A stretch of DNA of 64,000 nucleotides from Pukyongiella litopenaei (GTDB taxonomy: Bacteria > Pseudomonadota > Alphaproteobacteria > Rhodobacterales > Rhodobacteraceae). The stretch covers positions 1,922,001 to 1,986,000 of the forward strand of contig NZ_CP027665.1 of assembly GCF_003008555.2 (NCBI RefSeq). Reading direction: 5' to 3'. Below, one piece after another: positions 1-64,000 of this stretch. The notes beneath the pieces are model-generated. The model had not been told where the DNA came from. It saw only the letters and a list, made by a program, of their open reading frames with translations, and made no database searches. Every line of letters starts with the position of its first letter. The first letter of the stretch is position 1. Position numbers and translations under genes: made by a program.

Positions 1-1
1 C

Positions 2-550
2 GCCGTGTACACCACCGTGGTCCGGGCGGTGCCGGAACTGGTGCTGATCCTCATCCTCTACTATGTCGGCTCGGATCTCATCAACCAGCTCGCGACGGCG
101 ATGGGCTATGGCCGGGTCGAGATCAACGGCGTCGCGGCCGGGATCTGGGTGCTGGGCATCGTGCAGGGCGCCTATTCGACCGAGGTGCTGCGCGGCGCGA
201 TCCAGGCCGTCCCGCCCGGCCAGATCGAGGCGGCACGCGCCTTTGGCATGCCGCCGCTTATGCTGATGCGCCGGGTGACGATCCCGGCCATGACCGCCTT
301 TGCCGCGCCGGGGCTGGCCAACCTGTGGCTGATCGCCACCAAGGATACCGCGCTGCTGGCCATCGTCGGGTTCAACGAACTCACGCTGGAAACCAAACAG
401 GCCGCGAGCAGCACGCGGGCCTATTTCACCTTTTTCCTTGCCGCGGGAGGGCTCTACCTGATCGTCACACTGTTTTCCGGCGTGGTATTCGCCCGGGTCG
501 AGAAATGGGCGCGGCGCGGCCAGCCGACACTGAAGCGGGCGGGCCGATGA
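2..550 (+). CDS. Amino-acid ABC transporter permease (HisQ/ArtQ type), 5' end outside window
   Basis: This is the C-terminal part (about 180 residues) of an inner-membrane permease of the polar amino-acid ABC family. The reading frame is open from the first bases, so the true start lies upstream of the window. The cytoplasmic EAA loop that docks the ATPase is visible (GQIEAARAFGMPPLMLMRRV), flanked by hydrophobic membrane segments. The gene overlaps the next permease by ATGA, which implies translational coupling and a HisQ/HisM-type pair. The binding protein and ATPase are not in view and presumably lie upstream. The substrate cannot be read from the sequence; arginine, histidine or opine-like compounds are typical for the family. 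Confidence 0.85.
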   Translation, partial: AVYTTVVRAVPELVLILILYYVGSDLINQLATAMGYGRVEINGVAAGIWVLGIVQGAYSTEVLRGAIQAVPPGQIEAARAFGMPPLMLMRRVTIPAMTAFAAPGLANLWLIATKDTALLAIVGFNELTLETKQAASSTRAYFTFFLAAGGLYLIVTLFSGVVFARVEKWARRGQPTLKRAGR

Positions 551-1332
551 CCTGGCTGCGCCCCGTCCTGCTGCCGCACCGGTTGCTGCTGATCGGCCTG
601 TTCGTGCTGCTGGTGGCATGGTGCGCCTGGGCGCTGCGCTGGGACTGGATCCCGCATTATGCGCCGCTGGCGCTGCAGGGGCTGTGGCGCACGGTCTGGA
701 TCCTCGTGGTGACCACGGTCCTGGGGTTCCTGCTGGCGATCCCGCTGGGGCTGGCCCAGGCCGCCGGACCCTGGTACCTGGCCGCGCCCGCGCGCGTCTT
801 CTGCACCGTGATCCGCGGCACGCCGCTGCTGCTGCAGATCTGGCTGCTGTATTATGGGCTCGGCTCGCTGTTCCCGCAGTTTCCGTGGATCCGGTCGTCC
901 GAGCTCTGGCCCTATCTGCGCCAGGCCTGGCCCTACGCTGTCCTGGCGCTGACCCTGTCCTATGCCGGCTATGAGGGCGAGGTGATGCGGGGCGCCTTCG
1001 CCGGGGTTCAGCGCGGCCAGCTCGAGGCGGCGCAGGCCTTCGGCATGCCGCGCTTCACCATCTTCCGCCGGGTCTGGCTGCCGCAGGCGGTGCGCAACGT
1101 GCTGCCGACGCTGGGCGGCGAAACCATCCTGCAACTGAAGGCCACGCCGCTGGTGGCGACGATCACGGTGATGGAGCTATACGCGGTTTCATCGCGGGTG
1201 CGACAGGACACGTTCATCGTCTACGAGCCGCTGCTGCTGCTGGCGCTGTTCTACCTGGTCATCGCCGGGATCATCACCCTGATCTTCCGCCATTTCGAGA
1301 ACCAGGTGCCGCAACGCCGGGATCGGCACTGA
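547..1332 (+). CDS. Amino-acid ABC transporter permease (HisM/ArtM type)
   Basis: The second permease subunit of the same importer, 261 aa, close to the usual 230-260. The ATG at 547 overlaps the upstream stop codon (ATGA), which is why it is preferred to start codons further upstream in the same open frame. There are about five to six hydrophobic segments. The EAA loop is at about residues 158-180 (GQLEAAQAFGMPRFTIFRRV), followed by the conserved LKATPLVATITV stretch seen in HisM-like proteins. It should form a heterodimer with the preceding subunit. It is the last gene before tRNA-Phe, and the GC-rich spacer shows no convincing terminator. Confidence 0.88.
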   Translation: MTWLRPVLLPHRLLLIGLFVLLVAWCAWALRWDWIPHYAPLALQGLWRTVWILVVTTVLGFLLAIPLGLAQAAGPWYLAAPARVFCTVIRGTPLLLQIWLLYYGLGSLFPQFPWIRSSELWPYLRQAWPYAVLALTLSYAGYEGEVMRGAFAGVQRGQLEAAQAFGMPRFTIFRRVWLPQAVRNVLPTLGGETILQLKATPLVATITVMELYAVSSRVRQDTFIVYEPLLLLALFYLVIAGIITLIFRHFENQVPQRRDRH

Positions 1333-1439
1333 CCGGCTCCGCCGGCCCGGCACCGGCCGGAACGGTGGTGATTTTGCCTCTGGACACGGCCCCGATCAAC
1401 GCCTAGAACGCGCCAACCCAAAGGCCAAGCCTTTCCCGT

Positions 1440-1514
1440 GCCCGGGTAGCTCAGGGGTAGAGCAGTGGATTGAAAATCCTCGTGTCGGTGGTTCGATTCC
1501 GCCCCCGGGCACCA
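1440..1514 (+). tRNA. tRNA-Phe (GAA)
   Basis: The acceptor arms GCCCGGG (1440-1446) and CCCGGGC (1504-1510) pair perfectly and are followed by A and an encoded CCA (1512-1514). The D arm contains TAGCTC, the T loop GGTTCGATTCC, and the anticodon loop TTGAAAA presents GAA for phenylalanine. The 3' half from 1468 is also the left attachment site of the integrated element, so this half was supplied by the element when it inserted, and the gene stays intact. Confidence 0.95.
1468..1508. repeat. attL: tRNA-Phe 3'-half direct repeat
   Basis: 41 bp identical to 6926-6966. It runs from the anticodon stem through the T arm into the acceptor stem. This copy completes the functional tRNA gene. Confidence 0.9.
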
Positions 1515-1569
1515 TTTAAATTCAATGGCTTAGACCAAATTTTGATGCCCATCGCACACTCTTGTTTTG

Positions 1570-1615
1570 TTCTGGGGGCGCGCTGGGGGCGCCTTTTGCA
1601 CGGGCTTGAAATGGT
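1570..1615. repeat. Left arm-type repeat of the island
   Basis: It contains two copies of TGGGGGCGC spaced 11 bp apart, then TTTTGCA and CTTG..ATGGT. It matches 6761-6805 nearly base for base. It sits in the non-coding 1515-1706 stretch between attL and the first gene, where I see nothing else. Position and symmetry fit binding sites for the integrase N-terminal arm-binding domain (inference). Confidence 0.6.
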
Positions 1616-1706
1616 CAATCCTAGCTGGATCGAGAAACGCGCGGATATCAGAAAAGGGTGTTTTATTACCTATGATTGCGCGGCGCTTCGGCGGTCTTCC
1701 TTGGCG

Positions 1707-2285
1707 CTACCGTGAATTCTTCCGGGCGCTGATCGTGGCCGTTTCAAGCGTAGAGGCAAGCCGGGCAATCTCGCCCAGGGCGCAATGAGGGTCCAGGGCG
1801 GCCAGGCGCCGGCCCAGGCTGACACAAAGCGTTTCGATCGGCATCGCCGCGACCGTGGGCGCCTTGCGCTTCCTGGGCGGGCCTTCCTTGCGGATCTTCG
1901 TCACGCTCTGGCGAAGGGTTCGCGGGTTCAGCGATGGCCGACCCTTCGCGCGCGCGGCAAGGTGGGCCCCCCATGCGGCGCGCACTTCGGTTTCATGTTC
2001 GGCGCACCAGGTCAGATCCATGCGCCAGTTTGTCGGCACCTCGGAAAACCCGGCTTCCGCGCACCAGCTCCGAAAGGCGGCGATGTAGGGCGCGCCTGTC
2101 GGAGTGTTCGCCCCGGCCTTCAGCATCGCGGCGCGGCGCCCCTCCAGCAGCGCCCGGCCGACGCATAGAAGTTGATCCAGCCCGAGTTCATGGGCGGCGC
2201 AGAAACGGCGCCAGGCATCCCGGCCGGCGAGAACAACCGGCGACACGCCCGGATGCAGCTCGAGCGCTTGCGCCGTTGCGCCCAT
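1707..2285 (-). CDS. Island protein of unknown function (192 aa)
   Basis: Last gene of the element, nearest attL. The ATG at 2285 is chosen because GGAAGGG lies 8 bases upstream; starts at 2318 and 2327 are possible but lack such a site. The protein is rich in Ala and Arg. Its C-terminal third is very basic (KIRKEGPPRKRKAP) and could bind nucleic acid. The middle holds conserved-looking Trp and Cys residues (WCAEAGF, WCAEHETEVRAAW). I recognise no family. It follows the 95-aa gene by 62 bases on the same strand, so it is probably co-transcribed. Confidence 0.65.
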   Translation of the reverse strand: MGATAQALELHPGVSPVVLAGRDAWRRFCAAHELGLDQLLCVGRALLEGRRAAMLKAGANTPTGAPYIAAFRSWCAEAGFSEVPTNWRMDLTWCAEHETEVRAAWGAHLAARAKGRPSLNPRTLRQSVTKIRKEGPPRKRKAPTVAAMPIETLCVSLGRRLAALDPHCALGEIARLASTLETATISARKNSR

Positions 2286-2347
2286 GATCTTCGCCCTTCC
2301 TTGCCTGCGCTCCTGCATCGGCACCATAGCGCAGGTTTGGGCAGAAT

Positions 2348-2635
2348 TCAGGATAGTGGCCCGGTCACGTCTTCACCCATCACCCGTAGCGCCCGCAGGC
2401 GGCCCAGCAGCGCCGCCACGGCTTCGGGATCACCGGCGCCCGCATCTGCCATGACCAGGCGGCGCACCTTGTCCGGCCGCACCCCGGCAATCGCGCAGGC
2501 GAAGCCGAATTCCTCGGACACCCCGGTCAGCCATGCGCGCGCCGCCTGGACCTTCCCCGCATCGCCGCGCATCTCTCCGAAAGCATGGGCAAGCGCCCGC
2601 TTTCCCGCCGCCCTTTCCCTGTCTCGGGCCTTCAT
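2348..2635 (-). CDS. Island protein of unknown function (95 aa)
   Basis: A short, mostly helical-looking protein that starts two bases after the stop of the upstream gene, which suggests a translationally coupled pair. It begins with a basic, Ala-rich helix (KARDRERAAGKRALAHAF) and has no Cys-His motif, signal peptide or membrane segment. No family is recognised. The codon use is like its neighbours, and the tight spacing makes it a likely real gene. Confidence 0.6.
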   Translation of the reverse strand: MKARDRERAAGKRALAHAFGEMRGDAGKVQAARAWLTGVSEEFGFACAIAGVRPDKVRRLVMADAGAGDPEAVAALLGRLRALRVMGEDVTGPLS

Positions 2636-2637
2636 GC

Positions 2638-2898
2638 TCAGGACAGGCGGTCAGGTTGGCGTGGTATGCCCTCCACGCAGTCGCGCAGCATATCGGATGC
2701 GGCAAACAGGAACGAAAGGCGCTTGTCTGGTGTCAGGTCACCCAGGCTTTCAGTCGCTATGCCGGAAACCGTGTCATCCGGTTCAAGCACCAACATCAAC
2801 GCAGGCCGCTTCGATGCCAGCAGCGCCCCTGCCAGTTCGTTGCCCGCATCCTGCACAATTGCCGACAGGCCGGTTGGTTTCGGTTCTTCGCTTTTCAT
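2638..2898 (-). CDS. Island protein of unknown function (86 aa), downstream of the repeat array
   Basis: The start at 2898 is preferred because a purine-rich tract of repeated GGAAAGAA blocks (about 2903-2932, minus strand) provides ribosome-binding sequence just upstream. The frame stays open through the 36-bp repeat array (to 3084), but the resulting N-terminus would be a simple 12-residue repeat, so the longer form is unlikely. The protein is acidic and soluble-looking, with no recognisable domain. It is the first gene after the iteron-like repeats, so any regulation or replication event at the repeats would affect it directly. Confidence 0.6.
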   Translation of the reverse strand: MKSEEPKPTGLSAIVQDAGNELAGALLASKRPALMLVLEPDDTVSGIATESLGDLTPDKRLSFLFAASDMLRDCVEGIPRQPDRLS

Positions 2899-2939
2899 GG
2901 TGCTTTTCCTTTCCTTCTTTCCTTCTTTCCTTCGGGGGA

Positions 2940-3107
2940 CACCAGATGTCCGGGTAGCGGTCACCAGTGTCCGGGTAGCGGTCACCAGTGTCCGGGTAGG
3001 TCCAACGGCCAACCGGACACCAGATGTCCGGGTAGGTCCAGCAGCCAACCGGACGCCAGATGTCCGGGTAGGTCCAGCAGCCAACCGGACGCCAGATGTC
3101 CGGTTAG
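2940..3107. repeat. Six-copy iteron-like tandem array
   Basis: The core CACCAG(A)TGTCCGGGTAG (or CGCCAG variant) starts at 2940, 2962, 2983, 3018, 3054 and 3090. The first three copies are 21-22 bp apart and the last three 36 bp apart. The 36-bp units also carry CCGGAC and GTCCGG in inverted orientation, giving each a dyad. The array fills the gap between the winged-helix gene (its stop lies in the last copy) and the 86-aa gene. Spacing near two and about three and a half helical turns suggests a protein-binding array: a replication origin or operator. Confidence 0.7.
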
Positions 3108-3616
3108 GGAGGTTGCGCCCGGCCGCTTCGCCTGGGCCGATCGGGCAAATTCGGCAACGGCCAACATATTCGGCGGATCATGGCGCCGCGCTCTCGGAAG
3201 CGGCGGGTCGCAGGTTCGATCCAGCCTGCATTTTCCAGATGTCGAAGACAGCGCCGCACGGTGCGTTCAGAAACACCCGACAGAAGCGCCAAGGTTTCAA
3301 CGCCAGGTGAGGTTTCGCCCGCATCGTTCACATGCATCAACAGCCCCGTGAGAATGGAATTCGGTGCGGCCCCCGGCAATCCCCGGCCAGCTTGACGCTC
3401 TTCCGCCAGGCGGGCTTTCACGGCAGATCGCCAAGCCGAATAGGATAGCGGCCGATCGGCCATGCCAGAATTGCCGCGCCGAATTTCTCCAGCGTCCAGC
3501 CTGGCCGAAAGCTCGTGCAGCGACGCCCGCCGCTTCGCATCGGCATCCGCGGTTTTCTCTGAAACCGGCACCTTGCCCACGCGCTGAAACCCACCCGCTC
3601 CCTTCCGCCGGCCCAT
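3104..3616 (-). CDS. Winged-helix DNA-binding protein, possible island replication initiator or regulator
   Basis: 170 aa from the ATG at 3616, which overlaps the stop of the upstream gene in TGATG; an in-frame start at 3670 is less likely. The central part (SPGVETLALLSGVSERTVRRCLRHLENAGWIEPATR) is a clear helix-turn-helix with a wing, like the HTH_36 domains of plasmid and phage replication proteins. The N-terminus is basic (MGRRKGAGGFQRV). An iteron-like array begins at its 3' end, the arrangement expected of a replication initiator beside its origin or a regulator beside its operator. No primase or helicase motif is present. The DNA-binding fold is well supported; the role is inferred. Confidence 0.7.
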   Translation of the reverse strand: MGRRKGAGGFQRVGKVPVSEKTADADAKRRASLHELSARLDAGEIRRGNSGMADRPLSYSAWRSAVKARLAEERQAGRGLPGAAPNSILTGLLMHVNDAGETSPGVETLALLSGVSERTVRRCLRHLENAGWIEPATRRFRERGAMIRRICWPLPNLPDRPRRSGRAQPP

Positions 3617-4374
3617 CAACACCGCTCCAGTTCGCCGCGCATGGCCGCGACAGCGCGCCACCAGATCCAAGGCGCAATTCGCTGTGGTGGCCCGAATTCC
3701 AGCACTCCCAGATCCAGCAGCGCCAGAACCAGGGCATCGGCTATCGCTTCGGAGACGCCCAGCGCGCCGCTCAGTTCGTTGGGAGACAGAAACGCACCCG
3801 GGCGTATGTGGTGGTGCCCGATGTTGCCCAGCCGGGCGCCCAGCGCCTCCAGGATGGCCGTGCGCACCAGATCGTGGGGCGCCCCCGGCAAGGCGCAGTC
3901 ATTCGCTCCAGCGGCCTCCAGTGTTGCGGCCATGTTCCAGCCCGCGCGTTCGCACAGGGCCAGCAACTCGCCCGTCATCGTCAGGCGTTCCCAGGCGCGC
4001 GGGCCTTGATCGTCATCCGAACGCATGGAAAGCGCTTCCTCGAGGGGCAATGCCAACTGCCCAGCCAACGACCTTGAGTTCCGATGCCGCGCCATGTGGC
4101 AGGTTCGACATAGCCAGATCACGTCCAGCGGCCGCGCATAGTTGACATGGTGCCCTTCGGTTCGGCGCCGCATCCCACAGTCGCCACACAGGTCCGCGCG
4201 CTCGAGCTCGCCACGCTGGATGGCCTGGGCGACTTGGAGCCTTGCCGCAATCTTCGGGGCGCTCGCCGGATTGTCGCGATAGGTCTGTTGCGCTCTGGCA
4301 TTCCGGCGCCGGTGCAGCTCGACCGCATCCGGCAAAGGAAGTTCCGGGAACAGGCAGGTTTGCAGATCGGACAT
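3616..4374 (-). CDS. Zinc-ribbon/HNH-like island protein
   Basis: 252 aa. Residues 63-97 hold C-x2-C, a HH pair (75-76), C-x2-CH (89-93) and a further His (97): a treble-clef/HNH-like metal site as found in phage HNH nucleases and phage zinc-ribbon proteins. The remainder is Ala/Leu-rich and may be a separate helical domain with an HTH-like stretch (LSPNELSGALGVSEAIADALV, about residues 196-216). It is coupled to the downstream winged-helix gene through TGATG. A nicking or recombination role at the repeats is possible, but catalysis is not demonstrated by the motif alone. Confidence 0.65.
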   Translation of the reverse strand: MSDLQTCLFPELPLPDAVELHRRRNARAQQTYRDNPASAPKIAARLQVAQAIQRGELERADLCGDCGMRRRTEGHHVNYARPLDVIWLCRTCHMARHRNSRSLAGQLALPLEEALSMRSDDDQGPRAWERLTMTGELLALCERAGWNMAATLEAAGANDCALPGAPHDLVRTAILEALGARLGNIGHHHIRPGAFLSPNELSGALGVSEAIADALVLALLDLGVLEFGPPQRIAPWIWWRAVAAMRGELERC

Positions 4375-4515
4375 GGCAAATTGCCTCCGACTGCGAAAGC
4401 GGATAGCTTCGCATTGATGGTTCCATCGGTTTCGGTGGATGGCAGCGCCGTGCGTATCCTTTCCCGGGTCCGCGCGGCGCTTTCAGTTCAGGCGGTCAAT
4501 GGACACGGTGTCGCG

Positions 4516-4734
4516 TCATTGCGCTGGTTCGCGCATCCCGTCGCGCATCGCCTTCAGTTCCCCGATATAGCCCAGCAGCTCTGACAGCAGCCAACGGCTC
4601 GAGCCCCCGGATTTCACGGGCGCAGGAAAGCGGCCCAGGGCAATGTCGCGGTAGATCGTTGCCCGCTTCTTGCCGGTCATCGCTTCAACATCGTCCATCG
4701 GCAATAGCCGTTCGGGATAGGTTTCCTGTTCCAT
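4516..4734 (-). CDS. AlpA-family helix-turn-helix regulator / excisionase-like protein
   Basis: 72 aa from the ATG at 4734 (an upstream in-frame ATG at 4773 is possible). The pattern ERLLPMDDVEAMTGKKRATIYRDIALGRFPAPVKSGG followed by RWL is the classic AlpA/MerR-type winged helix: helix-turn-helix, then the wing that reads the substrate DNA. AlpA proteins activate integrase expression or act as excisionases in P4-like satellites and integrative elements. Two near-palindromic 17-bp repeats lie about 85 bases upstream of the start, a natural operator. The 141-base gap before the zinc-ribbon gene holds no gene. Confidence 0.85.
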   Translation of the reverse strand: MEQETYPERLLPMDDVEAMTGKKRATIYRDIALGRFPAPVKSGGSSRWLLSELLGYIGELKAMRDGMREPAQ

Positions 4735-4817
4735 CTTTGCCCCCGTGTCTGGTTTCGCTTCTTTGCGATACACATTCGGATTGCATGGGCTCGAATTCTG
4801 TTCAATGCCGGCGCCGC

Positions 4818-4856
4818 CAGACTGGTCCAGTCTGACCGCCAGACTGGTCCAGTCTG
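4818..4856. promoter_or_regulatory. Two tandem operator-like inverted repeats upstream of alpA
   Basis: CAGACTGGTCCAGTCTG occurs at 4818-4834 and again at 4840-4856, exactly 22 bp (two helical turns) apart. Each is a perfect 8-bp inverted repeat around a central T. The pair lies between the 50-aa gene and alpA and is a good candidate for a cooperative repressor or AlpA site. The outer arms could also fold into one large hairpin, so a terminator for the upstream genes is an alternative. Confidence 0.6.
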
Positions 4857-4860
4857 GCGG

Positions 4861-5013
4861 CTACGAACGGAATCGATGTGAGCTTTCCACCCTATCAAGT
4901 CGGTTGGAGAGCCTTTCAATTCGGCGCTGCAGCTCTTCGACTTCGGCCTTGCGGTTGATTTGGGAGAAGTAGAGCCAGATCGCCAAGCCAACCAGGAGCG
5001 CAATTTCGATCAT
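4861..5013 (-). CDS. 50-aa membrane-anchored coiled-coil microprotein of the island
   Basis: ATG at 5013 overlaps the stop of the 169-aa gene (ATGA); the TAG is at 4861-4863. Residues 3-16 (EIALLVGLAIWLYF) form one membrane segment. Residues 22-44 (KAEVEELQRRIERLSNRLDRVES) follow a clean heptad pattern of hydrophobic residues and would form a cytoplasmic coiled coil. The start overlap, the conserved-looking composition and the lack of a competing gene support it as real. This type-I-like topology recalls phage and island proteins that interfere with superinfection or host division, but no function can be assigned. Confidence 0.65.
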   Translation of the reverse strand: MIEIALLVGLAIWLYFSQINRKAEVEELQRRIERLSNRLDRVESSHRFRS

Positions 5014-5519
5014 CGGTCGCCCTTCCCGTTTGCGGAATAGGAATAGTCGCTTTTCCTGAAGCCTTCTCTTCGTCGCAGCGTCGCTTCACTGGGCGCGCGC
5101 CGGTTCGATGGATCTTCTCTGGCCCAGTCGTTCAGCTTCTCCGAAACATGGCGCAGCATATCATTCCAGTTGAGCCCCTTCGCCTTGGCTTCATCCCTTA
5201 GACGGTTCGCGCGGGTGTTCCAGTCGCGCGCCTTGGCACTACGCATCTCGGGGCCCTCGGCCAGGTTGGATTTGCTTCGGTGCGCACCCTCAATCAACGG
5301 CCGCGCCAGATCGAATGCCGCAGGCCATTTTGACCCAGCAAGGTCAATCAATGTCGAGCGCTCACTGCAGAGCCAGGCGCATTCCTGAAGGACGTAGCGC
5401 AATCGTTTCTCAAGATCCTCGTCACCGATGCCCGCAATCTCTCGGGTCAGCTCTATGATTTCGATCTGGAGCAATCTTGCTCGCCCGGCTTCGCGGTCAA
5501 TCGCTTCCCGATCGCTCAC
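5010..5519 (-). CDS. Island protein of unknown function (169 aa)
   Basis: Begins within the integrase stop codon (ATGA, 5516-5519) and ends in the start of the 50-aa gene (ATGA), so int, this gene and the microprotein are one coupled unit. The sequence is charged and predicted helical, with an N-terminal amphipathic region (ARLLQIEIIELTREIAGIG) and a basic C-terminus (LRRREGFRKSDY). No Cys-His motif or membrane segment is visible. I do not recognise a family. Coupling to the integrase suggests a role in recombination directionality or element maintenance, but this is a guess. Confidence 0.6.
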   Translation of the reverse strand: MSDREAIDREAGRARLLQIEIIELTREIAGIGDEDLEKRLRYVLQECAWLCSERSTLIDLAGSKWPAAFDLARPLIEGAHRSKSNLAEGPEMRSAKARDWNTRANRLRDEAKAKGLNWNDMLRHVSEKLNDWAREDPSNRRAPSEATLRRREGFRKSDYSYSANGKGDR

Positions 5520-6724
5520 GCCCCCAACCTCACGACCTGCCCGGCCAAAGGTTCACCGGCAGCGCGCAACAGGATTGTAGCCCAGCGATCCAGCGCCTGG
5601 GCGCGTTGGGGCAGCAACTCCGATCGCTGATAGACGCGCGCCACGGCCGATACTCTCGAGCCGGTGGCGACGTGGTTCAGCACCCGGTCAACCACGCTTT
5701 CGGAAAGCCCGGCTTCCGCGCAATGCGAAGCAAAGGCGGTGCGCAGGTCGTGCAGCGTCCAGCCCGCGACCCCCGACAGCTTGTCCAGCCGTTCCTTGAA
5801 GCGGCCGAAACCGGAAATCGGCGTCTTGCCGGTGGTGGTGAATATCAGCCCCCTGGCGCTTTCGGCATCTTCGCGGATGCATTCGAGCTCGGCGACGGCC
5901 GGTTCCGACAGGTGAACGATATGTGGCTTTCCGTTCTTTGTGCGATTGCCCGGCAACGTCCAGCGGTCGCCCTCGAGCTCTTCCCAGCGCATCCCGGCCA
6001 CGTCGCCCCGGCGCTGGGCGGTCAGCATCAAGAGCCGGATATAGCCGCCCCACAGTGGCCCCAGCTTTTCAGCAGCGTTCCAGATCGCGCCCAGCTCCTC
6101 GAGTGTCAGCACCCGGTCGCGGCCTGTTTCCCGGTGCGGCTTTTCCAGCCGTTCGCCGATATTGGTTTCGGTGTAGCCGCGCCGGTGCGCCCAGCCCGCG
6201 AAATGCGACAGGCCGGCCAACAGGCGATTTGCCGCAACCGGCGTCTTTCGCGCTTTGTCATCCACCAGCGCTTGCAGATCGGCCTTGGACAATTCCGCCA
6301 TTGGGCGCGCCATATGGATCTTCAAGGCGCGCTTCAGCGCATTGTGGCGCCGGGCTTCGTCCTTCAGCTTCGCCAGGTGAAGATCTGCATAGCGGCCCAG
6401 CACCTCGGAAACCGATGTTGCCTGATCCACGCGCGCCGCGTGTCGTGCTTCTCGACGTTCGGCAACCGGGTCGCGGCCGGCTGTGACTTCCGCGCGCATG
6501 TGGCCGGCGGCGTTCCTGGCATCGCTCAGAGACATGGCCGGGTAGTTGCCCAGAACAAAGCGCCGGTCACGGCCATGCACCTTGAGCCGGATCGACCAGG
6601 TGCGTTCCCCCCTGGCGGTGTATCGGAAGTTGAGCCCGCGGCAAATCGTGTCGGTCAGCTCGAGCCGGCCGCTTTCGGGGCGGGGCAGCTTTCGCAGGGC
6701 AACTGCGGTCAGTTCGGTTTTCAT
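5516..6724 (-). CDS. int: P4-type tyrosine integrase
   Basis: 402 aa, normal length. Domains in order: an N-terminal arm-type DNA-binding domain of the DUF4102 type (about 1-90, with GRLELTDTICRGLNFRYTARG), a SAM-like core-binding domain (about 100-190), and the catalytic domain. Catalytic residues visible are Arg in LLMLTAQRRGDV, the HDLR box (TLHDLRTAFASH) and the nucleophile Tyr in ARVYQRS. It would cut the tRNA-Phe core repeat for integration and, with AlpA or another directionality factor, excision. It starts 200 bases inside attR, with an arm-type repeat between. Nothing in the reading frame looks broken. Confidence 0.93.
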   Translation of the reverse strand: MKTELTAVALRKLPRPESGRLELTDTICRGLNFRYTARGERTWSIRLKVHGRDRRFVLGNYPAMSLSDARNAAGHMRAEVTAGRDPVAERREARHAARVDQATSVSEVLGRYADLHLAKLKDEARRHNALKRALKIHMARPMAELSKADLQALVDDKARKTPVAANRLLAGLSHFAGWAHRRGYTETNIGERLEKPHRETGRDRVLTLEELGAIWNAAEKLGPLWGGYIRLLMLTAQRRGDVAGMRWEELEGDRWTLPGNRTKNGKPHIVHLSEPAVAELECIREDAESARGLIFTTTGKTPISGFGRFKERLDKLSGVAGWTLHDLRTAFASHCAEAGLSESVVDRVLNHVATGSRVSAVARVYQRSELLPQRAQALDRWATILLRAAGEPLAGQVVRLGA

Positions 6725-6760
6725 CTTCAGGTTTCCCGGGTCTGAAAGCGCCCCCGGCCA

Positions 6761-6805
6761 TTCTGGGGGCGCTTTGGGGGCGCTTTTTGCAAGCGCTTGG
6801 ATGGT
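6761..6805. repeat. Right arm-type repeat of the island
   Basis: The counterpart of 1570-1615, lying between the integrase start (6724) and attR. It has the same pair of TGGGGGCGC motifs 11 bp apart. The first motif also forms an inverted repeat with AGCGCCCCC at 6747-6755, so the site may also control integrase transcription (inference). Confidence 0.6.
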
Positions 6806-6925
6806 TTTGGCAGGTTCAAATTTGGACTGTCAGAGACAGAATATCAACACCAAGGCATTGCAAGAACAGGATATTTTTAGATCGTATGGGACAGGTCGAG
6901 ATTTTCGAAGAAATCTATGATCGGA

Positions 6926-6966
6926 GATTGAAAATCCTCGTGTCGGTGGTTCGATTCCGCCCCCGG
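6926..6966. repeat. attR: displaced tRNA-Phe 3' half
   Basis: 41 bp identical to 1468-1508. Just after it the sequence reads CCCCCGGCACC instead of CCCCCGGGCACC, so one G of the acceptor stem is missing. It lacks a 5' half and is not a tRNA gene. Confidence 0.9.
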
Positions 6967-7045
6967 CACCATTCAAACGCTTGATATTGCTCGATATTCA
7001 TTTTTTGAGCCTTTCAGGGTTTGACAGTTTTTTTTGAAGGGTTTG

Positions 7046-7439
7046 GGCATTGTTGCAAAAGTCGGTCGGCGAAGGATTCACTTCGTGAATCCATGCCGTT
7101 AGACGCCCCCTCATGAGCAAGCCATCTTCCGCGCGCTATCGCACCACGAACTGGGCCAGCTGCAATGCATCGTTGCGCAAGCGAGGATCCCTGCTGATCT
7201 GGGTCGACAGGGAGATGACCTGGCTGGCGCCGCGTGACGGGCGTCCAGGACGTCCGCCGATTTTTTCCGATGCGGCCATACAATTCTGCTTGTCGATCAA
7301 AGCTCTGTTCAAGCTTCCGCTACGCCAGACCGCCGGGATGGTGGCCAGCCTGCTGAGGATGGCAGGGCTGGACTGGCCGGTTCCGGACTTCTCCACGCTG
7401 TGCCGCAGGCAGAAGACCCTCGCCGTGCAGACCTCCTAA
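7046..7439 (+). pseudogene. Truncated IS5-family insertion sequence
   Basis: The left end GGCATTGTTGCAAAAGTCGG (from about 7046) is typical of this group. The transposase frame starts at 7113 and gives the familiar N-terminus (WVDREMTWLAPRDGRPGRPP, then LFKLPLRQTAGMVASLL and FSTLCRRQKTLAVQ) but stops after 108 residues, about a third of the full length. The DDE catalytic domain and right inverted repeat are missing. The IS lies about 80 bases outside attR and is a dead remnant. Confidence 0.85.
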
Positions 7440-7453
7440 CGGAGGTGTCGATG

Positions 7454-7480
7454 GCGTGGTTTTAGCCACGCTGCTTTTCT
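7454..7480 (+). terminator. Possible stem-loop terminator
   Basis: GCGTGG (7454-7459) pairs with CCACGC (7466-7471) around a TTTTAG loop, followed by TGCTTTTCT. Short stem and weak T tract, so low confidence. It could end transcription running out of the IS remnant. Confidence 0.3.
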
Positions 7481-7538
7481 GCCGGAATCTAAGCCGTGAC
7501 GACCAGCGAGAAGTCGAGCGTATCGTTTTGGGATATTA

Positions 7539-7655
7539 TTAGTCGTCGCGGCGATGAAGTATCCCGCGAATCTGTGATTCCAAGAGTTGCCGCTCTCCTG
7601 GCGAAAGCAAATCTACAAGCGCGGTAATCCTGGATAGGTCCGTCGCTTCTGTCAT
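7539..7655 (-). CDS. 38-aa microprotein coupled to the HTH regulator
   Basis: The ATG at 7655 overlaps the stop of the upstream HTH gene (ATGA) and the frame ends in TAA at 7539. The product (MTEATDLSRITALVDLLSPG, then ERQLLESQIRGILHRRDD) looks like a real helical peptide. It might modulate the regulator it is coupled to. No family is recognised. The evidence is limited to the overlap and a protein-like composition. Confidence 0.45.
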   Translation of the reverse strand: MTEATDLSRITALVDLLSPGERQLLESQIRGILHRRDD

Positions 7656-7849
7656 GGAACAAACTCGTTGAGCGTTTTTCCGTAGAAGGACGCGATGAGC
7701 AGGCCGTTTTCGACCGTGGTGGATTCCACACGGTCGGTTCGCAGCTTCTTTAGCACGTCAAGGCTCACGCCAGTGTCCCGTGCGATCTCGGTCATCGAGG
7801 TGCCGTGCATCTCAAGATGCCTCTTAAAGGAATCCCTGAAGTCAGACAT
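7652..7849 (-). CDS. Small Cro/CI-type helix-turn-helix protein
   Basis: 65 aa from the ATG at 7849; a start at 7885 would run through an inverted repeat and the end of the neighbouring gene. MTEIARDTGVSLDVLKKLRTDR forms a typical lambda-repressor-like HTH (about residues 20-40). With no effector domain it is probably a dimeric repressor or an antitoxin-like regulator. It sits between the IS5 remnant and a methyltransferase gene, and a 38-aa gene is coupled to its stop. A 9-bp inverted repeat lies 10 bases upstream of its start (7859-7894), suggesting autoregulation. Confidence 0.7.
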   Translation of the reverse strand: MSDFRDSFKRHLEMHGTSMTEIARDTGVSLDVLKKLRTDRVESTTVENGLLIASFYGKTLNEFVP

Positions 7850-7858
7850 GCGAGAGTT

Positions 7859-7894
7859 TAGAGCCGGAAAACAATTTTGACGCAACCGGCTCTA
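7859..7894. promoter_or_regulatory. Inverted repeat between HTH gene and methyltransferase
   Basis: TAGAGCCGG (7859-7867) and CCGGCTCTA (7886-7894) form perfect 9-bp arms with an 18-base spacer. The right arm contains the methyltransferase stop codon. It is either a terminator for that gene or an operator for the small HTH regulator; no T tract follows the stem. Confidence 0.45.
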
Positions 7895-8725
7895 GGCTGC
7901 GGTCGCCACGGTGACGATGGCGGGGATTGGCACGTCCCAGACCGGTCCCGCCCCGTGTTTTTCCAGGACCTTCGAAGCGACGGCCGCCCGAATTGCCGCG
8001 GCATGGCCCGGGGGTTGCGGGCGCAACAGCGCGCCGCCTCTGGCGGTGCCTTCGAGAAAGTAATCGTAGGGGGCGCCGGGGTCGCGAACGCGCCAACGCG
8101 ACGCGACCGTGGATTGCCGGCAGTCCGCGAAGCCGGCCGTCTCCAGCGCGGGGAAGGCCATCTCCGGATCGGCATAGTCGTTTGCCCCGGGGCCGGGGGG
8201 CAGCGCGATCTCGGGCGACCCGTGTTGACCAATGGCGCCAAAGACATAGCCAAGGGCGGTGTCCACCTCGGGCCCGCACCAGACCGAGAACGCCAATCGG
8301 CCTCCGGGGCGCAGAACCCGGCGGGCTTCCGCAAAAACCCTTGGGGGGTCCGGCACATGCGGAATACCGAAGCCGATCGTCACGACATCGAAGGCCCGGT
8401 CGTCGAAGTCGAGCGACATGGCATCGCCTTCGACGAATTCGGCCTCCGGCACGGCCGCCCGGGCCAGTTCCAGCATGGCGGGCGAAAAATCCAGTCCCGT
8501 AACCTTTGCGCCCGCCTTGCACAGGCCGGCGGCCACGTTGCCCTGACCAGAGCACAGGTCGAGCGCAACGCTGCCCGGCCCGGCGCCGACGGCCGCGACC
8601 ATCGGGCCAACGACCATGTCCGCAGCCCTGGCAAACGCAGTCGCATAGGATCGTGCTACGTCGGGTTTTGCCCATTCGCGCCGTTCGAGCGCCGCAAATG
8701 TATCCGGCTCCTGATGCTCCGACAT
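7892..8725 (-). CDS. Class I SAM-dependent methyltransferase (UbiE-like)
   Basis: 277 aa. Motif I is VALDLCSGQGNVAAG (about residues 53-67). It is followed by the acidic motif LDFSPAMLELARAAVP and the post-motif PHVPDPPRVFAEARRVLRPGGRLAFSVW, the pattern of the Methyltransf_11/UbiE group that methylates small molecules such as quinones or phospholipids. There is no signal peptide or membrane segment. It stands alone, with a 150-base gap to the TRAP genes on the same strand. The substrate is unknown. Confidence 0.85.
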   Translation of the reverse strand: MSEHQEPDTFAALERREWAKPDVARSYATAFARAADMVVGPMVAAVGAGPGSVALDLCSGQGNVAAGLCKAGAKVTGLDFSPAMLELARAAVPEAEFVEGDAMSLDFDDRAFDVVTIGFGIPHVPDPPRVFAEARRVLRPGGRLAFSVWCGPEVDTALGYVFGAIGQHGSPEIALPPGPGANDYADPEMAFPALETAGFADCRQSTVASRWRVRDPGAPYDYFLEGTARGGALLRPQPPGHAAAIRAAVASKVLEKHGAGPVWDVPIPAIVTVATAA

Positions 8726-8877
8726 CCTCGGGTTCCTGTTCTCGGGGTCTCAGATTAGCATTCAGGCCAGCACGGGAGTCAACGCGCATCATCCCGGACG
8801 CACCCGGTCACGGTATCTGGCAGTTTTACCCCTGCCGGGGTCGCCCGCAGGGTCGGTATCCGTGACCATCCACCGTG

Positions 8878-10236
8878 TCAGCCATATACCAGCCGTGGCA
8901 GCCAGATGATGATCTGCGGGAAGAACATGCACAGCGCCAGCCCGACGACCTGAAGCGCGAGGAACGGCAGCGCGGCGCGGAAGATGTCGCCCATCGGGAT
9001 CTCGGGCGGCGCGACGCCGCGAAGATAGAACAGCGCGTATCCGAATGGCGGGGACAGGAAGCTCATCTGCATGTTAACCAGATAGAGGACGCCGAACCAG
9101 AGGACGAGATCGTCCGGGGTTTCCAGCCCGAAACTCGCCGCGCCGAGCGCCTTCACGATGGGAACGAAGATCGGCACGCAGAGCAGCAGGATGCCGACCC
9201 AGTCGAGGAACATGCCGAGGATGATCAGGATCACCTGCATCAGCAGAAGTATGCCCCACGGCCCCAGCCCGGTCGCGGTGAGGCTCTGCTGCACGAATTG
9301 CTGGCCGCCTTCGAGCACATAAAGGCCGACGAATATCGTCGCGCCGAACATGATCCAGATGACCATCGCGCTGGCCTTCAATGTCGTGAGACAGGCCTCG
9401 CGGATCGTCTGCCAGTCGAGTTTGCGGTGGATCGCCGCGACGATGAAGGCGCCGAACGTGCCGATCCCGGCGGCTTCGACCGGGGTGGCGACACCGGAAA
9501 AGATGACGCCGAGGACGACGACGATCAGCGCGATGGGCGCCGCCATGTTGCCGAGCAGCCGAATCTTTTCCCGCGTGGAAACCCGCTCTTCCATCGGGAT
9601 CGGGGGCCCGAGCCGGGGGTTGATGTAGCTCCTGACAACGGCATAGGCGATATACATGCCCGACAGCAGAAGGCCCGGAATGACCGCGCCGATGAATAGC
9701 TCGCCCACCGATTGTTCCGCGACCACCGCATAGATGATGGCGAGGATCGACGGCGGAATCAGGATGCCGAGCGTCCCCCCGGCCATGATCGAGCCCATGG
9801 CGATTTTCGGATCGTAGCCGCGCGACAGCATCGCCGGCAGCGCGATGATGCCCATGGTCACGACCGCCGCGCCGATCACGCCGACCATCGCCGCCAGAAC
9901 GGTCGAGGCAAGAACCGTGGCCGCCGCCAGCCCGCCCTTGAGACCACCAAGAAGCTTGTAGATGACGTCGAACATCTCGTTGATCAGCCCCGCCCGTTCG
10001 AGCATCGCCGCCATGAAGATGAACAGCGGGATCGCCGACAGCTGGTAATTGGTCATCAGCGGAAAGATGCGCGACGGCACGATGTTGAGCGCCCGCGCAT
10101 CCCCCAGCACGAAAAGAAAGACACAGGCCAGCCCGCCGGTGACGAAGGCGAGCGGAAGCCCGGCCATGAGAAGCGCCAGAAGCGACCCGAACATGATCAG
10201 CGTGAGCCACTCGATGCCGATTTCGATACCCATCAA
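8878..10236 (-). CDS. dctM: TRAP transporter large permease (DctM)
   Basis: 452 aa with about 12 to 13 membrane segments. It includes the DctM-family repeats (MTNYQLSAIPLFIFMAAMLERAG; MGIIALPAMLSRGYDPKIAMGSIMAGGTLGILIPPS; MFLDWVGILLLCVPIFVPI). It is the sodium-coupled transport subunit that works with the small permease and the periplasmic binding protein encoded upstream. Its start overlaps the end of the small-permease gene by ATGA. The last residues (WLPRLVYG) are typical. The substrate is set by the binding protein and is probably an organic acid. Confidence 0.93.
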   Translation of the reverse strand: MMGIEIGIEWLTLIMFGSLLALLMAGLPLAFVTGGLACVFLFVLGDARALNIVPSRIFPLMTNYQLSAIPLFIFMAAMLERAGLINEMFDVIYKLLGGLKGGLAAATVLASTVLAAMVGVIGAAVVTMGIIALPAMLSRGYDPKIAMGSIMAGGTLGILIPPSILAIIYAVVAEQSVGELFIGAVIPGLLLSGMYIAYAVVRSYINPRLGPPIPMEERVSTREKIRLLGNMAAPIALIVVVLGVIFSGVATPVEAAGIGTFGAFIVAAIHRKLDWQTIREACLTTLKASAMVIWIMFGATIFVGLYVLEGGQQFVQQSLTATGLGPWGILLLMQVILIILGMFLDWVGILLLCVPIFVPIVKALGAASFGLETPDDLVLWFGVLYLVNMQMSFLSPPFGYALFYLRGVAPPEIPMGDIFRAALPFLALQVVGLALCMFFPQIIIWLPRLVYG

Positions 10237-11597
10237 GCGGCCTCCCTTTCATGCAACGTGGTGCCAGACGGGCGGTCCGGCGGGCCGCCCGACCCCTGCA
10301 GGGCGCGGATATCCTTGGCGAATTTCGAAATCCCCTGCAGCACCAGCAGCACGCCCCCCATGACCATCACCCACTTCATCGGCCAGAGCGGCACCTCCCA
10401 TTCGTTGAAGCTGATCTCGCCCCAGCGGATATTGGGGTCGCGCCACTGGTCGATGGTCCAGCCGCCGATCATCTCGCCAAAACCGATCTGGCCGCGCGCC
10501 CATTCGCTGACGAGCGCATTGCCGGTCGGCACGGCCAGCGCGTCGAAGGCAAAGATCCAGGATGTCACGAGCAGCGTGCCGGCGAAGATGAAGAAGAAGA
10601 TAGATGTCAGAAGGTCGACCCAGGCCTTCCGTTTCCGGGGCATCGGCGCATAGAAGATATCGACCCGGACATGGCTTTCGGTCAGCATCGCGTAGGCGCC
10701 CGAAATCAGGTATTGCATGCCGAACATGAGATACATCGCCTCATGCGCCCAGTTGGTCGGGCTGTTGAACACATATCGCGCGATGACCTCGTAGTAATAG
10801 ACGAACACCGCGATCACGGCCCAGTAGGCGGCGAATTCCCCCGCCAGCAGCGACAGCCGGTCGATCCGGTTGGTGGCATAATCGGCATCGGCTTTCGGGC
10901 CGTCCGAGGCGGCGCCATCCGGGATCTCGGCGACAAGGTGATGTTCTTCCGTCGCGGTTTCCAGCCGCGCGTTCGCGCGCCTCACCAGGCGGGGTATCAG
11001 GAACGCGTCGATGGCGAGAAGCGCGAGGATCGCATAGAGGGAATACCGCGCTGCCGCGCGCCAGAACGCGCGATCCGCGCGGGCGGCTTCCAGGCTTCCG
11101 CCCTGTTCGGCCATCACCGCCTCGGCCTCGGCAAGGCGGCTTTCGCCGGTTACGATGGCGCCTTCGGCACGGGAAAGACGGCGCTCGGCGAGCCGCCGCT
11201 GCACCGATCCCTCCTCGGTTTCGCCGACGGCTGCGCGCAGGTCCTCGACCTCGGTCCGGGCCTGTTCGACCCGCGGGCGTTCGCGTTCGATCGTGCGTTC
11301 GGCCATGCGGACCGAGTTGGTGTATTCCGAAACCACGACGCGGGCATCCTGTTCCTGGCCGTTGGCGTAGAGGATGAACAGGAAAAACGGCAGGTAGACA
11401 AAGCCGAGCAGGTTTTTCTGGTAGAAACGGTGCATCCCCAGCATCCCGCCCGCCAGCCAGATCAGGTAGGCAAGCATCGGGGAATAGCGGGTCTCTGCCG
11501 GTTTCGGCCGCCGCGCGAGCGCCATGGCGACAAGCGGGAAGACGATCAGGCCGGCCCAGTAGAGCCAGTGCGGTAAGGTGAAATCGAGGCCTGGCAT
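10233..11597 (-). CDS. dctQ: TRAP small permease (DctQ) fused to N-terminal TM2 domain and coiled coil
   Basis: 454 aa, far longer than ordinary DctQ (160-220). Residues about 38-78 match a TM2 domain: a hydrophobic segment, then GGMLGMHRFYQKN (the GxxGxHRFY signature), then another segment. Residues about 90-175 are a long charged heptad-rich coiled coil (ERTIERERPRVEQARTEVEDL and more). A third membrane segment is at about 184-204. The DctQ domain proper is about 245-440 with VIARYVFNSPTNWAHEAMYL. The frame is continuous and couples to dctM, so the fusion looks genuine. A role in sensing, oligomerisation or partner recruitment is unknown. Confidence 0.9.
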   Translation of the reverse strand: MPGLDFTLPHWLYWAGLIVFPLVAMALARRPKPAETRYSPMLAYLIWLAGGMLGMHRFYQKNLLGFVYLPFFLFILYANGQEQDARVVVSEYTNSVRMAERTIERERPRVEQARTEVEDLRAAVGETEEGSVQRRLAERRLSRAEGAIVTGESRLAEAEAVMAEQGGSLEAARADRAFWRAAARYSLYAILALLAIDAFLIPRLVRRANARLETATEEHHLVAEIPDGAASDGPKADADYATNRIDRLSLLAGEFAAYWAVIAVFVYYYEVIARYVFNSPTNWAHEAMYLMFGMQYLISGAYAMLTESHVRVDIFYAPMPRKRKAWVDLLTSIFFFIFAGTLLVTSWIFAFDALAVPTGNALVSEWARGQIGFGEMIGGWTIDQWRDPNIRWGEISFNEWEVPLWPMKWVMVMGGVLLVLQGISKFAKDIRALQGSGGPPDRPSGTTLHEREAA

Positions 11598-11623
11598 CGG
11601 ATATCCGTCAGATGGGTCATTCG

Positions 11624-11660
11624 CGTCGCCGCCGCCCGGACGACCGGACGGCGGGGGCAG
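11624..11660 (-). terminator. Possible attenuating stem-loop between dctP and dctQ
   Basis: The 78-base spacer holds a GC-rich inverted repeat (GCCGCC ... GGCGGC-like arms around CCGGACGACCGG). Such a hairpin after dctP is common in TRAP operons and would raise binding-protein mRNA over permease mRNA. There is no T tract, so this is a weak call. Confidence 0.3.
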
Positions 11661-11675
11661 GGATCCGGTGGTGGA

Positions 11676-12773
11676 TCAGAGCTTGAGTTCCAGCCCGTCG
11701 GTCAGCGCCGGATCGACATAGCCGAGCGAACCGGACTGCATGTAGTCGAGTTGCAGCTTGAACACACGCGCCGCGTCGGTGTCGCGGTTCGCATAGTCGA
11801 ACCAGATCGGAACCGCGATCTCGGTCATCAGCTCCACGTCATCCTGGCTCAGACGCGTCACCTCGGTGCCGTCCGCCTCGAATTTCTGCCAGGCCTCCTG
11901 GTCCGCCTTCTGGATGGCGGCGTGATGCAGGTCGGAATAGACATGGGTCTCCATCTCGACAAACTGCTTCATCTGGGGGCTGAGCGCATCCCAGGCCGAC
12001 TGGCTGACGGTGATGTCCATGATGTCGACCGGCTGATAGACCGACATGAACCCCGGCGGTCCCATGACGATGTAATCGGTCACCTGGCTGAAGCCGAGCG
12101 CGTAGTTCACCGCCGGGCCGACATAATCGGCGACATCGATGGTTCCCTTTTCGAGCGCCGGGAAGATCTCGGATCCCGGCAGGACGGTGGTTTCGGCGCC
12201 GAGTTCGGTGAACACCTCGGCCACCATGCCGCCGGGCAGGCGCATCTTGCGTCCCGCGAAGTCGTCGACCGACCGGATCGGCACCTTGGAGTGGATGATG
12301 TTCGGACCGTGATGCACCGGCCCGACGAAATACATGCCCTGCGCGGCATAGAGTTCGCGGGCAATGTCGAGACCGCCCAGCCCGTAATAGAACACGTCGT
12401 ATTCATGCGGGTTGCGCAGGCCCAGCGGATAGGATGACAGGAACACCGCCGCCGGGATGATGCCCTGCGCGTAGATCGTGAACGGGTTCACCGCTTCGAG
12501 GACGCCGTTCTTGACCGCGTCGTAGAGCTGGAAATCCCCCACGACATCATTTGCGCCGAATGGCTGAAAGGCGAGCTCGCCGCCGGTCTTTTCCTGTATC
12601 GTGGCGCACCAGTCCTTGAAGATCTGGAGCCCGGCGCCGCCCGGCCAGGATGTCTGTATCTTCCAGGTGGTTCCGTCTGCCTGTGCGCCGGCGATATGCG
12701 GCGCAGCGAGCCCGGCCGCCCCCATACCGGCGATCGTGCGCAATGCGGCGCGACGTCTGATTGCCTTCGTCAT
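11676..12773 (-). CDS. dctP: TRAP transporter periplasmic substrate-binding protein (DctP)
   Basis: 365 aa from the ATG at 12773, chosen because GGGAGGAG lies 8 bases upstream. The N-terminus (MTKAIRRRAALRTIAGMGAAGLAAP) is a twin-arginine-type signal peptide ending near AGA. The mature protein shows the DctP fold, with WKIQTSWPGGAGLQIFKDW and, later, the conserved PGGMVAEVFTELGA and PGSEIFPALEKGTIDVADYVGP segments. The latter is the ligand-binding region with the usual aromatic and acidic residues. The sequence resembles the dicarboxylate and keto-acid subgroups. It is the first gene of the TRAP operon; the 296-base gap upstream, which has no gene, should hold its promoter. Confidence 0.92.
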   Translation of the reverse strand: MTKAIRRRAALRTIAGMGAAGLAAPHIAGAQADGTTWKIQTSWPGGAGLQIFKDWCATIQEKTGGELAFQPFGANDVVGDFQLYDAVKNGVLEAVNPFTIYAQGIIPAAVFLSSYPLGLRNPHEYDVFYYGLGGLDIARELYAAQGMYFVGPVHHGPNIIHSKVPIRSVDDFAGRKMRLPGGMVAEVFTELGAETTVLPGSEIFPALEKGTIDVADYVGPAVNYALGFSQVTDYIVMGPPGFMSVYQPVDIMDITVSQSAWDALSPQMKQFVEMETHVYSDLHHAAIQKADQEAWQKFEADGTEVTRLSQDDVELMTEIAVPIWFDYANRDTDAARVFKLQLDYMQSGSLGYVDPALTDGLELKL

Positions 12774-13069
12774 CGTGATCTCCTCCCGAATTTTCGTGCC
12801 ACCGACGCCACTTGCATGGTTCGTCGCTCCCATTGGCACAGGATTTCATCCTAGATGCGATCCGCGGTTTTGGCAATTTTCCCGTGGTTGCACGCCGGTG
12901 GTGCATCCGCAAGAACGGTCAGGCGCGGGGGGGTGTCGATGCGGGGACCCGGGGCGGCGTTCCTGCCCGTTGCGGTCACGTTCCGCGTTGCCGGCAGTCC
13001 GATCCGATCATGGCCGCCGGCGGAGAGGGTGGGCGGCCGGCGGGGTCGAGGCCCGCCGGCCGCGCGGGT

Positions 13070-14071
13070 TCAGCTGAAGGCGGGGATGATCGATTTGCCG
13101 TATTCGGCGATGATCTGCTCTTCGTCGCCATTGTCGAGATAGATGTTGAACTGGGTGACTCCGGCCGCTTTCAGCTTGTGCAGCTTGGCGATGTGGTCGT
13201 CGGGCGACCCCAGGACCGAAAACCCTTCGATGATGTCATCGGTGATGAAATCGAGATAGGGGTTATCGCTCTGGCCGTGCTTGGAATAGTCATAGCCCTT
13301 CCGGTCCTTGATATAGGCGGTGAGCGACGCGGGGATATCCTCGCGGCCGGTGCCGTATTTCTCGACGATATCGGCGACATGGTTGCCCACCATCGCCGGG
13401 AACCAGCGGGTGGCCTCGCGGCAGGTGTCCAGATCGCCGAAATAGGCGGGTGCGGCAGCCATGATGCGATAGTTTGACATGTCCCGGCCCGCCTCCTTGC
13501 CTGCGGCGATGGCCTGATCGCCCAGCCATTTGCAGATCGCGGGTTCGGCGATCTGCAGGATCAGCCCGTCGCCCACGCGCCCCGCCGAGCTCAGCGCCTT
13601 GGGGCCGTAGGCGGCAACCCAGATCGGCAGCTCATAGCCGACCGCCCAGGGAAACTGCACCGGGTTGGGGCATTCGCCATATTGCGCCTCGTCGCCGCGC
13701 ACCAGCTTGCGCACCACGTCGGTGAATTCTTCGAGCCGGGCCAGCGTCGCCGGTTTCTTGCCCATCACCCGAACCGCGCTGTCGCCGCGGCCCAGCCCGA
13801 TATCGAACCGGCCGTTCGATTGCAGCGCCAGCGATCCGAACAGCGACGCGGCGGCAGACCAGTCGCGCGTGTTCGGGTTGGTCACGCAGGGGCCGAACCG
13901 CATTTTCTGCGTATGCTCCATGCACATGGCCATGGCCGGATAGCTTTCGCGCCACAGGATATGGCTGTCGTAGAACCAGCAATGGCTGAAGCCGGCATTT
14001 TCCGCCTGCCGCACCAGCGCGCGGGCGCGGTTGGGTTCGACGAAGCCCTTGAACGTAATTCCGAATTCCAT
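13070..14071 (-). CDS. LLM-class F420-dependent oxidoreductase
   Basis: 333 aa TIM-barrel of the luciferase-like monooxygenase family. It begins MEFGITFKGFVEPNRARAL, with the F420/flavin-binding features FDIGLGRGDSAVRVMG and WVAAYGPKALSSAGRVGDGLIL. The latter matches F420-dependent reductases of the mycobacterial Mer-like type rather than FMN luciferases. It is the last gene of the F420 operon, 20 bases after npdG, so it most likely uses the F420H2 that the operon makes. The substrate is unknown; hydride transfer to or from an alcohol, ketone, imine or enoyl group is typical. Confidence 0.87.
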   Translation of the reverse strand: MEFGITFKGFVEPNRARALVRQAENAGFSHCWFYDSHILWRESYPAMAMCMEHTQKMRFGPCVTNPNTRDWSAAASLFGSLALQSNGRFDIGLGRGDSAVRVMGKKPATLARLEEFTDVVRKLVRGDEAQYGECPNPVQFPWAVGYELPIWVAAYGPKALSSAGRVGDGLILQIAEPAICKWLGDQAIAAGKEAGRDMSNYRIMAAAPAYFGDLDTCREATRWFPAMVGNHVADIVEKYGTGREDIPASLTAYIKDRKGYDYSKHGQSDNPYLDFITDDIIEGFSVLGSPDDHIAKLHKLKAAGVTQFNIYLDNGDEEQIIAEYGKSIIPAFS

Positions 14072-14091
14072 TTCTTTTCCTCCCGTCTTGT

Positions 14092-14760
14092 TCAGTGTTC
14101 AGGTGCCCAGATGCGGATCCCGGCATGGGTGAACGGCACCGCCTTGGAAATATTCAGCCGGATCAGGATCGGGGTGATCGCCTCGATGCAGCGCGCCGAT
14201 TGCGCGTCTCCTGCATTGTAGGCATTCACCCCGAGCGTCTTGACCAGTTCGATCACCTTCAGCCGCGCGTCCAGCTTGTCACCGCAGACAAGCACGTCGC
14301 AGTTGATGTCCCAGTCGAGCTGGTTCAGCGTATGCGCCGATACATTGTGCAGCGCGCCGATCACGGGGATGTCGGGGCCCAGCAATTCCTGCGCCGCCTC
14401 GGTGGCCGACCCTTCGGGGGGCATGTCCACCTTCTTGGGGTCGCCCTCGGCCAGCGGCACCACGATATCGACCAGGATCTTGCCGGCCAGGCCGGTGCGG
14501 ATCGCGTCGAGCGTGCGGTTGTGGCCAGACCACGGCACCGCGAGAATGACGAAGTCGTCGGCCGCGGCCACCGCGTCGTCATTGGCCAGCCCGGTGATCG
14601 TGGCGCTGCCATCCGGCAGCCTGTCCGACAGGTCGCGGGCGATATCGCCCGCGCGGGCGGCATCGCGCGAGCCCAGCGCCACCGGCACCCCGGCCCGTGC
14701 GAACCGCAGCGCCAGTCCGCGCCCCTGCGGCCCGGTGCCGCCAATGATTGCTATGGTCAT
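14092..14760 (-). CDS. npdG: F420H2:NADP oxidoreductase (NpdG/Fno)
   Basis: 222 aa. The N-terminal Rossmann motif is [20 protein letters not shown], followed by the GSRDAARA stretch that recognises the NADP phosphate. The mid-domain [10 protein letters not shown] and the late [44 protein letters not shown] segment are diagnostic of F420-dependent NADP reductases. It transfers hydride between NADPH and F420, giving the cell F420H2 from the NADPH pool. It overlaps cofE by ATGA and precedes the LLM enzyme, so supply and use of reduced F420 are linked in one transcript. Confidence 0.92.
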
Positions 14761-15533
14761 CTGAATACATCCTCTCCACTGGCGCGGATGATGTCCCGCG
14801 CGCTGGTCGTTTTGGCGGGCTCCCAGCCCAGGCCGCGCATCAGCACCACCGGGGTTTTCGCCGCCTTCTGCACCACGAGGCCCGACGCGGCGGCCAGTTC
14901 GTCGGAAAAGGCCGGTTCGGTCACCAGCAGCGGCCGGCCCCAGGCATCCGTGCCGCCGATGTCCGGCCGCGTCGCGGGAACCCGGTGCAGGCCGATGGCC
15001 ACGTTGACCTGTCCCAGCCGCCATGGCCGTCCGAATGTGTCGGTCATCACCACGCCGATGGTGCAGCCGAACCGGGCCTCCAGCGCGACGCCCAGCCGCC
15101 CCGCGCTGGCATCGGGGTCGTCGGGCAGGGTGATCACGGTGCCGGCCGCGCCCGCGTTGGATTCGTCCACGGCGGCGTTGGCCGAGATGAAGCCCAGCCG
15201 ATGTTCGCAGATGATCGTGCCTTCGTCCTGGTTGGGCCGCCTGAAACTGCGCACGACCCGGCGGCTCTGGCCCAGCACGACCTCGACCTTGCGTGGGTCC
15301 TTGTTCAGCTGTCCGGCCAGGTCCCGCGCCTGCTCCGAGGGCGTGACCGAGGCGAGGTCGATGATGCAGCCTTCGGCCTTGGAAAACACCTTGTGCGCGA
15401 TGCACAGGATGTCGCCGTCGCGCAACGCCATGCCGGCGGCGTCGAGGCAGTCGCCGAGGATCGCGGCGAGATCGTCGCCGGGCGCGATGTCGGGGATGCC
15501 CGCGACGGCGGTGATCTGCACCGCGCCCGTCAT
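14757..15533 (-). CDS. cofE: Coenzyme F420-0:L-glutamate ligase (CofE)
   Basis: 258 aa from the ATG at 15533, which overlaps the cofC stop (ATGA). The sequence shows the CofE core: [24 protein letters not shown], then [27 protein letters not shown], and [21 protein letters not shown] with metal and GTP-binding residues. It adds glutamates to F420-0 using GTP. It lacks the C-terminal nitroreductase-like domain of actinobacterial FbiB, the enzyme that reduces dehydro-F420-0. A separate reductase or a different starter unit is therefore expected. Confidence 0.93.
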
Positions 15534-16186
15534 GCCTGCCCCAGCATCCGCGGCAGTTCCGGCACGTCGCGCATCGCGCGTTCCAGCGAGGCGGCGGTGT
15601 CGATGTCGAACTGCAGGCTGTCCAGCCGCAGCAGGACCGGGTTCAGCCCGGCCCGTTCCGCCGCCCGCAGGTGGCGGATGGCGGAGTTCGGGCCATAGAG
15701 AAACGGAATGGCCGTGGGCGGCGAGACCAGCAGCGCGTTGGTGCCCAGGTCGGTCGCCGGGCAGATGACCGCGCGGGTCCGGTTGCGCCCGCAGCACAGC
15801 AGCCGGACCAGATCGGCCGGGTCCGGCGCGGCGAGATCGGCGGGGATCACGCACAGGCTGGCATAGCTCCGGTTCCCGGCCCAGCGCGCGGCGGTTTCCA
15901 CCGCGCGCGACAACCCGTCCCGCGCGCCTTCGGCGATCACGGTGGCGCCCATTCGCTCGGCAATGTCTGCTATTTCGATGCTCGACGTAACAATTGCCAG
16001 ATCGAAACGCGGGGCATCGGGCAGGGTGCGGGCCTGCCGTAACACGTCGATTGTGCGGCGGAACAACAGACGCGCCAGCGTTTGCCGCTGCGCCTGCGTC
16101 AAGCCGGGGCCAAGCCGCGTCTTCGATGCCGACGGATCCTTCATCGGCACCACGATCAGGCAATCCGGGCGATCCGGGCCGGTCAT
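15530..16186 (-). CDS. cofC: Phospholactate/phosphoglycerate guanylyltransferase (CofC/FbiD)
   Basis: 218 aa nucleotidyltransferase. The N-terminal loop [17 protein letters not shown] carries the KxxxxKTRL-type GTP-binding motif. [10 protein letters not shown] (about residues 112-121) provides the metal-binding Asp, and [13 protein letters not shown] is the family's acceptor-site segment. It activates 2-phospholactate, PEP or 3-phosphoglycerate with GTP to form the donor for CofD. Which acceptor is used cannot be read from the motifs I can see. It overlaps cofD and cofE by ATGA on both sides. Confidence 0.9.
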
Positions 16187-17151
16187 GCCGCGGGCACCCC
16201 TCTGGTTCTGGCGAAATGGTCGAGGATCTCGCCCGCGAGCCGCCGCTTGGCGGCGAGATCGGGCATCAGGATGTCGCGGCAGACCGGCGTGACGCCCAGC
16301 GCGGCGATATCGCCGGCCAGGGCCGCATCGGCGGTGTCGATCACCAGCACCTCGGCCAGCCCGGCATAGGTCTGGGCGATCCCCAGCGCGTCGGCACGCT
16401 GGCCCAGCGCGGTCATCATGCGATCGGCCGGTCCCTTGACCACCTTGCCCGCGATCAGGGGCGACACCGCCCAGACCGGGGCCGCCGATTGCCGCAGCGC
16501 ATCCTCGATGCCGCCGATCTTCAGGATCGGCGCGATGCTGACCAGCGGGTTCGATGGGGCGATCAGCAACAGGTCTGCATCGCCGATCGCGGCCAGCGCC
16601 TCGGGCGTCGGGCGTGCGGCCTCGATCCCGTCATAGGCCAGTTCCCGCACGTCGGGCGTACAGCGTTCGCGCACGAAATATTCCTGGAAGGACAGCCAGC
16701 CCGCATCGGTGCGCACCCGTGTCTGCACCCGGTCATCGGTCGGCAGCAGGATGCGGGCGCGGACGCCGAACCGGGCGGCCACACCCGCCGCGATCGCCGA
16801 TGGCCGGTCACCCGCGCGCAGCCGCGCGGTGCGATGGATATGCAGGCCGAGATCCTTGTCCCCCAGCGTCATCCATGTGTCATGGCCCAGCCGGTCGAGC
16901 ACCGACAGCGCCCGCGTCGCTTCGTCGGCCACGCCCCAGCCCTGATCGCGGTCGATCAGCCCGGCCAGCGTATAGGTCATGGTGTCGATATCCGGCGACA
17001 CCCACAGCCCGTGGAACTCATCGTCATCGGCCACGTTGCCGATGACCGACAGCGCCACATTGTCCAGCGCCGCGAGGCCCTCTGCCATCTTGGCGCCACC
17101 GACACCGCCCGCGATCAGCGTGACATTTACCCTGTCCGCACTCATGCTCAC
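16183..17151 (-). CDS. cofD: LPPG:FO 2-phospho-L-lactate transferase (CofD)
   Basis: 322 aa from a GTG at 17151 that overlaps the cofH stop (GTGA); an ATG at 17145 is the alternative start. Motifs: LIAGGVGGAKMAEGL (binds the nucleotide-activated phosphoacid), then VNVAD-like NVADDDEFHGLWVSPDIDTMTYTL with the metal-binding Asp residues and FO contacts, and LIAPSNPLVSIAPIL. It transfers the phospho-acid moiety onto FO, giving F420-0 or dehydro-F420-0. It is part of the coupled F420 operon and has normal length. Confidence 0.93.
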   Translation of the reverse strand: MSMSADRVNVTLIAGGVGGAKMAEGLAALDNVALSVIGNVADDDEFHGLWVSPDIDTMTYTLAGLIDRDQGWGVADEATRALSVLDRLGHDTWMTLGDKDLGLHIHRTARLRAGDRPSAIAAGVAARFGVRARILLPTDDRVQTRVRTDAGWLSFQEYFVRERCTPDVRELAYDGIEAARPTPEALAAIGDADLLLIAPSNPLVSIAPILKIGGIEDALRQSAAPVWAVSPLIAGKVVKGPADRMMTALGQRADALGIAQTYAGLAEVLVIDTADAALAGDIAALGVTPVCRDILMPDLAAKRRLAGEILDHFARTRGVPAA

Positions 17152-18428
17152 GGCTCCACCGCCGGGAACATCTTCAGGAAATCGAGCGGCTCGCCCGCCC
17201 GGCGCGGCACCAGCGGTGCGATTTCGGCCGGGTCGTGATCGTCATAGACCTCGATCGTGTCATAGACCGTGTTCCGCCGTACCGGGACGCGCCCGACCGA
17301 CCGGATCAGGCCGGCGAGTTCGCTTGCGGTGATTTCCTGCCCGTGGGTCGATCCGGCCGCGCGCGAGATGCTTTCGTTCATCAGCGTTCCGCCGAGGTCG
17401 TTCACCCCGCGCGTCAGCATCTGCCGGGCCCGTTCGGCGCCCAGCTTGGTCCAGCTGACCTGGATATTGTCGATATGCCCGTGCAGCATGATCCGCGATA
17501 CCGCGTGCATCAGGTCCACCTCGTCGGTGGTGGGGCCGGGCCGTACCGCGCCGGGGTTCTGCGTGTAGAGCGGCGATTCGGTATGCACAAAGCTCAGCGG
17601 CACCAGTTCGGTGAACCCGCCGGTGTCTTTCTGGATGTCGCGCAGCAGCGCGATATGCGCCGCCCAGTGCCGGGGGGCATCCACATGGCCATACATGATC
17701 GTTGCCGTGGTCGGGATCCCGACGCCGTGGGCGGCGCGGATGATCTCGACCCATTTTTCGGCGCTCAGCTTGTTCTTGGTCAGCTTCTGCCGCACCTCGG
17801 TATCGAGGATCTCGGCGGCGGTTCCGGGCATCGAGCCCAGACCGCAATCCCTGAGGTCGCGCAGGAAATCGGCATAGCTCAGGCCGGTCTTGGCCGCGCC
17901 ATACCAGATCTCAAAAGGCGAAAAGGCGTGGATATGCATGTCCGGCAACGCCGATTTGATCGCCAGCAGGATGTCCCGGTAATAGCTGCCCGGCATCTTG
18001 GGGTGCAGCCCGCCCTGGATGCAGACCTCGGTGCCGCCCCGGTCCCAGGCCTCTTGTGCGCGGGCAACGATCTGGTCCGGGTCCAGCCACTCGGCATCCT
18101 TGTCCTCGGCGCGTTTGGCGAAACCGCAGAACCGGCATCCCATGTAGCAGACATTGGTGAAATTGATGTTGCGGTTGACCACGAAGGTGACCCGATCGCC
18201 ATTCGCGCGCTGCCGCAGGGTGTCGGCAACCGCGTAGACGGCCAGCTTGTCGGCGCCGCGCGTCTCAAACAGGGTGACGGCCTCGGCCTCGGAGACCTCC
18301 TGCCCGTCCAGCGCGCGCGTCAAGACCCGTGCTACGGGGGCCGAGGCAGAGGCGAGCGCGGCGGACAGCTCCGCTGCGGTTTCGGTCGGGGTTCGGGTGA
18401 GGATGTTCACGCGCCGGCCTCCAGACAT
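17148..18428 (-). CDS. cofH: FO synthase subunit 2 (CofH)
   Basis: 426 aa radical SAM enzyme. The [4Fe-4S] ligands are C94-x3-C98-x2-C101 (CYMGCRFC). Other conserved segments are GGTEVCIQGGLHPKMPGSYYRDIL, GLGSMPGTAAEILDTEVR and MYGHVDAPRHWAAHI. With CofG it joins tyrosine and a ribityl-uracil amine into FO. The start overlaps the cofG end by 22 bases. In actinobacteria the two halves are fused as FbiC; here they are separate, as in archaea and cyanobacteria. No residue looks missing. Confidence 0.94.
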   Translation of the reverse strand: MSGGRRVNILTRTPTETAAELSAALASASAPVARVLTRALDGQEVSEAEAVTLFETRGADKLAVYAVADTLRQRANGDRVTFVVNRNINFTNVCYMGCRFCGFAKRAEDKDAEWLDPDQIVARAQEAWDRGGTEVCIQGGLHPKMPGSYYRDILLAIKSALPDMHIHAFSPFEIWYGAAKTGLSYADFLRDLRDCGLGSMPGTAAEILDTEVRQKLTKNKLSAEKWVEIIRAAHGVGIPTTATIMYGHVDAPRHWAAHIALLRDIQKDTGGFTELVPLSFVHTESPLYTQNPGAVRPGPTTDEVDLMHAVSRIMLHGHIDNIQVSWTKLGAERARQMLTRGVNDLGGTLMNESISRAAGSTHGQEITASELAGLIRSVGRVPVRRNTVYDTIEVYDDHDPAEIAPLVPRRAGEPLDFLKMFPAVEP

Positions 18429-19522
18429 TGTTCGCGGGCCAGCCCGTCGGGGCGCGACATGGCCGCAACCCGTATGTGCAGCGCCGGCGCGATGAAATCG
18501 TCGCGGTTGGCAAAGAACCGGGGATAGACCGTCAGGCGTTCCTGCAACGTGAACCCCGCCGCCGCGCAGGACGCGGACAATTGCCGGATCTCCGGCCAGT
18601 CATGCTGCGGGTTGATGAAATCTATGGTCACCGGCGAAATGCCGCCCCAGTCGTTGATCCCGGCATTCAGGTAGTCGATATGCCGTTTGCTGAGATTGGG
18701 CGGCGCCTGCAGGCTGATTTCCGGGCTCAGGATGATCCGCGCCGCGGCGATGGTGCGCAGCATGTCGTCCAGTGTCGGCTCGGGGTGGCGGGCCATCGCG
18801 ATATCCGGCTTGCGCTGGAAATTCTGCACGATGACCTCCTGGACATGGCCGTGGCGCCGATGCGCGGCCTCGATCGCGTGCAGCGCGTCGATCCGTTCAT
18901 CCCAGGTCTCGCCGATCCCGATCAGCAGGCCGGTGGTAAAGGGCACCTGTTTCTGCCCGGCGCGGTCCAGCGTGCGCAGCCGCTGCACCGGGGTCTTGTC
19001 GGGGCAGGCGTAATGGGGCTGCCCTTTGCGGGTCAGGCGGCGGCTGACCGTTTCCAGCATCATGCCCATCGAGGCGGAGACCGGGCGCAGCGCGTCGATC
19101 TCGTCATCGGCGAGCGTGCCGGCATTCACATGGGGCAGCAGGCCGGTTTCATCCAGCACCAGGCGGCACATGTCGCGCAGGTAATCGGTCATCCGCGCAT
19201 GGCCCAGCCGCCGCAGCCCGTCGCGCGCCTTGTCATAGCGCAGCTCGGGCTTTTCGCCGAGGCTGAACAGCAGTTCCTTGCAGCCCTTCGCCTCGCCCCT
19301 GCGGGCCATGGCCAGCACCTCGTCCGGCGTCAGGATGTTCGCCTCGGGCGTTTCGGGGTGCTTGACGAAGGTGCAGTAACCGCAGGTGTCGCGACACATG
19401 TTGGTCAGCGGCACGAACACCTTGCGCGAATAGGTGACGGTCCGGCCCCAATGCCGGTCCCTGATATCGCAGGCCCGCGCGGTCAGTTCGCCGGTCGTCC
19501 AGTTCCTGAAGGTCTCAGCCAT
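18407..19522 (-). CDS. cofG: FO synthase subunit 1 (CofG)
   Basis: 371 aa from the ATG at 19522; an in-frame ATG at 19567 would add a basic leader without support. The radical SAM cysteines are C43-x3-C47-x2-C50 (CRDTCGYC). FSLGEKPELRYD, HVNAGTLADDEIDALRPVSASMGMMLE and INDWGGISPVTIDFINPQHDWP are CofG signatures. It is the first gene of the F420 operon. A GGGAGG motif lies about 25 bases upstream, rather far from the ATG, so the start is not certain. The promoter should be in the 283-base divergent gap (19523-19805). Confidence 0.94.
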   Translation of the reverse strand: MAETFRNWTTGELTARACDIRDRHWGRTVTYSRKVFVPLTNMCRDTCGYCTFVKHPETPEANILTPDEVLAMARRGEAKGCKELLFSLGEKPELRYDKARDGLRRLGHARMTDYLRDMCRLVLDETGLLPHVNAGTLADDEIDALRPVSASMGMMLETVSRRLTRKGQPHYACPDKTPVQRLRTLDRAGQKQVPFTTGLLIGIGETWDERIDALHAIEAAHRRHGHVQEVIVQNFQRKPDIAMARHPEPTLDDMLRTIAAARIILSPEISLQAPPNLSKRHIDYLNAGINDWGGISPVTIDFINPQHDWPEIRQLSASCAAAGFTLQERLTVYPRFFANRDDFIAPALHIRVAAMSRPDGLAREQCLEAGA

Positions 19523-19805
19523 GATGTCGATGCCGGATCTCCGCCTCCCTCGCAAAAAGGGGAGCACCCGATACGGCTCGCTGTCAACAAAATTTTACCA
19601 AACGGTCCAATTCCGCGCCGGAACGGCCGAACCGGGACGGTCCCGACGGACGTGACATGCAGCAAGGGGCGTCATCCGACTTGGGGAATGTCGGCTTGTG
19701 GAGGCTGAAGAACCCCGATATCCAAACCACCAATAAGCAGGTGCCTTGATTGTCGACACCTTGGCCAAGGCTGAACAAGCTATCCCTGGGGGGAGGACAT
19801 AAACC

Positions 19806-20831
19806 ATGGCGGACGGCCAGATCGAATCTTTGCTAGGACAACCCTCGACGGCGATCTACATTGAGAAACTGCGTGACCGGGGCTATGGCGAGGCCGGCAT
19901 CACAAACGTCGCCTACGCACGGCGCGACCGGTTTCACCGGGAATTTCGGCCCCATATCGAACGCGCGCTGAGTGACGAGATGGCGCCGCGCGATCGCAAG
20001 GTGGTCGAAATCGGCTGTGGCGCGGGATCGGTTACCCATGCCTTCACCGAGATGTTCGCGCAGGTGACTGCCTTCGAGATCAACACCAGCATGGTCGACC
20101 TCGTCCGCGAGCGCAAGGACATCTATGGTCTCGACACGCTTGTGATCCACCATCTGCCCCCCGCCGAGGTGGTACCGGCGGCCATAGACGCAGCAGAGCC
20201 GGGCGGCGTCTTCATGCTGTATGCGGTGCTCGAACACATGCTCGAATCCGAGCGGTTCGAAACACTTTCGGCGCTGTGGAAGGCGATGGACCCGGTCTCG
20301 GGCATCCCCGACCTGCACATATATGTCGGCAACACGCCAAACCGGCTGAGCTGGCAGGATCTGCACACGCACCAGACCCCTTTCCTGATCAACCTGCCCC
20401 ATGAAACCGCCCGTCGCTACATGGAGTTGAACCCCGACATCAATCTGGCCGCCCATATGCTGGCCGCGCATCGCGACGGCGGGGACGACAGCTTTGCCAC
20501 GACCCGGGCTCGGCGAGGGCTGGGGATCTCCTTCCACGATTTCGAGATTGCCTTCGACGGGGCCGACCTGAACGAATGCATCGTCCTTCCCGACATCGCT
20601 CAACCGGCGCAAGATTACGATGTCCTGTTGGCGGCCTTTTTCCTGAATGCGGGGATCGACGTACCCATGTGCTTTGCCATGCGGGACATGAACTTCATGA
20701 TCCGGCGGCCGCAAAACGCCGATGACGCAGCGCGGACCCGGGCCTACAACGCGCAGGTGCGTGACCGCTTTGCCAAGACGGTCGCGACCCGGCTTGAGGC
20801 CATCGCGCGCAAGATCGCCCAGACCGGCTGA
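19806..20831 (+). CDS. Class I SAM-dependent methyltransferase
   Basis: 341 aa, divergent from cofG. A strong ribosome site (GGGGGGAGG) lies about 9 bases before the ATG. Motif I is VVEIGCGAGSVTHAF (about residues 66-80), then TAFEINTSMVDLVRERKDIYG for SAM ribose binding and GGVFMLYAVLEHML as the motif III region. The long C-terminal part (SFHDFEIAFDGADL, DVLLAAFFLNAGIDVPMCFAMRDMNFMIRRP) is typical of methyltransferases linked to sugar or natural-product modification. No target gene is nearby, and the role is unknown. An IS6 relic starts 77 bases after its stop. Confidence 0.78.
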   Translation: MADGQIESLLGQPSTAIYIEKLRDRGYGEAGITNVAYARRDRFHREFRPHIERALSDEMAPRDRKVVEIGCGAGSVTHAFTEMFAQVTAFEINTSMVDLVRERKDIYGLDTLVIHHLPPAEVVPAAIDAAEPGGVFMLYAVLEHMLESERFETLSALWKAMDPVSGIPDLHIYVGNTPNRLSWQDLHTHQTPFLINLPHETARRYMELNPDINLAAHMLAAHRDGGDDSFATTRARRGLGISFHDFEIAFDGADLNECIVLPDIAQPAQDYDVLLAAFFLNAGIDVPMCFAMRDMNFMIRRPQNADDAARTRAYNAQVRDRFAKTVATRLEAIARKIAQTG

Positions 20832-20908
20832 CCCCGGCGACGGGTTACAACCAAAGACCAAGGCAAGGGCGGCCACGGCATCAGGGCGCAGATGCGACAA
20901 TTCTGCGC

Positions 20909-21481
20909 GGGACTGTTGCACCACTTTCGGTCGATGTGCCGGACTTTTGTCAAAGTGTGGATCGTACCGGTGATTACTCTCGCGGATCAGGCGCCGATAC
21001 GCATGGGCTTTGTCCGTGCAGATCGTCACCGGCCGGTGGAGCCGTACACGCTTGATCGCTTTTTTTGAGAAAAGCTGTCGCTGCCTTGGCATTCCGCCGC
21101 GCGGTGAGGCGGAAATCAACCATTTGGCCGTTCGCATCGAATCCGCGCCATAGATAACGCCACTTGCCGCCGACGCGGATATACGTCTCGTCAACGTGCC
21201 AATCGAGGCTCGCCCGGCGCAGATGCTTCTCGGTTCGTTTCGTCAGTTCCGGCGCAAACTTCTGAACCCAGCGATAGACGGACGATCGGTCAACCGTGAT
21301 GCCACGCTCCGCAAGAAGATCGACGACATCCTGGTACGAGAGCGGAAACCTCAGGTACCAGCGCACTGCGCAAAGGATGATATCGCGCGGAAAGCGGTGG
21401 TGCTTGAACAATGTTTTAAGCGGTATGATGGACCTCCAGAGCCACAGCCTCGCCACGAACCGTGATTAACGCAACAGTCCC
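20909..21481 (-). mobile_element. Internally deleted IS6-family element (573 bp)
   Basis: Ends in GGGACTGTTGC on both sides in inverted orientation (20909 and 21481). Comparison with the copy at 47476-48203 shows that internal sequence ending TGGTGCAACA is joined directly to the terminal GCAACAGTCCC, which removes the transposase C-terminus. The short shared GCAACA suggests repeat-mediated deletion. No target-site duplication is visible in the flanks. Confidence 0.8.
20974..21456 (-). pseudogene. IS6-family transposase, truncated and frameshifted
   Basis: From a GTG at 21456 the frame gives an IS6 transposase N-terminus (FKHHRFPRDIILCAVRWYLR, the zinc-finger/HTH region and the first catalytic Asp in WHVDETYIRVGGKW). 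It then shifts frame near a run of Ts at about 21060. The second catalytic Asp (ICTDKAHAYR) is only present in another frame, and the region beyond CNN is deleted. It cannot encode active enzyme. Confidence 0.85.
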
Positions 21482-21967
21482 ATAGTGTTACCTACGGAGT
21501 ATGTTACGGAACCGAAAATTACCTTTAACCCACTGGCCGCAAAACAGGAAACTATCCACAGGGATCCGAAGCTAACGAACGAATTTAGCTCCAAGGCGGG
21601 GTCCTGATATAACGAACTTCGCCAGACCAGACGGATGCCCCTATCCTGCTCACCGGCGAGTATAGGTGGAAAATCACTGACGTGACGCCTTAAGGTGTCA
21701 TTCTGCACTGAGCCGGAACAGACCCCTGTCGGGCGGCACGCTTGATCTGCTCAAACAATTGTCGATCCGATCAAAATCCGGATCGACCCCACCGCAGAGG
21801 CCAGAATTATCGCTCAGTTCGCACGTCAGATGCTCGAACCACGGCGCTGCCTGCCCACGAGGCTTGTTCTACATGGCGCACCGTGGCAGCTTGGAAGCGA
21901 GGGCGTTCTATCTTAGGAATGTCAGTGAAATTTTTTCAATAGGAGGCATAGAGGTGCTTTTTTTTAG
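21482..21967. other. Gene-free stretch of low-GC, foreign-looking DNA
   Basis: About 490 bases between the IS6 relic and a pseudogene. The GC content is visibly lower than in the surrounding operons. No open frame has a start, ribosome site and protein-like product. An AGGAGG at 21941-21946 with a GTG at 21954 probably belonged to the broken gene downstream. The stretch is likely debris from earlier insertions. Confidence 0.5.
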
Positions 21968-22765
21968 TTGCTGTCGTTTTCCATTGCCGCTTTAGGCGTT
22001 ACTAACTTTTCAATTCCAGCCTTTTCGCAACACATCAGTACAGCGATGTCCGGGAAGACTGGACCAGAAATTATCGGGCTTTACGTAGGAATGACGGCTA
22101 AAGAAGCCTAGGCCCAATTGAAGAGCAGTTTTCCGGGCGTTCGTGTGGCAACCAACGTTGGTAAGAACCGACATGATGGGTCGGAGTTCACAAGTATACT
22201 GACTATTCATAGGCAACGGAATCAGCCCGAGCAAATCCAGTTACGTTTCACGGGTGCCGGGTCTAGCAATCGTCTTTTCGCTGTCACACGACAAACAATT
22301 TTCGATCCCGCCGCGGCTCCGTCCTTCCGGGAGACGCAGGACAATGTCATCGAAAAATTCGGCCTACCGACTGCCTATACTGCCCCTGGCGGCCTTACAT
22401 ACGTCTTCAATCCTGATCTGGTCTCCATCATCTCGGCTGAGGCGACAAAAAACCTGATTGAGGATATGAAAGGCAACACGCTTAACGCAGCTAAGGACGA
22501 GGGCGTGGATTACTTCGAGGGTATGAGAGCGGTGTTCGACTGTCCCGAAAAAATCTCGGTGCGTGTAGATGTCACCAAGCCGTTTTCTGCAATGCCAGTT
22601 GGATGCCAGGGCATTCTGAAGATCGTGCTAAGGGGTGACCCTGCGAATGACATTCTGAAATCTCTAGAGATGAGTATGGCCGATTTTCGATACCTGAAAG
22701 AAGCGACAGCCTTTGAGAAGACCAAAGAAAAGCCTGTGCCGAGTGGGGACGCGCCTAAGCTATAA
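21968..22765 (+). pseudogene. Secreted protein of unknown function, interrupted by an amber codon
   Basis: One continuous frame reads a signal-peptide-like start (LLSFSIAALGVTNFSIPAFSQ from 21968), then GPEIIGLYVGMTAKEA, an in-frame TAG (22109-22111), then AQLKSSFPGVRVATN and on to 22765. The junction GMTAKEA-x-AQLKSSFPG has the pattern 'GMT..EA...L...FPG' common in small periplasmic proteins, so the stop interrupts a real domain. The segment from 22118 alone could encode 215 aa but would lack a signal peptide. No good start codon precedes the signal peptide, so the 5' end is also damaged. GC content is below that of the neighbourhood. Confidence 0.65.
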
Positions 22766-22841
22766 CGAAAGCAACAGGCGTGAGACGATTGCGCCCGACC
22801 GCCTCCATATGGCGGGGAGGGCGCGGGCCATCTGCAACCGT

Positions 22842-23670
22842 CTATAGGATGTGCCCGCGGCCCCGATCGCGCTCGGCAATGCTGTCCCGTTCCTTTTCGA
22901 TCTCCAGCTCACGTTCTCGCGCTGCGTCCTCCGCAACCTGTCGTTCCTTGGCCTCTCGGCCTTCGCGCAATGCAGCCGCGCGGTCGGCCAGGGCCTCCCA
23001 GTCGACCCCCTGCGCCGCCTCGCGCAACCGTGCCGCCAGATCATCGGAGGCGTCGCGTTCCGGCATAGCCGCGTCCGGTATCTCACGGTCGCGATGCCGC
23101 GCCTCCCATGCCTCTCTGAGCCGCGTGGCAAGCTCGCGCCGGTCGAACCGGTCGGGGCCCTGGTCCCGCCCGCCACGGTCTCCGGCAAGCGCCAGCTCAC
23201 CCTGCCCCGATCCCAGGCGGTCCAGCACCCGATCCGCGGCCCGGTCGAGCCAGTCGCAGACATGGCCTGCCAGATCCCGCGCCAGTTCCATGACCTCGGC
23301 CGCGCGGGCCTTGGCCTCGTGCCAGGCACGGCCGACCTCGATGCCGCGCCTTCATCTGTCAAGCGCCTGAGGAAAGCTGCGGCAGGGGCGGACAGTTCAG
23401 CTCGACGGCCTGCACGGTCTCGCGCAGCTCCGCGCCCTCGTCGCCGCGCTCCCGCGCCGCCGCCGCCAGCTCAAGCGCCTCGTCGCGCTGCGCCACGAGG
23501 GTCCGGTGATCCACCCGGTCCTCGATGCCGGCGCGTTCCAGGGCGGCGTTGCTGTCCCGCGCCCAGGCTTCGCCCCCCCTCCAGCGCCTCCTTGGTGTTC
23601 CAGTCGCGGTTCTTGGTGGTGAAACGGAGCCTATGCTGATGCCGTGCAACCCAGTCCCGTACTTTTCGTG
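22842..23670 (-). pseudogene. MobA/MobL-type relaxase C-terminal fragment, multiply frameshifted
   Basis: Pieces in different frames line up as one relaxase. The first is HRLRFTTKNRDWNTKEALEGG; a shift then occurs in a G run near 23578. Next comes AWARDSNAALERAGIEDRVD followed by HRTLVAQRDEALELAAAARE. After another break near 23360 comes GRAWHEAKARAAEVMELARD and a long charged helical tail (RQVAEDAARERELEIEKERD). The DWN(T)KE and ERAG..(A/R)VDHR motifs are typical of plasmid MobA/MobL proteins. The nuclease domain is absent. It marks an old mobilisable plasmid or element. Confidence 0.7.
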
Positions 23671-24402
23671 CATCTGTGCGTCGACGGCGGCGGACCTATA
23701 ACCATAGCCACGAACTTTCAAAAGATTTCAGAGCACATTGGGCCCGGCGCGATCGGAGTCTTTCCACCAGGCGCCCGGGGAACTGGTCGCTGGCCCGGGA
23801 TGACGGCGATCACATTTGCCATCGCAGTCGATGCGGTCGTCGAGAGCTTTGGCAAGGCCTGGATCGACAAACTGAAAAGCAATGTGTTGTCCACCATATT
23901 CCGCGACCCGCTGGTCGAGGCGACCATGATGGATATGGGCCATGCCCGTCCCGGTGTCGTCTCGGATGCCGGGCTGGTCCATGCAGCGCATATGGTAACG
24001 CATCAACTGCTCGATCAGCCTTCAGATATCGGCATGGCGCCCGTCGGTGGCGTGATACCTCTTGGCAAGGCCACCCTGGACCGACTGCAAACGATGCTGG
24101 ATGGCAATCTCGAGCGCCAGGTTTCGGTGACGGAAATGGCAGAATTTGCCGGGGTCAGCCGACACCACTTTTCACGACGCTTCAAGGCAGCCACGGGGCG
24201 CTCTCCTTTGCAATTCGCAATCATGCGAAGACTGGCACATGCCGCCGAGCTGCTTGAGCAGGAACAGACCTGCAACATCCTGAGCGTTGCGCAGCGCGTC
24301 GGTTTCGATAACCCTTCCCATTTTGCCCGCACGTTTCGGCAGCATTTCGGAGTGTCTCCGAGGCGTTGGAAAACTGAACAAATGCGGACACAAAGCGGCT
24401 AG
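23644..24402 (+). CDS. AraC-family transcriptional regulator, possibly N-terminally truncated
   Basis: 252 aa as annotated from a GTG at 23644. The C-terminal ~100 residues are a complete AraC/XylS DNA-binding domain with two HTHs (VTEMAEFAGVSRHHFSRRFK and ILSVAQRVGFDNPSHFARTFRQHFGVSPRRW). The N-terminal effector domain starts abruptly, and its first ~20 residues lie on the opposite strand of the relaxase relic. The family usually has about 290-310 residues, so 40-50 may be missing. It may still bind DNA; the effector and targets are unknown. It is followed by an IS3 remnant. Confidence 0.6.
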   Translation: MQPSPVLFVHLCVDGGGPITIATNFQKISEHIGPGAIGVFPPGARGTGRWPGMTAITFAIAVDAVVESFGKAWIDKLKSNVLSTIFRDPLVEATMMDMGHARPGVVSDAGLVHAAHMVTHQLLDQPSDIGMAPVGGVIPLGKATLDRLQTMLDGNLERQVSVTEMAEFAGVSRHHFSRRFKAATGRSPLQFAIMRRLAHAAELLEQEQTCNILSVAQRVGFDNPSHFARTFRQHFGVSPRRWKTEQMRTQSG

Positions 24403-24435
24403 AGACCCGTCGCTGAACTTTCACCCAGCCGTCCC

Positions 24436-24687
24436 GGAACCATCAAGGACGAGTTCTACGAAATTGCCTTCCGCAAGAATCTCTACCGGTCGGTGGAGGA
24501 GTTGCAGACCGATCTCGATATCTGGCTGGACAAATACAACGAGCAGCGGCCGCATTCAGGAAGATAGTGCTATGGCAAAACACCTAGGCAGACCTTCCGT
24601 GAAACGCTACACATCGCGGTGGACAAGACGATCAGGGCTTCCGAGCCATCGGACAGCCAGAAACCCATTCTCAGCGCCGTTCGCTGA
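24436..24687 (+). pseudogene. IS3-family transposase C-terminal remnant
   Basis: The frame reads TIKDEFYEIAFRKNLYRSVE, then ELQTDLDIWLDKYNEQRPHS, then a TAG at 24565, then CYGKTPRQTF to a TGA at 24685. The YNEQRPHxGxxCxGxTPxQTF pattern is the hallmark of the IS3 orfB end. The in-frame stop and missing 5' part show it is dead. Confidence 0.85.
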
Positions 24688-24775
24688 GGCGTCCGTCAGA
24701 TCAAGGCTGACGTCTTACAATCTATTTATCCAGACACACGATCATTTGCAGGCGTTCCGCACTGCCCTACAAAAT

Positions 24776-24803
24776 GTAGCCGCGACGTTCTCGTTGCGGC
24801 TAC
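24776..24803 (-). terminator. Stem-loop downstream of the haem operon
   Basis: GTAGCCGCGACG and CGTTGCGGCTAC pair with one mismatch around a TTCT loop, about 95 bases after the chaN stop. On the minus strand it is followed by ATTTTG. It is plausible as the operon's transcription end. Nothing else is seen between 24688 and 24898. Confidence 0.45.
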
Positions 24804-24898
24804 GATTTAGTAAACGGCTGGCGCCGTGCGCGACCCTCACTCATTCACGCCTTCGCGTACCTCTTCGCGGGGTCGGTCAACCGCCTGACGATGCCCAC

Positions 24899-25714
24899 CT
24901 AGTCAGTGCCGAGGTTCGGAGACGGCGCCATGAAACAGACAGCTTCTGCCACATCTGGAACGATCGGAACCCCGGAATCGTGAGGAAGCAGGACCGTGGA
25001 AGCCGTGATGCCCAGGTCGGTCAGCTGAAATGGTGTGCCGTGCCCGAATTCCAGATGGCCACGACCGATAATCCCCACGACCAGCGGTTCACCCGGTTGT
25101 CGGACAACCTGGGCGATGCGGCAGGCAAAGGCGCGGTCCCACGTCTGTTGCGCGCGCACGAACCGGTCAAATGCACTGTCATCAGGTGATTGAGCGGCCC
25201 GGTCGGCGCGTTGACCGCCGGTAATGTCAAAAAGATATTGCCGATACTCGGGCGTAGCGGGCCGTGCCGGCGTTATGCCTTCACGCTGTGTTTCGGCAAT
25301 CGCGTCCCACCCGTCCTTTCCAACCTCGCTGACCAATCCGCGGCGGCAGTTCAGGCCGACCATCGGGATCGCGTGATCCCTGCAAAAACGGAAGATCGGC
25401 ATGTAGAGTTCAGGATCGAAGCGCCACACCTCGTTCCATTCGCTTTGGCGAATGAACTCGGCTTCGGTCAGTTGGCCGTCACTCCATTGCATCAGAACCG
25501 GCGTCAGGCGTGCGGGAAACATCTCGAACCCCATGACGATATCCGGGCGATGGGCAAGCAACCCGGCGGTGACATGCATCTGCCAACGATGGTTGTCGGC
25601 CCGATCATGCTGCTCTCCCAGCAGGACGACCTGTGATCTGCCGGCCCTGTCGATCACATCGGCATGGGTCAGGACCTTGCCGTCACGGGGCGATACCCAG
25701 GTTCCGGCCTTCAT
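24899..25714 (-). CDS. chaN: ChaN-family haem-binding protein
   Basis: 271 aa of the ChaN/DUF399 (Tiki-like) family. The signature VVLLGEQHDRADNHRWQ contains the conserved Glu and His residues, followed by GFEMFPA and SGVPI-like ends. Campylobacter ChaN binds haem dimers and is an iron-regulated lipoprotein. This protein has no signal peptide or lipobox at its start, so it appears cytoplasmic or is missing a leader. It is the last gene of the haem operon and overlaps the preceding gene by ATGA. A role in haem handling after uptake is likely. Confidence 0.82.
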   Translation of the reverse strand: MKAGTWVSPRDGKVLTHADVIDRAGRSQVVLLGEQHDRADNHRWQMHVTAGLLAHRPDIVMGFEMFPARLTPVLMQWSDGQLTEAEFIRQSEWNEVWRFDPELYMPIFRFCRDHAIPMVGLNCRRGLVSEVGKDGWDAIAETQREGITPARPATPEYRQYLFDITGGQRADRAAQSPDDSAFDRFVRAQQTWDRAFACRIAQVVRQPGEPLVVGIIGRGHLEFGHGTPFQLTDLGITASTVLLPHDSGVPIVPDVAEAVCFMAPSPNLGTD

Positions 25715-26412
25715 GGGTGCGCACCCACGCGACGGATCTCCAGACCTGTGCGCGCTCCCGTGTCATCCAGTGCGAAAGAGGTATCACCGTCTGCCTGCCA
25801 ATCCGCCACGGTGCCACCTTTCAGATGCAGGTGAAAATCGCCGGTCATGACGTTGCTGAAGCCCATCGCAGGCTTCACGCCGTCGATACGCCCCTGCCAG
25901 GCCTGCCGGAAACCCGGACGGCGCGCGACGATCTCGACAGCCGAACCGATCAACTGTTTCAGAAAGGCGTGTCCACGGTCCGTTTCCAGTCCGGGTTGCT
26001 CGGGGTCTCGCGATGAACCGACGGAACTACGAGCTTCCGCGTCACTGCGGCCAACATTGGAAAGCGCCGTGATGAATGGCGCGGCGCCTTCCATGCCGAC
26101 AACGGCAAAGACCGTTTCGCCACCGGCACCGATAAATTCGAGCCGGGGATACGTTCTGCCCTGCATTTCGGACGAGGTGTCGAGCACCATGCCCGACAGC
26201 ACCGAAGCATCAACCCGGGCATCATGCGCCCCGCCTTTCAAGTCCACGCAACAGTCATGTGCGGTGGCAGTCTCGACGACACCGATCCGTTCGTGCGTGA
26301 CGCCATTCTCACGGAAGATAACCATGATCTTTCCCATATCCGGGAGCATCAGAAGCACCTCCGACGGTGTTGCGCCAGCCAGATGCCAACGGCCTTTTTC
26401 GGATTGCATCAT
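25711..26412 (-). CDS. HemS/ChuX-like haem utilisation protein
   Basis: About 233 aa from the ATG at 26412 (a second ATG at 26409), overlapping the ABC gene stop. The segment LLMLPDMGKIMVIFRENGVTHERIG matches the HemS/PhuS half-domain pattern 'LP.LG.VM.ltRN..aVHEk.G', and YPRLEFIGAGGETVFAVVGM fits its later 'slqFFd..G.avhkvy' strand. HemS proteins have two such halves; here one is clear. The family carries haem in the cytoplasm or delivers it to haem oxygenase. Its position between an ABC protein and ChaN supports this. HutX is an alternative relative; identity is moderate. Confidence 0.6.
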   Translation of the reverse strand: MMQSEKGRWHLAGATPSEVLLMLPDMGKIMVIFRENGVTHERIGVVETATAHDCCVDLKGGAHDARVDASVLSGMVLDTSSEMQGRTYPRLEFIGAGGETVFAVVGMEGAAPFITALSNVGRSDAEARSSVGSSRDPEQPGLETDRGHAFLKQLIGSAVEIVARRPGFRQAWQGRIDGVKPAMGFSNVMTGDFHLHLKGGTVADWQADGDTSFALDDTGARTGLEIRRVGAHP

Positions 26413-28130
26413 GCGGATTTCCTTTCGATCCGGGTTCTGTGTCCAATGGTCCAGGTGCGATAGGGCGCGAGCGCCTCGGGAGGCCGGTGCGCGACGCACA
26501 GGATCGTCGCGTTCGGCAGGTCTTCCCTCAACAGGGCAAACAACTCCGCCTCGGCCTCTATGTCGAGCGCACTGGTTGCTTCGTCCAGCAACACGAAGGT
26601 CGGCTCATGGATCAGCAACCGGGCAATCGCGAGCCGCTGTCTTTCTCCCATCGAGAGCCCTTCGACAGCTTCGCTTCCGTCGAGAGCGAGCCGATCCAAA
26701 CAATGCGGCATCCCGACCCGCATCAGAATCTCGGTCAGGCGCGTTTCGGGAACATCCGAGGGATCGGACGGATAGCAGATCGCAGCGGCGAGGCTTTCGT
26801 TGAAGACCCGAGGCACCTGCGGCAGAGCGAGCAATCCCGCAGCCGGCATGTCGATCGCGCCCTCGCCATAGGGCCAGAGCCCCGACAGGGCAGAAAGTAG
26901 CGTGGTCTTGCCAACACCGGAAAACCCGGAAATCCAGATATGTTCACCGGCTTCGACCCTGATGTCAGGGACCGGCGCCAATGCCTTGCCGTCGGGCGTA
27001 TACAGTCGCAAACCGTCGACGCTCATCCCTGCGCCGGTTGATCGGCGTCGCCGTATCGCGCGCGGGATGCCGGGCAAGGGTTTGGGATCCGCCGTATTGA
27101 CAAAGAGATCATCCAGACGCTGCGCGACAGCGGCGATCTCGGCGAGATCCCTGTAGTTGAAGATGAACCAACTGAGTGTTGTCGCAACCGACGAAAATGC
27201 CGATGCCAACTGCATCAGGCCACCGAAGCTCACCGACCGGGCGAAATAGGCCGGCAAGGCGAAAAACAGCGGCACACGCAGGATCGAACGATAGTAGGGC
27301 TTGGTGAACAGGCCGAGTATGAATTCTCGGCCGATCAGCCGGTTCCAGTTGTCCTTGATCGCGAGGAATCGCCGGTCGAGCCGCTTGCGCTCTGCCTCTT
27401 CACCCCGCGATTGGGCAATCTCGGTCGCGTTGTCACGGATCTGAACCAGTGCGTGCCGGAAATCCGCTTCGCGTCGTTCCTGCCGAAAGACCAGCCCCTT
27501 GAGAGGTTTGCCCAGCAAATGGGTAATCAAGGTCGACCCGGCAACGTAGATGAACGCGAGCCAGACCATGTATCGGGGGATCGACACATCCGCCCCGAAC
27601 AGTTCGAATTCCAGAGCGAAATCCGAAATGTTCCACAGGATCGCCACATAGGAAACGAGTGCGACGATGTTCGTGATCACATCGACCGACACCACGAGCA
27701 GCAGACGAATGAAGTTGCGGCAATCTTCGGCCACCCTTTGATCGGGATTGTCCACCGCCGCAGGAGAGAGCCCCGGACGCAAGTGCCAGTATGCCGCCTT
27801 GCCCAGCCAGAGCTGCAACGCGGCATCCGTAAGCCGTTCGCGCCAGAACAACAGCAACCTGTCGCGGACCCATTGCCCGAACAAGGCTGCCCCGGCCCAA
27901 AGCCCGACCAGGCCGGCAAAGACCCATAGCTGGGCCACGGCCGCGGCCACGTCGAACTGTTCCAGCGCGTCATAGAAAACCCTGGTCCACGAAATCATCT
28001 GGACCGAGACCCAGACACCGAGAAACTCGAGTCCGAGCACGACGGCATAGAGCGCCAAACCGATCCAGGCGCGCGGCCCGAGAGCCGCGCGACCGATCAA
28101 GCGGAAGATGCCGCCCGACAACGTGTTCAT
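26409..28130 (-). CDS. SbmA/BacA-YddA-like ABC transporter (fused membrane and ATPase domains)
   Basis: 573 aa. Membrane segments lie between about 20 and 330. The family marks NPDQR-V-ED (129-136) and the EADFR motif (221-225) belong to the ABC_membrane_2/SbmA group. The ATPase follows, with Walker A GFSGVGKTT (402-410), signature LSMGERQRLAIARLL and Walker B FVLLDEATSALD. Relatives with this architecture import vitamin B12 or peptides (Rv1819c) rather than export. It lies five bases after the TonB receptor and no HmuTUV-type importer is present, so it is the best candidate for haem transport over the inner membrane (inference). Confidence 0.85.
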   Translation of the reverse strand: MNTLSGGIFRLIGRAALGPRAWIGLALYAVVLGLEFLGVWVSVQMISWTRVFYDALEQFDVAAAVAQLWVFAGLVGLWAGAALFGQWVRDRLLLFWRERLTDAALQLWLGKAAYWHLRPGLSPAAVDNPDQRVAEDCRNFIRLLLVVSVDVITNIVALVSYVAILWNISDFALEFELFGADVSIPRYMVWLAFIYVAGSTLITHLLGKPLKGLVFRQERREADFRHALVQIRDNATEIAQSRGEEAERKRLDRRFLAIKDNWNRLIGREFILGLFTKPYYRSILRVPLFFALPAYFARSVSFGGLMQLASAFSSVATTLSWFIFNYRDLAEIAAVAQRLDDLFVNTADPKPLPGIPRAIRRRRSTGAGMSVDGLRLYTPDGKALAPVPDIRVEAGEHIWISGFSGVGKTTLLSALSGLWPYGEGAIDMPAAGLLALPQVPRVFNESLAAAICYPSDPSDVPETRLTEILMRVGMPHCLDRLALDGSEAVEGLSMGERQRLAIARLLIHEPTFVLLDEATSALDIEAEAELFALLREDLPNATILCVAHRPPEALAPYRTWTIGHRTRIERKSA

Positions 28131-28135
28131 TGCAA

Positions 28136-30394
28136 TCAGAACGCCATGTCGAATGAAACGGTAAAGGTGCGTCCCAGTCCGGTCTGAAGTTCAATCGGAT
28201 TCGAACGCGCGACGGCTGCGGTTGCGCTTTGCGAATAGGTCGCCGCATTCGCGGTGAAGTAGCGTTTGTCGAACACGTTCTGAACGCCAAAGTTGAGCGC
28301 CCCGTTCGGAATGATCTGCCAGCTTGCATAGAGGTCGAGCAATCCGTATCCGGCGGGCTTGAAATCATCCGGGTTTTCGGTCTCGCTGACCGCGGATGCG
28401 AACGTGCCGACGGCTTCGAGCGAAAGATCATATTGCGGCAGGTCCTGGCGGAGGCTGATCACTGCCGTGAGGGGCGGCAACGTGTGCGGCGTTTCATCGG
28501 CATCCGCGGAAACCATTTGCGTTCCCTTCTGCCATGACGCCGAGATCGAACCGCTCAGCAAATCCGAGAATGCCCATGCCGCAGATGCCTCGACACCCCA
28601 GACATCGACGCTCGACAGGTTCCTGTAGGTATACTGCGCCGTGCCGGGGATGTTGTAGAAGCTCTGAATGAAATTGTCGTATTTCGCGTTGAAGCCGTTG
28701 ATCGCGAAAAAGCCGTTGCCATATTCTCCGCGCAGGCCGATTTCATAGCTTTCCACTTCTTCCGGTTCCAGGTTCGGCGCGGGAATCAGGTCAAAGAACG
28801 AGCCGGGAACCGAGGTAAAGAGCTGCTGGGCAGTCGGCATCTTGAAACCTTCGCCATACTTGGCCCAAACCGAATAGGTGTCATTGAACCGATAGAGCGC
28901 GCCCAGGCTCTTGAGCAGCTTCTTGTCCTCACGCACGCGGGGCTCGAGGCCGATGACAGGCCGATAATCTGCATTGGTCCGAGGTGTGATCTTGTAGGTC
29001 GCATAGCGAAGCCCCGGCGTCAGCTCGAACCGGCCGTTGCCAAAGACTATTCGATCCTGAATGAAGATATCCGCACGGCGGGTGTCGGAATTGGCGAAGT
29101 TGAAACCGCCGGCCGGTTTCGATGTTACTGCACCGGTCGTCAGGTTTGTTTCGACATCAAGCCGTGAGTAGTCGGACTTGGTGAGATCACCGTCAAACCC
29201 GTAGATCAGGTTGTGTTCGGTCTGCCCGGCGATGAAAACCGAATAGGCCTGGACATCGAGTTCGAGGAAGTCTTCGCTGTAGCTCAGATAGTCCCGTGTG
29301 CTCATGCTGTCACCAACAACTGATTGGGACAGCTCCGTTCCGGTCCGTTCATAGCCGTTGGGTGTATACGACAGCACCGTCCTGACGTTTTCCACGAACC
29401 CGTTGTCGGGTGTCCAGATGTGCTCGATCGCATAGCGTTCGCGTTTCAGGTCCAGGCTTCGGTTCTTGTTGTGGACGATTTCGCCGGTCGGCAGTCCGGT
29501 AAAGGACGAGTATTGCGGCCCCAGGAGATAGTTCTGCTGAACGTTTGTTTCCCGACTCAGAATGTCCGCGGTAAACTCGAAACGATGCCGGCTGTCCGGG
29601 GTCCAGACCATCTTGGCCAGCAGCTTGTCAGAGCTGCTGTCTGTCGGATCGAACGCGTTGCAGGGGGTCGCACCCCAATTCAGGTTGCGCGGGCATCCAT
29701 AGATCCCGCCATCTGCCCTGGCATTGGACAGTTCAGGCTCGCTTCCAGCGTAATGTGAAAGCCCGAGTAGCACTTCGAGAGTTGGCGACAGCCTTTGTGC
29801 GTAGCTGAGCGACGCCGTGGTTCCCTTGTCGAACGAGCTATATGCAAGCCGGGCGTTCAGCCCCCGGTCCCGGCCGTCGAGGATATCTTCGGGGTCGATC
29901 GTCTCGAAAGCGACGACACCGCCAAGCGCATCCGATCCCCACAGGACGGAGGACGGCCCACGAAAAATCTCGACCTGCTTGATGAAACTGAAATCAACAT
30001 AGTCGCGGGTGCCGTCAATGATCCGTTCGGGGATGCGCGAGCCATCCACCTGCAATTGCACCCGGTTTCCGCCGACACCGCGGATGTTGATGCCGCCGAA
30101 GGTGCTGAAGGGATCGGTCGCCGTTGTCTGCCGTCCGGCCGTGACACCGGGTATCGTGCGGGTCAGATCGCCAAAATCCGTGATGTTGCGATCCTTGATC
30201 TCTTCGCCGTCGATGATGGAGATGTTCGCCGGAACATCGAGAACGGTGCTTTCTTCACGGTTGGTCCTGACGATGATCGGATCGAGTGTGAAGGTTTCGT
30301 TCTCGTCATCCTGCGCAGATGCGGAATAGGGGACATGAACCAGGGCCGTGGACGCGCACAATAGCAGGCGACGCACATTTGACGATGTCGACAT
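28136..30394 (-). CDS. TonB-dependent haem/haemoglobin receptor
   Basis: 752 aa outer-membrane receptor. Signal peptide: MSTSSNVRRLLLCASTALVH to about SASA. Plug: DVPANISIIDGEEIKDRN, then INIRGVGGNRVQLQVDGSRI and VEIFRGPSSVLWGSDALGGVV. In the barrel, YGEGFKMPTAQQLF followed by PAPNLEPEEVESYEIGLRG corresponds to the FRAP-PTLxELF and NPNL motifs of haem receptors such as HmuR and ShuA. It ends in an aromatic residue (TVSFDMAF), as needed for barrel assembly. First gene of the haem operon. The region 30395-30530 upstream contains an AT-rich dyad that may be an iron-responsive operator. Confidence 0.9.
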   Translation of the reverse strand: MSTSSNVRRLLLCASTALVHVPYSASAQDDENETFTLDPIIVRTNREESTVLDVPANISIIDGEEIKDRNITDFGDLTRTIPGVTAGRQTTATDPFSTFGGINIRGVGGNRVQLQVDGSRIPERIIDGTRDYVDFSFIKQVEIFRGPSSVLWGSDALGGVVAFETIDPEDILDGRDRGLNARLAYSSFDKGTTASLSYAQRLSPTLEVLLGLSHYAGSEPELSNARADGGIYGCPRNLNWGATPCNAFDPTDSSSDKLLAKMVWTPDSRHRFEFTADILSRETNVQQNYLLGPQYSSFTGLPTGEIVHNKNRSLDLKRERYAIEHIWTPDNGFVENVRTVLSYTPNGYERTGTELSQSVVGDSMSTRDYLSYSEDFLELDVQAYSVFIAGQTEHNLIYGFDGDLTKSDYSRLDVETNLTTGAVTSKPAGGFNFANSDTRRADIFIQDRIVFGNGRFELTPGLRYATYKITPRTNADYRPVIGLEPRVREDKKLLKSLGALYRFNDTYSVWAKYGEGFKMPTAQQLFTSVPGSFFDLIPAPNLEPEEVESYEIGLRGEYGNGFFAINGFNAKYDNFIQSFYNIPGTAQYTYRNLSSVDVWGVEASAAWAFSDLLSGSISASWQKGTQMVSADADETPHTLPPLTAVISLRQDLPQYDLSLEAVGTFASAVSETENPDDFKPAGYGLLDLYASWQIIPNGALNFGVQNVFDKRYFTANAATYSQSATAAVARSNPIELQTGLGRTFTVSFDMAF

Positions 30395-30481
30395 GTAGCT
30401 CTCTTGAGGCTGGAATTTGGAAAATTCGGCTGGCGCTCAAGAGGCTAGCGGCGGTTTGAACGCCCGCCGGCGCTCAAATTC

Positions 30482-30500
30482 CTAAAGTTAACTATTTTAG
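30482..30500. promoter_or_regulatory. AT-rich dyad upstream of the haem receptor
   Basis: CTAAAGTTAACTATTTTAG, with CTAAA/TTTAG arms, lies about 88 bases upstream of the receptor ATG in otherwise GC-rich DNA. Position and composition fit an iron regulator site (Fur, Irr or RirA), but it does not match a full consensus. Confidence 0.35.
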
Positions 30501-30580
30501 TAAGGTTAGCAAGTGGGTGTGAAGGACCGATGTCGCAATGGCACCCGCCATGGCCTGGATCAGGTGGTTGCAGACGCCGC

Positions 30581-31537
30581 CTATGGATACGCGAATTGGG
30601 CGGAGATATCCTCCACGATTCGAAAGAAGTGTCGCAGGGCCCGGGGCGATACGCTGCCGTGACACATGAAACTGTGCAGCATGCCCGGCAGGCATTCAGC
30701 ATGGGCGCGGACGCCTTGTTCGGTGAGCCGCAGGGCGAAATTCATTCCCATGTCCCGCAGCGGGTCGCATTCCGCGGTGTAGATCCGGGTGGGTGGCAGC
30801 CCCGCCAGACCGGGATGGCCGAACAGGGTGTTTTCCGGCAGCCCGCCCTCGGCCGGGGTGTTCAGGTATGTTTCGCAGAACCATTGCATCTCGGCCATGT
30901 CGAGGTTTACGCCGCTGGCATAGTCTTTTAGCGACCCGTCCGGCACGTCGCTGCCGGTGAAGGGGCGCATGTCGGTCACCGGGTAGATCAAGGTGAGGCC
31001 GCGAAACGAGATCCGACCCTTCGCGCGGGCATGCAGCGCCGCGTTTACCGCAAGGTTGCCCCCGGCGCTCTCGCCCATCAGCACCATGCGGGCGGTGTCG
31101 ATGCCGAGATCCGGCGCCTTATCCGCCAGCCAGTCCATTGCCCCCTGTGCATCCTCAAGCGCGGCGGGAAAGCGATGCTCTGGCGCCAGTCTGTATTCAA
31201 CGAAAACGACCGTGACCCCCAACAGATGCGCCAGAGCGCGCGAATGGGTGTCATAGGCTGCCGCATCGCCCAGGACAAAACCTCCGCCGTGGAAGTAGAC
31301 AAGTGCAGGCAGGGGCCCTTCCACGCCCTTGGGGCGATAGAGATGAAGTGCGAAGCCGCCACAATCCTGTGCCGGGACGCTGGTCACCTCGGCGGCGTGG
31401 TGGATTGGGTAGCCATTGCTCAGGAACATCTCTCGCATGGCGGCGCGGGCCTCCTCGACGGCCATGGCCTGAAGCGGCGGGCCACCGGCAGCGCGGGAAC
31501 GCTCCAACATGCGGTGCAGGTCGGGGTCAAGTGTCAT
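30581..31537 (-). CDS. Alpha/beta hydrolase of the hormone-sensitive lipase family
   Basis: 318 aa from the ATG at 31537, which overlaps the GntR gene by 11 bases; longer in-frame starts would run deep into that gene. The HGGG oxyanion motif is at 83-86, the nucleophile elbow GESAGG at 155-160 (Ser157), the acid is probably the Asp in YTAECDPLRDMG, and the His is in LPGMLHSF. Family members hydrolyse short-chain esters or lactones. It is co-transcribed with the GntR gene and divergent from an operon encoding a second hydrolase, so it probably acts on a related ester or amide substrate. Confidence 0.88.
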   Translation of the reverse strand: MTLDPDLHRMLERSRAAGGPPLQAMAVEEARAAMREMFLSNGYPIHHAAEVTSVPAQDCGGFALHLYRPKGVEGPLPALVYFHGGGFVLGDAAAYDTHSRALAHLLGVTVVFVEYRLAPEHRFPAALEDAQGAMDWLADKAPDLGIDTARMVLMGESAGGNLAVNAALHARAKGRISFRGLTLIYPVTDMRPFTGSDVPDGSLKDYASGVNLDMAEMQWFCETYLNTPAEGGLPENTLFGHPGLAGLPPTRIYTAECDPLRDMGMNFALRLTEQGVRAHAECLPGMLHSFMCHGSVSPRALRHFFRIVEDISAQFAYP

Positions 31538-32189
31538 CCGGTGTCTCCGGTTGGGCCCTTTCGCCCGCGATATGGGCGGTGATGCGCGCGCGTAGCTGCG
31601 CCAGATTGCGATTCTCAATGGCCTCAACGATATCGAAATGGTCCTGCGTGGCGCGCTGCAACTGGGCCACGGTTTGCCATTGCCCCACCGGTGCGGCCGG
31701 TCCCTGCTGGCGCAGGTCCAGCATCAGTTCGCGCAGCACCTCGTTGCGGCAGAAACCGTAGAGCACCGCGTGGAAGGCATAGTTTGCCTCGATCTGCGAG
31801 AACGCGGTGCCGTTGTAGGCGGCCTCTCGAAAGGTCTCGGCCAGCTGCCGCAGGCGGGCAATGTCTTCATCGGTGGCCTGGTCCAGAACATCCGCGGCGG
31901 CATGAGCCTCCAGCAGGGCGCGGACCTCGCCGATCTGGCGTTCGCGTGCCGGATTGGGGTCGGGCACCCGGTAGCCACGGTTGGGAATGTGTTCCACCAG
32001 TCGCTTGGAGTGAAGATAGGTCAGCGCATCACGCACCTTGATTCGCGTGCAGTCGTAGCGCCGTTCCAGATCGATCTGTTTCAGCCATTCTCCGCGCCGC
32101 AGGATGCCGGCATTGATATCCGCCATCACGCGTTGCGACAATGCGTCCGGCCCGGGCGCCGCACCCGCCTTGTTTCGCTTTGCTGGCAT
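31527..32189 (-). CDS. GntR-family regulator (FCD subfamily)
   Basis: 220 aa from the ATG at 32189; an upstream ATG at 32276 would add an unlikely hydrophobic leader. The N-terminal winged helix (about 18-85) shows LSQRVMADINAGILRRGEWLKQIDLERRYDCTRIKVRDALTYL, then HIPNRGYRVPDP. The rest is an all-helical FCD effector domain with metal-binding-type His residues (LLEAHAAADVL, YAFHAVLYGFC, RITAHI). It is divergent from the hydrolase-transporter operon. A 16-bp perfect palindrome in the gap (32264-32279) is its likely operator. An organic-acid ligand is typical. Confidence 0.88.
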   Translation of the reverse strand: MPAKRNKAGAAPGPDALSQRVMADINAGILRRGEWLKQIDLERRYDCTRIKVRDALTYLHSKRLVEHIPNRGYRVPDPNPARERQIGEVRALLEAHAAADVLDQATDEDIARLRQLAETFREAAYNGTAFSQIEANYAFHAVLYGFCRNEVLRELMLDLRQQGPAAPVGQWQTVAQLQRATQDHFDIVEAIENRNLAQLRARITAHIAGERAQPETPDDT

Positions 32190-32248
32190 CTTTTCGGACA
32201 AGTCCCCTGTTCCGTTTCGGCAGAGAATAGGCAGGAAGCATGGGCAGA

Positions 32249-32279
32249 TCAATATCGATATCAATATTGGCGCCAATAT
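32249..32279. promoter_or_regulatory. Operator/promoter region of the GntR-controlled divergon
   Basis: ATATTGGCGCCAATAT (32264-32279) is a perfect 16-bp palindrome. Next to it ATATCGATAT (32252-32261) is another perfect palindrome, and TCAATAT repeats at 32249 and 32261. The block is AT-rich and lies between two divergent genes, right where a GntR dimer would bind. Confidence 0.7.
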
Positions 32280-32351
32280 ATAAAATTATTTTGACTCTCA
32301 AAAATCTGCCCGCTAACGTCCGCTCAAAGACAGTTCAGGAGACCCCGAGAC

Positions 32352-33221
32352 ATGCTGCCACGATTGCAGGACAGCCCGCAGGAGCGCGCGCGTGCGCTGT
32401 ATCTGACCGGAGAGACGACGATCATTGCCTGTCGCCATGATCCGCGGTTTTCCTTCATGCTCTACATCCCCGAAAGTGCATGGGATGAGCCGGAGCGCGA
32501 GTTGGACCTGCTGATTTCGGTGCATGGAACCATGCGGTTGCAGTCGCTTTACCGCGATGCCTTTTCGGGTTTTGGCCGCTTCAACAACTGCGTCATCCTG
32601 GCGCCGCTTTTCCCGGTGGGGGTGCGCGGTGACATGGAGGCTGGCGGCTACAAGTACATGGTGGAGCACGAAATCCGCTATGACGAGGTTCTGTTGGCGA
32701 TGGTCGCGCAGGCAGGGGACCTGATCAACCGCACATTCGGAAAGTTCATGCTGTTTGGATTCTCAGGCGGCGGCCATTTCACCCACCGTTTCCTCTATCT
32801 GCACCCGGACCGGCTAAAGGCGGTTTCGATCGGCGCGCCGGGTTCGGTCACGCTCTTGGACGATACCATGGACTGGTGGCCGGGGATCAGGAACTTCAGG
32901 AACATCTTCGGACGCGACATCGATTTCGAGGCGTTGAAACAGGTCAGGGTCCACATGTCCGTCGGCGCGCTCGACACCGAGGAATGGGAGATCACATTCC
33001 CCGAGGATTCGCCAAAATACATTGCCGGCGCCAATAGCGCAGGCAAGAACCGCAATGACCGGCTGCACGCCCTGCGCGAAACCCTTCAGGCGCGCGGCGT
33101 CGAGGTCTGGCACGACACGGCCCCCGGTGTGCCGCATGACATGCGCGGCGTGTTTCCTTATGTCGAACGCTTCTTCACCGATACGCTGAAAAACCGCCTG
33201 CCGGCACCGGGGGTGCGGTGA
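32352..33221 (+). CDS. Alpha/beta hydrolase
   Basis: 289 aa. The nucleophile elbow is LFGFSGGGHF (Ser138), preceded by VHGTM as the oxyanion region. A late acid (VGALDTEEWEI) and a His (GVPHDM) complete a plausible triad. The ATG follows weak ribosome-binding sequence. First gene of the plus-strand operon; its stop overlaps the next gene's start. The family includes esterases, dienelactone-hydrolase-like enzymes and prolyl-type peptidases. The neighbours (C45 hydrolase, peptide importer) suggest it acts on an amide- or ester-containing nutrient. Confidence 0.82.
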   Translation: MLPRLQDSPQERARALYLTGETTIIACRHDPRFSFMLYIPESAWDEPERELDLLISVHGTMRLQSLYRDAFSGFGRFNNCVILAPLFPVGVRGDMEAGGYKYMVEHEIRYDEVLLAMVAQAGDLINRTFGKFMLFGFSGGGHFTHRFLYLHPDRLKAVSIGAPGSVTLLDDTMDWWPGIRNFRNIFGRDIDFEALKQVRVHMSVGALDTEEWEITFPEDSPKYIAGANSAGKNRNDRLHALRETLQARGVEVWHDTAPGVPHDMRGVFPYVERFFTDTLKNRLPAPGVR

Positions 33222-34333
33222 TGGTTGCGGCTCCCAGGCTGGTCGAGATCGAGGGCCCGGCCCATGAACGCGGGCTGTCCTACGGTCGCCAGGCGGATGT
33301 GCAGTTGCGCCATGGGCTTGGCGTCTACCGCGACCTGTTCCGCCAGCACGGGTTGAGCTGGGACAGCGTACTGACCTATGCGGTGCGGCTGCGTGAAGCC
33401 CTGGAACCGCAGGTGCCCGAGGCGATAGAGGAGCTGCGCGGGATTGCCGAGGGCGCTGGTGTGCAGCTTGAAGAAGTGCTTGTGATCAACGGGCGCAGCG
33501 AGATCATCAACCTGCATGCCCAGCGGCCAAAGGATACCGGTTCGCTGGATGATGGCTGCACGGCGGCGGTGGTCCTGCCTGGGCTGAGCGAGAGTGGCCG
33601 CCTGCTGCATGTGCAGAACTGGGACTGGCTACCCGATTGTGCCGACAGCACCGTGGTTCTGCGGATCCGATCGGAGCGCCATCCCGATATTCTGACCTAT
33701 GTGGAGGCCGGCGGGCTGGCGCGGGCGGGTTTCAACGATCAGGGCGTTGCCATCACCGGCAACAATCTGGTCAGCGGACAGGATGGCAACCGGCCCTTTG
33801 GGGTGCCGCTTTCGGTGATCCGGCGCCGGGTGCTCGAGGCTGGTGGCTATTCGCAGGCCCTGACCGAACTTTACCGCCTGCCACGGACGGTTTCGAACAA
33901 CATGACGATCAGCTGTGCGCAAAGCGGCGACTGCCTGAATTTCGAAACCACGCCGGACGAGATCTACTGGCAGGCACCCGATGGTGACTGCCTGACCCAT
34001 TCCAACCATTTTGTCACCGCCGGTGCCCGTGCCCGTGAGCGGGACATGGGCATAGCGCGGGGCGCCGATACCCTGTTCCGGGATCGTCGTCTGCGCCGCC
34101 TGATCGAAAGCGCAGGACACAAGCACGGGCTGTCGAGCCTGGCGGATGCGCTGGATGACCGGTTCGGCTCGCCCCGCGGCATCATCCGGACGCCGCAGGA
34201 CAATGAAGACGAAACCAATGCCTATCTCTCGGCCACCGTGGCAATGGTCCTGATGGATGCTGGCGCGGGCGAGATGCGGGTGCGCCAGCTGCCCTATGCC
34301 AACAGCAAGACCCAGAACTACCGCCTGCACTGA
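33221..34333 (+). CDS. C45-family Ntn hydrolase / acyltransferase-like protein
   Basis: 370 aa from the ATG at 33221, which overlaps the upstream TGA; a GTG at 33218 is equally possible. The protein fits the C45 peptidase group, which includes isopenicillin-N acyltransferase. Cys113 in LDDGCTAAVVLP is the expected autocatalytic nucleophile after a Gly, followed by NWDWLPDCADSTVVLRI and ARAGFNDQGVAITGNNLVSGQD. Such enzymes self-cleave to expose the N-terminal Cys and act on N-acyl amides. With two hydrolases, a peptide-type importer and a GntR regulator, it likely cleaves an imported acylated amino compound. Activity on beta-lactams is possible but unproven. Confidence 0.83.
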   Translation: MVAAPRLVEIEGPAHERGLSYGRQADVQLRHGLGVYRDLFRQHGLSWDSVLTYAVRLREALEPQVPEAIEELRGIAEGAGVQLEEVLVINGRSEIINLHAQRPKDTGSLDDGCTAAVVLPGLSESGRLLHVQNWDWLPDCADSTVVLRIRSERHPDILTYVEAGGLARAGFNDQGVAITGNNLVSGQDGNRPFGVPLSVIRRRVLEAGGYSQALTELYRLPRTVSNNMTISCAQSGDCLNFETTPDEIYWQAPDGDCLTHSNHFVTAGARARERDMGIARGADTLFRDRRLRRLIESAGHKHGLSSLADALDDRFGSPRGIIRTPQDNEDETNAYLSATVAMVLMDAGAGEMRVRQLPYANSKTQNYRLH

Positions 34334-34373
34334 CGGGCGAGAAGGCCCACTTTGGACAACAGGGGAAACAACC

Positions 34374-35930
34374 ATGATGTATAGACACAGACTATTGAGC
34401 ACCGCGGTTCTGTCGGCCGGGCTGGCATTGGGAAATGCTCTGCCAGCCATGGCCGAAAGCGTCGTTCGCATGGCGCTGAACGCAGACATTCGCGGCACCA
34501 ATCCCGGTGTCACCCGCGACGGCAACACGGACCAGGTGCACGGTCATATCGTTGAGGGTCTGGTGACCTATGCCAGCGATTTCAGCATCATTCCGATGCT
34601 GGCCGAAAGCTACGAGGTCTCGGATGGTGGCCGCACCCATACCTTCACGCTGCGCCAGGGCGTGAAATTCCACAACGGCGCAGAGATGACGGCGCAGGAC
34701 GTGGAATGGTCCTGGAACCGGCTGGCAGGAGAGGCTTCCGAATCCCATTGCAAGAACTTCTTCAATGGTCAGAACAATATCAATGTGACCTCGGCCAAGG
34801 CCGTGGATGACCACACCTTTGTCATAACGCTTGAAGAACCCTATGCGGTGTTCCTGGCCACCATGGCGCGGTTCGACTGCGGGTCGATGGCCGTGCTGCA
34901 CCCGGAATCCGTCAATGCCGATGGCAGCTGGAACACACCGATCGGCACCGGCCCCTACAAGATGGGCGATCACGCGCCGGGCCGCTATGTGGAGCTGAAA
35001 CGGTTCGCGGATTATGCAAGCCGCGATGAGGCCCCCAATGGCTATGGCGGTGGCAAACATGCCAGCGTCGACACCCTGCGCTGGGAAATCGTCGGTGAGG
35101 GCGCGGTATCGAAAACCGCGTTGCAGGCCGGCGATCTGGACCTGGTGACCATCGATGCGATGACCGCTTCGGAACTGCGGGACCAGCCCGGATTTACGGT
35201 GGATGCCACCGAATCCGCGGTTTGGGACACCTATCTGCTGAACTCGGACGATCCGCTGCTGTCGGACGTGCGTATCCGCCGCGCCATCGCCCATGCCATC
35301 GACCCGCAGCGCATCATGGCGGCGATCACCGAAGGGTTTGGCGCGGCGTCACCCTCTCCGGTGCCGCCGATGTCGGTCAATTTCACCGATGTGCAGGCGC
35401 AATACCCCGAATATGACGTGGAACGGGCCAAGGCCCTGCTGCAGGAGGCGGGGTATGATGGCGAGGAGATCATCATTCTCGCCACTCGCCGCAATGGCGC
35501 CTATTACGAGCGCGCGCTGATGGCGCAGGCGATGATGATGGAGGCGGGTCTGAACGCCAAGCTGGAGGTGGTCGAATGGGGCACCCAGCTGGAGGCCTAC
35601 CGCAACGGCACCGGCTATCACATGCAGAGCTTCACCTTTTCGCCGCGCCTGCACGCGGGGCTCAGCTTCGAGATGTTCACCGGCGATGCGCAGCGCAAGG
35701 CATGGAAAAATCCAGAGGCGGTTGCGCTGGTCAATGAATCCCTGCGCGTGGGCGACCCCGAAGCGTTGCAGGCTGTGATCGACAAGCTGCATCAAGGCTT
35801 CATCGACGAGATCCCGGCCATCGGCCTTGGCCACCGGACCCTGTTCACCGGCATGTCCGACAAGATCGGCGGGTTCGAGAACTGGGGTGCGGGCCTGCTG
35901 CGCGGATGGATGCTGACAGTGAACGGCTGA
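34374..35930 (+). CDS. Peptide/opine-type ABC transporter substrate-binding protein
   Basis: 518 aa from the ATG at 34374 with AGGGG upstream. The signal peptide (MMYRHRLLSTAVLSAGLALG to AMA) targets it to the periplasm. The SBP_bac_5 fold is shown by LAESYEVSDGGRTHTFTLRQGVKFHNGAEMTAQDVEWSWNR and IGTGPYKMGDHAPGRYVELKRF. It would capture the operon's substrate and hand it to the permeases encoded just downstream. Binding proteins of this family accept peptides, nickel, opines or glutathione, and the specificity cannot be told. The gap to the permease gene is 22 bases. Confidence 0.92.
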   Translation: MMYRHRLLSTAVLSAGLALGNALPAMAESVVRMALNADIRGTNPGVTRDGNTDQVHGHIVEGLVTYASDFSIIPMLAESYEVSDGGRTHTFTLRQGVKFHNGAEMTAQDVEWSWNRLAGEASESHCKNFFNGQNNINVTSAKAVDDHTFVITLEEPYAVFLATMARFDCGSMAVLHPESVNADGSWNTPIGTGPYKMGDHAPGRYVELKRFADYASRDEAPNGYGGGKHASVDTLRWEIVGEGAVSKTALQAGDLDLVTIDAMTASELRDQPGFTVDATESAVWDTYLLNSDDPLLSDVRIRRAIAHAIDPQRIMAAITEGFGAASPSPVPPMSVNFTDVQAQYPEYDVERAKALLQEAGYDGEEIIILATRRNGAYYERALMAQAMMMEAGLNAKLEVVEWGTQLEAYRNGTGYHMQSFTFSPRLHAGLSFEMFTGDAQRKAWKNPEAVALVNESLRVGDPEALQAVIDKLHQGFIDEIPAIGLGHRTLFTGMSDKIGGFENWGAGLLRGWMLTVNG

Positions 35931-35952
35931 CCGGCCGCAGGAGAAGGCAACC

Positions 35953-36900
35953 ATGCTGACTTTCGTGCTGAAACGAGTGCTGATGTCGATCCCCACCTTT
36001 GCCATCGTGGCGGTGATCATCTTTGCGCTGGTGCGGGCGCTGCCCGGTGACCCGGCGCTGATGATGCTTGGCGGCAATATCGATGACGAAGCGACGCTCG
36101 AACAGATGCGGGCGCAACTGGGGCTCGATCAGCCGGTGCCCGTGCAGTTCCTGGCATGGTTGCGCGAGGTGTTCTCGGGCAATCTTGGCACCTCGATCAT
36201 GACCGGACAGGAGGTTTCGTCCCTGCTGGTGCAGCGCTTCAGCGTGACGGCAACCGTGGTTCTCCTCGCCATGACCACGGCGCTTCTGGTGTCGGTTCCC
36301 CTCGGCCTTCTGGCCGCGCACCGGCACAACAGCCGAACGGACTATGCAATCGTGCTGCTGACCATTCTGAAACTGTCGATGCCGAGTTTCTGGGTCGGGC
36401 TGATGCTTCTGGTGCTGTTCGGCGCCATCCTGGGCTGGCTGCCGACCGTGGGCTTCGTCTCGGTGAGCGACGATCTGGGGCGGGGTATGATGTATCTGAT
36501 CCTGCCGGTGACGTCGCTGGCGCTTTCGGAAATCGCGGTCCTGACCCGGATGATGCGCGCGGGCAGTCTGGAAGTGATGGGCAAGGATTACATCACCCAT
36601 GCCCGCGCCAAGGGGTTGCCCGAGCGCAAGGTCCTGTGGCGCCATGTCTTTCCAAATGCCTTTGCGCCTACGCTGACGATGGTCGGCATCATGCTGGCGG
36701 GGCTGCTGGCGGGGGCCGCGGTGACCGAAACGGTTTTTACCCTGCCGGGTCTGGGCAAGCTGCTGGTCGATTCCATCTATGCCCGCGACTACCCCGTGCT
36801 GCAGGGGGCGCTCCTGTTCATCGCCGCGATCTATGTGATGACAAATCTTGCCATCGACCTCGCCTATTCCGTCTTTGATCCCAAGGTGCGCCTGACATGA
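35953..36900 (+). CDS. Peptide-type ABC transporter permease (DppB-like)
   Basis: 315 aa, six membrane segments. The N-terminus (MLTFVLKRVLMSIPTFAIVAVIIFALVRALPGDPA) is characteristic of DppB/OppB. The EAA loop is GKDYITHARAKGLPERKVLWRHVFPNAF, followed by GLLAGAAVTETVFTLPGLGKLLVDSI. It forms the inner-membrane channel with the next gene's product and overlaps it by ATGA. Confidence 0.93.
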   Translation: MLTFVLKRVLMSIPTFAIVAVIIFALVRALPGDPALMMLGGNIDDEATLEQMRAQLGLDQPVPVQFLAWLREVFSGNLGTSIMTGQEVSSLLVQRFSVTATVVLLAMTTALLVSVPLGLLAAHRHNSRTDYAIVLLTILKLSMPSFWVGLMLLVLFGAILGWLPTVGFVSVSDDLGRGMMYLILPVTSLALSEIAVLTRMMRAGSLEVMGKDYITHARAKGLPERKVLWRHVFPNAFAPTLTMVGIMLAGLLAGAAVTETVFTLPGLGKLLVDSIYARDYPVLQGALLFIAAIYVMTNLAIDLAYSVFDPKVRLT

Positions 36901-37739
36901 CTTTTTCCAAACGCCTTCTGGGCAAGGTCAACGGGCTGACCGGAGCTCTGCTCCTGGGGCTTGTTTTCCTGGTCGCGCTGGTTGGCAGTGTCTACACGCC
37001 GCATGATCCGCTGAAATCCGATCTGCTGAACCGTTTTGCCGATGCCTCGGCGGCACATCCTCTGGGCACCGACATGTTCGGGCGGGACATCCTGTCCCGG
37101 CTGATGCGCGGTGCCTGGGTTTCCGTCTCGATCGGGCTGGGCACGCTGGTGGCCCCGGTGCTGCTGGGTACGCTCCTGGGGGCGGCGGCCGGCTATTTCC
37201 GGGGCTGGTTCGACCGGCTGCTGATCATGGTTCTGGACGCGCTGATGGCCTTTCCCGGCCTGTTGATCGCACTGGGCCTGATGGCGGTGATCGGGGCGAA
37301 CCGGTATGGTGTGATCCTTGCGCTCTCGGTCGCCTATCTGCCTGCAGTCACCCGCGTGGTGCGCGGCTCGGTCCTGTCGGTCAGCCAGTCCGAATTCGTC
37401 GAGGCCTCGGCCACCATGGGCAATTCGCGCCTCTATACGCTGATCGTGCATGTCCTGCCCAACTGCCTGGCACCGCTGATCGTGCTGACCACGATGATGT
37501 TCGGCTGGGTGCTGCTGGCCGAAAGCGCGCTCAGCTTCCTGGGGCTGGGCGTGCCGCCGCCGGAACCCAGCTGGGGCAATATCCTGGCCGAGGCCAAGGC
37601 ACATCTGATGCGCTACCCCATGCTGGGGCTGCTGCCCGGTCTTTGCATCTCTGTCGCGCTGTTGGGGGTGAACCTGCTTGGCGATGCGCTGCGCGACGAG
37701 CTTGACCCGAAATCCACACCCTCGCGGGAGGTGATCTGA
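36897..37739 (+). CDS. Peptide-type ABC transporter permease (DppC-like)
   Basis: 280 aa, six membrane segments. Shows the DppC signatures HPLGTDMFGRDILSRLMRGAWVS, then the EAA loop QSEFVEASATMGNSRLYTLIVHVLPN and LLAESALSFLGLGVPPPEPSWGNIL. It is the partner of the preceding permease. One base separates its stop from the ATPase gene. Confidence 0.93.
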   Translation: MTFSKRLLGKVNGLTGALLLGLVFLVALVGSVYTPHDPLKSDLLNRFADASAAHPLGTDMFGRDILSRLMRGAWVSVSIGLGTLVAPVLLGTLLGAAAGYFRGWFDRLLIMVLDALMAFPGLLIALGLMAVIGANRYGVILALSVAYLPAVTRVVRGSVLSVSQSEFVEASATMGNSRLYTLIVHVLPNCLAPLIVLTTMMFGWVLLAESALSFLGLGVPPPEPSWGNILAEAKAHLMRYPMLGLLPGLCISVALLGVNLLGDALRDELDPKSTPSREVI

Positions 37740-37740
37740 C

Positions 37741-39504
37741 ATGGAATGCCGCACAGAAACGGATCCGATCCTGAAAATCGAGGATCTCGAAATTGCCTTC
37801 GGCGCCGCCGCGGTGGTCCAGGAGGTGAACCTCTCGGTGGCGCCGGGCGAGATCCTGGCGCTGGTGGGCGAAAGCGGCAGCGGCAAGAGCATGATCGGTC
37901 GCGCGATCATGGGGTTGTTGCCCGGCGGCGGTCAGGTCCGCCGCGGAAGTGTCCGGTTTGGTGGCTTCGACATGGCCAATGCCGGGTCCGCCGAGGAAAG
38001 ACGTCGCCTGCGCGGTAGGAAGATCGGGTTGATCTTTCAGGAGCCGCTGTCCTCGCTCAACCCCAATATGCGGATCAGAGAGCAGATGTGCGAAGCGATG
38101 CGCGAGCATACGGAGCTGAGCGAACCCCAGATCCGGGAGCGGGCGCTGGAAATGCTGCGCCAGGTGCGGCTCGACAATCCCGAGCAACTCATGAACCGCT
38201 ATCCGCACGAGTTCTCCGGCGGCATGCGGCAGCGGATCATGATCGCCTCGGTGATGATGTTGAAACCTGCGCTTCTGATCGCGGACGAGCCGACCACGGC
38301 GCTGGATGCGGTGGTCCAGAAAGAGGTTCTGGACATCATGGCCGAGGTCGCCCGCGCCAATAACACCGCAGTGATCCTGATCTCGCATGATCTGGCCGTC
38401 GTGGCCGCCTATGCGTCCCGGATCGCGGTGATGGAGAAGGGGGTTCTGGTGGAGACCGGCAGTGCCCGCGACGTGTTGGGCAACCCCCGGCACGAATATA
38501 CCCGCAAGCTGCTGGCGGCCGCACAACTGGGCACCCCGGAGCCGGTCAAGGGGGCCGCGGGCGCGCCGCTGCTAAGCGTGAAGGGGCTGCGGGTGGAGTT
38601 CTCCGAAAAGCGTTTCTTCGGCCTGTTCGGGGAAAACAGAACCCGGGCGGTGCAGGATGTCTCGCTGACCGTGCAACCGGGTGAATTCGTCGGCCTTGCC
38701 GGTGAAAGCGGCAGCGGCAAGAGCACGATCGGCCGTGCCATCGGCCAGCTGGCCCCCATGGCCGCGGGCCGTATCGTCTTTGAGGGGCGCGACCTCGGCA
38801 GTTGCACGGGGGCAGAGGCGAACAGGCTGCGCCAGCGCATCCGCTTCGTCTTTCAGGATCCGTTCTCTTCCCTGAACCCGCGTATGCGGATCGGCCGCAT
38901 CGTCGCAGAGGGATTGCGCCACGACCGCAGCCTGTCCACGGACGACCGGCGCGCGCGGGTGGACGAGATGCTGGAGGCGGTCGGCCTGCCCCGCGTCATG
39001 GCCGGGCGCTTTCCCCATGCGCTGTCGGGCGGCCAGCGCCAGCGCGTGGCAATCGCCCGCGCCTTGATCAGCCGGCCCGACCTGATCATCGCGGATGAAC
39101 CCGTCTCGGCGCTGGATGTCACCATCCAGGCACAGATCCTTGCGCTGTTGAAATCGCTGCAGCGCGAGTATGGCTTTGCCTGCCTGTTCATCAGCCATGA
39201 CCTGCATATCGTCGAGCAGCTCTGCGCGAGGCTCTATGTGCTGCACAAGGGGCGGATCATGGAGCAAGGCGAAACCGGCACGCTGTTTGCAGCGCCGCGT
39301 CATCCCTATACGCGTCGGTTGATGTCGGCTTCGCCGCGGCTCGAGCCGGGGCCCGGCGGGTTGCAGCTGACGCACAGCATGCCGGCGCCAGCCGTGCAGG
39401 ACGGCGATCTGCAATTCTATGACGAAACGAGTGGCGGCGAGGCGCTCTACCGGCTGGCCGAAACCGCGCCCGGCCATTTCGTCGCCCTTCGCGGCGCGGC
39501 CTGA
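37741..39504 (+). CDS. Fused DppD-DppF-type ABC ATPase
   Basis: 587 aa holding two complete nucleotide-binding domains in one chain. Domain 1: Walker [10 protein letters not shown] (43-51), signature FSGGMRQR, Walker [13 protein letters not shown]. Domain 2: Walker [10 protein letters not shown], signature LSGGQRQRVAIARAL, Walker [13 protein letters not shown]. It replaces the separate DppD and DppF subunits, which the second dipeptide importer in this window (54534-56431) keeps as two genes. Each half ends with the HPYTR-type C-terminal motif of the Opp family. It powers the importer encoded by the preceding three genes. Confidence 0.93.
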   Translation: MECRTETDPILKIEDLEIAFGAAAVVQEVNLSVAPGEILALVGESGSGKSMIGRAIMGLLPGGGQVRRGSVRFGGFDMANAGSAEERRRLRGRKIGLIFQEPLSSLNPNMRIREQMCEAMREHTELSEPQIRERALEMLRQVRLDNPEQLMNRYPHEFSGGMRQRIMIASVMMLKPALLIADEPTTALDAVVQKEVLDIMAEVARANNTAVILISHDLAVVAAYASRIAVMEKGVLVETGSARDVLGNPRHEYTRKLLAAAQLGTPEPVKGAAGAPLLSVKGLRVEFSEKRFFGLFGENRTRAVQDVSLTVQPGEFVGLAGESGSGKSTIGRAIGQLAPMAAGRIVFEGRDLGSCTGAEANRLRQRIRFVFQDPFSSLNPRMRIGRIVAEGLRHDRSLSTDDRRARVDEMLEAVGLPRVMAGRFPHALSGGQRQRVAIARALISRPDLIIADEPVSALDVTIQAQILALLKSLQREYGFACLFISHDLHIVEQLCARLYVLHKGRIMEQGETGTLFAAPRHPYTRRLMSASPRLEPGPGGLQLTHSMPAPAVQDGDLQFYDETSGGEALYRLAETAPGHFVALRGAA

Positions 39505-39517
39505 AAAGGGGTATCCC

Positions 39518-40174
39518 ATGGACCAAGGCCAAGAGCGGCCCTATGTGCCGCGGCCCTATGCCGCCAGCGAGGACGAGGCGCGCCAGATGATCCGCGCCTA
39601 CCCGTTTGCCACCGTGATCACCTGCGGGCAGGACACGCCGGAGGCGACCCAGACGCCGCTGTTCTTCGAGACCGAAGACCCCGGTTGCCGGACCCTGATC
39701 GGCCACATAGCCCGCATCAACCCGCAGGCCGGAGAACTGATGGCCCCGGGTCCGGTGCTGGCGGTCTTCAACGGCCCTTCGGCATATGTGTCGCCCAGCT
39801 GGTATGTTGAGGATGAGGATGTGCCCACCTGGATTTACCGGTCGGTGCATCTGCGTGGTGAGATAGAGCCGGTCGACAGCTCCGGCATGCGAGCTCTGAT
39901 GGAACGTATCATCGCCTTGTCGGAAAGCCGTATCGGCGGCGCTTGGCAGCTGTCTCGGATCCCGGACGCTGATATTGCCCGGATGATGCCCCGGATCATC
40001 GGGTTCCGCATCCACCTGACTGCCCTGAAAGGAATATCCAAGCTGGAGCAGACCCGGTCGGCGGCGAACCGCGCTGGCGTTGCGGCAGGATTGGAGGCTG
40101 GTGAGGAAATCGGAAAGGATCTTTTGGTTGATCTTTTGCGACGACCGCGCAACCCGGAATGTATCGGGTGTTGA
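39518..40174 (+). CDS. PaiB-like FMN-binding protein
   Basis: 218 aa from the ATG at 39518 (an open frame upstream overlaps the ATPase gene and is not used). It matches the PaiB/FMN_bind_2 family: YVPRPYAASEDEARQMIRAYPFATVIT, then GHIARINPQAGEL, AYVSPSWYVEDEDVPTWIYRSVHLRGE and the C-terminal IVGFRIHLTALKGISKLEQ-like IIGFRIHLTALKGISKLEQTRS. It is a split-barrel flavin- or haem-binding domain. Family members are named as regulators but often accompany catabolic genes. It is the last gene of the operon, 13 bases after the ATPase. Confidence 0.88.
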   Translation: MDQGQERPYVPRPYAASEDEARQMIRAYPFATVITCGQDTPEATQTPLFFETEDPGCRTLIGHIARINPQAGELMAPGPVLAVFNGPSAYVSPSWYVEDEDVPTWIYRSVHLRGEIEPVDSSGMRALMERIIALSESRIGGAWQLSRIPDADIARMMPRIIGFRIHLTALKGISKLEQTRSAANRAGVAAGLEAGEEIGKDLLVDLLRRPRNPECIGC

Positions 40175-40262
40175 TGAGAAAGGCGTTGGGGCCTCACCGA
40201 ACGGCCCACGCCATCGGAGCCCTCGCCCAACCCTCTGGACCAGTCCGCTGGGCGCTGATGTC

Positions 40263-40299
40263 AGAAAGGGACCACCTGTCAGCCGGGCAGTCCCTTTCT
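40263..40299. terminator. Bidirectional rho-independent terminator
   Basis: AGAAAGGGAC (40263-40272) and GTCCCTTTCT (40290-40299) form a perfect 10-bp stem, followed by TTTCG on the plus strand and by A/T-rich sequence on the other. It separates two convergent operons: paiB ends at 40174 and the TonB receptor gene ends at 40326. Confidence 0.7.
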
Positions 40300-40325
40300 T
40301 TCGTGGTCCCGTCGCTGGTTGAGGG

Positions 40326-42593
40326 TCAGAACGTCAGTTCGGTCCCGATATAGAATGTGCGGCCTTCCCCCGGGATGAAGGCGGCCTGGTCGGGGCGGGC
40401 CCGGTCCACCACGAGGGTGGAACCGGCATAGGTTTCGTCAAAGACGTTGCCGACCTCGGCCACGATGGCGACGGTATCCGACAGTTGGTAATTGGCGCGC
40501 AGGTCGGCGACGAAATAGGGCTGGTTGAAGAGGGTGTTCATGTTGTCGACGGGTGTTTCTTCGGGCACCCATTTGGCCAGCGCATAAAGCGACAGGCGAT
40601 CGGTAGTCCGCCAACCGATCGAAGCGGTGAGGATATGGCTTGGCGCTCCGCCCAGCCGGTTGTTGCCACGCACCGGGTCATTGACAAAGCGGAAGTCCTG
40701 CCAGGTCCAGGCGACCCGGCCGAAGACATCGGATGCGAGATCAAAGGACAGCCCCGCCTCCAGCCCGCTGTGGCGGGTCCGATCGGCGTTCATCGAGGAC
40801 ACCGGCGAACCGGAAACATCGCGCAACGACAGGATCTCGTTCTTCAACTCCGAATAATATGCGGTGATGTCCCAGGCGAGGCTGCCGGTGTGTCCACGCC
40901 AGCCGACCTCGATGGTATTGGCGGTCTGCGCCTTGAGGTTCGGTGTCGAGAAAGCCGCCGCCGTTGAGCTGGGCACCGGGGGCATCGGCCGGCCTGAGCC
41001 GGAGTTCGGCGTTCCGCCCGAAGTGCTCAGAAGATCACCGTGGGTCGGCGGTTCGAAACTGTGCGACAGCGCGACCCAGGCGGTCTGGTTCTCGGCCGGG
41101 TTCCAGGTCAGCGCCAGACGCGGGCTCCAGCCGCTGTAGGAGCGCGAATAGCTGTTCGACACGGTCGGCACGGTGCCGTCCGGCAGCCGCATCGTCGGGT
41201 TGCCGGGGTTGTAGCCGACCGTCGGCCGGGTGGCACCGGCCCAGCGATCGTCGTTGTCGCGGGTGGCGTAGCTGTAGGAGATCGACGGCGACAGGAAGGC
41301 GGCGCCGCCCAGCGGGATATTGGCACCGACATAAAGCGAGGAGGTCGTGGCCTTTAGCTTGTTCAGGCCGAATTGCGGGCCGCGCGAACCGCTGATGTTG
41401 TGATAGTAGGAGCGATCCGAATGCCCCGCCGAGACCAGCAGGTTTGCCTCGAACAGCGGCAGGCCCGCGACGTGATCCGGCAGGTAGGAATAGCGAAACG
41501 ACAGGTTGCCATCATAGCCGTCGGTTACCCGTTCTCCCGAGGAGATCGGAAAGCGGAAGCTGTCATCGGTTTTCGCGGCGCTGACGCCGATGTCGAACAG
41601 GTGATCGCCCAGATCGAAGGCGGTCCGGGCGCCAAGCAGCAGCTGTCTGGTTTCGCGCCGGGGCAGATCGCGCGGCACATTGGGGCCAGGGTTCGACACC
41701 ACGCCGCCGGTGATCACCGGACCGGCATGGACCTGCCGTGGATCGGCATCGAGCTCGGACCATGTCAGGGGACCGGGCACACCGAAGGAAAGGTCGGTGT
41801 AGTTCAGGAACAGTTGGGTGGCGCCATTGGCGTGCGGGATCTCGACATTGCCGGACAGAACGGTGCGCCGGGAACCGTTGTTGAGATCGCGATAGCCGTC
41901 CGCCTTGTCGTATTCGAACTGCAGCATGCCCGAGGCTCTTTCGCCCTGGATCGCGGTCTGCCCCGAGGCCGATACGCGGCCATCGCTGCCAAGACCGAAG
42001 CCGAGTCTGGTGCCGGGCGATGTGATGGCGGTGGGAGAGATGAAGTTGATGGCACCGCCAAGCACCGTGGCGCCGAGCCGGTTGGCGGAGGCGCCGCGCC
42101 AGACCTCGATCGCGTCGGCCAGTCCGGGCGCGCTCAGGCCGGCGATGTAGGAACCATCGGCGCGGTTCACCTGCATGCCGTTGTAGAGAACCATCAGACC
42201 GCGTTCGGTGGGGTTCTGCTGCATCCCGGAGCCGCGGATCTGGAATCGCGGCTGGTCGTTACCGCCAAAGAACTCCTGCACGACGACACCGGGCACCCCG
42301 GCCATGGCATCGGAAAAGGTCGGGTTCGGGATTTCCTCGATCTCTTCGGCGCCGACAACCGCCGCCGCGCCGGGGGTTTCGCGCATCCGGTCGCGCAGGG
42401 CCCCGGCGGTGCTGGCGTCGTTGCCGGTTACGGTGATCGATTCCAGTTCGATCAGCGCGCCCGGTTGGGCCGATTGCCCCATCGCAGTTGTCGCCATGAG
42501 CAAACCCGCGATGGGCAGGCACAGGGTCGGCCCCCATGCGACATGTCGATTAGGTGATTTTCGAAACAGCATCGTCTCGTCCACTTCATTCAT
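40326..42593 (-). CDS. TonB-dependent outer-membrane receptor (FecA/Fiu-like, unknown ligand)
   Basis: 755 aa from 42593; the ATG at 42572 (MLFRKSPNRHVAWGP) may be the real start, since it begins the signal peptide. Plug: ITVTGNDASTAGALRDRMRE, PNPTFSDAMAGVPGVVVQEF, RFQIRGSGMQQNPTERGLMVLYNGMQVNRAD and IEVWRGASANRLGATVLGGAINF. The barrel ends with YIGTELTF. The sequence resembles ferric-siderophore or metal-chelate receptors (no FRAP/NPNL haem motif is seen). It is transcribed toward a terminator. Its upstream 376-base gap contains a TTGAC-N4-GTCAA box, and nnrS plus an ABC importer lie directly upstream on the same strand. Confidence 0.85.
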   Translation of the reverse strand: MNEVDETMLFRKSPNRHVAWGPTLCLPIAGLLMATTAMGQSAQPGALIELESITVTGNDASTAGALRDRMRETPGAAAVVGAEEIEEIPNPTFSDAMAGVPGVVVQEFFGGNDQPRFQIRGSGMQQNPTERGLMVLYNGMQVNRADGSYIAGLSAPGLADAIEVWRGASANRLGATVLGGAINFISPTAITSPGTRLGFGLGSDGRVSASGQTAIQGERASGMLQFEYDKADGYRDLNNGSRRTVLSGNVEIPHANGATQLFLNYTDLSFGVPGPLTWSELDADPRQVHAGPVITGGVVSNPGPNVPRDLPRRETRQLLLGARTAFDLGDHLFDIGVSAAKTDDSFRFPISSGERVTDGYDGNLSFRYSYLPDHVAGLPLFEANLLVSAGHSDRSYYHNISGSRGPQFGLNKLKATTSSLYVGANIPLGGAAFLSPSISYSYATRDNDDRWAGATRPTVGYNPGNPTMRLPDGTVPTVSNSYSRSYSGWSPRLALTWNPAENQTAWVALSHSFEPPTHGDLLSTSGGTPNSGSGRPMPPVPSSTAAAFSTPNLKAQTANTIEVGWRGHTGSLAWDITAYYSELKNEILSLRDVSGSPVSSMNADRTRHSGLEAGLSFDLASDVFGRVAWTWQDFRFVNDPVRGNNRLGGAPSHILTASIGWRTTDRLSLYALAKWVPEETPVDNMNTLFNQPYFVADLRANYQLSDTVAIVAEVGNVFDETYAGSTLVVDRARPDQAAFIPGEGRTFYIGTELTF

Positions 42594-42969
42594 CTCCGGG
42601 CCGAATTGCGCCCGATTTGGCTTTGCACCCGGACGGGCACGGCACCGGGCGAGGACCGACGATCCGCGCCCGAGGGAGCGGCGCGGACCGTCGCGTACCG
42701 GAATGCCTGAAGGTAGGGAAACTGCCTCGCCGGTCGGTGTTTTCTGTGTCGACCTGGCATGTGCCGCAATGGTGCGGCGGCTTGGACAATGACGCGACAG
42801 GTGTAGCGCTTCGGGCTGGGCCGAAACCTTGACTTACGTCAAATCCGACAAAAAAACTAAGAATCGCTCATGTGGTTTTTTCACCGTCCTGGCAGGATGT
42901 TACAACAGCAATGCCGTTGGCAAGGCGCTGCGTTTCATGTGGTGGATCGGCGCTGTGCCCGCGGCGCTG
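42594..42969. other. Intergenic region between nnrS and the TonB receptor gene
   Basis: 376 bases with no credible gene. It should contain the receptor promoter, including the FNR/NnrR-like box at 42829-42842, and a long 5' untranslated region of about 200 bases if that box is used. No riboswitch consensus was recognised. Confidence 0.5.
42829..42842. promoter_or_regulatory. FNR/NnrR-type box
   Basis: TTGACTTACGTCAA is a perfect dyad (TTGAC-N4-GTCAA) matching the TTG-N8-CAA consensus of CRP/FNR-family regulators such as FnrL, NnrR and Dnr. It is 243 bases upstream of the annotated TonB receptor start. Confidence 0.65.
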
Positions 42970-44244
42970 TCATTCACCGACCGCGATGTCGGCGGTGGCG
43001 AATCCGGCATCGCCTGGCAGCGGCGCCGGATCGCCCAAAGGCGGCCGCAGGAAGACCGGCAGGTAAGCGGCGAGCCAGGTCAGGAACGCGCCCGCCCAGA
43101 GCACGGAGGCCAGCGGCAGGCTGCGTTCCAGCCAGGCCAATCCCGTGACGCCGTCGATGCCGATGCGGAACACCAGGGATGCCAGCAGCAGGACACCCGC
43201 CAGCCGGGTCTGCCAGGGCACCGGCAGGCTATGGTTGGCATGCAGGAGCCCCGCGACCGAATAGACCGCCAGCACACCGAGCCCGAGCCCGCCCATCAGC
43301 GCCACATGCAGCCCGTCATAGAGGCTCCAGCCGGCGCCGAGCGCGGCAGTTCCGATCATCATCAACCCGCTTCCCGCCAGCGCCGAACTGCCGGTCAGCA
43401 GCAGGATTTCCGCCCGGAACGATTGCCGCCCGACGAAACCTTCGGCAACGCGGTCCATGAACCCGGCCCCGGCGGCGATCCAGAGAAATCCGGTGACCGT
43501 CTCGTTCAGCCCCGCCAGTGTGCCCGCCATGGCCAGCAGGATCAGGCCGGGCGCCAGGTTCAGCCGGCCGGGATGCGGACGGAAGGGCGAACTGCGTTCT
43601 GTCGGGTCGAGCACGAGATTGGTGACCGGCACGGCGATCCGTGCCAGCGCCAGGCCCAGGACGCCGAGAAAGCCGAAACCGAACATGTAGGTTGATTGCT
43701 GCGCCAGGTCGATGTCGCCAAGGGCAAATGCCAGCCGGCTGGTGGCCATGGCGCCAAACAGCAGCATCAGCCAAAAGACAAAGGCCAGCAGGATGTCGGT
43801 TTTTCGACGCCACGACAATTGCAGCAGGTAGAGGATCAACGCGCCCATCCAGAGCAGATCGGCGGCCCCGCCCAGCATCCCGATGCCGTCCCAGCCGAGG
43901 AATCCGACGAGGCGCGCGATGCCCCAGAGCGCGGCGAGCCACCACAGCGGGCGACCGCGCAACGGTGCCGTATCGGTCCACTCTGGCGCGGCGGTGGTCA
44001 GAAAGCCGATCAGCGCCGCGCCATAGGCCCCGACCAGGAGTTCGTAGCCATGCCAGATGCTCGCCGGCACCATGCGCGCCATTGGCAGGTCGAGCCCCTG
44101 CACCAGCACCCAGATCAGCGGCCAGAGCGCCGCATGGATCGCACCGAGCGGAAAGAACAGCCGGAACCCTTCATGCCCGAGCCAGCCCAGCGGTGTTCGC
44201 GGCACCGGGCCGGACGGCCCTTCGTGAACCGGTCCACAGCTCAT
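42970..44244 (-). CDS. nnrS: NnrS family membrane protein
   Basis: 424 aa, about 12 hydrophobic segments. Starts GWLGHEGFRLFFPLGAIHAALWPLIWVL and carries SIWHGYELLVGAYGAALIGFLTTAAPEWT, then GLHVALMGGLGLGVLAVYSVAGLLHANHSL. The conserved His residues (GHE, HA, WHGYE, LHVALMGG) are the family's probable haem/copper ligands. NnrS is expressed with denitrification genes and protects against nitric oxide. Its start overlaps the ABC ATPase gene by ATGA, which is unusual company for NnrS. Confidence 0.88.
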   Translation of the reverse strand: MSCGPVHEGPSGPVPRTPLGWLGHEGFRLFFPLGAIHAALWPLIWVLVQGLDLPMARMVPASIWHGYELLVGAYGAALIGFLTTAAPEWTDTAPLRGRPLWWLAALWGIARLVGFLGWDGIGMLGGAADLLWMGALILYLLQLSWRRKTDILLAFVFWLMLLFGAMATSRLAFALGDIDLAQQSTYMFGFGFLGVLGLALARIAVPVTNLVLDPTERSSPFRPHPGRLNLAPGLILLAMAGTLAGLNETVTGFLWIAAGAGFMDRVAEGFVGRQSFRAEILLLTGSSALAGSGLMMIGTAALGAGWSLYDGLHVALMGGLGLGVLAVYSVAGLLHANHSLPVPWQTRLAGVLLLASLVFRIGIDGVTGLAWLERSLPLASVLWAGAFLTWLAAYLPVFLRPPLGDPAPLPGDAGFATADIAVGE

Positions 44245-44990
44245 GCGATCTGCCTTTCGTCCACGTCGTGGATATGCAGGAACGCCGGGTCATTGCGCCT
44301 GACATCCTGGGTCCAGTCGTGCAGCCAGCGGTCCGAACGGTCAGAGATCGGCAGCACCAGTTCCCGGTCGCCAAGGATTCCGTTGCCACGGGTATCGAGC
44401 ACTGCAACGCGGTGGGCGACACGCGCGGCTTCCATCAGGTCATGGGTAATGAACAGGCCCGACAGATCGCCGCTGGCACAAGCCGCAATGACGATATCCT
44501 GCATCCGCCGCTTCAGCGCCACATCGAGCGCGGTGAATGGTTCGTCAAAAAAGATGAAATCCGGTGCCGTGACCAGGGCACGGGCAATCGACACCCGCTG
44601 TTTCATGCCCCCCGACAATTCGGATGGGTATTTCACCATGTCGTCGGGTTGCAGCGCCACCTGCCCTGCAACCCGGCGCAGTCGGTCGCGATGAAGCCGG
44701 CGCGGAACACCTGCCATTTTCAGGGCGAAACGGATATTTGCCTCGGCCGTGGCCCATGGCATCAGCGCCGGATCCTGAAAGATCATCGCGTGGCGCGCAT
44801 AGCCACGATGGATGCGCCCGGCGCGGGCCTCGATCAGTCCGGCGGCGATATGGGCAAGGGTCGATTTTCCGCAGCCCGAGGGGCCGACCAGCGCAACGAT
44901 CTCGCAGGCATTCACCTGCAGGTCGATCCCGTCGAGGATGGTGCGCCCGAAAAAGGCGTGCCCGACCTTGTCGAGACTGAGGACGCTCAT
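44241..44990 (-). CDS. NitT/TauT-type ABC transporter ATP-binding protein
   Basis: 249 aa from the ATG at 44990, which overlaps the permease stop (ATGA); an earlier in-frame ATG at 45026 is not needed. Walker A VGPSGCGKST, Q-loop FQDPALMPWATAEANI, signature LSGGMKQRVSIARAL, Walker B FIFFDEPFTALD and switch His (FITHDLMEAAR). The Q-loop WxTAxxNI form is typical of nitrate/taurine/aliphatic-sulfonate importers. It drives uptake with the next two upstream genes. Confidence 0.9.
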   Translation of the reverse strand: MSVLSLDKVGHAFFGRTILDGIDLQVNACEIVALVGPSGCGKSTLAHIAAGLIEARAGRIHRGYARHAMIFQDPALMPWATAEANIRFALKMAGVPRRLHRDRLRRVAGQVALQPDDMVKYPSELSGGMKQRVSIARALVTAPDFIFFDEPFTALDVALKRRMQDIVIAACASGDLSGLFITHDLMEAARVAHRVAVLDTRGNGILGDRELVLPISDRSDRWLHDWTQDVRRNDPAFLHIHDVDERQIA

Positions 44991-45817
44991 CGCTTGATCC
45001 CCCACGGTCGGTCGGCCCTTCGCCATGTTTCCACCTCGCCGCGCACGGGCTGCACCAGCCCGTATTCGACTGCGATCAGCAGCGCCACCGCCGCGAGCAC
45101 CCAGGCCAGCGCCTGCGCGATGTCGAGGTTGATCCGCGCGTCCGCCAGGGCGCCGCCGATCCCACCGGCATTGGCCAGAAGCTCTGCCATCACGGCCACC
45201 TTGACCGAGGTCCCGAGCGCGAGACTGCAGGCCGGGAACAACGACGTCGAAATCTGCGGCAGGGCGATGCGCAGGAACCGTTTCACCGGGCCGGCGCCGA
45301 ATGCCTCGGCCATACGATCAAGAAGCGGGTCGCGGGTGACCACCCCCTGCGCGGCGCCGACGAAGACAACCGGCAAGGCGGCGACGAGGATCACCGTGCG
45401 CACGGTGGCGTCCGAGCCACCGAACCAGATCATCGCCAGGACGATCCAGGCAATCGGCGGCACCCCCAGCAGCACGGTCACCAGGGGCCGGGCCAGCCGC
45501 ATCGTCGCCGGCGAATAGCCCGCCGCGATGCCCGCGATGGTGCCGATCGCGGTCACCAAAAGGAAACCGCTGAGCGCGCGCTGCAGCGTCAGAAACGCCA
45601 GCGATTGCGCGTCCGGATCGCGCATCAGACGACCCATCTCGGCCAGCGTGTCGAGCGGCGCGGTCAGGATGAAAGGGCCGTAGGCTTCGTGCCCGGCCTG
45701 CCAGATAGCGGCCAATACGGCCAGCGCCGCCAGCCCGGCCCAGCCCGACCAGAGATAGTGAAGGGCGCGGCCAAGCCTGTCGGCGAGAATGGCGCGGATT
45801 CGGTGGCGTGGCATCAT
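44987..45817 (-). CDS. NitT/TauT-type ABC transporter permease
   Basis: 276 aa, six membrane segments. The EAA region is DPLLDRMAEAFGAGPVKRFLRIALPQISTSLFPACSLALGTSVKVAVMAELLAN, the standard BPD_transp_1 loop of the TauC/SsuC family. It sits 42 bases after the binding-protein gene and overlaps the ATPase gene. Confidence 0.9.
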   Translation of the reverse strand: MMPRHRIRAILADRLGRALHYLWSGWAGLAALAVLAAIWQAGHEAYGPFILTAPLDTLAEMGRLMRDPDAQSLAFLTLQRALSGFLLVTAIGTIAGIAAGYSPATMRLARPLVTVLLGVPPIAWIVLAMIWFGGSDATVRTVILVAALPVVFVGAAQGVVTRDPLLDRMAEAFGAGPVKRFLRIALPQISTSLFPACSLALGTSVKVAVMAELLANAGGIGGALADARINLDIAQALAWVLAAVALLIAVEYGLVQPVRGEVETWRRADRPWGIKR

Positions 45818-45859
45818 GCGACCCGTGCGGTGCGGGCGGCTATTGGCCGCCCGCCGTTT

Positions 45860-46849
45860 TCAGGAAAGGTAGAAGGCATCATCGGGCAGCTTGCCCCCGA
45901 TCCTGGCCATGTCGGCCCCGGCCATCGCCGTGAGCATCCTTTCGACATCGCCGCGCGCCTCGGCCGCGGGTCGCGCCACCAGGTTGCAATGTGGCACCGA
46001 GGCCGCCAGCAAGGGCGCAGGCATACCAAGCGGCGCAGCTGCATTGTCGGCGGCGGCCTGCGGGTCCGCCAGCGTGTCGCGGGTTGCCTGCGCAATCGCG
46101 TCCAGCAACGCCGGGATCATATCGCCATGCGCGTCGATGAACGTGCCGGTCAGGGCCAGCCCGGCCTGTGGCACCACCGGCGCAGCGCCGGACATGGCGC
46201 CCCAGGCCTGCTGGATGTCGATGACACGGGAGATGGTCTTGCCGGCCGTCCTAGCCTTGAGGATCGCGGCGGTAGAGGAAGGTTCCGCAGCCAGCGCGGC
46301 ATCGACGCGGCCGGCCAGCAGCAGCTGCATCGCTTCGATCGGGGTGCCGGCGTAGGAAATGTCGAGATCGCTGTCCAACGCCAGACCGGCGTGTTCGAGC
46401 AACTGGGTCAGGATGATCTCGGGCGTGTCGCCCCGGAACGGGACGGCAACGGTCTTGCCCTTCAGATCCGCGACAGAGGAAATGCCCGTGTCATTGCTGA
46501 TGACATATAGAAGACCATTGGTCATCACGTTGGCCAGCCGGATTGGAAAGCCGCGATTGTAGAGGTTCGCCGCCGCCTGAACCGGCACGACCGACAGCTG
46601 GATCGACCCCGACGTCAGCCCCGCACGCAGTTCGTCCGGGGTCCGCCAGGCGGTGAAGCTGGCGGCGGTGGCGATGCCGTCGAAGCGTCCCGATGCCACC
46701 GCATGGGCCAGGGTGACCGAAGGGCCTGCAGGCGGGCCATAGAGCGCGAGTTCAGCAGTTGCCGCGGCGGCCGCACCGGTCAAAACAGGCATGGCGGCGG
46801 CGGCTCCGAACAGACCCAGCGCCGTCCGACGATTGAAGCGATCCGTCAT
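45860..46849 (-). CDS. ABC transporter substrate-binding protein (NMT1/SsuA-like)
   Basis: 329 aa. The N-terminus (MTDRFNRRTALGLFGAAAAM to AAAA) is a twin-arginine-type signal, so it acts in the periplasm. AYGPPAGPSVTLAHAVASGRF-like start, IQLSVVPVQAAANLYNRG and VADLKGKTVAVPFRGDTPEIILTQLLEHAGL followed by EAMQLLLAGRVDAALAAEPSS are the hallmarks of the nitrate/sulfonate/thiamine-precursor binding group. The ligand is unknown. The first gene of the nnrS operon; an FNR-type box lies 126 bases upstream of its start. Confidence 0.88.
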   Translation of the reverse strand: MTDRFNRRTALGLFGAAAAMPVLTGAAAAATAELALYGPPAGPSVTLAHAVASGRFDGIATAASFTAWRTPDELRAGLTSGSIQLSVVPVQAAANLYNRGFPIRLANVMTNGLLYVISNDTGISSVADLKGKTVAVPFRGDTPEIILTQLLEHAGLALDSDLDISYAGTPIEAMQLLLAGRVDAALAAEPSSTAAILKARTAGKTISRVIDIQQAWGAMSGAAPVVPQAGLALTGTFIDAHGDMIPALLDAIAQATRDTLADPQAAADNAAAPLGMPAPLLAASVPHCNLVARPAAEARGDVERMLTAMAGADMARIGGKLPDDAFYLS

Positions 46850-46974
46850 TGGTTTCTCCAGAAATTCGACGATTCGTTGATTTGGCTGAACATTTTTGCC
46901 TTTGCCGCCGATGGCGACTCGCAGGTTGTTCCGGCTTCACTGTGCACGCAATAGCATCGCCGGGTTCTGGCTCC

Positions 46975-46988
46975 TTGACTTATGACAA
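46975..46988. promoter_or_regulatory. FNR-type box upstream of the ABC-nnrS operon
   Basis: TTGACTTATGACAA matches TTG-N8-CAA and differs from the other box (42829) at three of 14 positions. Its centre is about 132 bases upstream of the binding-protein ATG. The sequence around it is AT-rich and promoter-like. Confidence 0.55.
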
Positions 46989-47012
46989 AAATACTCGGGT
47001 ATTAGCCCTATG

Positions 47013-47255
47013 TCAGATCGTCGCGATAACGAACGTGGCGACGGGGCGCAAATCGCGGTCCGGCCGGGCCACCAACGCCATGATGCCGATGGCTTCGGGC
47101 ATGGCGCAGGCCAGGAACTTCACGCCGCTGTCGCGCCGCTGTCACGCAGGGTCTGCAGGAAGGCGGCGTTACGGCTGAGGCGGTCGGGCTTGGCGATCAC
47201 CAGTGTGGCACCCGCGAGGCGCGCGAGCTTCAGAGCCTTGTCCAGTTTGGGTCGA
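47013..47255 (-). pseudogene. Serine recombinase (resolvase) fragment
   Basis: One frame reads ALKLARLAGATLVIAKPDRL, then SRNAAFLQTLRDSGA, and a shift of frame continues as VKFLACAMPEA-IGIMALVAR, ending at 47013. The KPDRLSRN-AAFLQTLRDSGV pattern belongs to the recombinase family found in Rhodobacterales plasmids and islands. Both ends are missing and a small duplication (GCGACAGCGGCG-like) breaks the frame. It is a relic. Confidence 0.7.
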
Positions 47256-47395
47256 TCGCCATCCTCCGTGCGGCAAACCCCAGACCGGATTTTCCCGGCC
47301 GCGCGGTCGAGAACCGCTCGCAGGAGATGAAGGTGATTTCGTTGATCACCCCGGCCTTACAGTTCTCAAACTGGACCACTCAAATGGGACTGATC

Positions 47396-47475
47396 ACCGG
47401 CAGAGCTTTCGTTCATTGCGATCGGCCAATGCGGCCTTGAGCGGAATCGAGACGATCCAAACGGTCACGCGCGGG
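47396..47475 (+). pseudogene. 3' fragment of an IS6-family transposase
   Basis: The frame RQSFRSLRSANAALSGIETI followed by QTV is the C-terminal part of an IS6 transposase. It abuts the left inverted repeat of the next IS6 copy (47476). It is the segment that the neighbouring copy has lost, so it is likely the tail of an older element into which another inserted. Confidence 0.7.
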
Positions 47476-48203
47476 GGGACTGTTGCGTTAATCACGGTTC
47501 GTCGCGAGGCTGTGGCTCTGGAGGTCCATCATACCGCGTAAATCATTGTTCAAGCACCACCGCTTTCCGCGCGATATCATCCTTTGCGCAGTGCGCTGGT
47601 ACCTGAGGTTTCCGCTCTCGTACCAGGATGTCGTCGATCTTCTTGCGGAGCGTGGCATCACGGTTGACCGATCGTCCGTCTATCGCTGGGTTCAGAAGTT
47701 TGCGCCGGAACTGACGAAACGAACCGAGAAGCATCTGCGCCGGGCGAGCCTCGATTGGCACGTTGACGAGACGTATATCCGCGTCGGCGGCAAGTGGCGT
47801 TATCTATGGCGCGCAGTCGATGCGAACGGCCAAATGGTTGATTTCCGCCTCACCGCGCGGCGGAATGCCAAGGCCGCGAAAGTCTTTCTCCAAAAAGCGA
47901 TCGAGCGTGTACGGCTCTACCGGCCGGCGACGATCTGCACGGACAAAGCCCATGCGTATCGGTGCGTGATCCGCGAGAGCAATCACCGGTGCGATCCACA
48001 CTTTGACAGCATCCGGCACATCGACCGAAAGTGGTGCAACAACCTCATCGAGACCATCCGAACCATCAAGCGCGGACACATCCATCACAAGCTGCCGGGC
48101 GTCAAAGGCGAGATCGAATTCATCCGCGGACCGTTCGATGTCGCTGCCTGACCCCTGGATCCTGCCCAGCTACTGAGAACGAGCGAAAGTAATGCAACAG
48201 TCC
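47476..48203 (+). mobile_element. IS6-family insertion sequence, internally deleted (728 bp)
   Basis: Bounded by GGGACTGTTGCG (47476) and GCAACAGTCCC (to 48203), inverted. It encodes one transposase frame (47546-48151). It is shorter than typical IS6 elements (about 790-880 bp) because about 30 codons are missing internally. No target duplication is visible. Confidence 0.85.
47546..48151 (+). pseudogene. IS6-family transposase with internal deletion
   Basis: 201 aa. It contains the HTH, the catalytic Asp in WHVDETYIRVGGKW, the second Asp in ICTDKAHAYR and the following Glu in CNNLIE. The usual segment after NNRIE (DHAALKRLLGYRQSFRSLRS and the following residues up to IETIR) is absent; instead CNNLIETIRTIKRGHIHHK joins directly. 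The GTG start used by the sister copy is GTC here, so only a TTG at 47546 remains. It is probably inactive. Confidence 0.75.
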
Positions 48204-48357
48204 CCTTTCGAGCTCGCCCCGGTCGAACTGCTGGACATAGGTGATCGTTCTCCCCCACATCCCCCGAGACCGGGATCGTGAACATCAGCGCCGGTTCCCG
48301 GAAACGCGCCGACCCGCGCGATGGTTTCGTGAAGGGGCCCGGTTGCCAGCGGCCGCG

Positions 48358-49356
<999 letters not shown>

Positions 49357-49411
49357 GCCGGGCACGCCGCACTGCGACGGAATGTAAACAATTGTAATCC
49401 CCTACCGGTGA

Positions 49412-49443
49412 TTGACATTCCCACGTTAACTATCCCAACGTGG
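49412..49443. promoter_or_regulatory. Divergent promoter with inverted repeat
   Basis: TTGACA (49412-49417) resembles a -35 box for the amidohydrolase operon. CCACGTT (49421-49427) and AACGTGG (49437-49443) form a 7-bp dyad with a 9-base spacer in the middle of the divergent promoter region. A repressor or activator site is likely. Confidence 0.5.
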
Positions 49444-49469
49444 CGCCGGACTGAAAGGGAAAGACCGCG

Positions 49470-51092
49470 ATGACCGCCTACGCCGCCGACACCATCCTGC
49501 ACAATGGCACGATCTGGCGCGGCCATGCCGAGGGCACCTGCTCGGCGCTGGCGATCTGGCAGGGGCGCATCCTGGCCACCGGCGACGACGACGCGATGCA
49601 GGCGCTGCAAGGCCCCGGAACGCGGATGATCGACCTTGGCGGGCGCTTTGCCACGCCGGGGCTGAACGACGACCACCTGCATCTCATGCCGCTCGGCATC
49701 TCGATGGGCTGGATCGACGCCAGCCCCGAGGCCGCGCCGACGCTCGCGGCGCTGCAGGAGGCGATCCGCGCCCGCGCCGCCGACACGCCCAAGGGCGAGT
49801 GGATCATGGCGCGCGGCTACGACCAGGTGAAGCTCGACATCGGCCGGCACCCGGACCGCAGCGAACTGGACCAGGCCGCACCCGACCACCCGGTGGTGCT
49901 GATCCGCGCCTGCGGGCATGTGTCGCTGGGCAATTCCATGGCGCTGGACCTGGCCGGGATCGACGAAGACACGCCAGTGCCCGCCGGCGGGGTGATCGAG
50001 AAGGTCAACGGCCGGCTGACCGGCCTGGTCGCCGAGACCGCGCAGGAGCTGCTGCGGGGCGCGCCGGGCGCACCGACCGTGGACGAGCTTGTCGAGGCCG
50101 CCGAACGCGCCGGAAAATACCTGCTGAGCCAGGGCATCACCTCGTGCATGGATGCCGCGGTGGGCATGGCCGCGGGGTTCGACGAGATCCGCGCCTATCA
50201 CCTGGCCAAGCGCGACGGGCGCCTGCCGGTGCGGGTCTGGCAGGTGCTGCTGGGCGATCCCGGGCAGAACGTCGTCGACCGCTGCTTCGAGGCCGGGCTG
50301 GTGTCGGGGGTGGGCGACGACATGCTGCGCGTCGGCGCGGTCAAGATTTTCCTCGACGGTTCGGCCGGCGGCCGCACCGCCTGGATGCGCCAGCCCTACC
50401 TGGGCGATGACGGCGAAACCGGGGTGCAGATCCTGCAGGACAACCAGCTGCACGACCTGGTGCTGCGCTATCATTCGATGGGCTATCAGTTGGCCTGCCA
50501 CGCCATCGGCGATGCCGCCATCGGGCAGCTGATCGGCGCCTATGAGGCGGCGCTGGCCGACACACCCGATCCCGACCGCCGCCACCGGATCGAGCATTGC
50601 GGCTTTGCCACCGCGGACGACAACCGCCGCATGAAGGCCGCCGGCATCTACCCGGTGCCGCAGCAGGTGTTCCTCTACGATTTCGGCGACAGCTACATCT
50701 CGGTGCTGGGCGAGGCGCGATCCAAGCCCAGCTATCCGCTGAAGACCTGGCAGGACATGGGGTTCCGCCCCGCCACCGGCAGCGATGCGCCGGTCTGCAA
50801 GCCCGACCCCTGGCCGAACCTCTACAGCATGATCACCCGCAAGACCTGGAAGGGCACGGTGATGGACGACACCGAATGTGTCACCATCGAGGACGCCCTG
50901 CGCGCCTATACCGAGAACAGCGCCTTTTCCCAGAAGGCCGAGCAGGTCAAGGGCCGGCTGATCCCCGGCCAGCTCGCGGATATCGCGGTGTTTTCGCGCA
51001 ACATGCTGACCGCGACACCCGAAGAAATCCTGAACGACACCCATTGCACGATGACCATCCTGGGGGGAGAGATCGTGCATGAACACGCCTGA
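49470..51092 (+). CDS. YtcJ-type amidohydrolase (Amidohydro_3)
   Basis: 540 aa. The HxH metal motif is LNDDHLHLMP, with later RACGHVSLGNS, ILDGS-like IFLDGSAGGRTAWM, the metal-binding histidines in LACHAIGDAAI and RIEHCGF, and the catalytic Asp in ATGSDAPVCKPDPW. The family hydrolyses N-acyl or N-formyl amides and cyclic amides. A dipeptide ABC importer follows directly, so it likely acts on imported N-substituted peptides or amines. The start follows a GAAAGGGAAAG ribosome site. Confidence 0.88.
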   Translation: MTAYAADTILHNGTIWRGHAEGTCSALAIWQGRILATGDDDAMQALQGPGTRMIDLGGRFATPGLNDDHLHLMPLGISMGWIDASPEAAPTLAALQEAIRARAADTPKGEWIMARGYDQVKLDIGRHPDRSELDQAAPDHPVVLIRACGHVSLGNSMALDLAGIDEDTPVPAGGVIEKVNGRLTGLVAETAQELLRGAPGAPTVDELVEAAERAGKYLLSQGITSCMDAAVGMAAGFDEIRAYHLAKRDGRLPVRVWQVLLGDPGQNVVDRCFEAGLVSGVGDDMLRVGAVKIFLDGSAGGRTAWMRQPYLGDDGETGVQILQDNQLHDLVLRYHSMGYQLACHAIGDAAIGQLIGAYEAALADTPDPDRRHRIEHCGFATADDNRRMKAAGIYPVPQQVFLYDFGDSYISVLGEARSKPSYPLKTWQDMGFRPATGSDAPVCKPDPWPNLYSMITRKTWKGTVMDDTECVTIEDALRAYTENSAFSQKAEQVKGRLIPGQLADIAVFSRNMLTATPEEILNDTHCTMTILGGEIVHEHA

Positions 51093-51126
51093 ACGGGCAC
51101 AACATCACAGGGAGGAAACCACAAAG

Positions 51127-52719
51127 ATGTTCAGACAGATCACCCTCGCGGCCGCGCTGGCGGCCGGCACCGCCTGCGCGGCATGGGCCGCCGATCCGCA
51201 ATCCGGCGGCACGCTGAATTTCGTGGCGCCCTACGGGTCGAGCTTCGGTACGCTCGACATCCACACATCGCCTTCGACCCAGGACGAGTTTCCCGCCAAG
51301 GCGATCCACCGCAGCCTCTACCAGTGGAATTCCGAGGAAAGCCGCCCGGAGCTGGAACTGGCGACCGAGGTCGAGGCGTCGGACGACCGCACCGTGCACA
51401 CCTACAAGCTGCGCGAGAACGCGGTGTTCCACAACGGCACGCCGCTGACCGCCGATGACGTGGTCTATTCCTACGAACGTGTGGCCAACCCCGCCAACGC
51501 CTTTCCCGGCGCGCGGTATTTCTCGGACCTGGTCGGGTTCGACGCCTTCGTGAAGGGCGAGGCCGAGCATATCGAGGGGATCGAGAAGATCGACGATCAC
51601 ACGATCGCGCTGCATTACAACAACCCGACCGAACCGGGCTATGACCTGATGAAGACCAACGCCGCGATCTATCCCGCCGGGCTGGCGGATGATCCCGGTT
51701 TCATCTCGCACCCGATCGGGCTGGGCCCGTTCAAATTCGTCGAGAATGTCCCCGGCAGCCGGGTCGTGGTCGAGAAATTCGACGATTTCTACAAGGACGG
51801 GCAGCCCTACCTGGACAAGATCAACATCGTGCTGCTGGGTGATGCCTCGGCCCGCGACGTGGCGTTCCGCAACAAGGAAATCGACGTGTCGGTGCTCGGT
51901 CCGTCGCAATATGTCGCCTACCAGGCCGATCCGGAACTCAAGGACAACCTGCTGGAAGTGGCCGAGGTCTATACCCGCCATATCGGGTTCGATCCCGATT
52001 TCGAACCCTTCTCGAAGAAGGAAGTGCGCCAGGCCTTCAACCACGCGATCAATGCTGACCTGATCATCGAGAAGCTGGTCAAGAACAAGGCCTATCGCGC
52101 CTCGGGCTGGCTGCCGATCTCGTCGCCGGCCTTCGACAAGGACATGGCGCCCTATGCCTATGACCCGGAAAAGGCCAAGAAACTGCTGGCCGATGCCGGC
52201 TATCCCGACGGGTTCGACTTTGAAATCACCGCGACCCAGAACGAAAGCTGGGGGCTGACCATCGTCGAGGCGATCATCCCGATGCTGCGCGAGGTGGGCA
52301 TCCGCGCCACCGCCAAGCCGGTCGAGTCCTCGGTGCTGGCCGAGATCGTGCCGCAGGGCGATTTCCAGGCCTTCATGTGGTCGAACCTGTCCGGTCCGGA
52401 CGATTATGGCATCATGAAATGCTACTATTCGAAAACCCCGCAGAGCAGCTGCAACTATACCGAGTTCAACAATGCCGAATTCGACAAGCTGTTCGAGGCG
52501 GCGGGCGACGAAGCCGATGCCGCGAAAAAGACCGACCTGCTGCGCCAGGCCAACAACATCGTCCAGGAAGAGGCGCCGCACTGGTTCTTCAACTACAACA
52601 AGGCGGTGATGGCCTATCAGCCCTGGCTGCACGGGCTGCAGGCCAACGCGACCGAACTGGCGATCCAGAACTACGAAGAACTCTGGATCGACGACACCGC
52701 GCCCGACTCGCGCAAGTGA
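51127..52719 (+). CDS. Dipeptide-type ABC transporter substrate-binding protein
   Basis: 530 aa from the ATG at 51127 with GGGAGGA upstream; the in-frame 51079 start is inside the previous gene. Signal peptide MFRQITLAAALAAGTACAAWAAD. The SBP_bac_5 domain shows DDRTVHTYKLRENAVFHNGTPLTADDVVYSYERVAN and later SHPIGLGPFKFVENVPGSRVVVEKFDDFYKDGQPYLDKI. It delivers the substrate for the downstream permeases. Confidence 0.92.
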   Translation: MFRQITLAAALAAGTACAAWAADPQSGGTLNFVAPYGSSFGTLDIHTSPSTQDEFPAKAIHRSLYQWNSEESRPELELATEVEASDDRTVHTYKLRENAVFHNGTPLTADDVVYSYERVANPANAFPGARYFSDLVGFDAFVKGEAEHIEGIEKIDDHTIALHYNNPTEPGYDLMKTNAAIYPAGLADDPGFISHPIGLGPFKFVENVPGSRVVVEKFDDFYKDGQPYLDKINIVLLGDASARDVAFRNKEIDVSVLGPSQYVAYQADPELKDNLLEVAEVYTRHIGFDPDFEPFSKKEVRQAFNHAINADLIIEKLVKNKAYRASGWLPISSPAFDKDMAPYAYDPEKAKKLLADAGYPDGFDFEITATQNESWGLTIVEAIIPMLREVGIRATAKPVESSVLAEIVPQGDFQAFMWSNLSGPDDYGIMKCYYSKTPQSSCNYTEFNNAEFDKLFEAAGDEADAAKKTDLLRQANNIVQEEAPHWFFNYNKAVMAYQPWLHGLQANATELAIQNYEELWIDDTAPDSRK

Positions 52720-52780
52720 CGCCCAACTGACCCTTTTCTCCGGCGGCGGGAACGTCGCCGGAGACGGCAAAGGACGATCC

Positions 52781-53716
52781 ATGCTGCGCTTCACCATCCG
52801 CCGATTGTTGCAGGTGATCCCGACGCTGCTCGCCGTGGCGCTGCTGATCTTCGTGATCTTCAGCGTCATTCCCGGCAGCTTCGCCTCCAGCCTGATGGCC
52901 GACGGGCGCACCAATGCCGACCCCGAGATGATCGCCCGGCTGAACGCCGAGTTCGGCCTCGACAAGCCGCTCTATTTGCGCTTCTTCGATTATGTGAGCG
53001 GGCTCGCGCGGCTCGATCTGGGCGAATCTTTCCGCACCCGCGAGCCGGTGACCGAGGTCATCAACGCGCGGATCTGGGCCTCGTTGAAACTGTCGATCGC
53101 GGCGATGGTCTTTGCCATGGTGATCGGCATTCCGCTGGGCTTCATCGCCGCGCTGCGCCCCGGCAGCCCGCTCGATTCGCTGACCATGGTCGGCGCGGTG
53201 TCGGGCCTGTCCATGCCGCAGTTCTGGCTGGGCCTGCTGCTGATGTATTCCTTCGCCCTGATCCTCGGCTGGCTGCCCAGCTTCGGCTATGGCGGGGGCG
53301 ACCTGAAATACCTGGTGCTGCCGGCGATCACGCTGGGGGTTACGCCGCTGGCACTGCTGGCGCGGACCACGCGGGCCGGGGTGCTCGAGATCATGAACGA
53401 GGATTTCATTCGCACCGCCCATTCCAAGGGCATGAGCAACGGCCGCGTGATCCGCTGGCACCTGACCCGCAACGTCATGGTGCTGGTGGTGACCACCATC
53501 GGGCTTCAGTTCGGGTCGATGATGGGACAGGCGGTGGTGATCGAGAAACTGTTTTCCTGGCCCGGCATCGGCTCGCTTCTGGTCGATTCGGTGGCGATCC
53601 GCGACATCCCGGTGGTGCAGGGCACGATCCTGGTGATCGTGCTGTGGTTCCTGCTGATCAACACCTTCGTCGATATCGTCTATGCCGCCATCGACCCGAG
53701 GATCAAGCAGACATGA
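52781..53716 (+). CDS. Dipeptide-type ABC transporter permease (DppB-like)
   Basis: 311 aa. MLRFTIRRLLQVIPTLLAVALLIFVIF N-terminus, EAA loop NEDFIRTAHSKGMSNGRVIRWHLTRN and GIGSLLVDSVAIRDIPVVQG. Overlaps the next permease by ATGA. Confidence 0.92.
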   Translation: MLRFTIRRLLQVIPTLLAVALLIFVIFSVIPGSFASSLMADGRTNADPEMIARLNAEFGLDKPLYLRFFDYVSGLARLDLGESFRTREPVTEVINARIWASLKLSIAAMVFAMVIGIPLGFIAALRPGSPLDSLTMVGAVSGLSMPQFWLGLLLMYSFALILGWLPSFGYGGGDLKYLVLPAITLGVTPLALLARTTRAGVLEIMNEDFIRTAHSKGMSNGRVIRWHLTRNVMVLVVTTIGLQFGSMMGQAVVIEKLFSWPGIGSLLVDSVAIRDIPVVQGTILVIVLWFLLINTFVDIVYAAIDPRIKQT

Positions 53717-54537
53717 GGGGGCTGAATCTCAACCTCTGGATCGGCGGGCTGATCACGCTAGCGGTGATCCTCGGCGCGGTTTTCGCCCCCCTGATCGCCC
53801 CTTTCGATCCGGTGTTCGACGCCGACCTGATGAGCGCCGAGATGCCGCCGGGGGCCGAATTCTGGTTCGGCACCGATGCCCAGGGCCGCGACATCTTTTC
53901 CCGGGTGCTCTACGGCGCGCGCATCTCGCTGACCGTGGGCGTGGTCAGCCAGATCATCAACTCGGTGATCGGGCTGTCCCTGGGCATCTCGGCGGCCTAT
54001 TGGGGCGGCTGGTGGGATGACCTGGTGAACGGGCTGACCAACGTGATGCTGGCGATCCCGTCGCTGATCTTCGCGCTGGCGATCATGGCCATCCTCGGCC
54101 CCGGCCTGCCCAGCCTGCTGATCGCGCTGGGGCTGACCAACTGGTCCTGGACCTGCCGCATCGCCCGTTCCTCGACGCTCTCGCTCAAGGGGCAGGGCTA
54201 TGTGCAGGCGGCGCAGACGCTGGGCTATGGCGACGTGCGGATCATGTTCACCCAGCTGCTGCCCAACATGGTCGGCCCGATCCTGGTGATCTCGACGCTC
54301 GGCATCGGCGCCGCGGTGCTGGCCGAGGCGGCGCTGTCCTTCCTCGGCCTGGGCATCCGGCCCCCCTTTCCCAGCTGGGGCAGCATGCTGACCGACGCGC
54401 GCGAACTGATCGTGATCGCCCCCTGGGCGGCGGTGTTTCCGGGCCTCGCCATCTTCCTGACCGTGCTGGGCTTCAACCTGCTGGGCGACGGGCTGCGCGA
54501 CATGCTGGACCCGCATATGAGGACGCGCCGGTCATGA
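53713..54537 (+). CDS. Dipeptide-type ABC transporter permease (DppC-like)
   Basis: 274 aa from the ATG at 53713, which overlaps the previous stop. FGTDAQGRDIFSRVLYGARISL, EAA loop LKGQGYVQAAQTLGYGDVRIMFTQLLPN and LAEAALSFLGLGIRPPFPSWGSML are DppC signatures. It overlaps the ATPase gene by ATGA. Confidence 0.92.
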   Translation: MRGLNLNLWIGGLITLAVILGAVFAPLIAPFDPVFDADLMSAEMPPGAEFWFGTDAQGRDIFSRVLYGARISLTVGVVSQIINSVIGLSLGISAAYWGGWWDDLVNGLTNVMLAIPSLIFALAIMAILGPGLPSLLIALGLTNWSWTCRIARSSTLSLKGQGYVQAAQTLGYGDVRIMFTQLLPNMVGPILVISTLGIGAAVLAEAALSFLGLGIRPPFPSWGSMLTDARELIVIAPWAAVFPGLAIFLTVLGFNLLGDGLRDMLDPHMRTRRS

Positions 54538-55475
54538 GCAACGAAACCCCGCTGCTGGAGTTGAAGAACCTGCATGTCGGCATCCCGACCCGGCGCGATG
54601 ACGGCACGATCGTGCGCGATGTCAGTTTCTCGATCCTGCCGGGCGAGGCCTTCGGGCTGGTCGGCGAAAGCGGCTCGGGCAAGAGCCTGACCGCGCTGTC
54701 GCTGATCCGGCTGCTGAAAAAGCCGCTCAAGGTGACCGACGGGCAGATCCTGTTCAAGGGCAGCGACCTGCGCGCCCTGCCAGACCGCGCCATGCGCGAT
54801 CTGCGCGGCGACCGCATCGCGATGATCTTCCAGGAGCCGATGACCGCGCTCAACCCGCTCAAGACCGTGGGCCGCCAGATCGCCGAGATGTTCGTGCTGC
54901 ACCAGGGCAAGTCCTGGGACGAGGCCGGCAAGCTGGCGATCGAGGCGCTGGCCAGCGTCAAGGTGCCGGCCCCCGAGGAACGGGTGCGCGCCTATCCGTT
55001 CCAGATGTCGGGGGGGATGCGCCAGCGGGTGATGATCGCCATCGCGCTGGCCTGCGATCCCGACCTGCTGATCGCGGACGAACCGACCACCGCGCTGGAT
55101 GTGACGGTGCAGGACGAGGTGCTGAAACTGATCGCCGAGCTGTGTTCGGCGCGCGGCACCGCGGTGCTGCTGATCTCGCACGACCTCGGCGTGATCGCCA
55201 ACATGTGCCAGCGCGTCGGCGTGATGTATGCCGGCCGGCTGGTCGAGGAACGCGACACCTACGACCTGTTTGCCGATCCGCGCCACCCCTATACCAAGGG
55301 GCTGCTGGGCGCGCTGCCCCGGCTCGGTTCGCGTTTCGACGGCGGGCGGCGGCGGCTGGTCGATATCGACGGGCTGATCGCCGACAAGACCAGCCTGCTG
55401 CAGGAATTCTGCCACCAGCCGCGCAACCCGGTCCGCGACCCGCGCGACCGCGCCATGGCCGAGGGCACGCCATGA
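54534..55475 (+). CDS. Dipeptide-type ABC transporter ATPase (DppD-like)
   Basis: 313 aa. Walker [14 protein letters not shown], signature [15 protein letters not shown], Walker [13 protein letters not shown]. The C-terminus has the Opp-type [15 protein letters not shown] motif; DppD proteins usually bind an Fe-S cluster there, but the expected Cys cluster is not evident. It overlaps the next gene by ATGA. Confidence 0.92.
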
Positions 55476-56431
55476 CCCCGCCGCTTCTCGAGATCCGCGA
55501 CCTGCATGTGCGTTTCCCGGTGGGCGCGCAGTTTTTCGCGCGCAACAAACGCATCCTGCATGCGGTGAGCGGTGTCGACCTGTCGCTGCAGAAGGGCGAA
55601 TGCCTGTCCATCGTGGGCGAATCCGGTTGCGGCAAATCCACCACGGCGCTGGCGGTGATGGGCCTGCAAGAACCTTCCGACGGCGATATCCTGATCGACG
55701 GTGCCTCGATCACGGGCGAGAACGCGCCGGACCGGATGGCGCGCGCGCGGATCGCGCAGATGGTGTTCCAGGATCCCTACGCCTCGCTCAACCCGCGCCA
55801 GACGGTGCGCGGTTCGCTCGCGGCGCCGCTGCGGCTGCACGGGGTGCGGGCGCGTTCGGAGATCGACGACCGGATCGAGGACATCCTGCGCAAGGTCGGG
55901 CTGCTGCCGGAACATGGCGCGCGGCTGCCGCACGAGTTTTCGGGCGGCCAGCGCCAGCGCATCGGCATCGCTCGCGCGCTGATCCTTGAGCCACGCATCC
56001 TGATGCTGGACGAACCGGTCTCGGCGCTCGACGTGTCGGTGCGGGCCCAGATCATCAACCTGCTGCTCGACCTACAGGAGGCGCTGTCGCTGTCCTTCGT
56101 GATGATCAGCCACGATCTCGGCGTCGTCGAACACATGAGCGACCGCGTCGCGGTGATGTATTTCGGGCAGATCGTTGAGATTGGCCCCTGGGACGCGATC
56201 TTTTCCAACCCGACGCATCCCTACACCCGCAAGCTGATCCAGACCATTCCCGACCCCGACACGGTGCTGCACCCGGGTCGGGACCGCGATGCGCGGGCCG
56301 CGCCGGAACCGCCCGCGGGCTACCGCTTTCACCCCGAGACCACCGGGCGGCCCGATGTCTATGCCGCGCCGGAGCCGTCCGAACTGATCGAGATCGCCCC
56401 CGGCCACCTCATCCGCGCCCGCGCCGCATAG
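55472..56431 (+). CDS. Dipeptide-type ABC transporter ATPase (DppF-like)
   Basis: 319 aa from the ATG at 55472, overlapping the previous stop. Walker [11 protein letters not shown], signature [15 protein letters not shown], Walker [12 protein letters not shown] and C-terminal [15 protein letters not shown]. With the previous ATPase it powers the importer. Its stop lies 8 bases before the convergent D-aminoacylase gene, so no terminator fits there. Confidence 0.92.
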
Positions 56432-56439
56432 GGCTGGTC

Positions 56440-57906
56440 TCAGGCCGTGGCCGGGCCGCCGTTACGGTGCAGCACTCTGCCTGGCCGCGCCCCGGTTTCG
56501 GCACCGTCCTGCCAGACCGGCGCACCGTTCACGATCACGGCCGAGATGCCCCGCGCCGGGCGCGTCGGCGCCTCGAAGGTGGCGCGATCCTCGATCGTTC
56601 CGGCATCGAACAGCACCAGGTCGGCAAAGGCGCCGGTCCGCAGCACCCCGCGATCGGCAAAGCCGAACTCCGCCGCCGCGAGGCCGGTCATCTTGTGCAC
56701 CGCTGTCTCGAGGCTGAACAGGCCCAGGTCGCGCGCATAATGCCCCAGCACGCGCGGGAAGGTGCCCCAGAGCCGGGGATGCGGAAATTCGTCATGCGGC
56801 AGCCCGTCCGAGCCGATCATCGTCGGGTCAAAGGCCAGGATCCGCTGCACGTCCGCCTCGTCCATGCGGAAATAGACCGCGCCGGCGGGCTGCAGCCGCG
56901 CCACCGCCTCGGCCAGGCCACAGCCCAGGTCGGCGGCGATCTCGGCCATGTCGCGCCCGGCCTGTTCGGGCATCCCCCGCGACCAGGTGACCAGCGTGCG
57001 GTCCGAAGTCTCGACGTGATCCAGCATCAGGATCGTCGACGAGGCGGCATAGGGGTAGCAATCGAGGCTGACCCGCTGTTCGCCGCGCCGCGCGGCGATC
57101 ACCTGCAGCGTCTGGACCGATTGCCCGTGGCAGGCTGTCCCGGTCAGCTTGTGATGCGAAATCAGCACCTGCACCCCCAAGGCGCGGCCGATGGCAAAGG
57201 TCTCGTCCAGCGACGCCATCGTGCCTTCGCTCTCGTCGCGCATATGGGTCGCATAGAGCCCGCCCTGCGCCACCATCGGCCGGCAGATCTCGATCACCTC
57301 CTCGGTGGTCGCCGCGCGTGCCGGCGGATAGGCCAGCCCGGTGGACACGCCGATGGCGCCCGCCGCCATCGCCTCGGCGACCAGCTCCTGCATCGCCGCG
57401 ATCTCGGCGCCGCTCGCCGCGCGGTCCAGATCATCCATGGCGATGGCACGCAGCGTCGTGTGCCCGACATAGGCGGCCATGTTCACCGCCGCCGGGCTGT
57501 CCCGCAGGGCGTCGAGATAATCGGCGAAACGGCGGAAACGATACCAGTCCCCGGTTGCATCCAGCAGGTCCAGCGGCGGCGTCACCGGCCCGGCGATGGG
57601 TTGCGGCATCGGTGCCAGCGAGATGCCGCAATTGCCGGCGACCACGGTGGTCACCCCCTGGCTGACCTTGGCCGCCATGCCGGGATCGGCCAGCAGCGCC
57701 CGGTCGTCATGGGTATGCGCATCGATGAAGCCCGGCGCGACGATCAGGCCGCGCGCGTCGATCTCGTGCCCCGCCCGGGAGGCGCCCAGATCGCCGATGG
57801 CGGCGATACGCGCCCCCCGCACGCCCAGATCGGCAGCCCGGCGCGGCGCCCCGGTGCCGTCGATCACCATGCCCCCGCGGATCAGCAGGTCGAACGGGTC
57901 CGTCAT
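56440..57906 (-). CDS. N-acyl-D-amino-acid deacylase-like amidohydrolase
   Basis: 488 aa from the ATG at 57906; the longer in-frame leader to 58011 has no ribosome site. The metal motif is FIDAHTHDDRALL, with GNCGISLAPMP, metal-binding GVSTGLAYPPAR and MRDESEG, SHHKLTG with His ligands, and IGSDGLPHDEFPHPRLWGTFPRVLG. This matches D-aminoacylase (DAN). It removes acyl groups from D-amino acids. Convergent with the dipeptide transporter genes, it fits with the DmpA-type aminopeptidase as a route for D- or beta-peptide material. Confidence 0.9.
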   Translation of the reverse strand: MTDPFDLLIRGGMVIDGTGAPRRAADLGVRGARIAAIGDLGASRAGHEIDARGLIVAPGFIDAHTHDDRALLADPGMAAKVSQGVTTVVAGNCGISLAPMPQPIAGPVTPPLDLLDATGDWYRFRRFADYLDALRDSPAAVNMAAYVGHTTLRAIAMDDLDRAASGAEIAAMQELVAEAMAAGAIGVSTGLAYPPARAATTEEVIEICRPMVAQGGLYATHMRDESEGTMASLDETFAIGRALGVQVLISHHKLTGTACHGQSVQTLQVIAARRGEQRVSLDCYPYAASSTILMLDHVETSDRTLVTWSRGMPEQAGRDMAEIAADLGCGLAEAVARLQPAGAVYFRMDEADVQRILAFDPTMIGSDGLPHDEFPHPRLWGTFPRVLGHYARDLGLFSLETAVHKMTGLAAAEFGFADRGVLRTGAFADLVLFDAGTIEDRATFEAPTRPARGISAVIVNGAPVWQDGAETGARPGRVLHRNGGPATA

Positions 57907-58018
57907 GGCAATGCTCCTGTCGCTGTTCCCATCCCACGCGCCCCTGTCTAGCCGGTCCCGGCTGTCCCGAGAAGCCGCATCCGCGCCCTCAGGCGCTCGT
58001 CTGGCGCCCATCTGGCGG

Positions 58019-58936
58019 CTAATCCGGCGCGATCACGAACCGGTTCTGCATCGCCGGATCGGGCAGGATCCGCCCGCCCCGGACCGGTGCGGAAACCTCC
58101 GAGATCGCGTGGCCCAGCCGCCGCCCGCCCCTCCAGACCGGGCAGCGGGAATAGATCACGGTGTTGCGTGCGCCATCTTCGGTGACGGCGGGGTCGGCGC
58201 TCACCACAAACAGAACCCGGTCACCGGGGCCAAGCTCGATCCGGTCCTCGTTTCCGGTCTCGATGGCGGCAGGTCCGGCCAACTGCCCGATGCGATGGGC
58301 GGGTGCGGTGCCCGCCAGCGCCGCGCCGATGATATCGCCGATCATCCCGGCCAGCGGCAGACCGGGGATCGCGTGGATCGAGTTGAACAGCAGCGCATGG
58401 CCGAAGCCGTCGCCGCGCCGCAGATCCGCGCCCAGATCGGCCCGCCCGGCGACCCGTTCGGTGTTGGCGAGCCCGATCCCGCCGGACGCCGATACCGCGA
58501 CCAGTCCGAAATCCTGTTCGGGGTTTTCCCGCGCCACCGCCGCCACGGCCTCGGCCGCCGGCAGCCCTGCCGCCATCCGCGCCAGCGCATCGCGGTTGAC
58601 CGGGTCGCCCGCCGCGCTGACGCGGTTGGGCAACCGGTGCCCCGAGACCAGGCCGATCCCCGCCGCACCGGACAGGAACTGCCCCAGCGGCTCGGGCCGG
58701 TTCGGTCCGCTCGAGATGACCGCCGCGCAGCGGGCGGCGAGAAATCCCGCGTCCAGCGCCAGCGACGCGACGCCGCCGTCCTGGCAGCAGACCTGGCGAT
58801 GCCGCCCGCGCCCGTCGAGCACCGAAAAGACCGCGAAACCACCGATCGCGCCGCGCCCGAGGATCTCGGCCGCCAGCATCCCCCGGCGGACCGCCTGCCC
58901 CGCATCAGGCCCATATGCCGCGATCCCGATCGTCAT
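58019..58936 (-). CDS. Conserved protein of unknown function (305 aa) next to D-aminoacylase
   Basis: 305 aa from the ATG at 58936 (an in-frame start at 58945 exists). Repeated glycine-rich segments (MTIGIAAYGPDAGQAVRRGM, then GGFAVFSVLDGRG, AAVISSGPNRPE, GHRLPNRVSAAG, GMIGDIIGAALAGTA) suggest an alpha/beta barrel or Ntn-like fold. The alternation of conserved Gly and Asp resembles proteins that sit beside DmpA-type or amidohydrolase genes, but I cannot name a family with certainty. It is soluble, with no signal peptide, and about 110 bases upstream of the deacylase on the same strand. Confidence 0.6.
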   Translation of the reverse strand: MTIGIAAYGPDAGQAVRRGMLAAEILGRGAIGGFAVFSVLDGRGRHRQVCCQDGGVASLALDAGFLAARCAAVISSGPNRPEPLGQFLSGAAGIGLVSGHRLPNRVSAAGDPVNRDALARMAAGLPAAEAVAAVARENPEQDFGLVAVSASGGIGLANTERVAGRADLGADLRRGDGFGHALLFNSIHAIPGLPLAGMIGDIIGAALAGTAPAHRIGQLAGPAAIETGNEDRIELGPGDRVLFVVSADPAVTEDGARNTVIYSRCPVWRGGRRLGHAISEVSAPVRGGRILPDPAMQNRFVIAPD

Positions 58937-59259
58937 TCCGCGCACCCCCTCTCCGCAAGGCAGCTACCTTCCTGCGCAGCGCCCCGGCCCGTGTCAATGG
59001 CACCCACTATCGCCCAAGGTCAGGACGGTTGCATCCATCGTGGTCTCAGGTGCGTTTTGGCCTTTTGCGGCGCGAGATTGCCCGGGGATGAAAACAGGAT
59101 GTCGCCAACGGGCACGTCGCGGAAACCACCGTTGCAACCCTCGCCGACTGCGTAGCGCATCGCTTGCCCGGCGCGATGCAGCGCCGCCACGAAATCGGCG
59201 TGCGGTCATGTCGCCGAAAGCCCCGGTATCGTGCGGCTTTCAGGCCCGTTTGGCGAAGA
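58937..59259. other. Gap with no visible gene or signal
   Basis: 323 bases between the unknown gene's start and the acyl-CoA dehydrogenase stop. I see no plausible open frame, strong inverted repeat or T-tract. It presumably contains the promoter of the gene at 58936. Confidence 0.4.
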
Positions 59260-60420
59260 TTATCGTAGCGCGCGCTCTCCGAGCCCCAGGCCGCGGCCGA
59301 TTATTTCCTTCATGATCTCGCTGGTGCCGGCGTAGATCCGCGCTATTCGGGCGTCGCGGAACATATGGCTGATTTCGTATTCGTCCATATAGCCCGCGCC
59401 GCCGTGGAATTGCAGCCCGGCATCGACCACGTCGCCCTGAAGCTCGGAACAGATCAGCTTGGCGGCGGCCGCGTCTTCCGACGTCAGCCTGTCGTCATTG
59501 GCCAAGACCACGCATTGATCCAGATAGGCCTGGGCCGCGTCCAGGCGTGCCCGCAGATCGGCCATGACGAAACGGGTGTTCTGGAATGCGCCGATGGGGC
59601 GGTCGAAGGCACGGCGTTCCTTTACGAAATCGAGCGTGATGTCGAAGGCCGCCTGGGCGTGCGCCAGCGACGAGATCGCGCTCATCGTGCGTTCGACTGC
59701 GAGGCATTCGGCCATGTAGGCAAAACCCTGCACCGGATCGCCAAGCAGGTTTTCCCTGGGGACGCGGACATCGTCAAAACGTATCTCGGCCGTGTCCTGC
59801 ACTGGCAGGCCCATTTTCTTCAGGTGCCGGCCCCGCGAAAACCCCTCCATGTCCGCAGTCACCACAAAGAGCCCGATCTGCCCGCGCTTTTCGCCGGTTC
59901 TGGCGGCCACGACGAACAGATCGCCGATGATGCCGTTCGAGATGAAGGTCTTCGACCCGTTGAGCAGATAGTGATCCCCCTTGTCCTCGGCCCTGGTCCG
60001 GATCGCGGCCAGGTCTGATCCGGTACCGGGTTCGGTCATGGCGATGGCCATGATCACGTCGCCCGACACCGCGCCGGGCAGGAACCGGGATTTCTGTTCG
60101 GCATTGGCAAAACGGTCGAGATAGGGGCCGACAAGCATCGAGTGCGCGTTGTGGAAAAAGCCGATATCGGTCCAGCGGATCGTTTCCTCCTGCAACACCT
60201 GGTCATAGCGAATGTCGCGAATACCCGGGCCGCCATATTCCTCATCGGCCCAGAGGCACAGCCAGCCGCGGTCGCCGAACGCGCGGAAATCATCGCGATC
60301 GACATGGCCCTGTTCGCGCCATTTGCCGACCTTTTCGGCAAGGTTGTCCCTGAGCCAGCGCCGGACCTGGTCACGGAAGATCTCGTGTTCCGGTTCGAAA
60401 TGGGTGCGTGGAAACGGCAT
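59260..60420 (-). CDS. Acyl-CoA dehydrogenase with atypical active site
   Basis: 386 aa from the ATG at 60420 (the longer in-frame leader to 60546 overlaps the ligase gene). FAD and substrate motifs are intact: MTEPGTGSDLAAIRTRA, GSKTFISNG, RRAFDRPIGAFQNTRF and GGAGYMDEYEISHMFRDARIARIYAGTSEIM. At the MCAD catalytic position the motif is YAGT (Ala, not Glu). At the LCAD/IVD-type position residue 256 is Gln, where the paralogue at 61970-63127 has Glu255. It may thus be a non-catalytic subunit or use another base. It directly follows the acyl-CoA ligase in the operon. Confidence 0.88.
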   Translation of the reverse strand: MPFPRTHFEPEHEIFRDQVRRWLRDNLAEKVGKWREQGHVDRDDFRAFGDRGWLCLWADEEYGGPGIRDIRYDQVLQEETIRWTDIGFFHNAHSMLVGPYLDRFANAEQKSRFLPGAVSGDVIMAIAMTEPGTGSDLAAIRTRAEDKGDHYLLNGSKTFISNGIIGDLFVVAARTGEKRGQIGLFVVTADMEGFSRGRHLKKMGLPVQDTAEIRFDDVRVPRENLLGDPVQGFAYMAECLAVERTMSAISSLAHAQAAFDITLDFVKERRAFDRPIGAFQNTRFVMADLRARLDAAQAYLDQCVVLANDDRLTSEDAAAAKLICSELQGDVVDAGLQFHGGAGYMDEYEISHMFRDARIARIYAGTSEIMKEIIGRGLGLGERALR

Positions 60421-60422
60421 GG

Positions 60423-61970
60423 TCACTCCTTGCTGAACCTGTCGCGCAGAACGTGTTTCAGCACTTTGCCGGCCGGCGAAAGCGGCAAGGCGTCGACGAG
60501 GGATATCGAGCGCGGCGCCTTGTAGCCGGCGATCAATGCGCTGCAATGGGCGCGAACGGCCGCGAGCGTGATGTCGGACCCGTCGTCGGGAACGATCACC
60601 GCGTGAACCCGTTCGCCCCAGTCCGGGTCCGGCACCGCGACCACCGCACTGGCGGCGATGCCCGGCATGGTGGCCAGCGCGTTCTCGACCTCTGCGGAAT
60701 AGACGTTTTCGCCGCCCGAGATGATCATGTCCTTGACGCGGTCGACGACATGCAGAAACCCGTTCTCGTCCATGAAACCGGCATCACCGGTATGGAGCCA
60801 GCCATCGTCCGACAGCGCCTGTGCCGTTTCCTCGGGCCGGTTCCAGTAGCCAAGCATGGTCTGCGCCCCTTTCACGGAAATCTCGCCGACATGGCCGACG
60901 GGCAGCGGCGCGCGGTTGCCGTCCACGATCCGAACCGTAGCCGTCGGCAGCGGGCGCCCGGCCGAGGCGAGGCGTCTTTCCGCACCGTCGCCCAGGTGTT
61001 CGGCGGGGGCCAGGCAGGTGACGACGGGCGAGAATTCGGTCTGCCCATAGACCTGCATGAACCCCGCGGTCGGGATCGCCGTCATGGCGCGGGACAGAAG
61101 GGTCGTGTCGATCGGAGCCGCGCCATAGCGTATCGAGATCAGCGACGAGAGTTCACGCGCGCCCATGTCCGGATGATCGAGCAACCAGCGCAGCATGGTC
61201 GGCACGACGAAAATGTCGCCGATACGCTCCGCCTCGATCAGCCGAAGCGCCTCGCCCGGATCAAAGGCCGGCATGATCACCTGCGGGGCGCGGCGATAGG
61301 CGAACTGGAAGATCACCCCGACCCCACCGATGTGGAAAAACGGCGCCACATGCAGCCCCGGGGCCGCGCCTCCGTTGGGGGCGGCCGCGGTGAGCGACAA
61401 CGAGCAGGTCGCGATCCCGGCATGCGAGAGCATCACCCCCTTGGGCCGCCCGGTTGTCCCCCCGGTATAGAGAAGTGCCGCCATGTCGTCGCCGCCGGCG
61501 CCCGCATCCGGCACGGGATCATGCGCGGCGATGAGATGCTCAAAGCTCTCGCACCCCTCGGGCGCCGGGTTTTCCCCCGCGTGGATCACGGTTTTCAATA
61601 CCGGCGCAAGACGTCGCAGATCGGGCAGAAGATCCGTGAAATCGTCGCCCACGATCAGAACTTCCGTGCCGCTGTCTTTGAGCGAGAACGCCATTTCCGC
61701 CGTCGACCAACGGTTATTCACCGGGTTTATGACCGCCCCCGCCCACAGCGTGGCAAAGACATATTCCACATACCGGTCCGAATTATGCGCCAGCATCGCC
61801 ACCCGGTCGCCTTGCCTGACCCCGATGGCCACCAGCGCCGCGGCGAGCCGCGACACGCGATCGACGAAATCGGCATTCGTTTTCCGTCTCTGCCCGAATA
61901 TCGTGAAGAGGCCGCCGGGGTTTTCGTCGCGTGCCTTTTCAAGCGGCTGTGTCAGGCTGAGGCCCGGCAT
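60423..61970 (-). CDS. AMP-binding acyl-CoA ligase
   Basis: 515 aa, normal length. The ATP-binding loop is LLYTGGTTGRPKGVMLSH, then YGQTEFSP and GWLHTGDAGFMDENGFLHVVDRVKDMIISGGENVYSAEVE, and the C-terminal catalytic Lys is in SPAGKVLKHVL. It activates a carboxylic acid as its CoA thioester, the first step before the two dehydrogenases. The preceding gene's stop overlaps its start (TGATG). The substrate could be a medium-chain, cyclic or aromatic acid; it cannot be told. Confidence 0.92.
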   Translation of the reverse strand: MPGLSLTQPLEKARDENPGGLFTIFGQRRKTNADFVDRVSRLAAALVAIGVRQGDRVAMLAHNSDRYVEYVFATLWAGAVINPVNNRWSTAEMAFSLKDSGTEVLIVGDDFTDLLPDLRRLAPVLKTVIHAGENPAPEGCESFEHLIAAHDPVPDAGAGGDDMAALLYTGGTTGRPKGVMLSHAGIATCSLSLTAAAPNGGAAPGLHVAPFFHIGGVGVIFQFAYRRAPQVIMPAFDPGEALRLIEAERIGDIFVVPTMLRWLLDHPDMGARELSSLISIRYGAAPIDTTLLSRAMTAIPTAGFMQVYGQTEFSPVVTCLAPAEHLGDGAERRLASAGRPLPTATVRIVDGNRAPLPVGHVGEISVKGAQTMLGYWNRPEETAQALSDDGWLHTGDAGFMDENGFLHVVDRVKDMIISGGENVYSAEVENALATMPGIAASAVVAVPDPDWGERVHAVIVPDDGSDITLAAVRAHCSALIAGYKAPRSISLVDALPLSPAGKVLKHVLRDRFSKE

Positions 61971-63127
61971 CAGTTGCGGTTCCGGTCGTCCAGCCCGAGG
62001 CCGCGCCCGATGATCTCGCGCATGATCTCGGATGTCCCCGCGTAGATCCGGCTGATCCGGGCATCCCGGTAGAGATGGCTGATCTCGTATTCATCCATGT
62101 ATCCCGCGCCACCATGCAGTTGCAGGCATTCATCGACCACCCGGCCCTCCACCTCGGAGGTGAACAGCTTGACCTCCGCCGCCATTTCCGCGCCAAGCTC
62201 GCCGTTCAGGTGTTCGCGCACGCAATGGTCGGTCAGCGCCCAGGCGGCATCCAGTTCGGTGCGGAGCGAGGCCATCTTGAAACGCGAGTTCTGAAACGTG
62301 CCGATCGGACGCCCGAACGCGCGGCGATCCATGATGTATTCCATGGTGATGTTGAACGCATGTTCGGCCCGCGCGATGAAACCGGCCGCCCCGATCAGGC
62401 GCTCTTCCGCGAGGTTCATCATCATCGTCTTGAACCCCGCGCGCGGGTCACCCAGCACGTTTTCCTTGGGCACCTTCACGTCGTCAAAGAACAGCTCGGC
62501 CGTGTCCTGGCTTTCCAGCCCGACCTTCCTGAGGTTCCGGCCACGTTCGAAACCGGGCGTTCCGTCCTCGACCCAGAACAGGCCGATCTCGTGGCTGGCA
62601 TCGGGATTGGTGCGGGCGGCGACCAATACCAGCCCGGCAAGAAACCCGTTTGAAATATAGGTCTTGGACCCGTTCAGCACCCAGTGATCGTCGGCCTCGA
62701 CTGCCCGCGTCCGGATGCCGGCCAGGTCTGAACCGGTCCCCGGTTCCGTCATCGCGATGGCCAGAACCGTGTCGCCAGAAACCGCGCCGGGCATGAACCG
62801 GTCACGTTGCGCATCCGAGGCGAATTTCTGCAGATACGGCCCGATGATCCGGTTCTGCAACCCGATGAAAAAGCCCGGTTCGCGCGGGCCGAGCTCTTCG
62901 CACAGGATCATGTCATAGCGAAAATCGTCGAGCCCCAGCCCGCCGTGTTTTTCATCGGCATACATGCACAGGAACCCTTCGCGCCCCGCGCTTTTCCAGA
63001 GCTCGCGGCTGACGCAACCGTTCTCGCGCCATTCCCCGGCGCGGGGAAAAACCTCTTTCTCGGCCCAGGCCCGCACCGTGCGGCGGAAGATTTCGTGTTC
63101 TTCGTCGTAGATCGTGCGTTTCAGCAT
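61970..63127 (-). CDS. Acyl-CoA dehydrogenase (LCAD/IVD-like)
   Basis: 385 aa from the ATG at 63127. MTEPGTGSDLAGIRTRA, LNGSKTYISNG, RRAFGRPIGTFQNSRF and GGAGYMDEYEISHLYRDARISRIYAGTSEIM are conserved. Glu255 (in ARAEHAFNI) falls at the catalytic-base position used by long-chain and isovaleryl-CoA dehydrogenases. It probably pairs with the paralogue encoded downstream, which lacks this Glu. Together with the ligase it forms a beta-oxidation-like module. Confidence 0.92.
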   Translation of the reverse strand: MLKRTIYDEEHEIFRRTVRAWAEKEVFPRAGEWRENGCVSRELWKSAGREGFLCMYADEKHGGLGLDDFRYDMILCEELGPREPGFFIGLQNRIIGPYLQKFASDAQRDRFMPGAVSGDTVLAIAMTEPGTGSDLAGIRTRAVEADDHWVLNGSKTYISNGFLAGLVLVAARTNPDASHEIGLFWVEDGTPGFERGRNLRKVGLESQDTAELFFDDVKVPKENVLGDPRAGFKTMMMNLAEERLIGAAGFIARAEHAFNITMEYIMDRRAFGRPIGTFQNSRFKMASLRTELDAAWALTDHCVREHLNGELGAEMAAEVKLFTSEVEGRVVDECLQLHGGAGYMDEYEISHLYRDARISRIYAGTSEIMREIIGRGLGLDDRNRN

Positions 63128-63179
63128 TCGAGCCTCCGGTCGTGGGGGGCGGTCCCGCAATGGCACCGCCCCGATTGCG

Positions 63180-64000
63180 CTATTTGATCGTTTCGATCAG
63201 CTTCCAGCCGCCATTGTCGACGACGGAGACAAAGATCTCCTCGGCGCTGGCATGGTCATCGGCGCTCATCGCGATGGTGTTCCCGGCGATCACGTCCTCG
63301 TAGTCGAGCGTTTCCATCGCCTTGATGAACCCCTCGCGGGTCAGGTCGCGGCCCGCGGCTTCCAGCGCCTCGGTCACCATCACGGCACCCGAATAGCCCA
63401 GAACCGCGCCGCTGCCCGGGAACTTGTCACCGCTGGCCGCCTTGAATTCGCCGACCCAGGCCGCGACCTCGGGCACATCCATGCGCGAGGCCAAGTCCTG
63501 CCAACCCGAAACGGCATAGACCCCGTCATTCACGCCCTGCGCCGCGAGCCCCTGGGCCACGACCGTGTGGAACCCGGCGCCCGACAGCAGGAACTTGACA
63601 TCAGTCATGCCCAGCTTGCGTGCCGTGGCGATGGCATTGATCATCTGGCTGATGCCCAGCCCGACCGCGACGGTGTCACAGCCCGAGGCCTTGATCTTGC
63701 CGAACGCGCCGGTGAAGTCGGTCTCGTCGGGTTTATGCGCCAGTTCCGCGCCAAGTTCCTGCCCGCGTGCCTTGGCGATCTCGTGAATCGCTTCCTCGAT
63801 TTCCTTGCCGAAATCGGTCGGCAGCAACATGGTGCAGAATTTCTGCGTGCCCTGTTCGTCGATCAGATAGCTGGCGCCTTCCTTGATCGCGGCATAATAG
63901 GTCGCGGTCGGGATGAATTTCCACGACTCGAAAGGTTCGACCATCTGGCGGGCCGCGGTAATGGGCGCAACGTTCGGAATGCCCTGGGGCCCCATCAACT
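63180..64000 (-). CDS. Branched-chain amino-acid-type ABC substrate-binding protein, start outside window
   Basis: The visible 272 or so residues are the C-terminal two-thirds of a LivJ/Peripla_BP_6 protein: CTMLLPTDFGKEIEEAIHEIAKARGQEL, then PDETDFTGAFGKIKASGCDTVAVGLG and VSGWQDLASRMDVPEVAAWVGEF. The N-terminus and signal peptide lie beyond 64000. It sits 52 bases upstream of the acyl-CoA dehydrogenase operon, which suggests that it imports the acid the operon degrades rather than an amino acid. Permease and ATPase genes are expected further upstream. Confidence 0.88.
   Translation of the reverse strand, partial: LMGPQGIPNVAPITAARQMVEPFESWKFIPTATYYAAIKEGASYLIDEQGTQKFCTMLLPTDFGKEIEEAIHEIAKARGQELGAELAHKPDETDFTGAFGKIKASGCDTVAVGLGISQMINAIATARKLGMTDVKFLLSGAGFHTVVAQGLAAQGVNDGVYAVSGWQDLASRMDVPEVAAWVGEFKAASGDKFPGSGAVLGYSGAVMVTEALEAAGRDLTREGFIKAMETLDYEDVIAGNTIAMSADDHASAEEIFVSVVDNGGWKLIETIK

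Follow-up and report, generated by a model that had tools for sequence, protein, structure and literature searches.

A rare, minimal integrative element at tRNA-Phe of Rhodobacteraceae that is most likely a PICMI-like phage satellite

The window, a 64,000-nucleotide stretch of Pukyongiella litopenaei DNA, contains a tRNA-Phe(GAA) gene (1440–1514, plus strand) that is the integration target of a small element, the attL of which restores the 3' part of the gene. The element is bounded by identical 41-bp direct repeats, namely the attL core at 1468–1508, which copies the 3' half of the tRNA, and the attR core at 6926–6966. The island that a sequence-only reading had placed at 1468–6966 is thus real with the limits described, and its size of about 5.5 kb corresponds to 5,458 bp between repeat starts. 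The att sites are also intact as claimed except for a single base outside the core, since one G is absent immediately 3' of the distal copy (GGGCACC vs GGCACC). A transposase fragment lies directly outside attR. Between the repeats there are nine genes, all on the minus strand, that encode an integrase, p169, p50, AlpA, an HNH/zinc protein, a winged-helix protein, p86, p95, and p206. None of the nine proteins matched a capsid, terminase, relaxase, primase or cargo family in family searches, in agreement with the earlier description of the gene content, and no relaxase or type IV secretion gene of the kind expected in a conjugative or mobilisable element was found. With an integrase, att repeats that restore the tRNA, putative arm sites and an excisionase, it belongs with the integrative elements of tRNA genes and, judged from its sequence, is complete and very small. 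Only one full tRNA-Phe copy was found in the host genome, the one at 1440–1514. Most related genomes have one tRNA-Phe and no partial copy; because the att duplication is absent from them, attB is normally empty.

The tyrosine integrase gene (int; 5516–6724, minus strand) was recognised by the Arm-DNA-bind_3 and Phage_integrase families, and the catalytic residues R238, K263, H325, R328, H351, and Y365 are conserved. Near each att core, at 1573–1592 and 6764–6783 on the plus strand, lies TGGGGGCGCNNTGGGGGCGC, a pair of direct copies of TGGGGGCGC for which 0.00 occurrences are expected in 64 kb. A sister element in Aliiruegeria haliotis, described below, has the same stretch on its attL side, and both elements contain exactly two such pairs, one near each core. 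Among 202 fetched loci, TGGGGGCGCNNTGGGGGCGC is exclusive to the two elements, the other carriers being further copies of the window element. The pairs look like arm-type integrase sites, which would match the arm-binding domain of Int.

The int gene is overlapped by the gene for p169 (5010–5519, minus strand) through an ATGA junction that is the same in both elements. A second ATGA couples p169 to p50 (4861–5013, minus strand), a small protein with a hydrophobic amino terminus and a coiled coil that is absent from the sister, and TGATG joins the HNH and winged-helix genes, so that the tight gene coupling noted earlier stands. The AlpA excisionase/regulator (alpA; 4516–4734, minus strand), like the integrase, had been named by the sequence-only reading and was recognised by PF05930 above the cut-off; it is the only AlpA copy in the host genome. 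Upstream of alpA, two palindromes CAGACTGGTCCAGTCTG with a 22-bp period (4813–4861) form a candidate operator, and the sister has a related inverted repeat at the corresponding position.

Between alpA and the HNH gene, an intergenic region (about 4365–4485) contains three dyads and is a candidate cis site, whether as promoter/operator, origin or packaging sequence. In 60-base windows it is 92–98% identical to the sister compared to 71–80% for the neighbouring genes, making these ~120 bp the best conserved stretch outside att. The region probably carries a strong cis function. Its inverted repeats did not fold significantly as RNA (z = -1.8 and -1.5), Rfam gave no family other than tRNA, and a comparison with phages gave no convincing match. 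A 31-bp match to tadA/cpaF genes falls within coding DNA, and the sister has an indel that disrupts the matching frame; this match is probably due to chance.

Next to this region is the HNH/zinc-binding protein gene (3616–4374, minus strand), which matches phrog_2340 (E 9e-19) and is coupled to the gene of a winged-helix protein (3104–3616, minus strand). The latter resembles phage initiators, scores above the cut-off for HTH_36, and is a candidate replication initiator. Of the zinc-ribbon and winged-helix proteins proposed earlier, the winged helix was retained and the zinc ribbon gave way to the HNH-type zinc-binding assignment. Structure prediction modelled the HNH part modestly and the remainder poorly, and the model was not used. 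The winged-helix gene has at its 3' end a phased repeat array (2940–3108) composed of 21-bp (x2.8) and 36-bp (x3.6) units. The iteron-like array of the sequence-only reading was confirmed here as nine GTCCGGKT cores spaced by 21/15 bp within 2948–3105, vs 4.7 expected in the whole 64 kb. The sister has a phased array in the same position with five copies of GTCCGGTT, all inside the array, and the iteron core is common to both elements although their winged-helix proteins are only 34% identical. An initiator gene with adjacent phased repeats is the arrangement of an iteron replicon, and the array is by these sequence criteria a predicted replication origin. The sister's array is partly within its winged-helix gene. 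In the λ-type O/ori arrangement, the repeats likewise lie inside the initiator gene.

The remaining genes are less easily assigned. The p206 gene (1707–2285, minus strand; 192 aa when counted from the start position that both elements have in common) encodes a protein for which no PDB fold was matched and one weak structural match, to an uncultured caudovirus protein, was obtained. The p95 gene occupies 2348–2635 and the p86 gene 2638–2898, both on the minus strand; no p86 homologues were found among the fetched loci.

A search of other genomes for the same gene order beside tRNA-Phe, as proposed from the sequence alone, was successful in a second genus. Genome contigs were scanned with an integrase alignment, and the best match (92%) led to a 5,486-bp element, measured start to start, at tRNA-Phe of Aliiruegeria haliotis DSM 29328 with perfect 49-bp att repeats. 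Both elements share the order int, int-overlapping gene, alpA, HNH, winged helix, iterons, p95, and p206, with protein identities of 92% (Int), 53% (p169), 78% (AlpA), 66% (HNH), 34% (winged helix), 49% (p95), and 59% (p206). The sister lacks p50, and a second winged-helix paralogue takes the place of p86. Six of the seven genes in common are clearly under purifying selection (dN/dS about 0.06–0.29), and the winged-helix gene has a dN/dS of 0.62 with a near-saturated dS. At the nucleotide level, int is 84% identical vs 49–61% for most of the genes of unknown function, a mosaic divergence that suggests modules with different histories. The chromosomal flanks have no DNA in common; thus, the two elements most likely integrated separately. 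The recurrence of this architecture in a second genus, at the same size and in the same tRNA gene, bears out the earlier view of a minimal, self-contained integrative element of Rhodobacteraceae. Since this homologue is syntenic and shares the order, target and size while retaining perfect att repeats, the element is not the decayed end of a prophage.

The element is not widespread, with two members among the matches listed. The integrase profile scan covered the best 80 loci, and further sisters may exist. A p206 profile found the window's own copy only in 395 genomes of the same family, essentially one per genus. The viral contigs contained no copy when queried with p169, the winged-helix protein, p206 and two DNA motifs. 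A query of genome contigs with the winged-helix protein and p169 also found none, but because these proteins are too diverged it missed A. haliotis as well and is weak evidence of absence.

The integrase places the element within a larger population of islands. Among the matches listed, integrases at 39–51% identity are common in Rhodobacteraceae islands. Where the integrase was at least 39% identical, an ORF either overlapped the stop codon of int by 4 nt or touched it (TGATG) in 21 of the 43 loci listed, and alpA was present within 2.5 kb in 24 of them; the corresponding counts for more distant integrases were 5 and 1 of the 37 loci listed. Within the fetched flanks, which limited the islands that could be delimited, kin islands at tRNA-Lys, -Asn, -Arg, and -Phe measured 7–14 kb, leaving the two 5.5-kb elements as the smallest. 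Kin islands carry VapE/DUF5906, DUF3987 and Toprim replication genes, HsdM, GmrSD-type defence genes, and a major head protein. Two islands with distant integrases (35%) appear to be arranged as in capsid-forming satellites: L075 combines an O-like initiator with portal and capsid genes, and L076 an HNH gene with a primase and portal and capsid genes. The tRNA islands of Fertoeibacter niger, Maritimibacter, and Pseudogemmobacter share the integrase family (43–46%), and those of Fertoeibacter and Pseudogemmobacter also begin with int, companion gene and alpA. They differ from the window element in their size of 10–14 kb, their tRNA-Asn/Lys sites, their primase or ParA-type genes, and, in some islands of this type, their restriction cargo.

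Among known satellites, the closest in build are the phage-inducible chromosomal minimalist islands (PICMI) of Vibrionaceae, which are 6.1–6.7 kb in length (PMC10803314). The 6,110-bp PICMI115 of Vibrio chagasii is a satellite of a virulent Vibrio phage and is ordered int-iolg(ATGA)-alpA-up1-prim-up2, where excision depends on int, iolg and alpA, and replication on prim (PMC10803314). It has no packaging genes and is packaged as concatemers in full-sized heads (PMC10803314). The sequence-only reading had placed the element below the size of known satellites; this does not hold, as PICMI have almost the same layout, and with PICMI115 at 6,110 bp a satellite of 5–6 kb is not unprecedented (PMC10803314). 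Both types are 5–7 kb long with short operons, occur as one copy per genome, and are free of capsid-remodelling or packaging genes. Both co-localise a tyrosine integrase with AlpA, and in both the integrase is overlapped at ATGA by a companion gene that is followed by alpA and, further on, a replication gene. The correspondence of p169 to iolg is one of position, with no sequence homology claimed. In the PICMI model, a primase is mandatory and the fis site is a hallmark, while an int-overlapping gene is frequent but not universal (PMC10803314). No primase family was matched in the nine proteins and the integration site is tRNA-Phe rather than fis; therefore, the window element is not itself a PICMI. 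It further differs in its Rhodobacteraceae host, in the order of the other genes, and in having a winged-helix initiator, iterons and an HNH protein instead of a primase. A helper has been demonstrated for PICMI, whereas the window element is known from sequence.

Other satellite classes agree less well. P4-like satellites also have an integrase and AlpA, but the window element is about half their size, and psu, sid, delta, epsilon, and the alpha primase-helicase were not matched in the nine proteins. In the case of PICI and cf-PICI, the likeness is to distant relatives of the integrase, winged-helix and HNH genes in the capsid-bearing islands L075 and L076 of the same family. Primase, terS, packaging-interference and capsid genes were not found in the nine proteins, which include only an initiator-like winged-helix protein.

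Taken as a whole, the element is genuine, rare and minimal, with two known members, and is most likely PICMI-like. By analogy, it is probably a Rhodobacteraceae phage satellite that has an initiator and iterons in place of the primase. As judged from the sequence, Int can pair the core in the tRNA-Phe 3' half with the arm sites at both ends, all of which the sister retains. From homology, AlpA may be the excisionase that governs the switch, and the palindromes preceding its gene may be the control point; from its relatives, p169 may stand in for the int-overlapping gene that PICMI need for excision. The excised circle would replicate from the iterons once opened by the winged-helix initiator, possibly with the HNH protein, using machinery supplied by the host or a helper phage. 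In the least certain step, multimers would, in the manner of PICMI, be packaged whole into the unmodified heads that an infecting phage makes, a route that would require no capsid or terminase gene of the element's own, before entry into a new host at tRNA-Phe.

An unlikely but serious alternative is a small element that integrates and replicates autonomously, in effect an integrating mini-plasmid that needs no helper and spreads by general transduction, natural transformation or vesicles. The integrase, excisionase, initiator and iterons all fit an integrating replicon, nothing in the sequence is specific to a virion, and no phage contig was found to carry the element in the viral contig scans. 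Yet satellite-like islands, some of which have head genes, are where the int-companion-alpA chassis and the closely related integrases occur, and PICMI demonstrate that missing virion genes are no argument against a satellite (PMC10803314).

A variant of the satellite reading, whose probability overlaps with it, would have the HNH gene, the winged-helix gene and the repeats serve not in replication but as a packaging module that redirects the terminase of a helper (HNH, small-terminase-like, cos/pac). In cos phages the order is cos-HNH-terS, and small terminases also have a winged-helix fold. The HNH gene indeed follows immediately downstream on a non-coding region that hardly varies; however, the winged-helix protein matches phage replication initiators and HTH_36 rather than small terminases, HNH homologues adjoin replication or nucleotide genes where these can be named and not terminases, and the 4365–4485 region resembles no phage convincingly, which makes this function improbable. 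It is improbable that the element was once a larger satellite or prophage and is now a reduced remnant that has lost its mobility: the damaged attR, the larger 7–14 kb relatives with the same integrase family and the transposase fragment could point that way, but the sister is equal in size and order with perfect att repeats, and selection has kept the coding sequences, the catalytic residues and the arm sites intact. At most, the window copy alone could be immobile.

Within the satellite reading, it may tentatively be proposed that the two elements represent a distinct alphaproteobacterial satellite family which, at 5.46 kb, is smaller than PICMI115 (6.11 kb, the smallest with characterised activity), uses its own initiator and iterons, and has a helper that recognises the 120-bp alpA-hnh sequence. 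If such elements are active, fewer genes than known so far would suffice to hijack a tailed phage and the minimal-satellite plan would exist outside Vibrionaceae. The minimum for a satellite could then be tested as seven shared genes, two arm sites, an iteron array and one 120-bp sequence.

Several observations weigh against a satellite, namely the scans of viral contigs that found no copy, the lack of the primase that PICMI and most satellites have, a damaged attR from which a defective tRNA-Phe is expected once the element leaves this strain's chromosome, and the small number of known members (two). In addition, no intact helper prophage was recognised among the host loci examined, which consist of a GTA-like cluster (HK97 portal, protease, capsid) and a phage remnant (terminase/protease/helicase-primase). 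GTA particles hold about 4 kb, which is less than the 5.5-kb element. If a helper exists, it may be a virulent phage.

The flanks of each element were joined by script to reconstruct the empty site. A normal tRNA resulted for A. haliotis, and the acceptor stem of the window strain had a gap and a C-C mismatch. Since attR lacks one G and tRNA-Phe is single-copy, excision in this strain should damage its only tRNA-Phe gene and be harmful. The window element may have become trapped by its own insertion in a tRNA gene that is both essential and single-copy. A helper infection that kills the cell would make this damage irrelevant, and the excised circle would carry an intact tRNA-Phe 3' end.

Short islands headed by an integrase were found at two loci, L075 (genome G026, contig C8) and L076 (genome G046, contig C19), where they carry an initiator or primase gene together with portal and major capsid genes, and look like capsid-forming satellites of the Rhodobacteraceae. 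A phrog_21712 "major head protein" is carried by elements with a related integrase at loci L101 (14748–16568) and L102 (13034–15106), and the L101 element additionally encodes an HNH protein and a topoisomerase-like protein (phrog_6247). A full-length integrase with 32% identity to that of the tRNA-Phe island is encoded by MT837765.1 (L202), an unannotated 6,250-bp human gut "Bacteriophage sp." record that may represent another small integrase-bearing element.

Phage-type genes are present elsewhere on contig C1 of the P. litopenaei genome. At approximately 1208–1215 kb (L198, 13309–19968), genes for small and large terminase subunits, a prohead protease and a helicase-primase are flanked by housekeeping genes; we read this group as the remnant of either a prophage or a capsid-forming satellite. 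At approximately 2615–2621 kb (L201, 9037–14592), genes encoding TerL, an HK97 portal protein, a protease, a capsid protein and a connector are arranged as in a gene transfer agent.

With respect to other tRNA-Phe attachment sites, an intact gene in G018 (contig C1, 501757–532178; L216 and L217) is followed by two more partial copies at distances of approximately 21.6 and 30.4 kb, suggesting two tandem elements of approximately 21.6 and 8.8 kb that share one attachment site. Partial copies are also present in genomes G002 and G022.

Just beyond attR, an IS5-type transposase fragment (7113–7439) was recognised by eye from the translation. Within the conserved region between alpA and hnh, 31 bp (4416–4446) match tadA/cpaF coding DNA of two related genomes at 90%, probably by chance.
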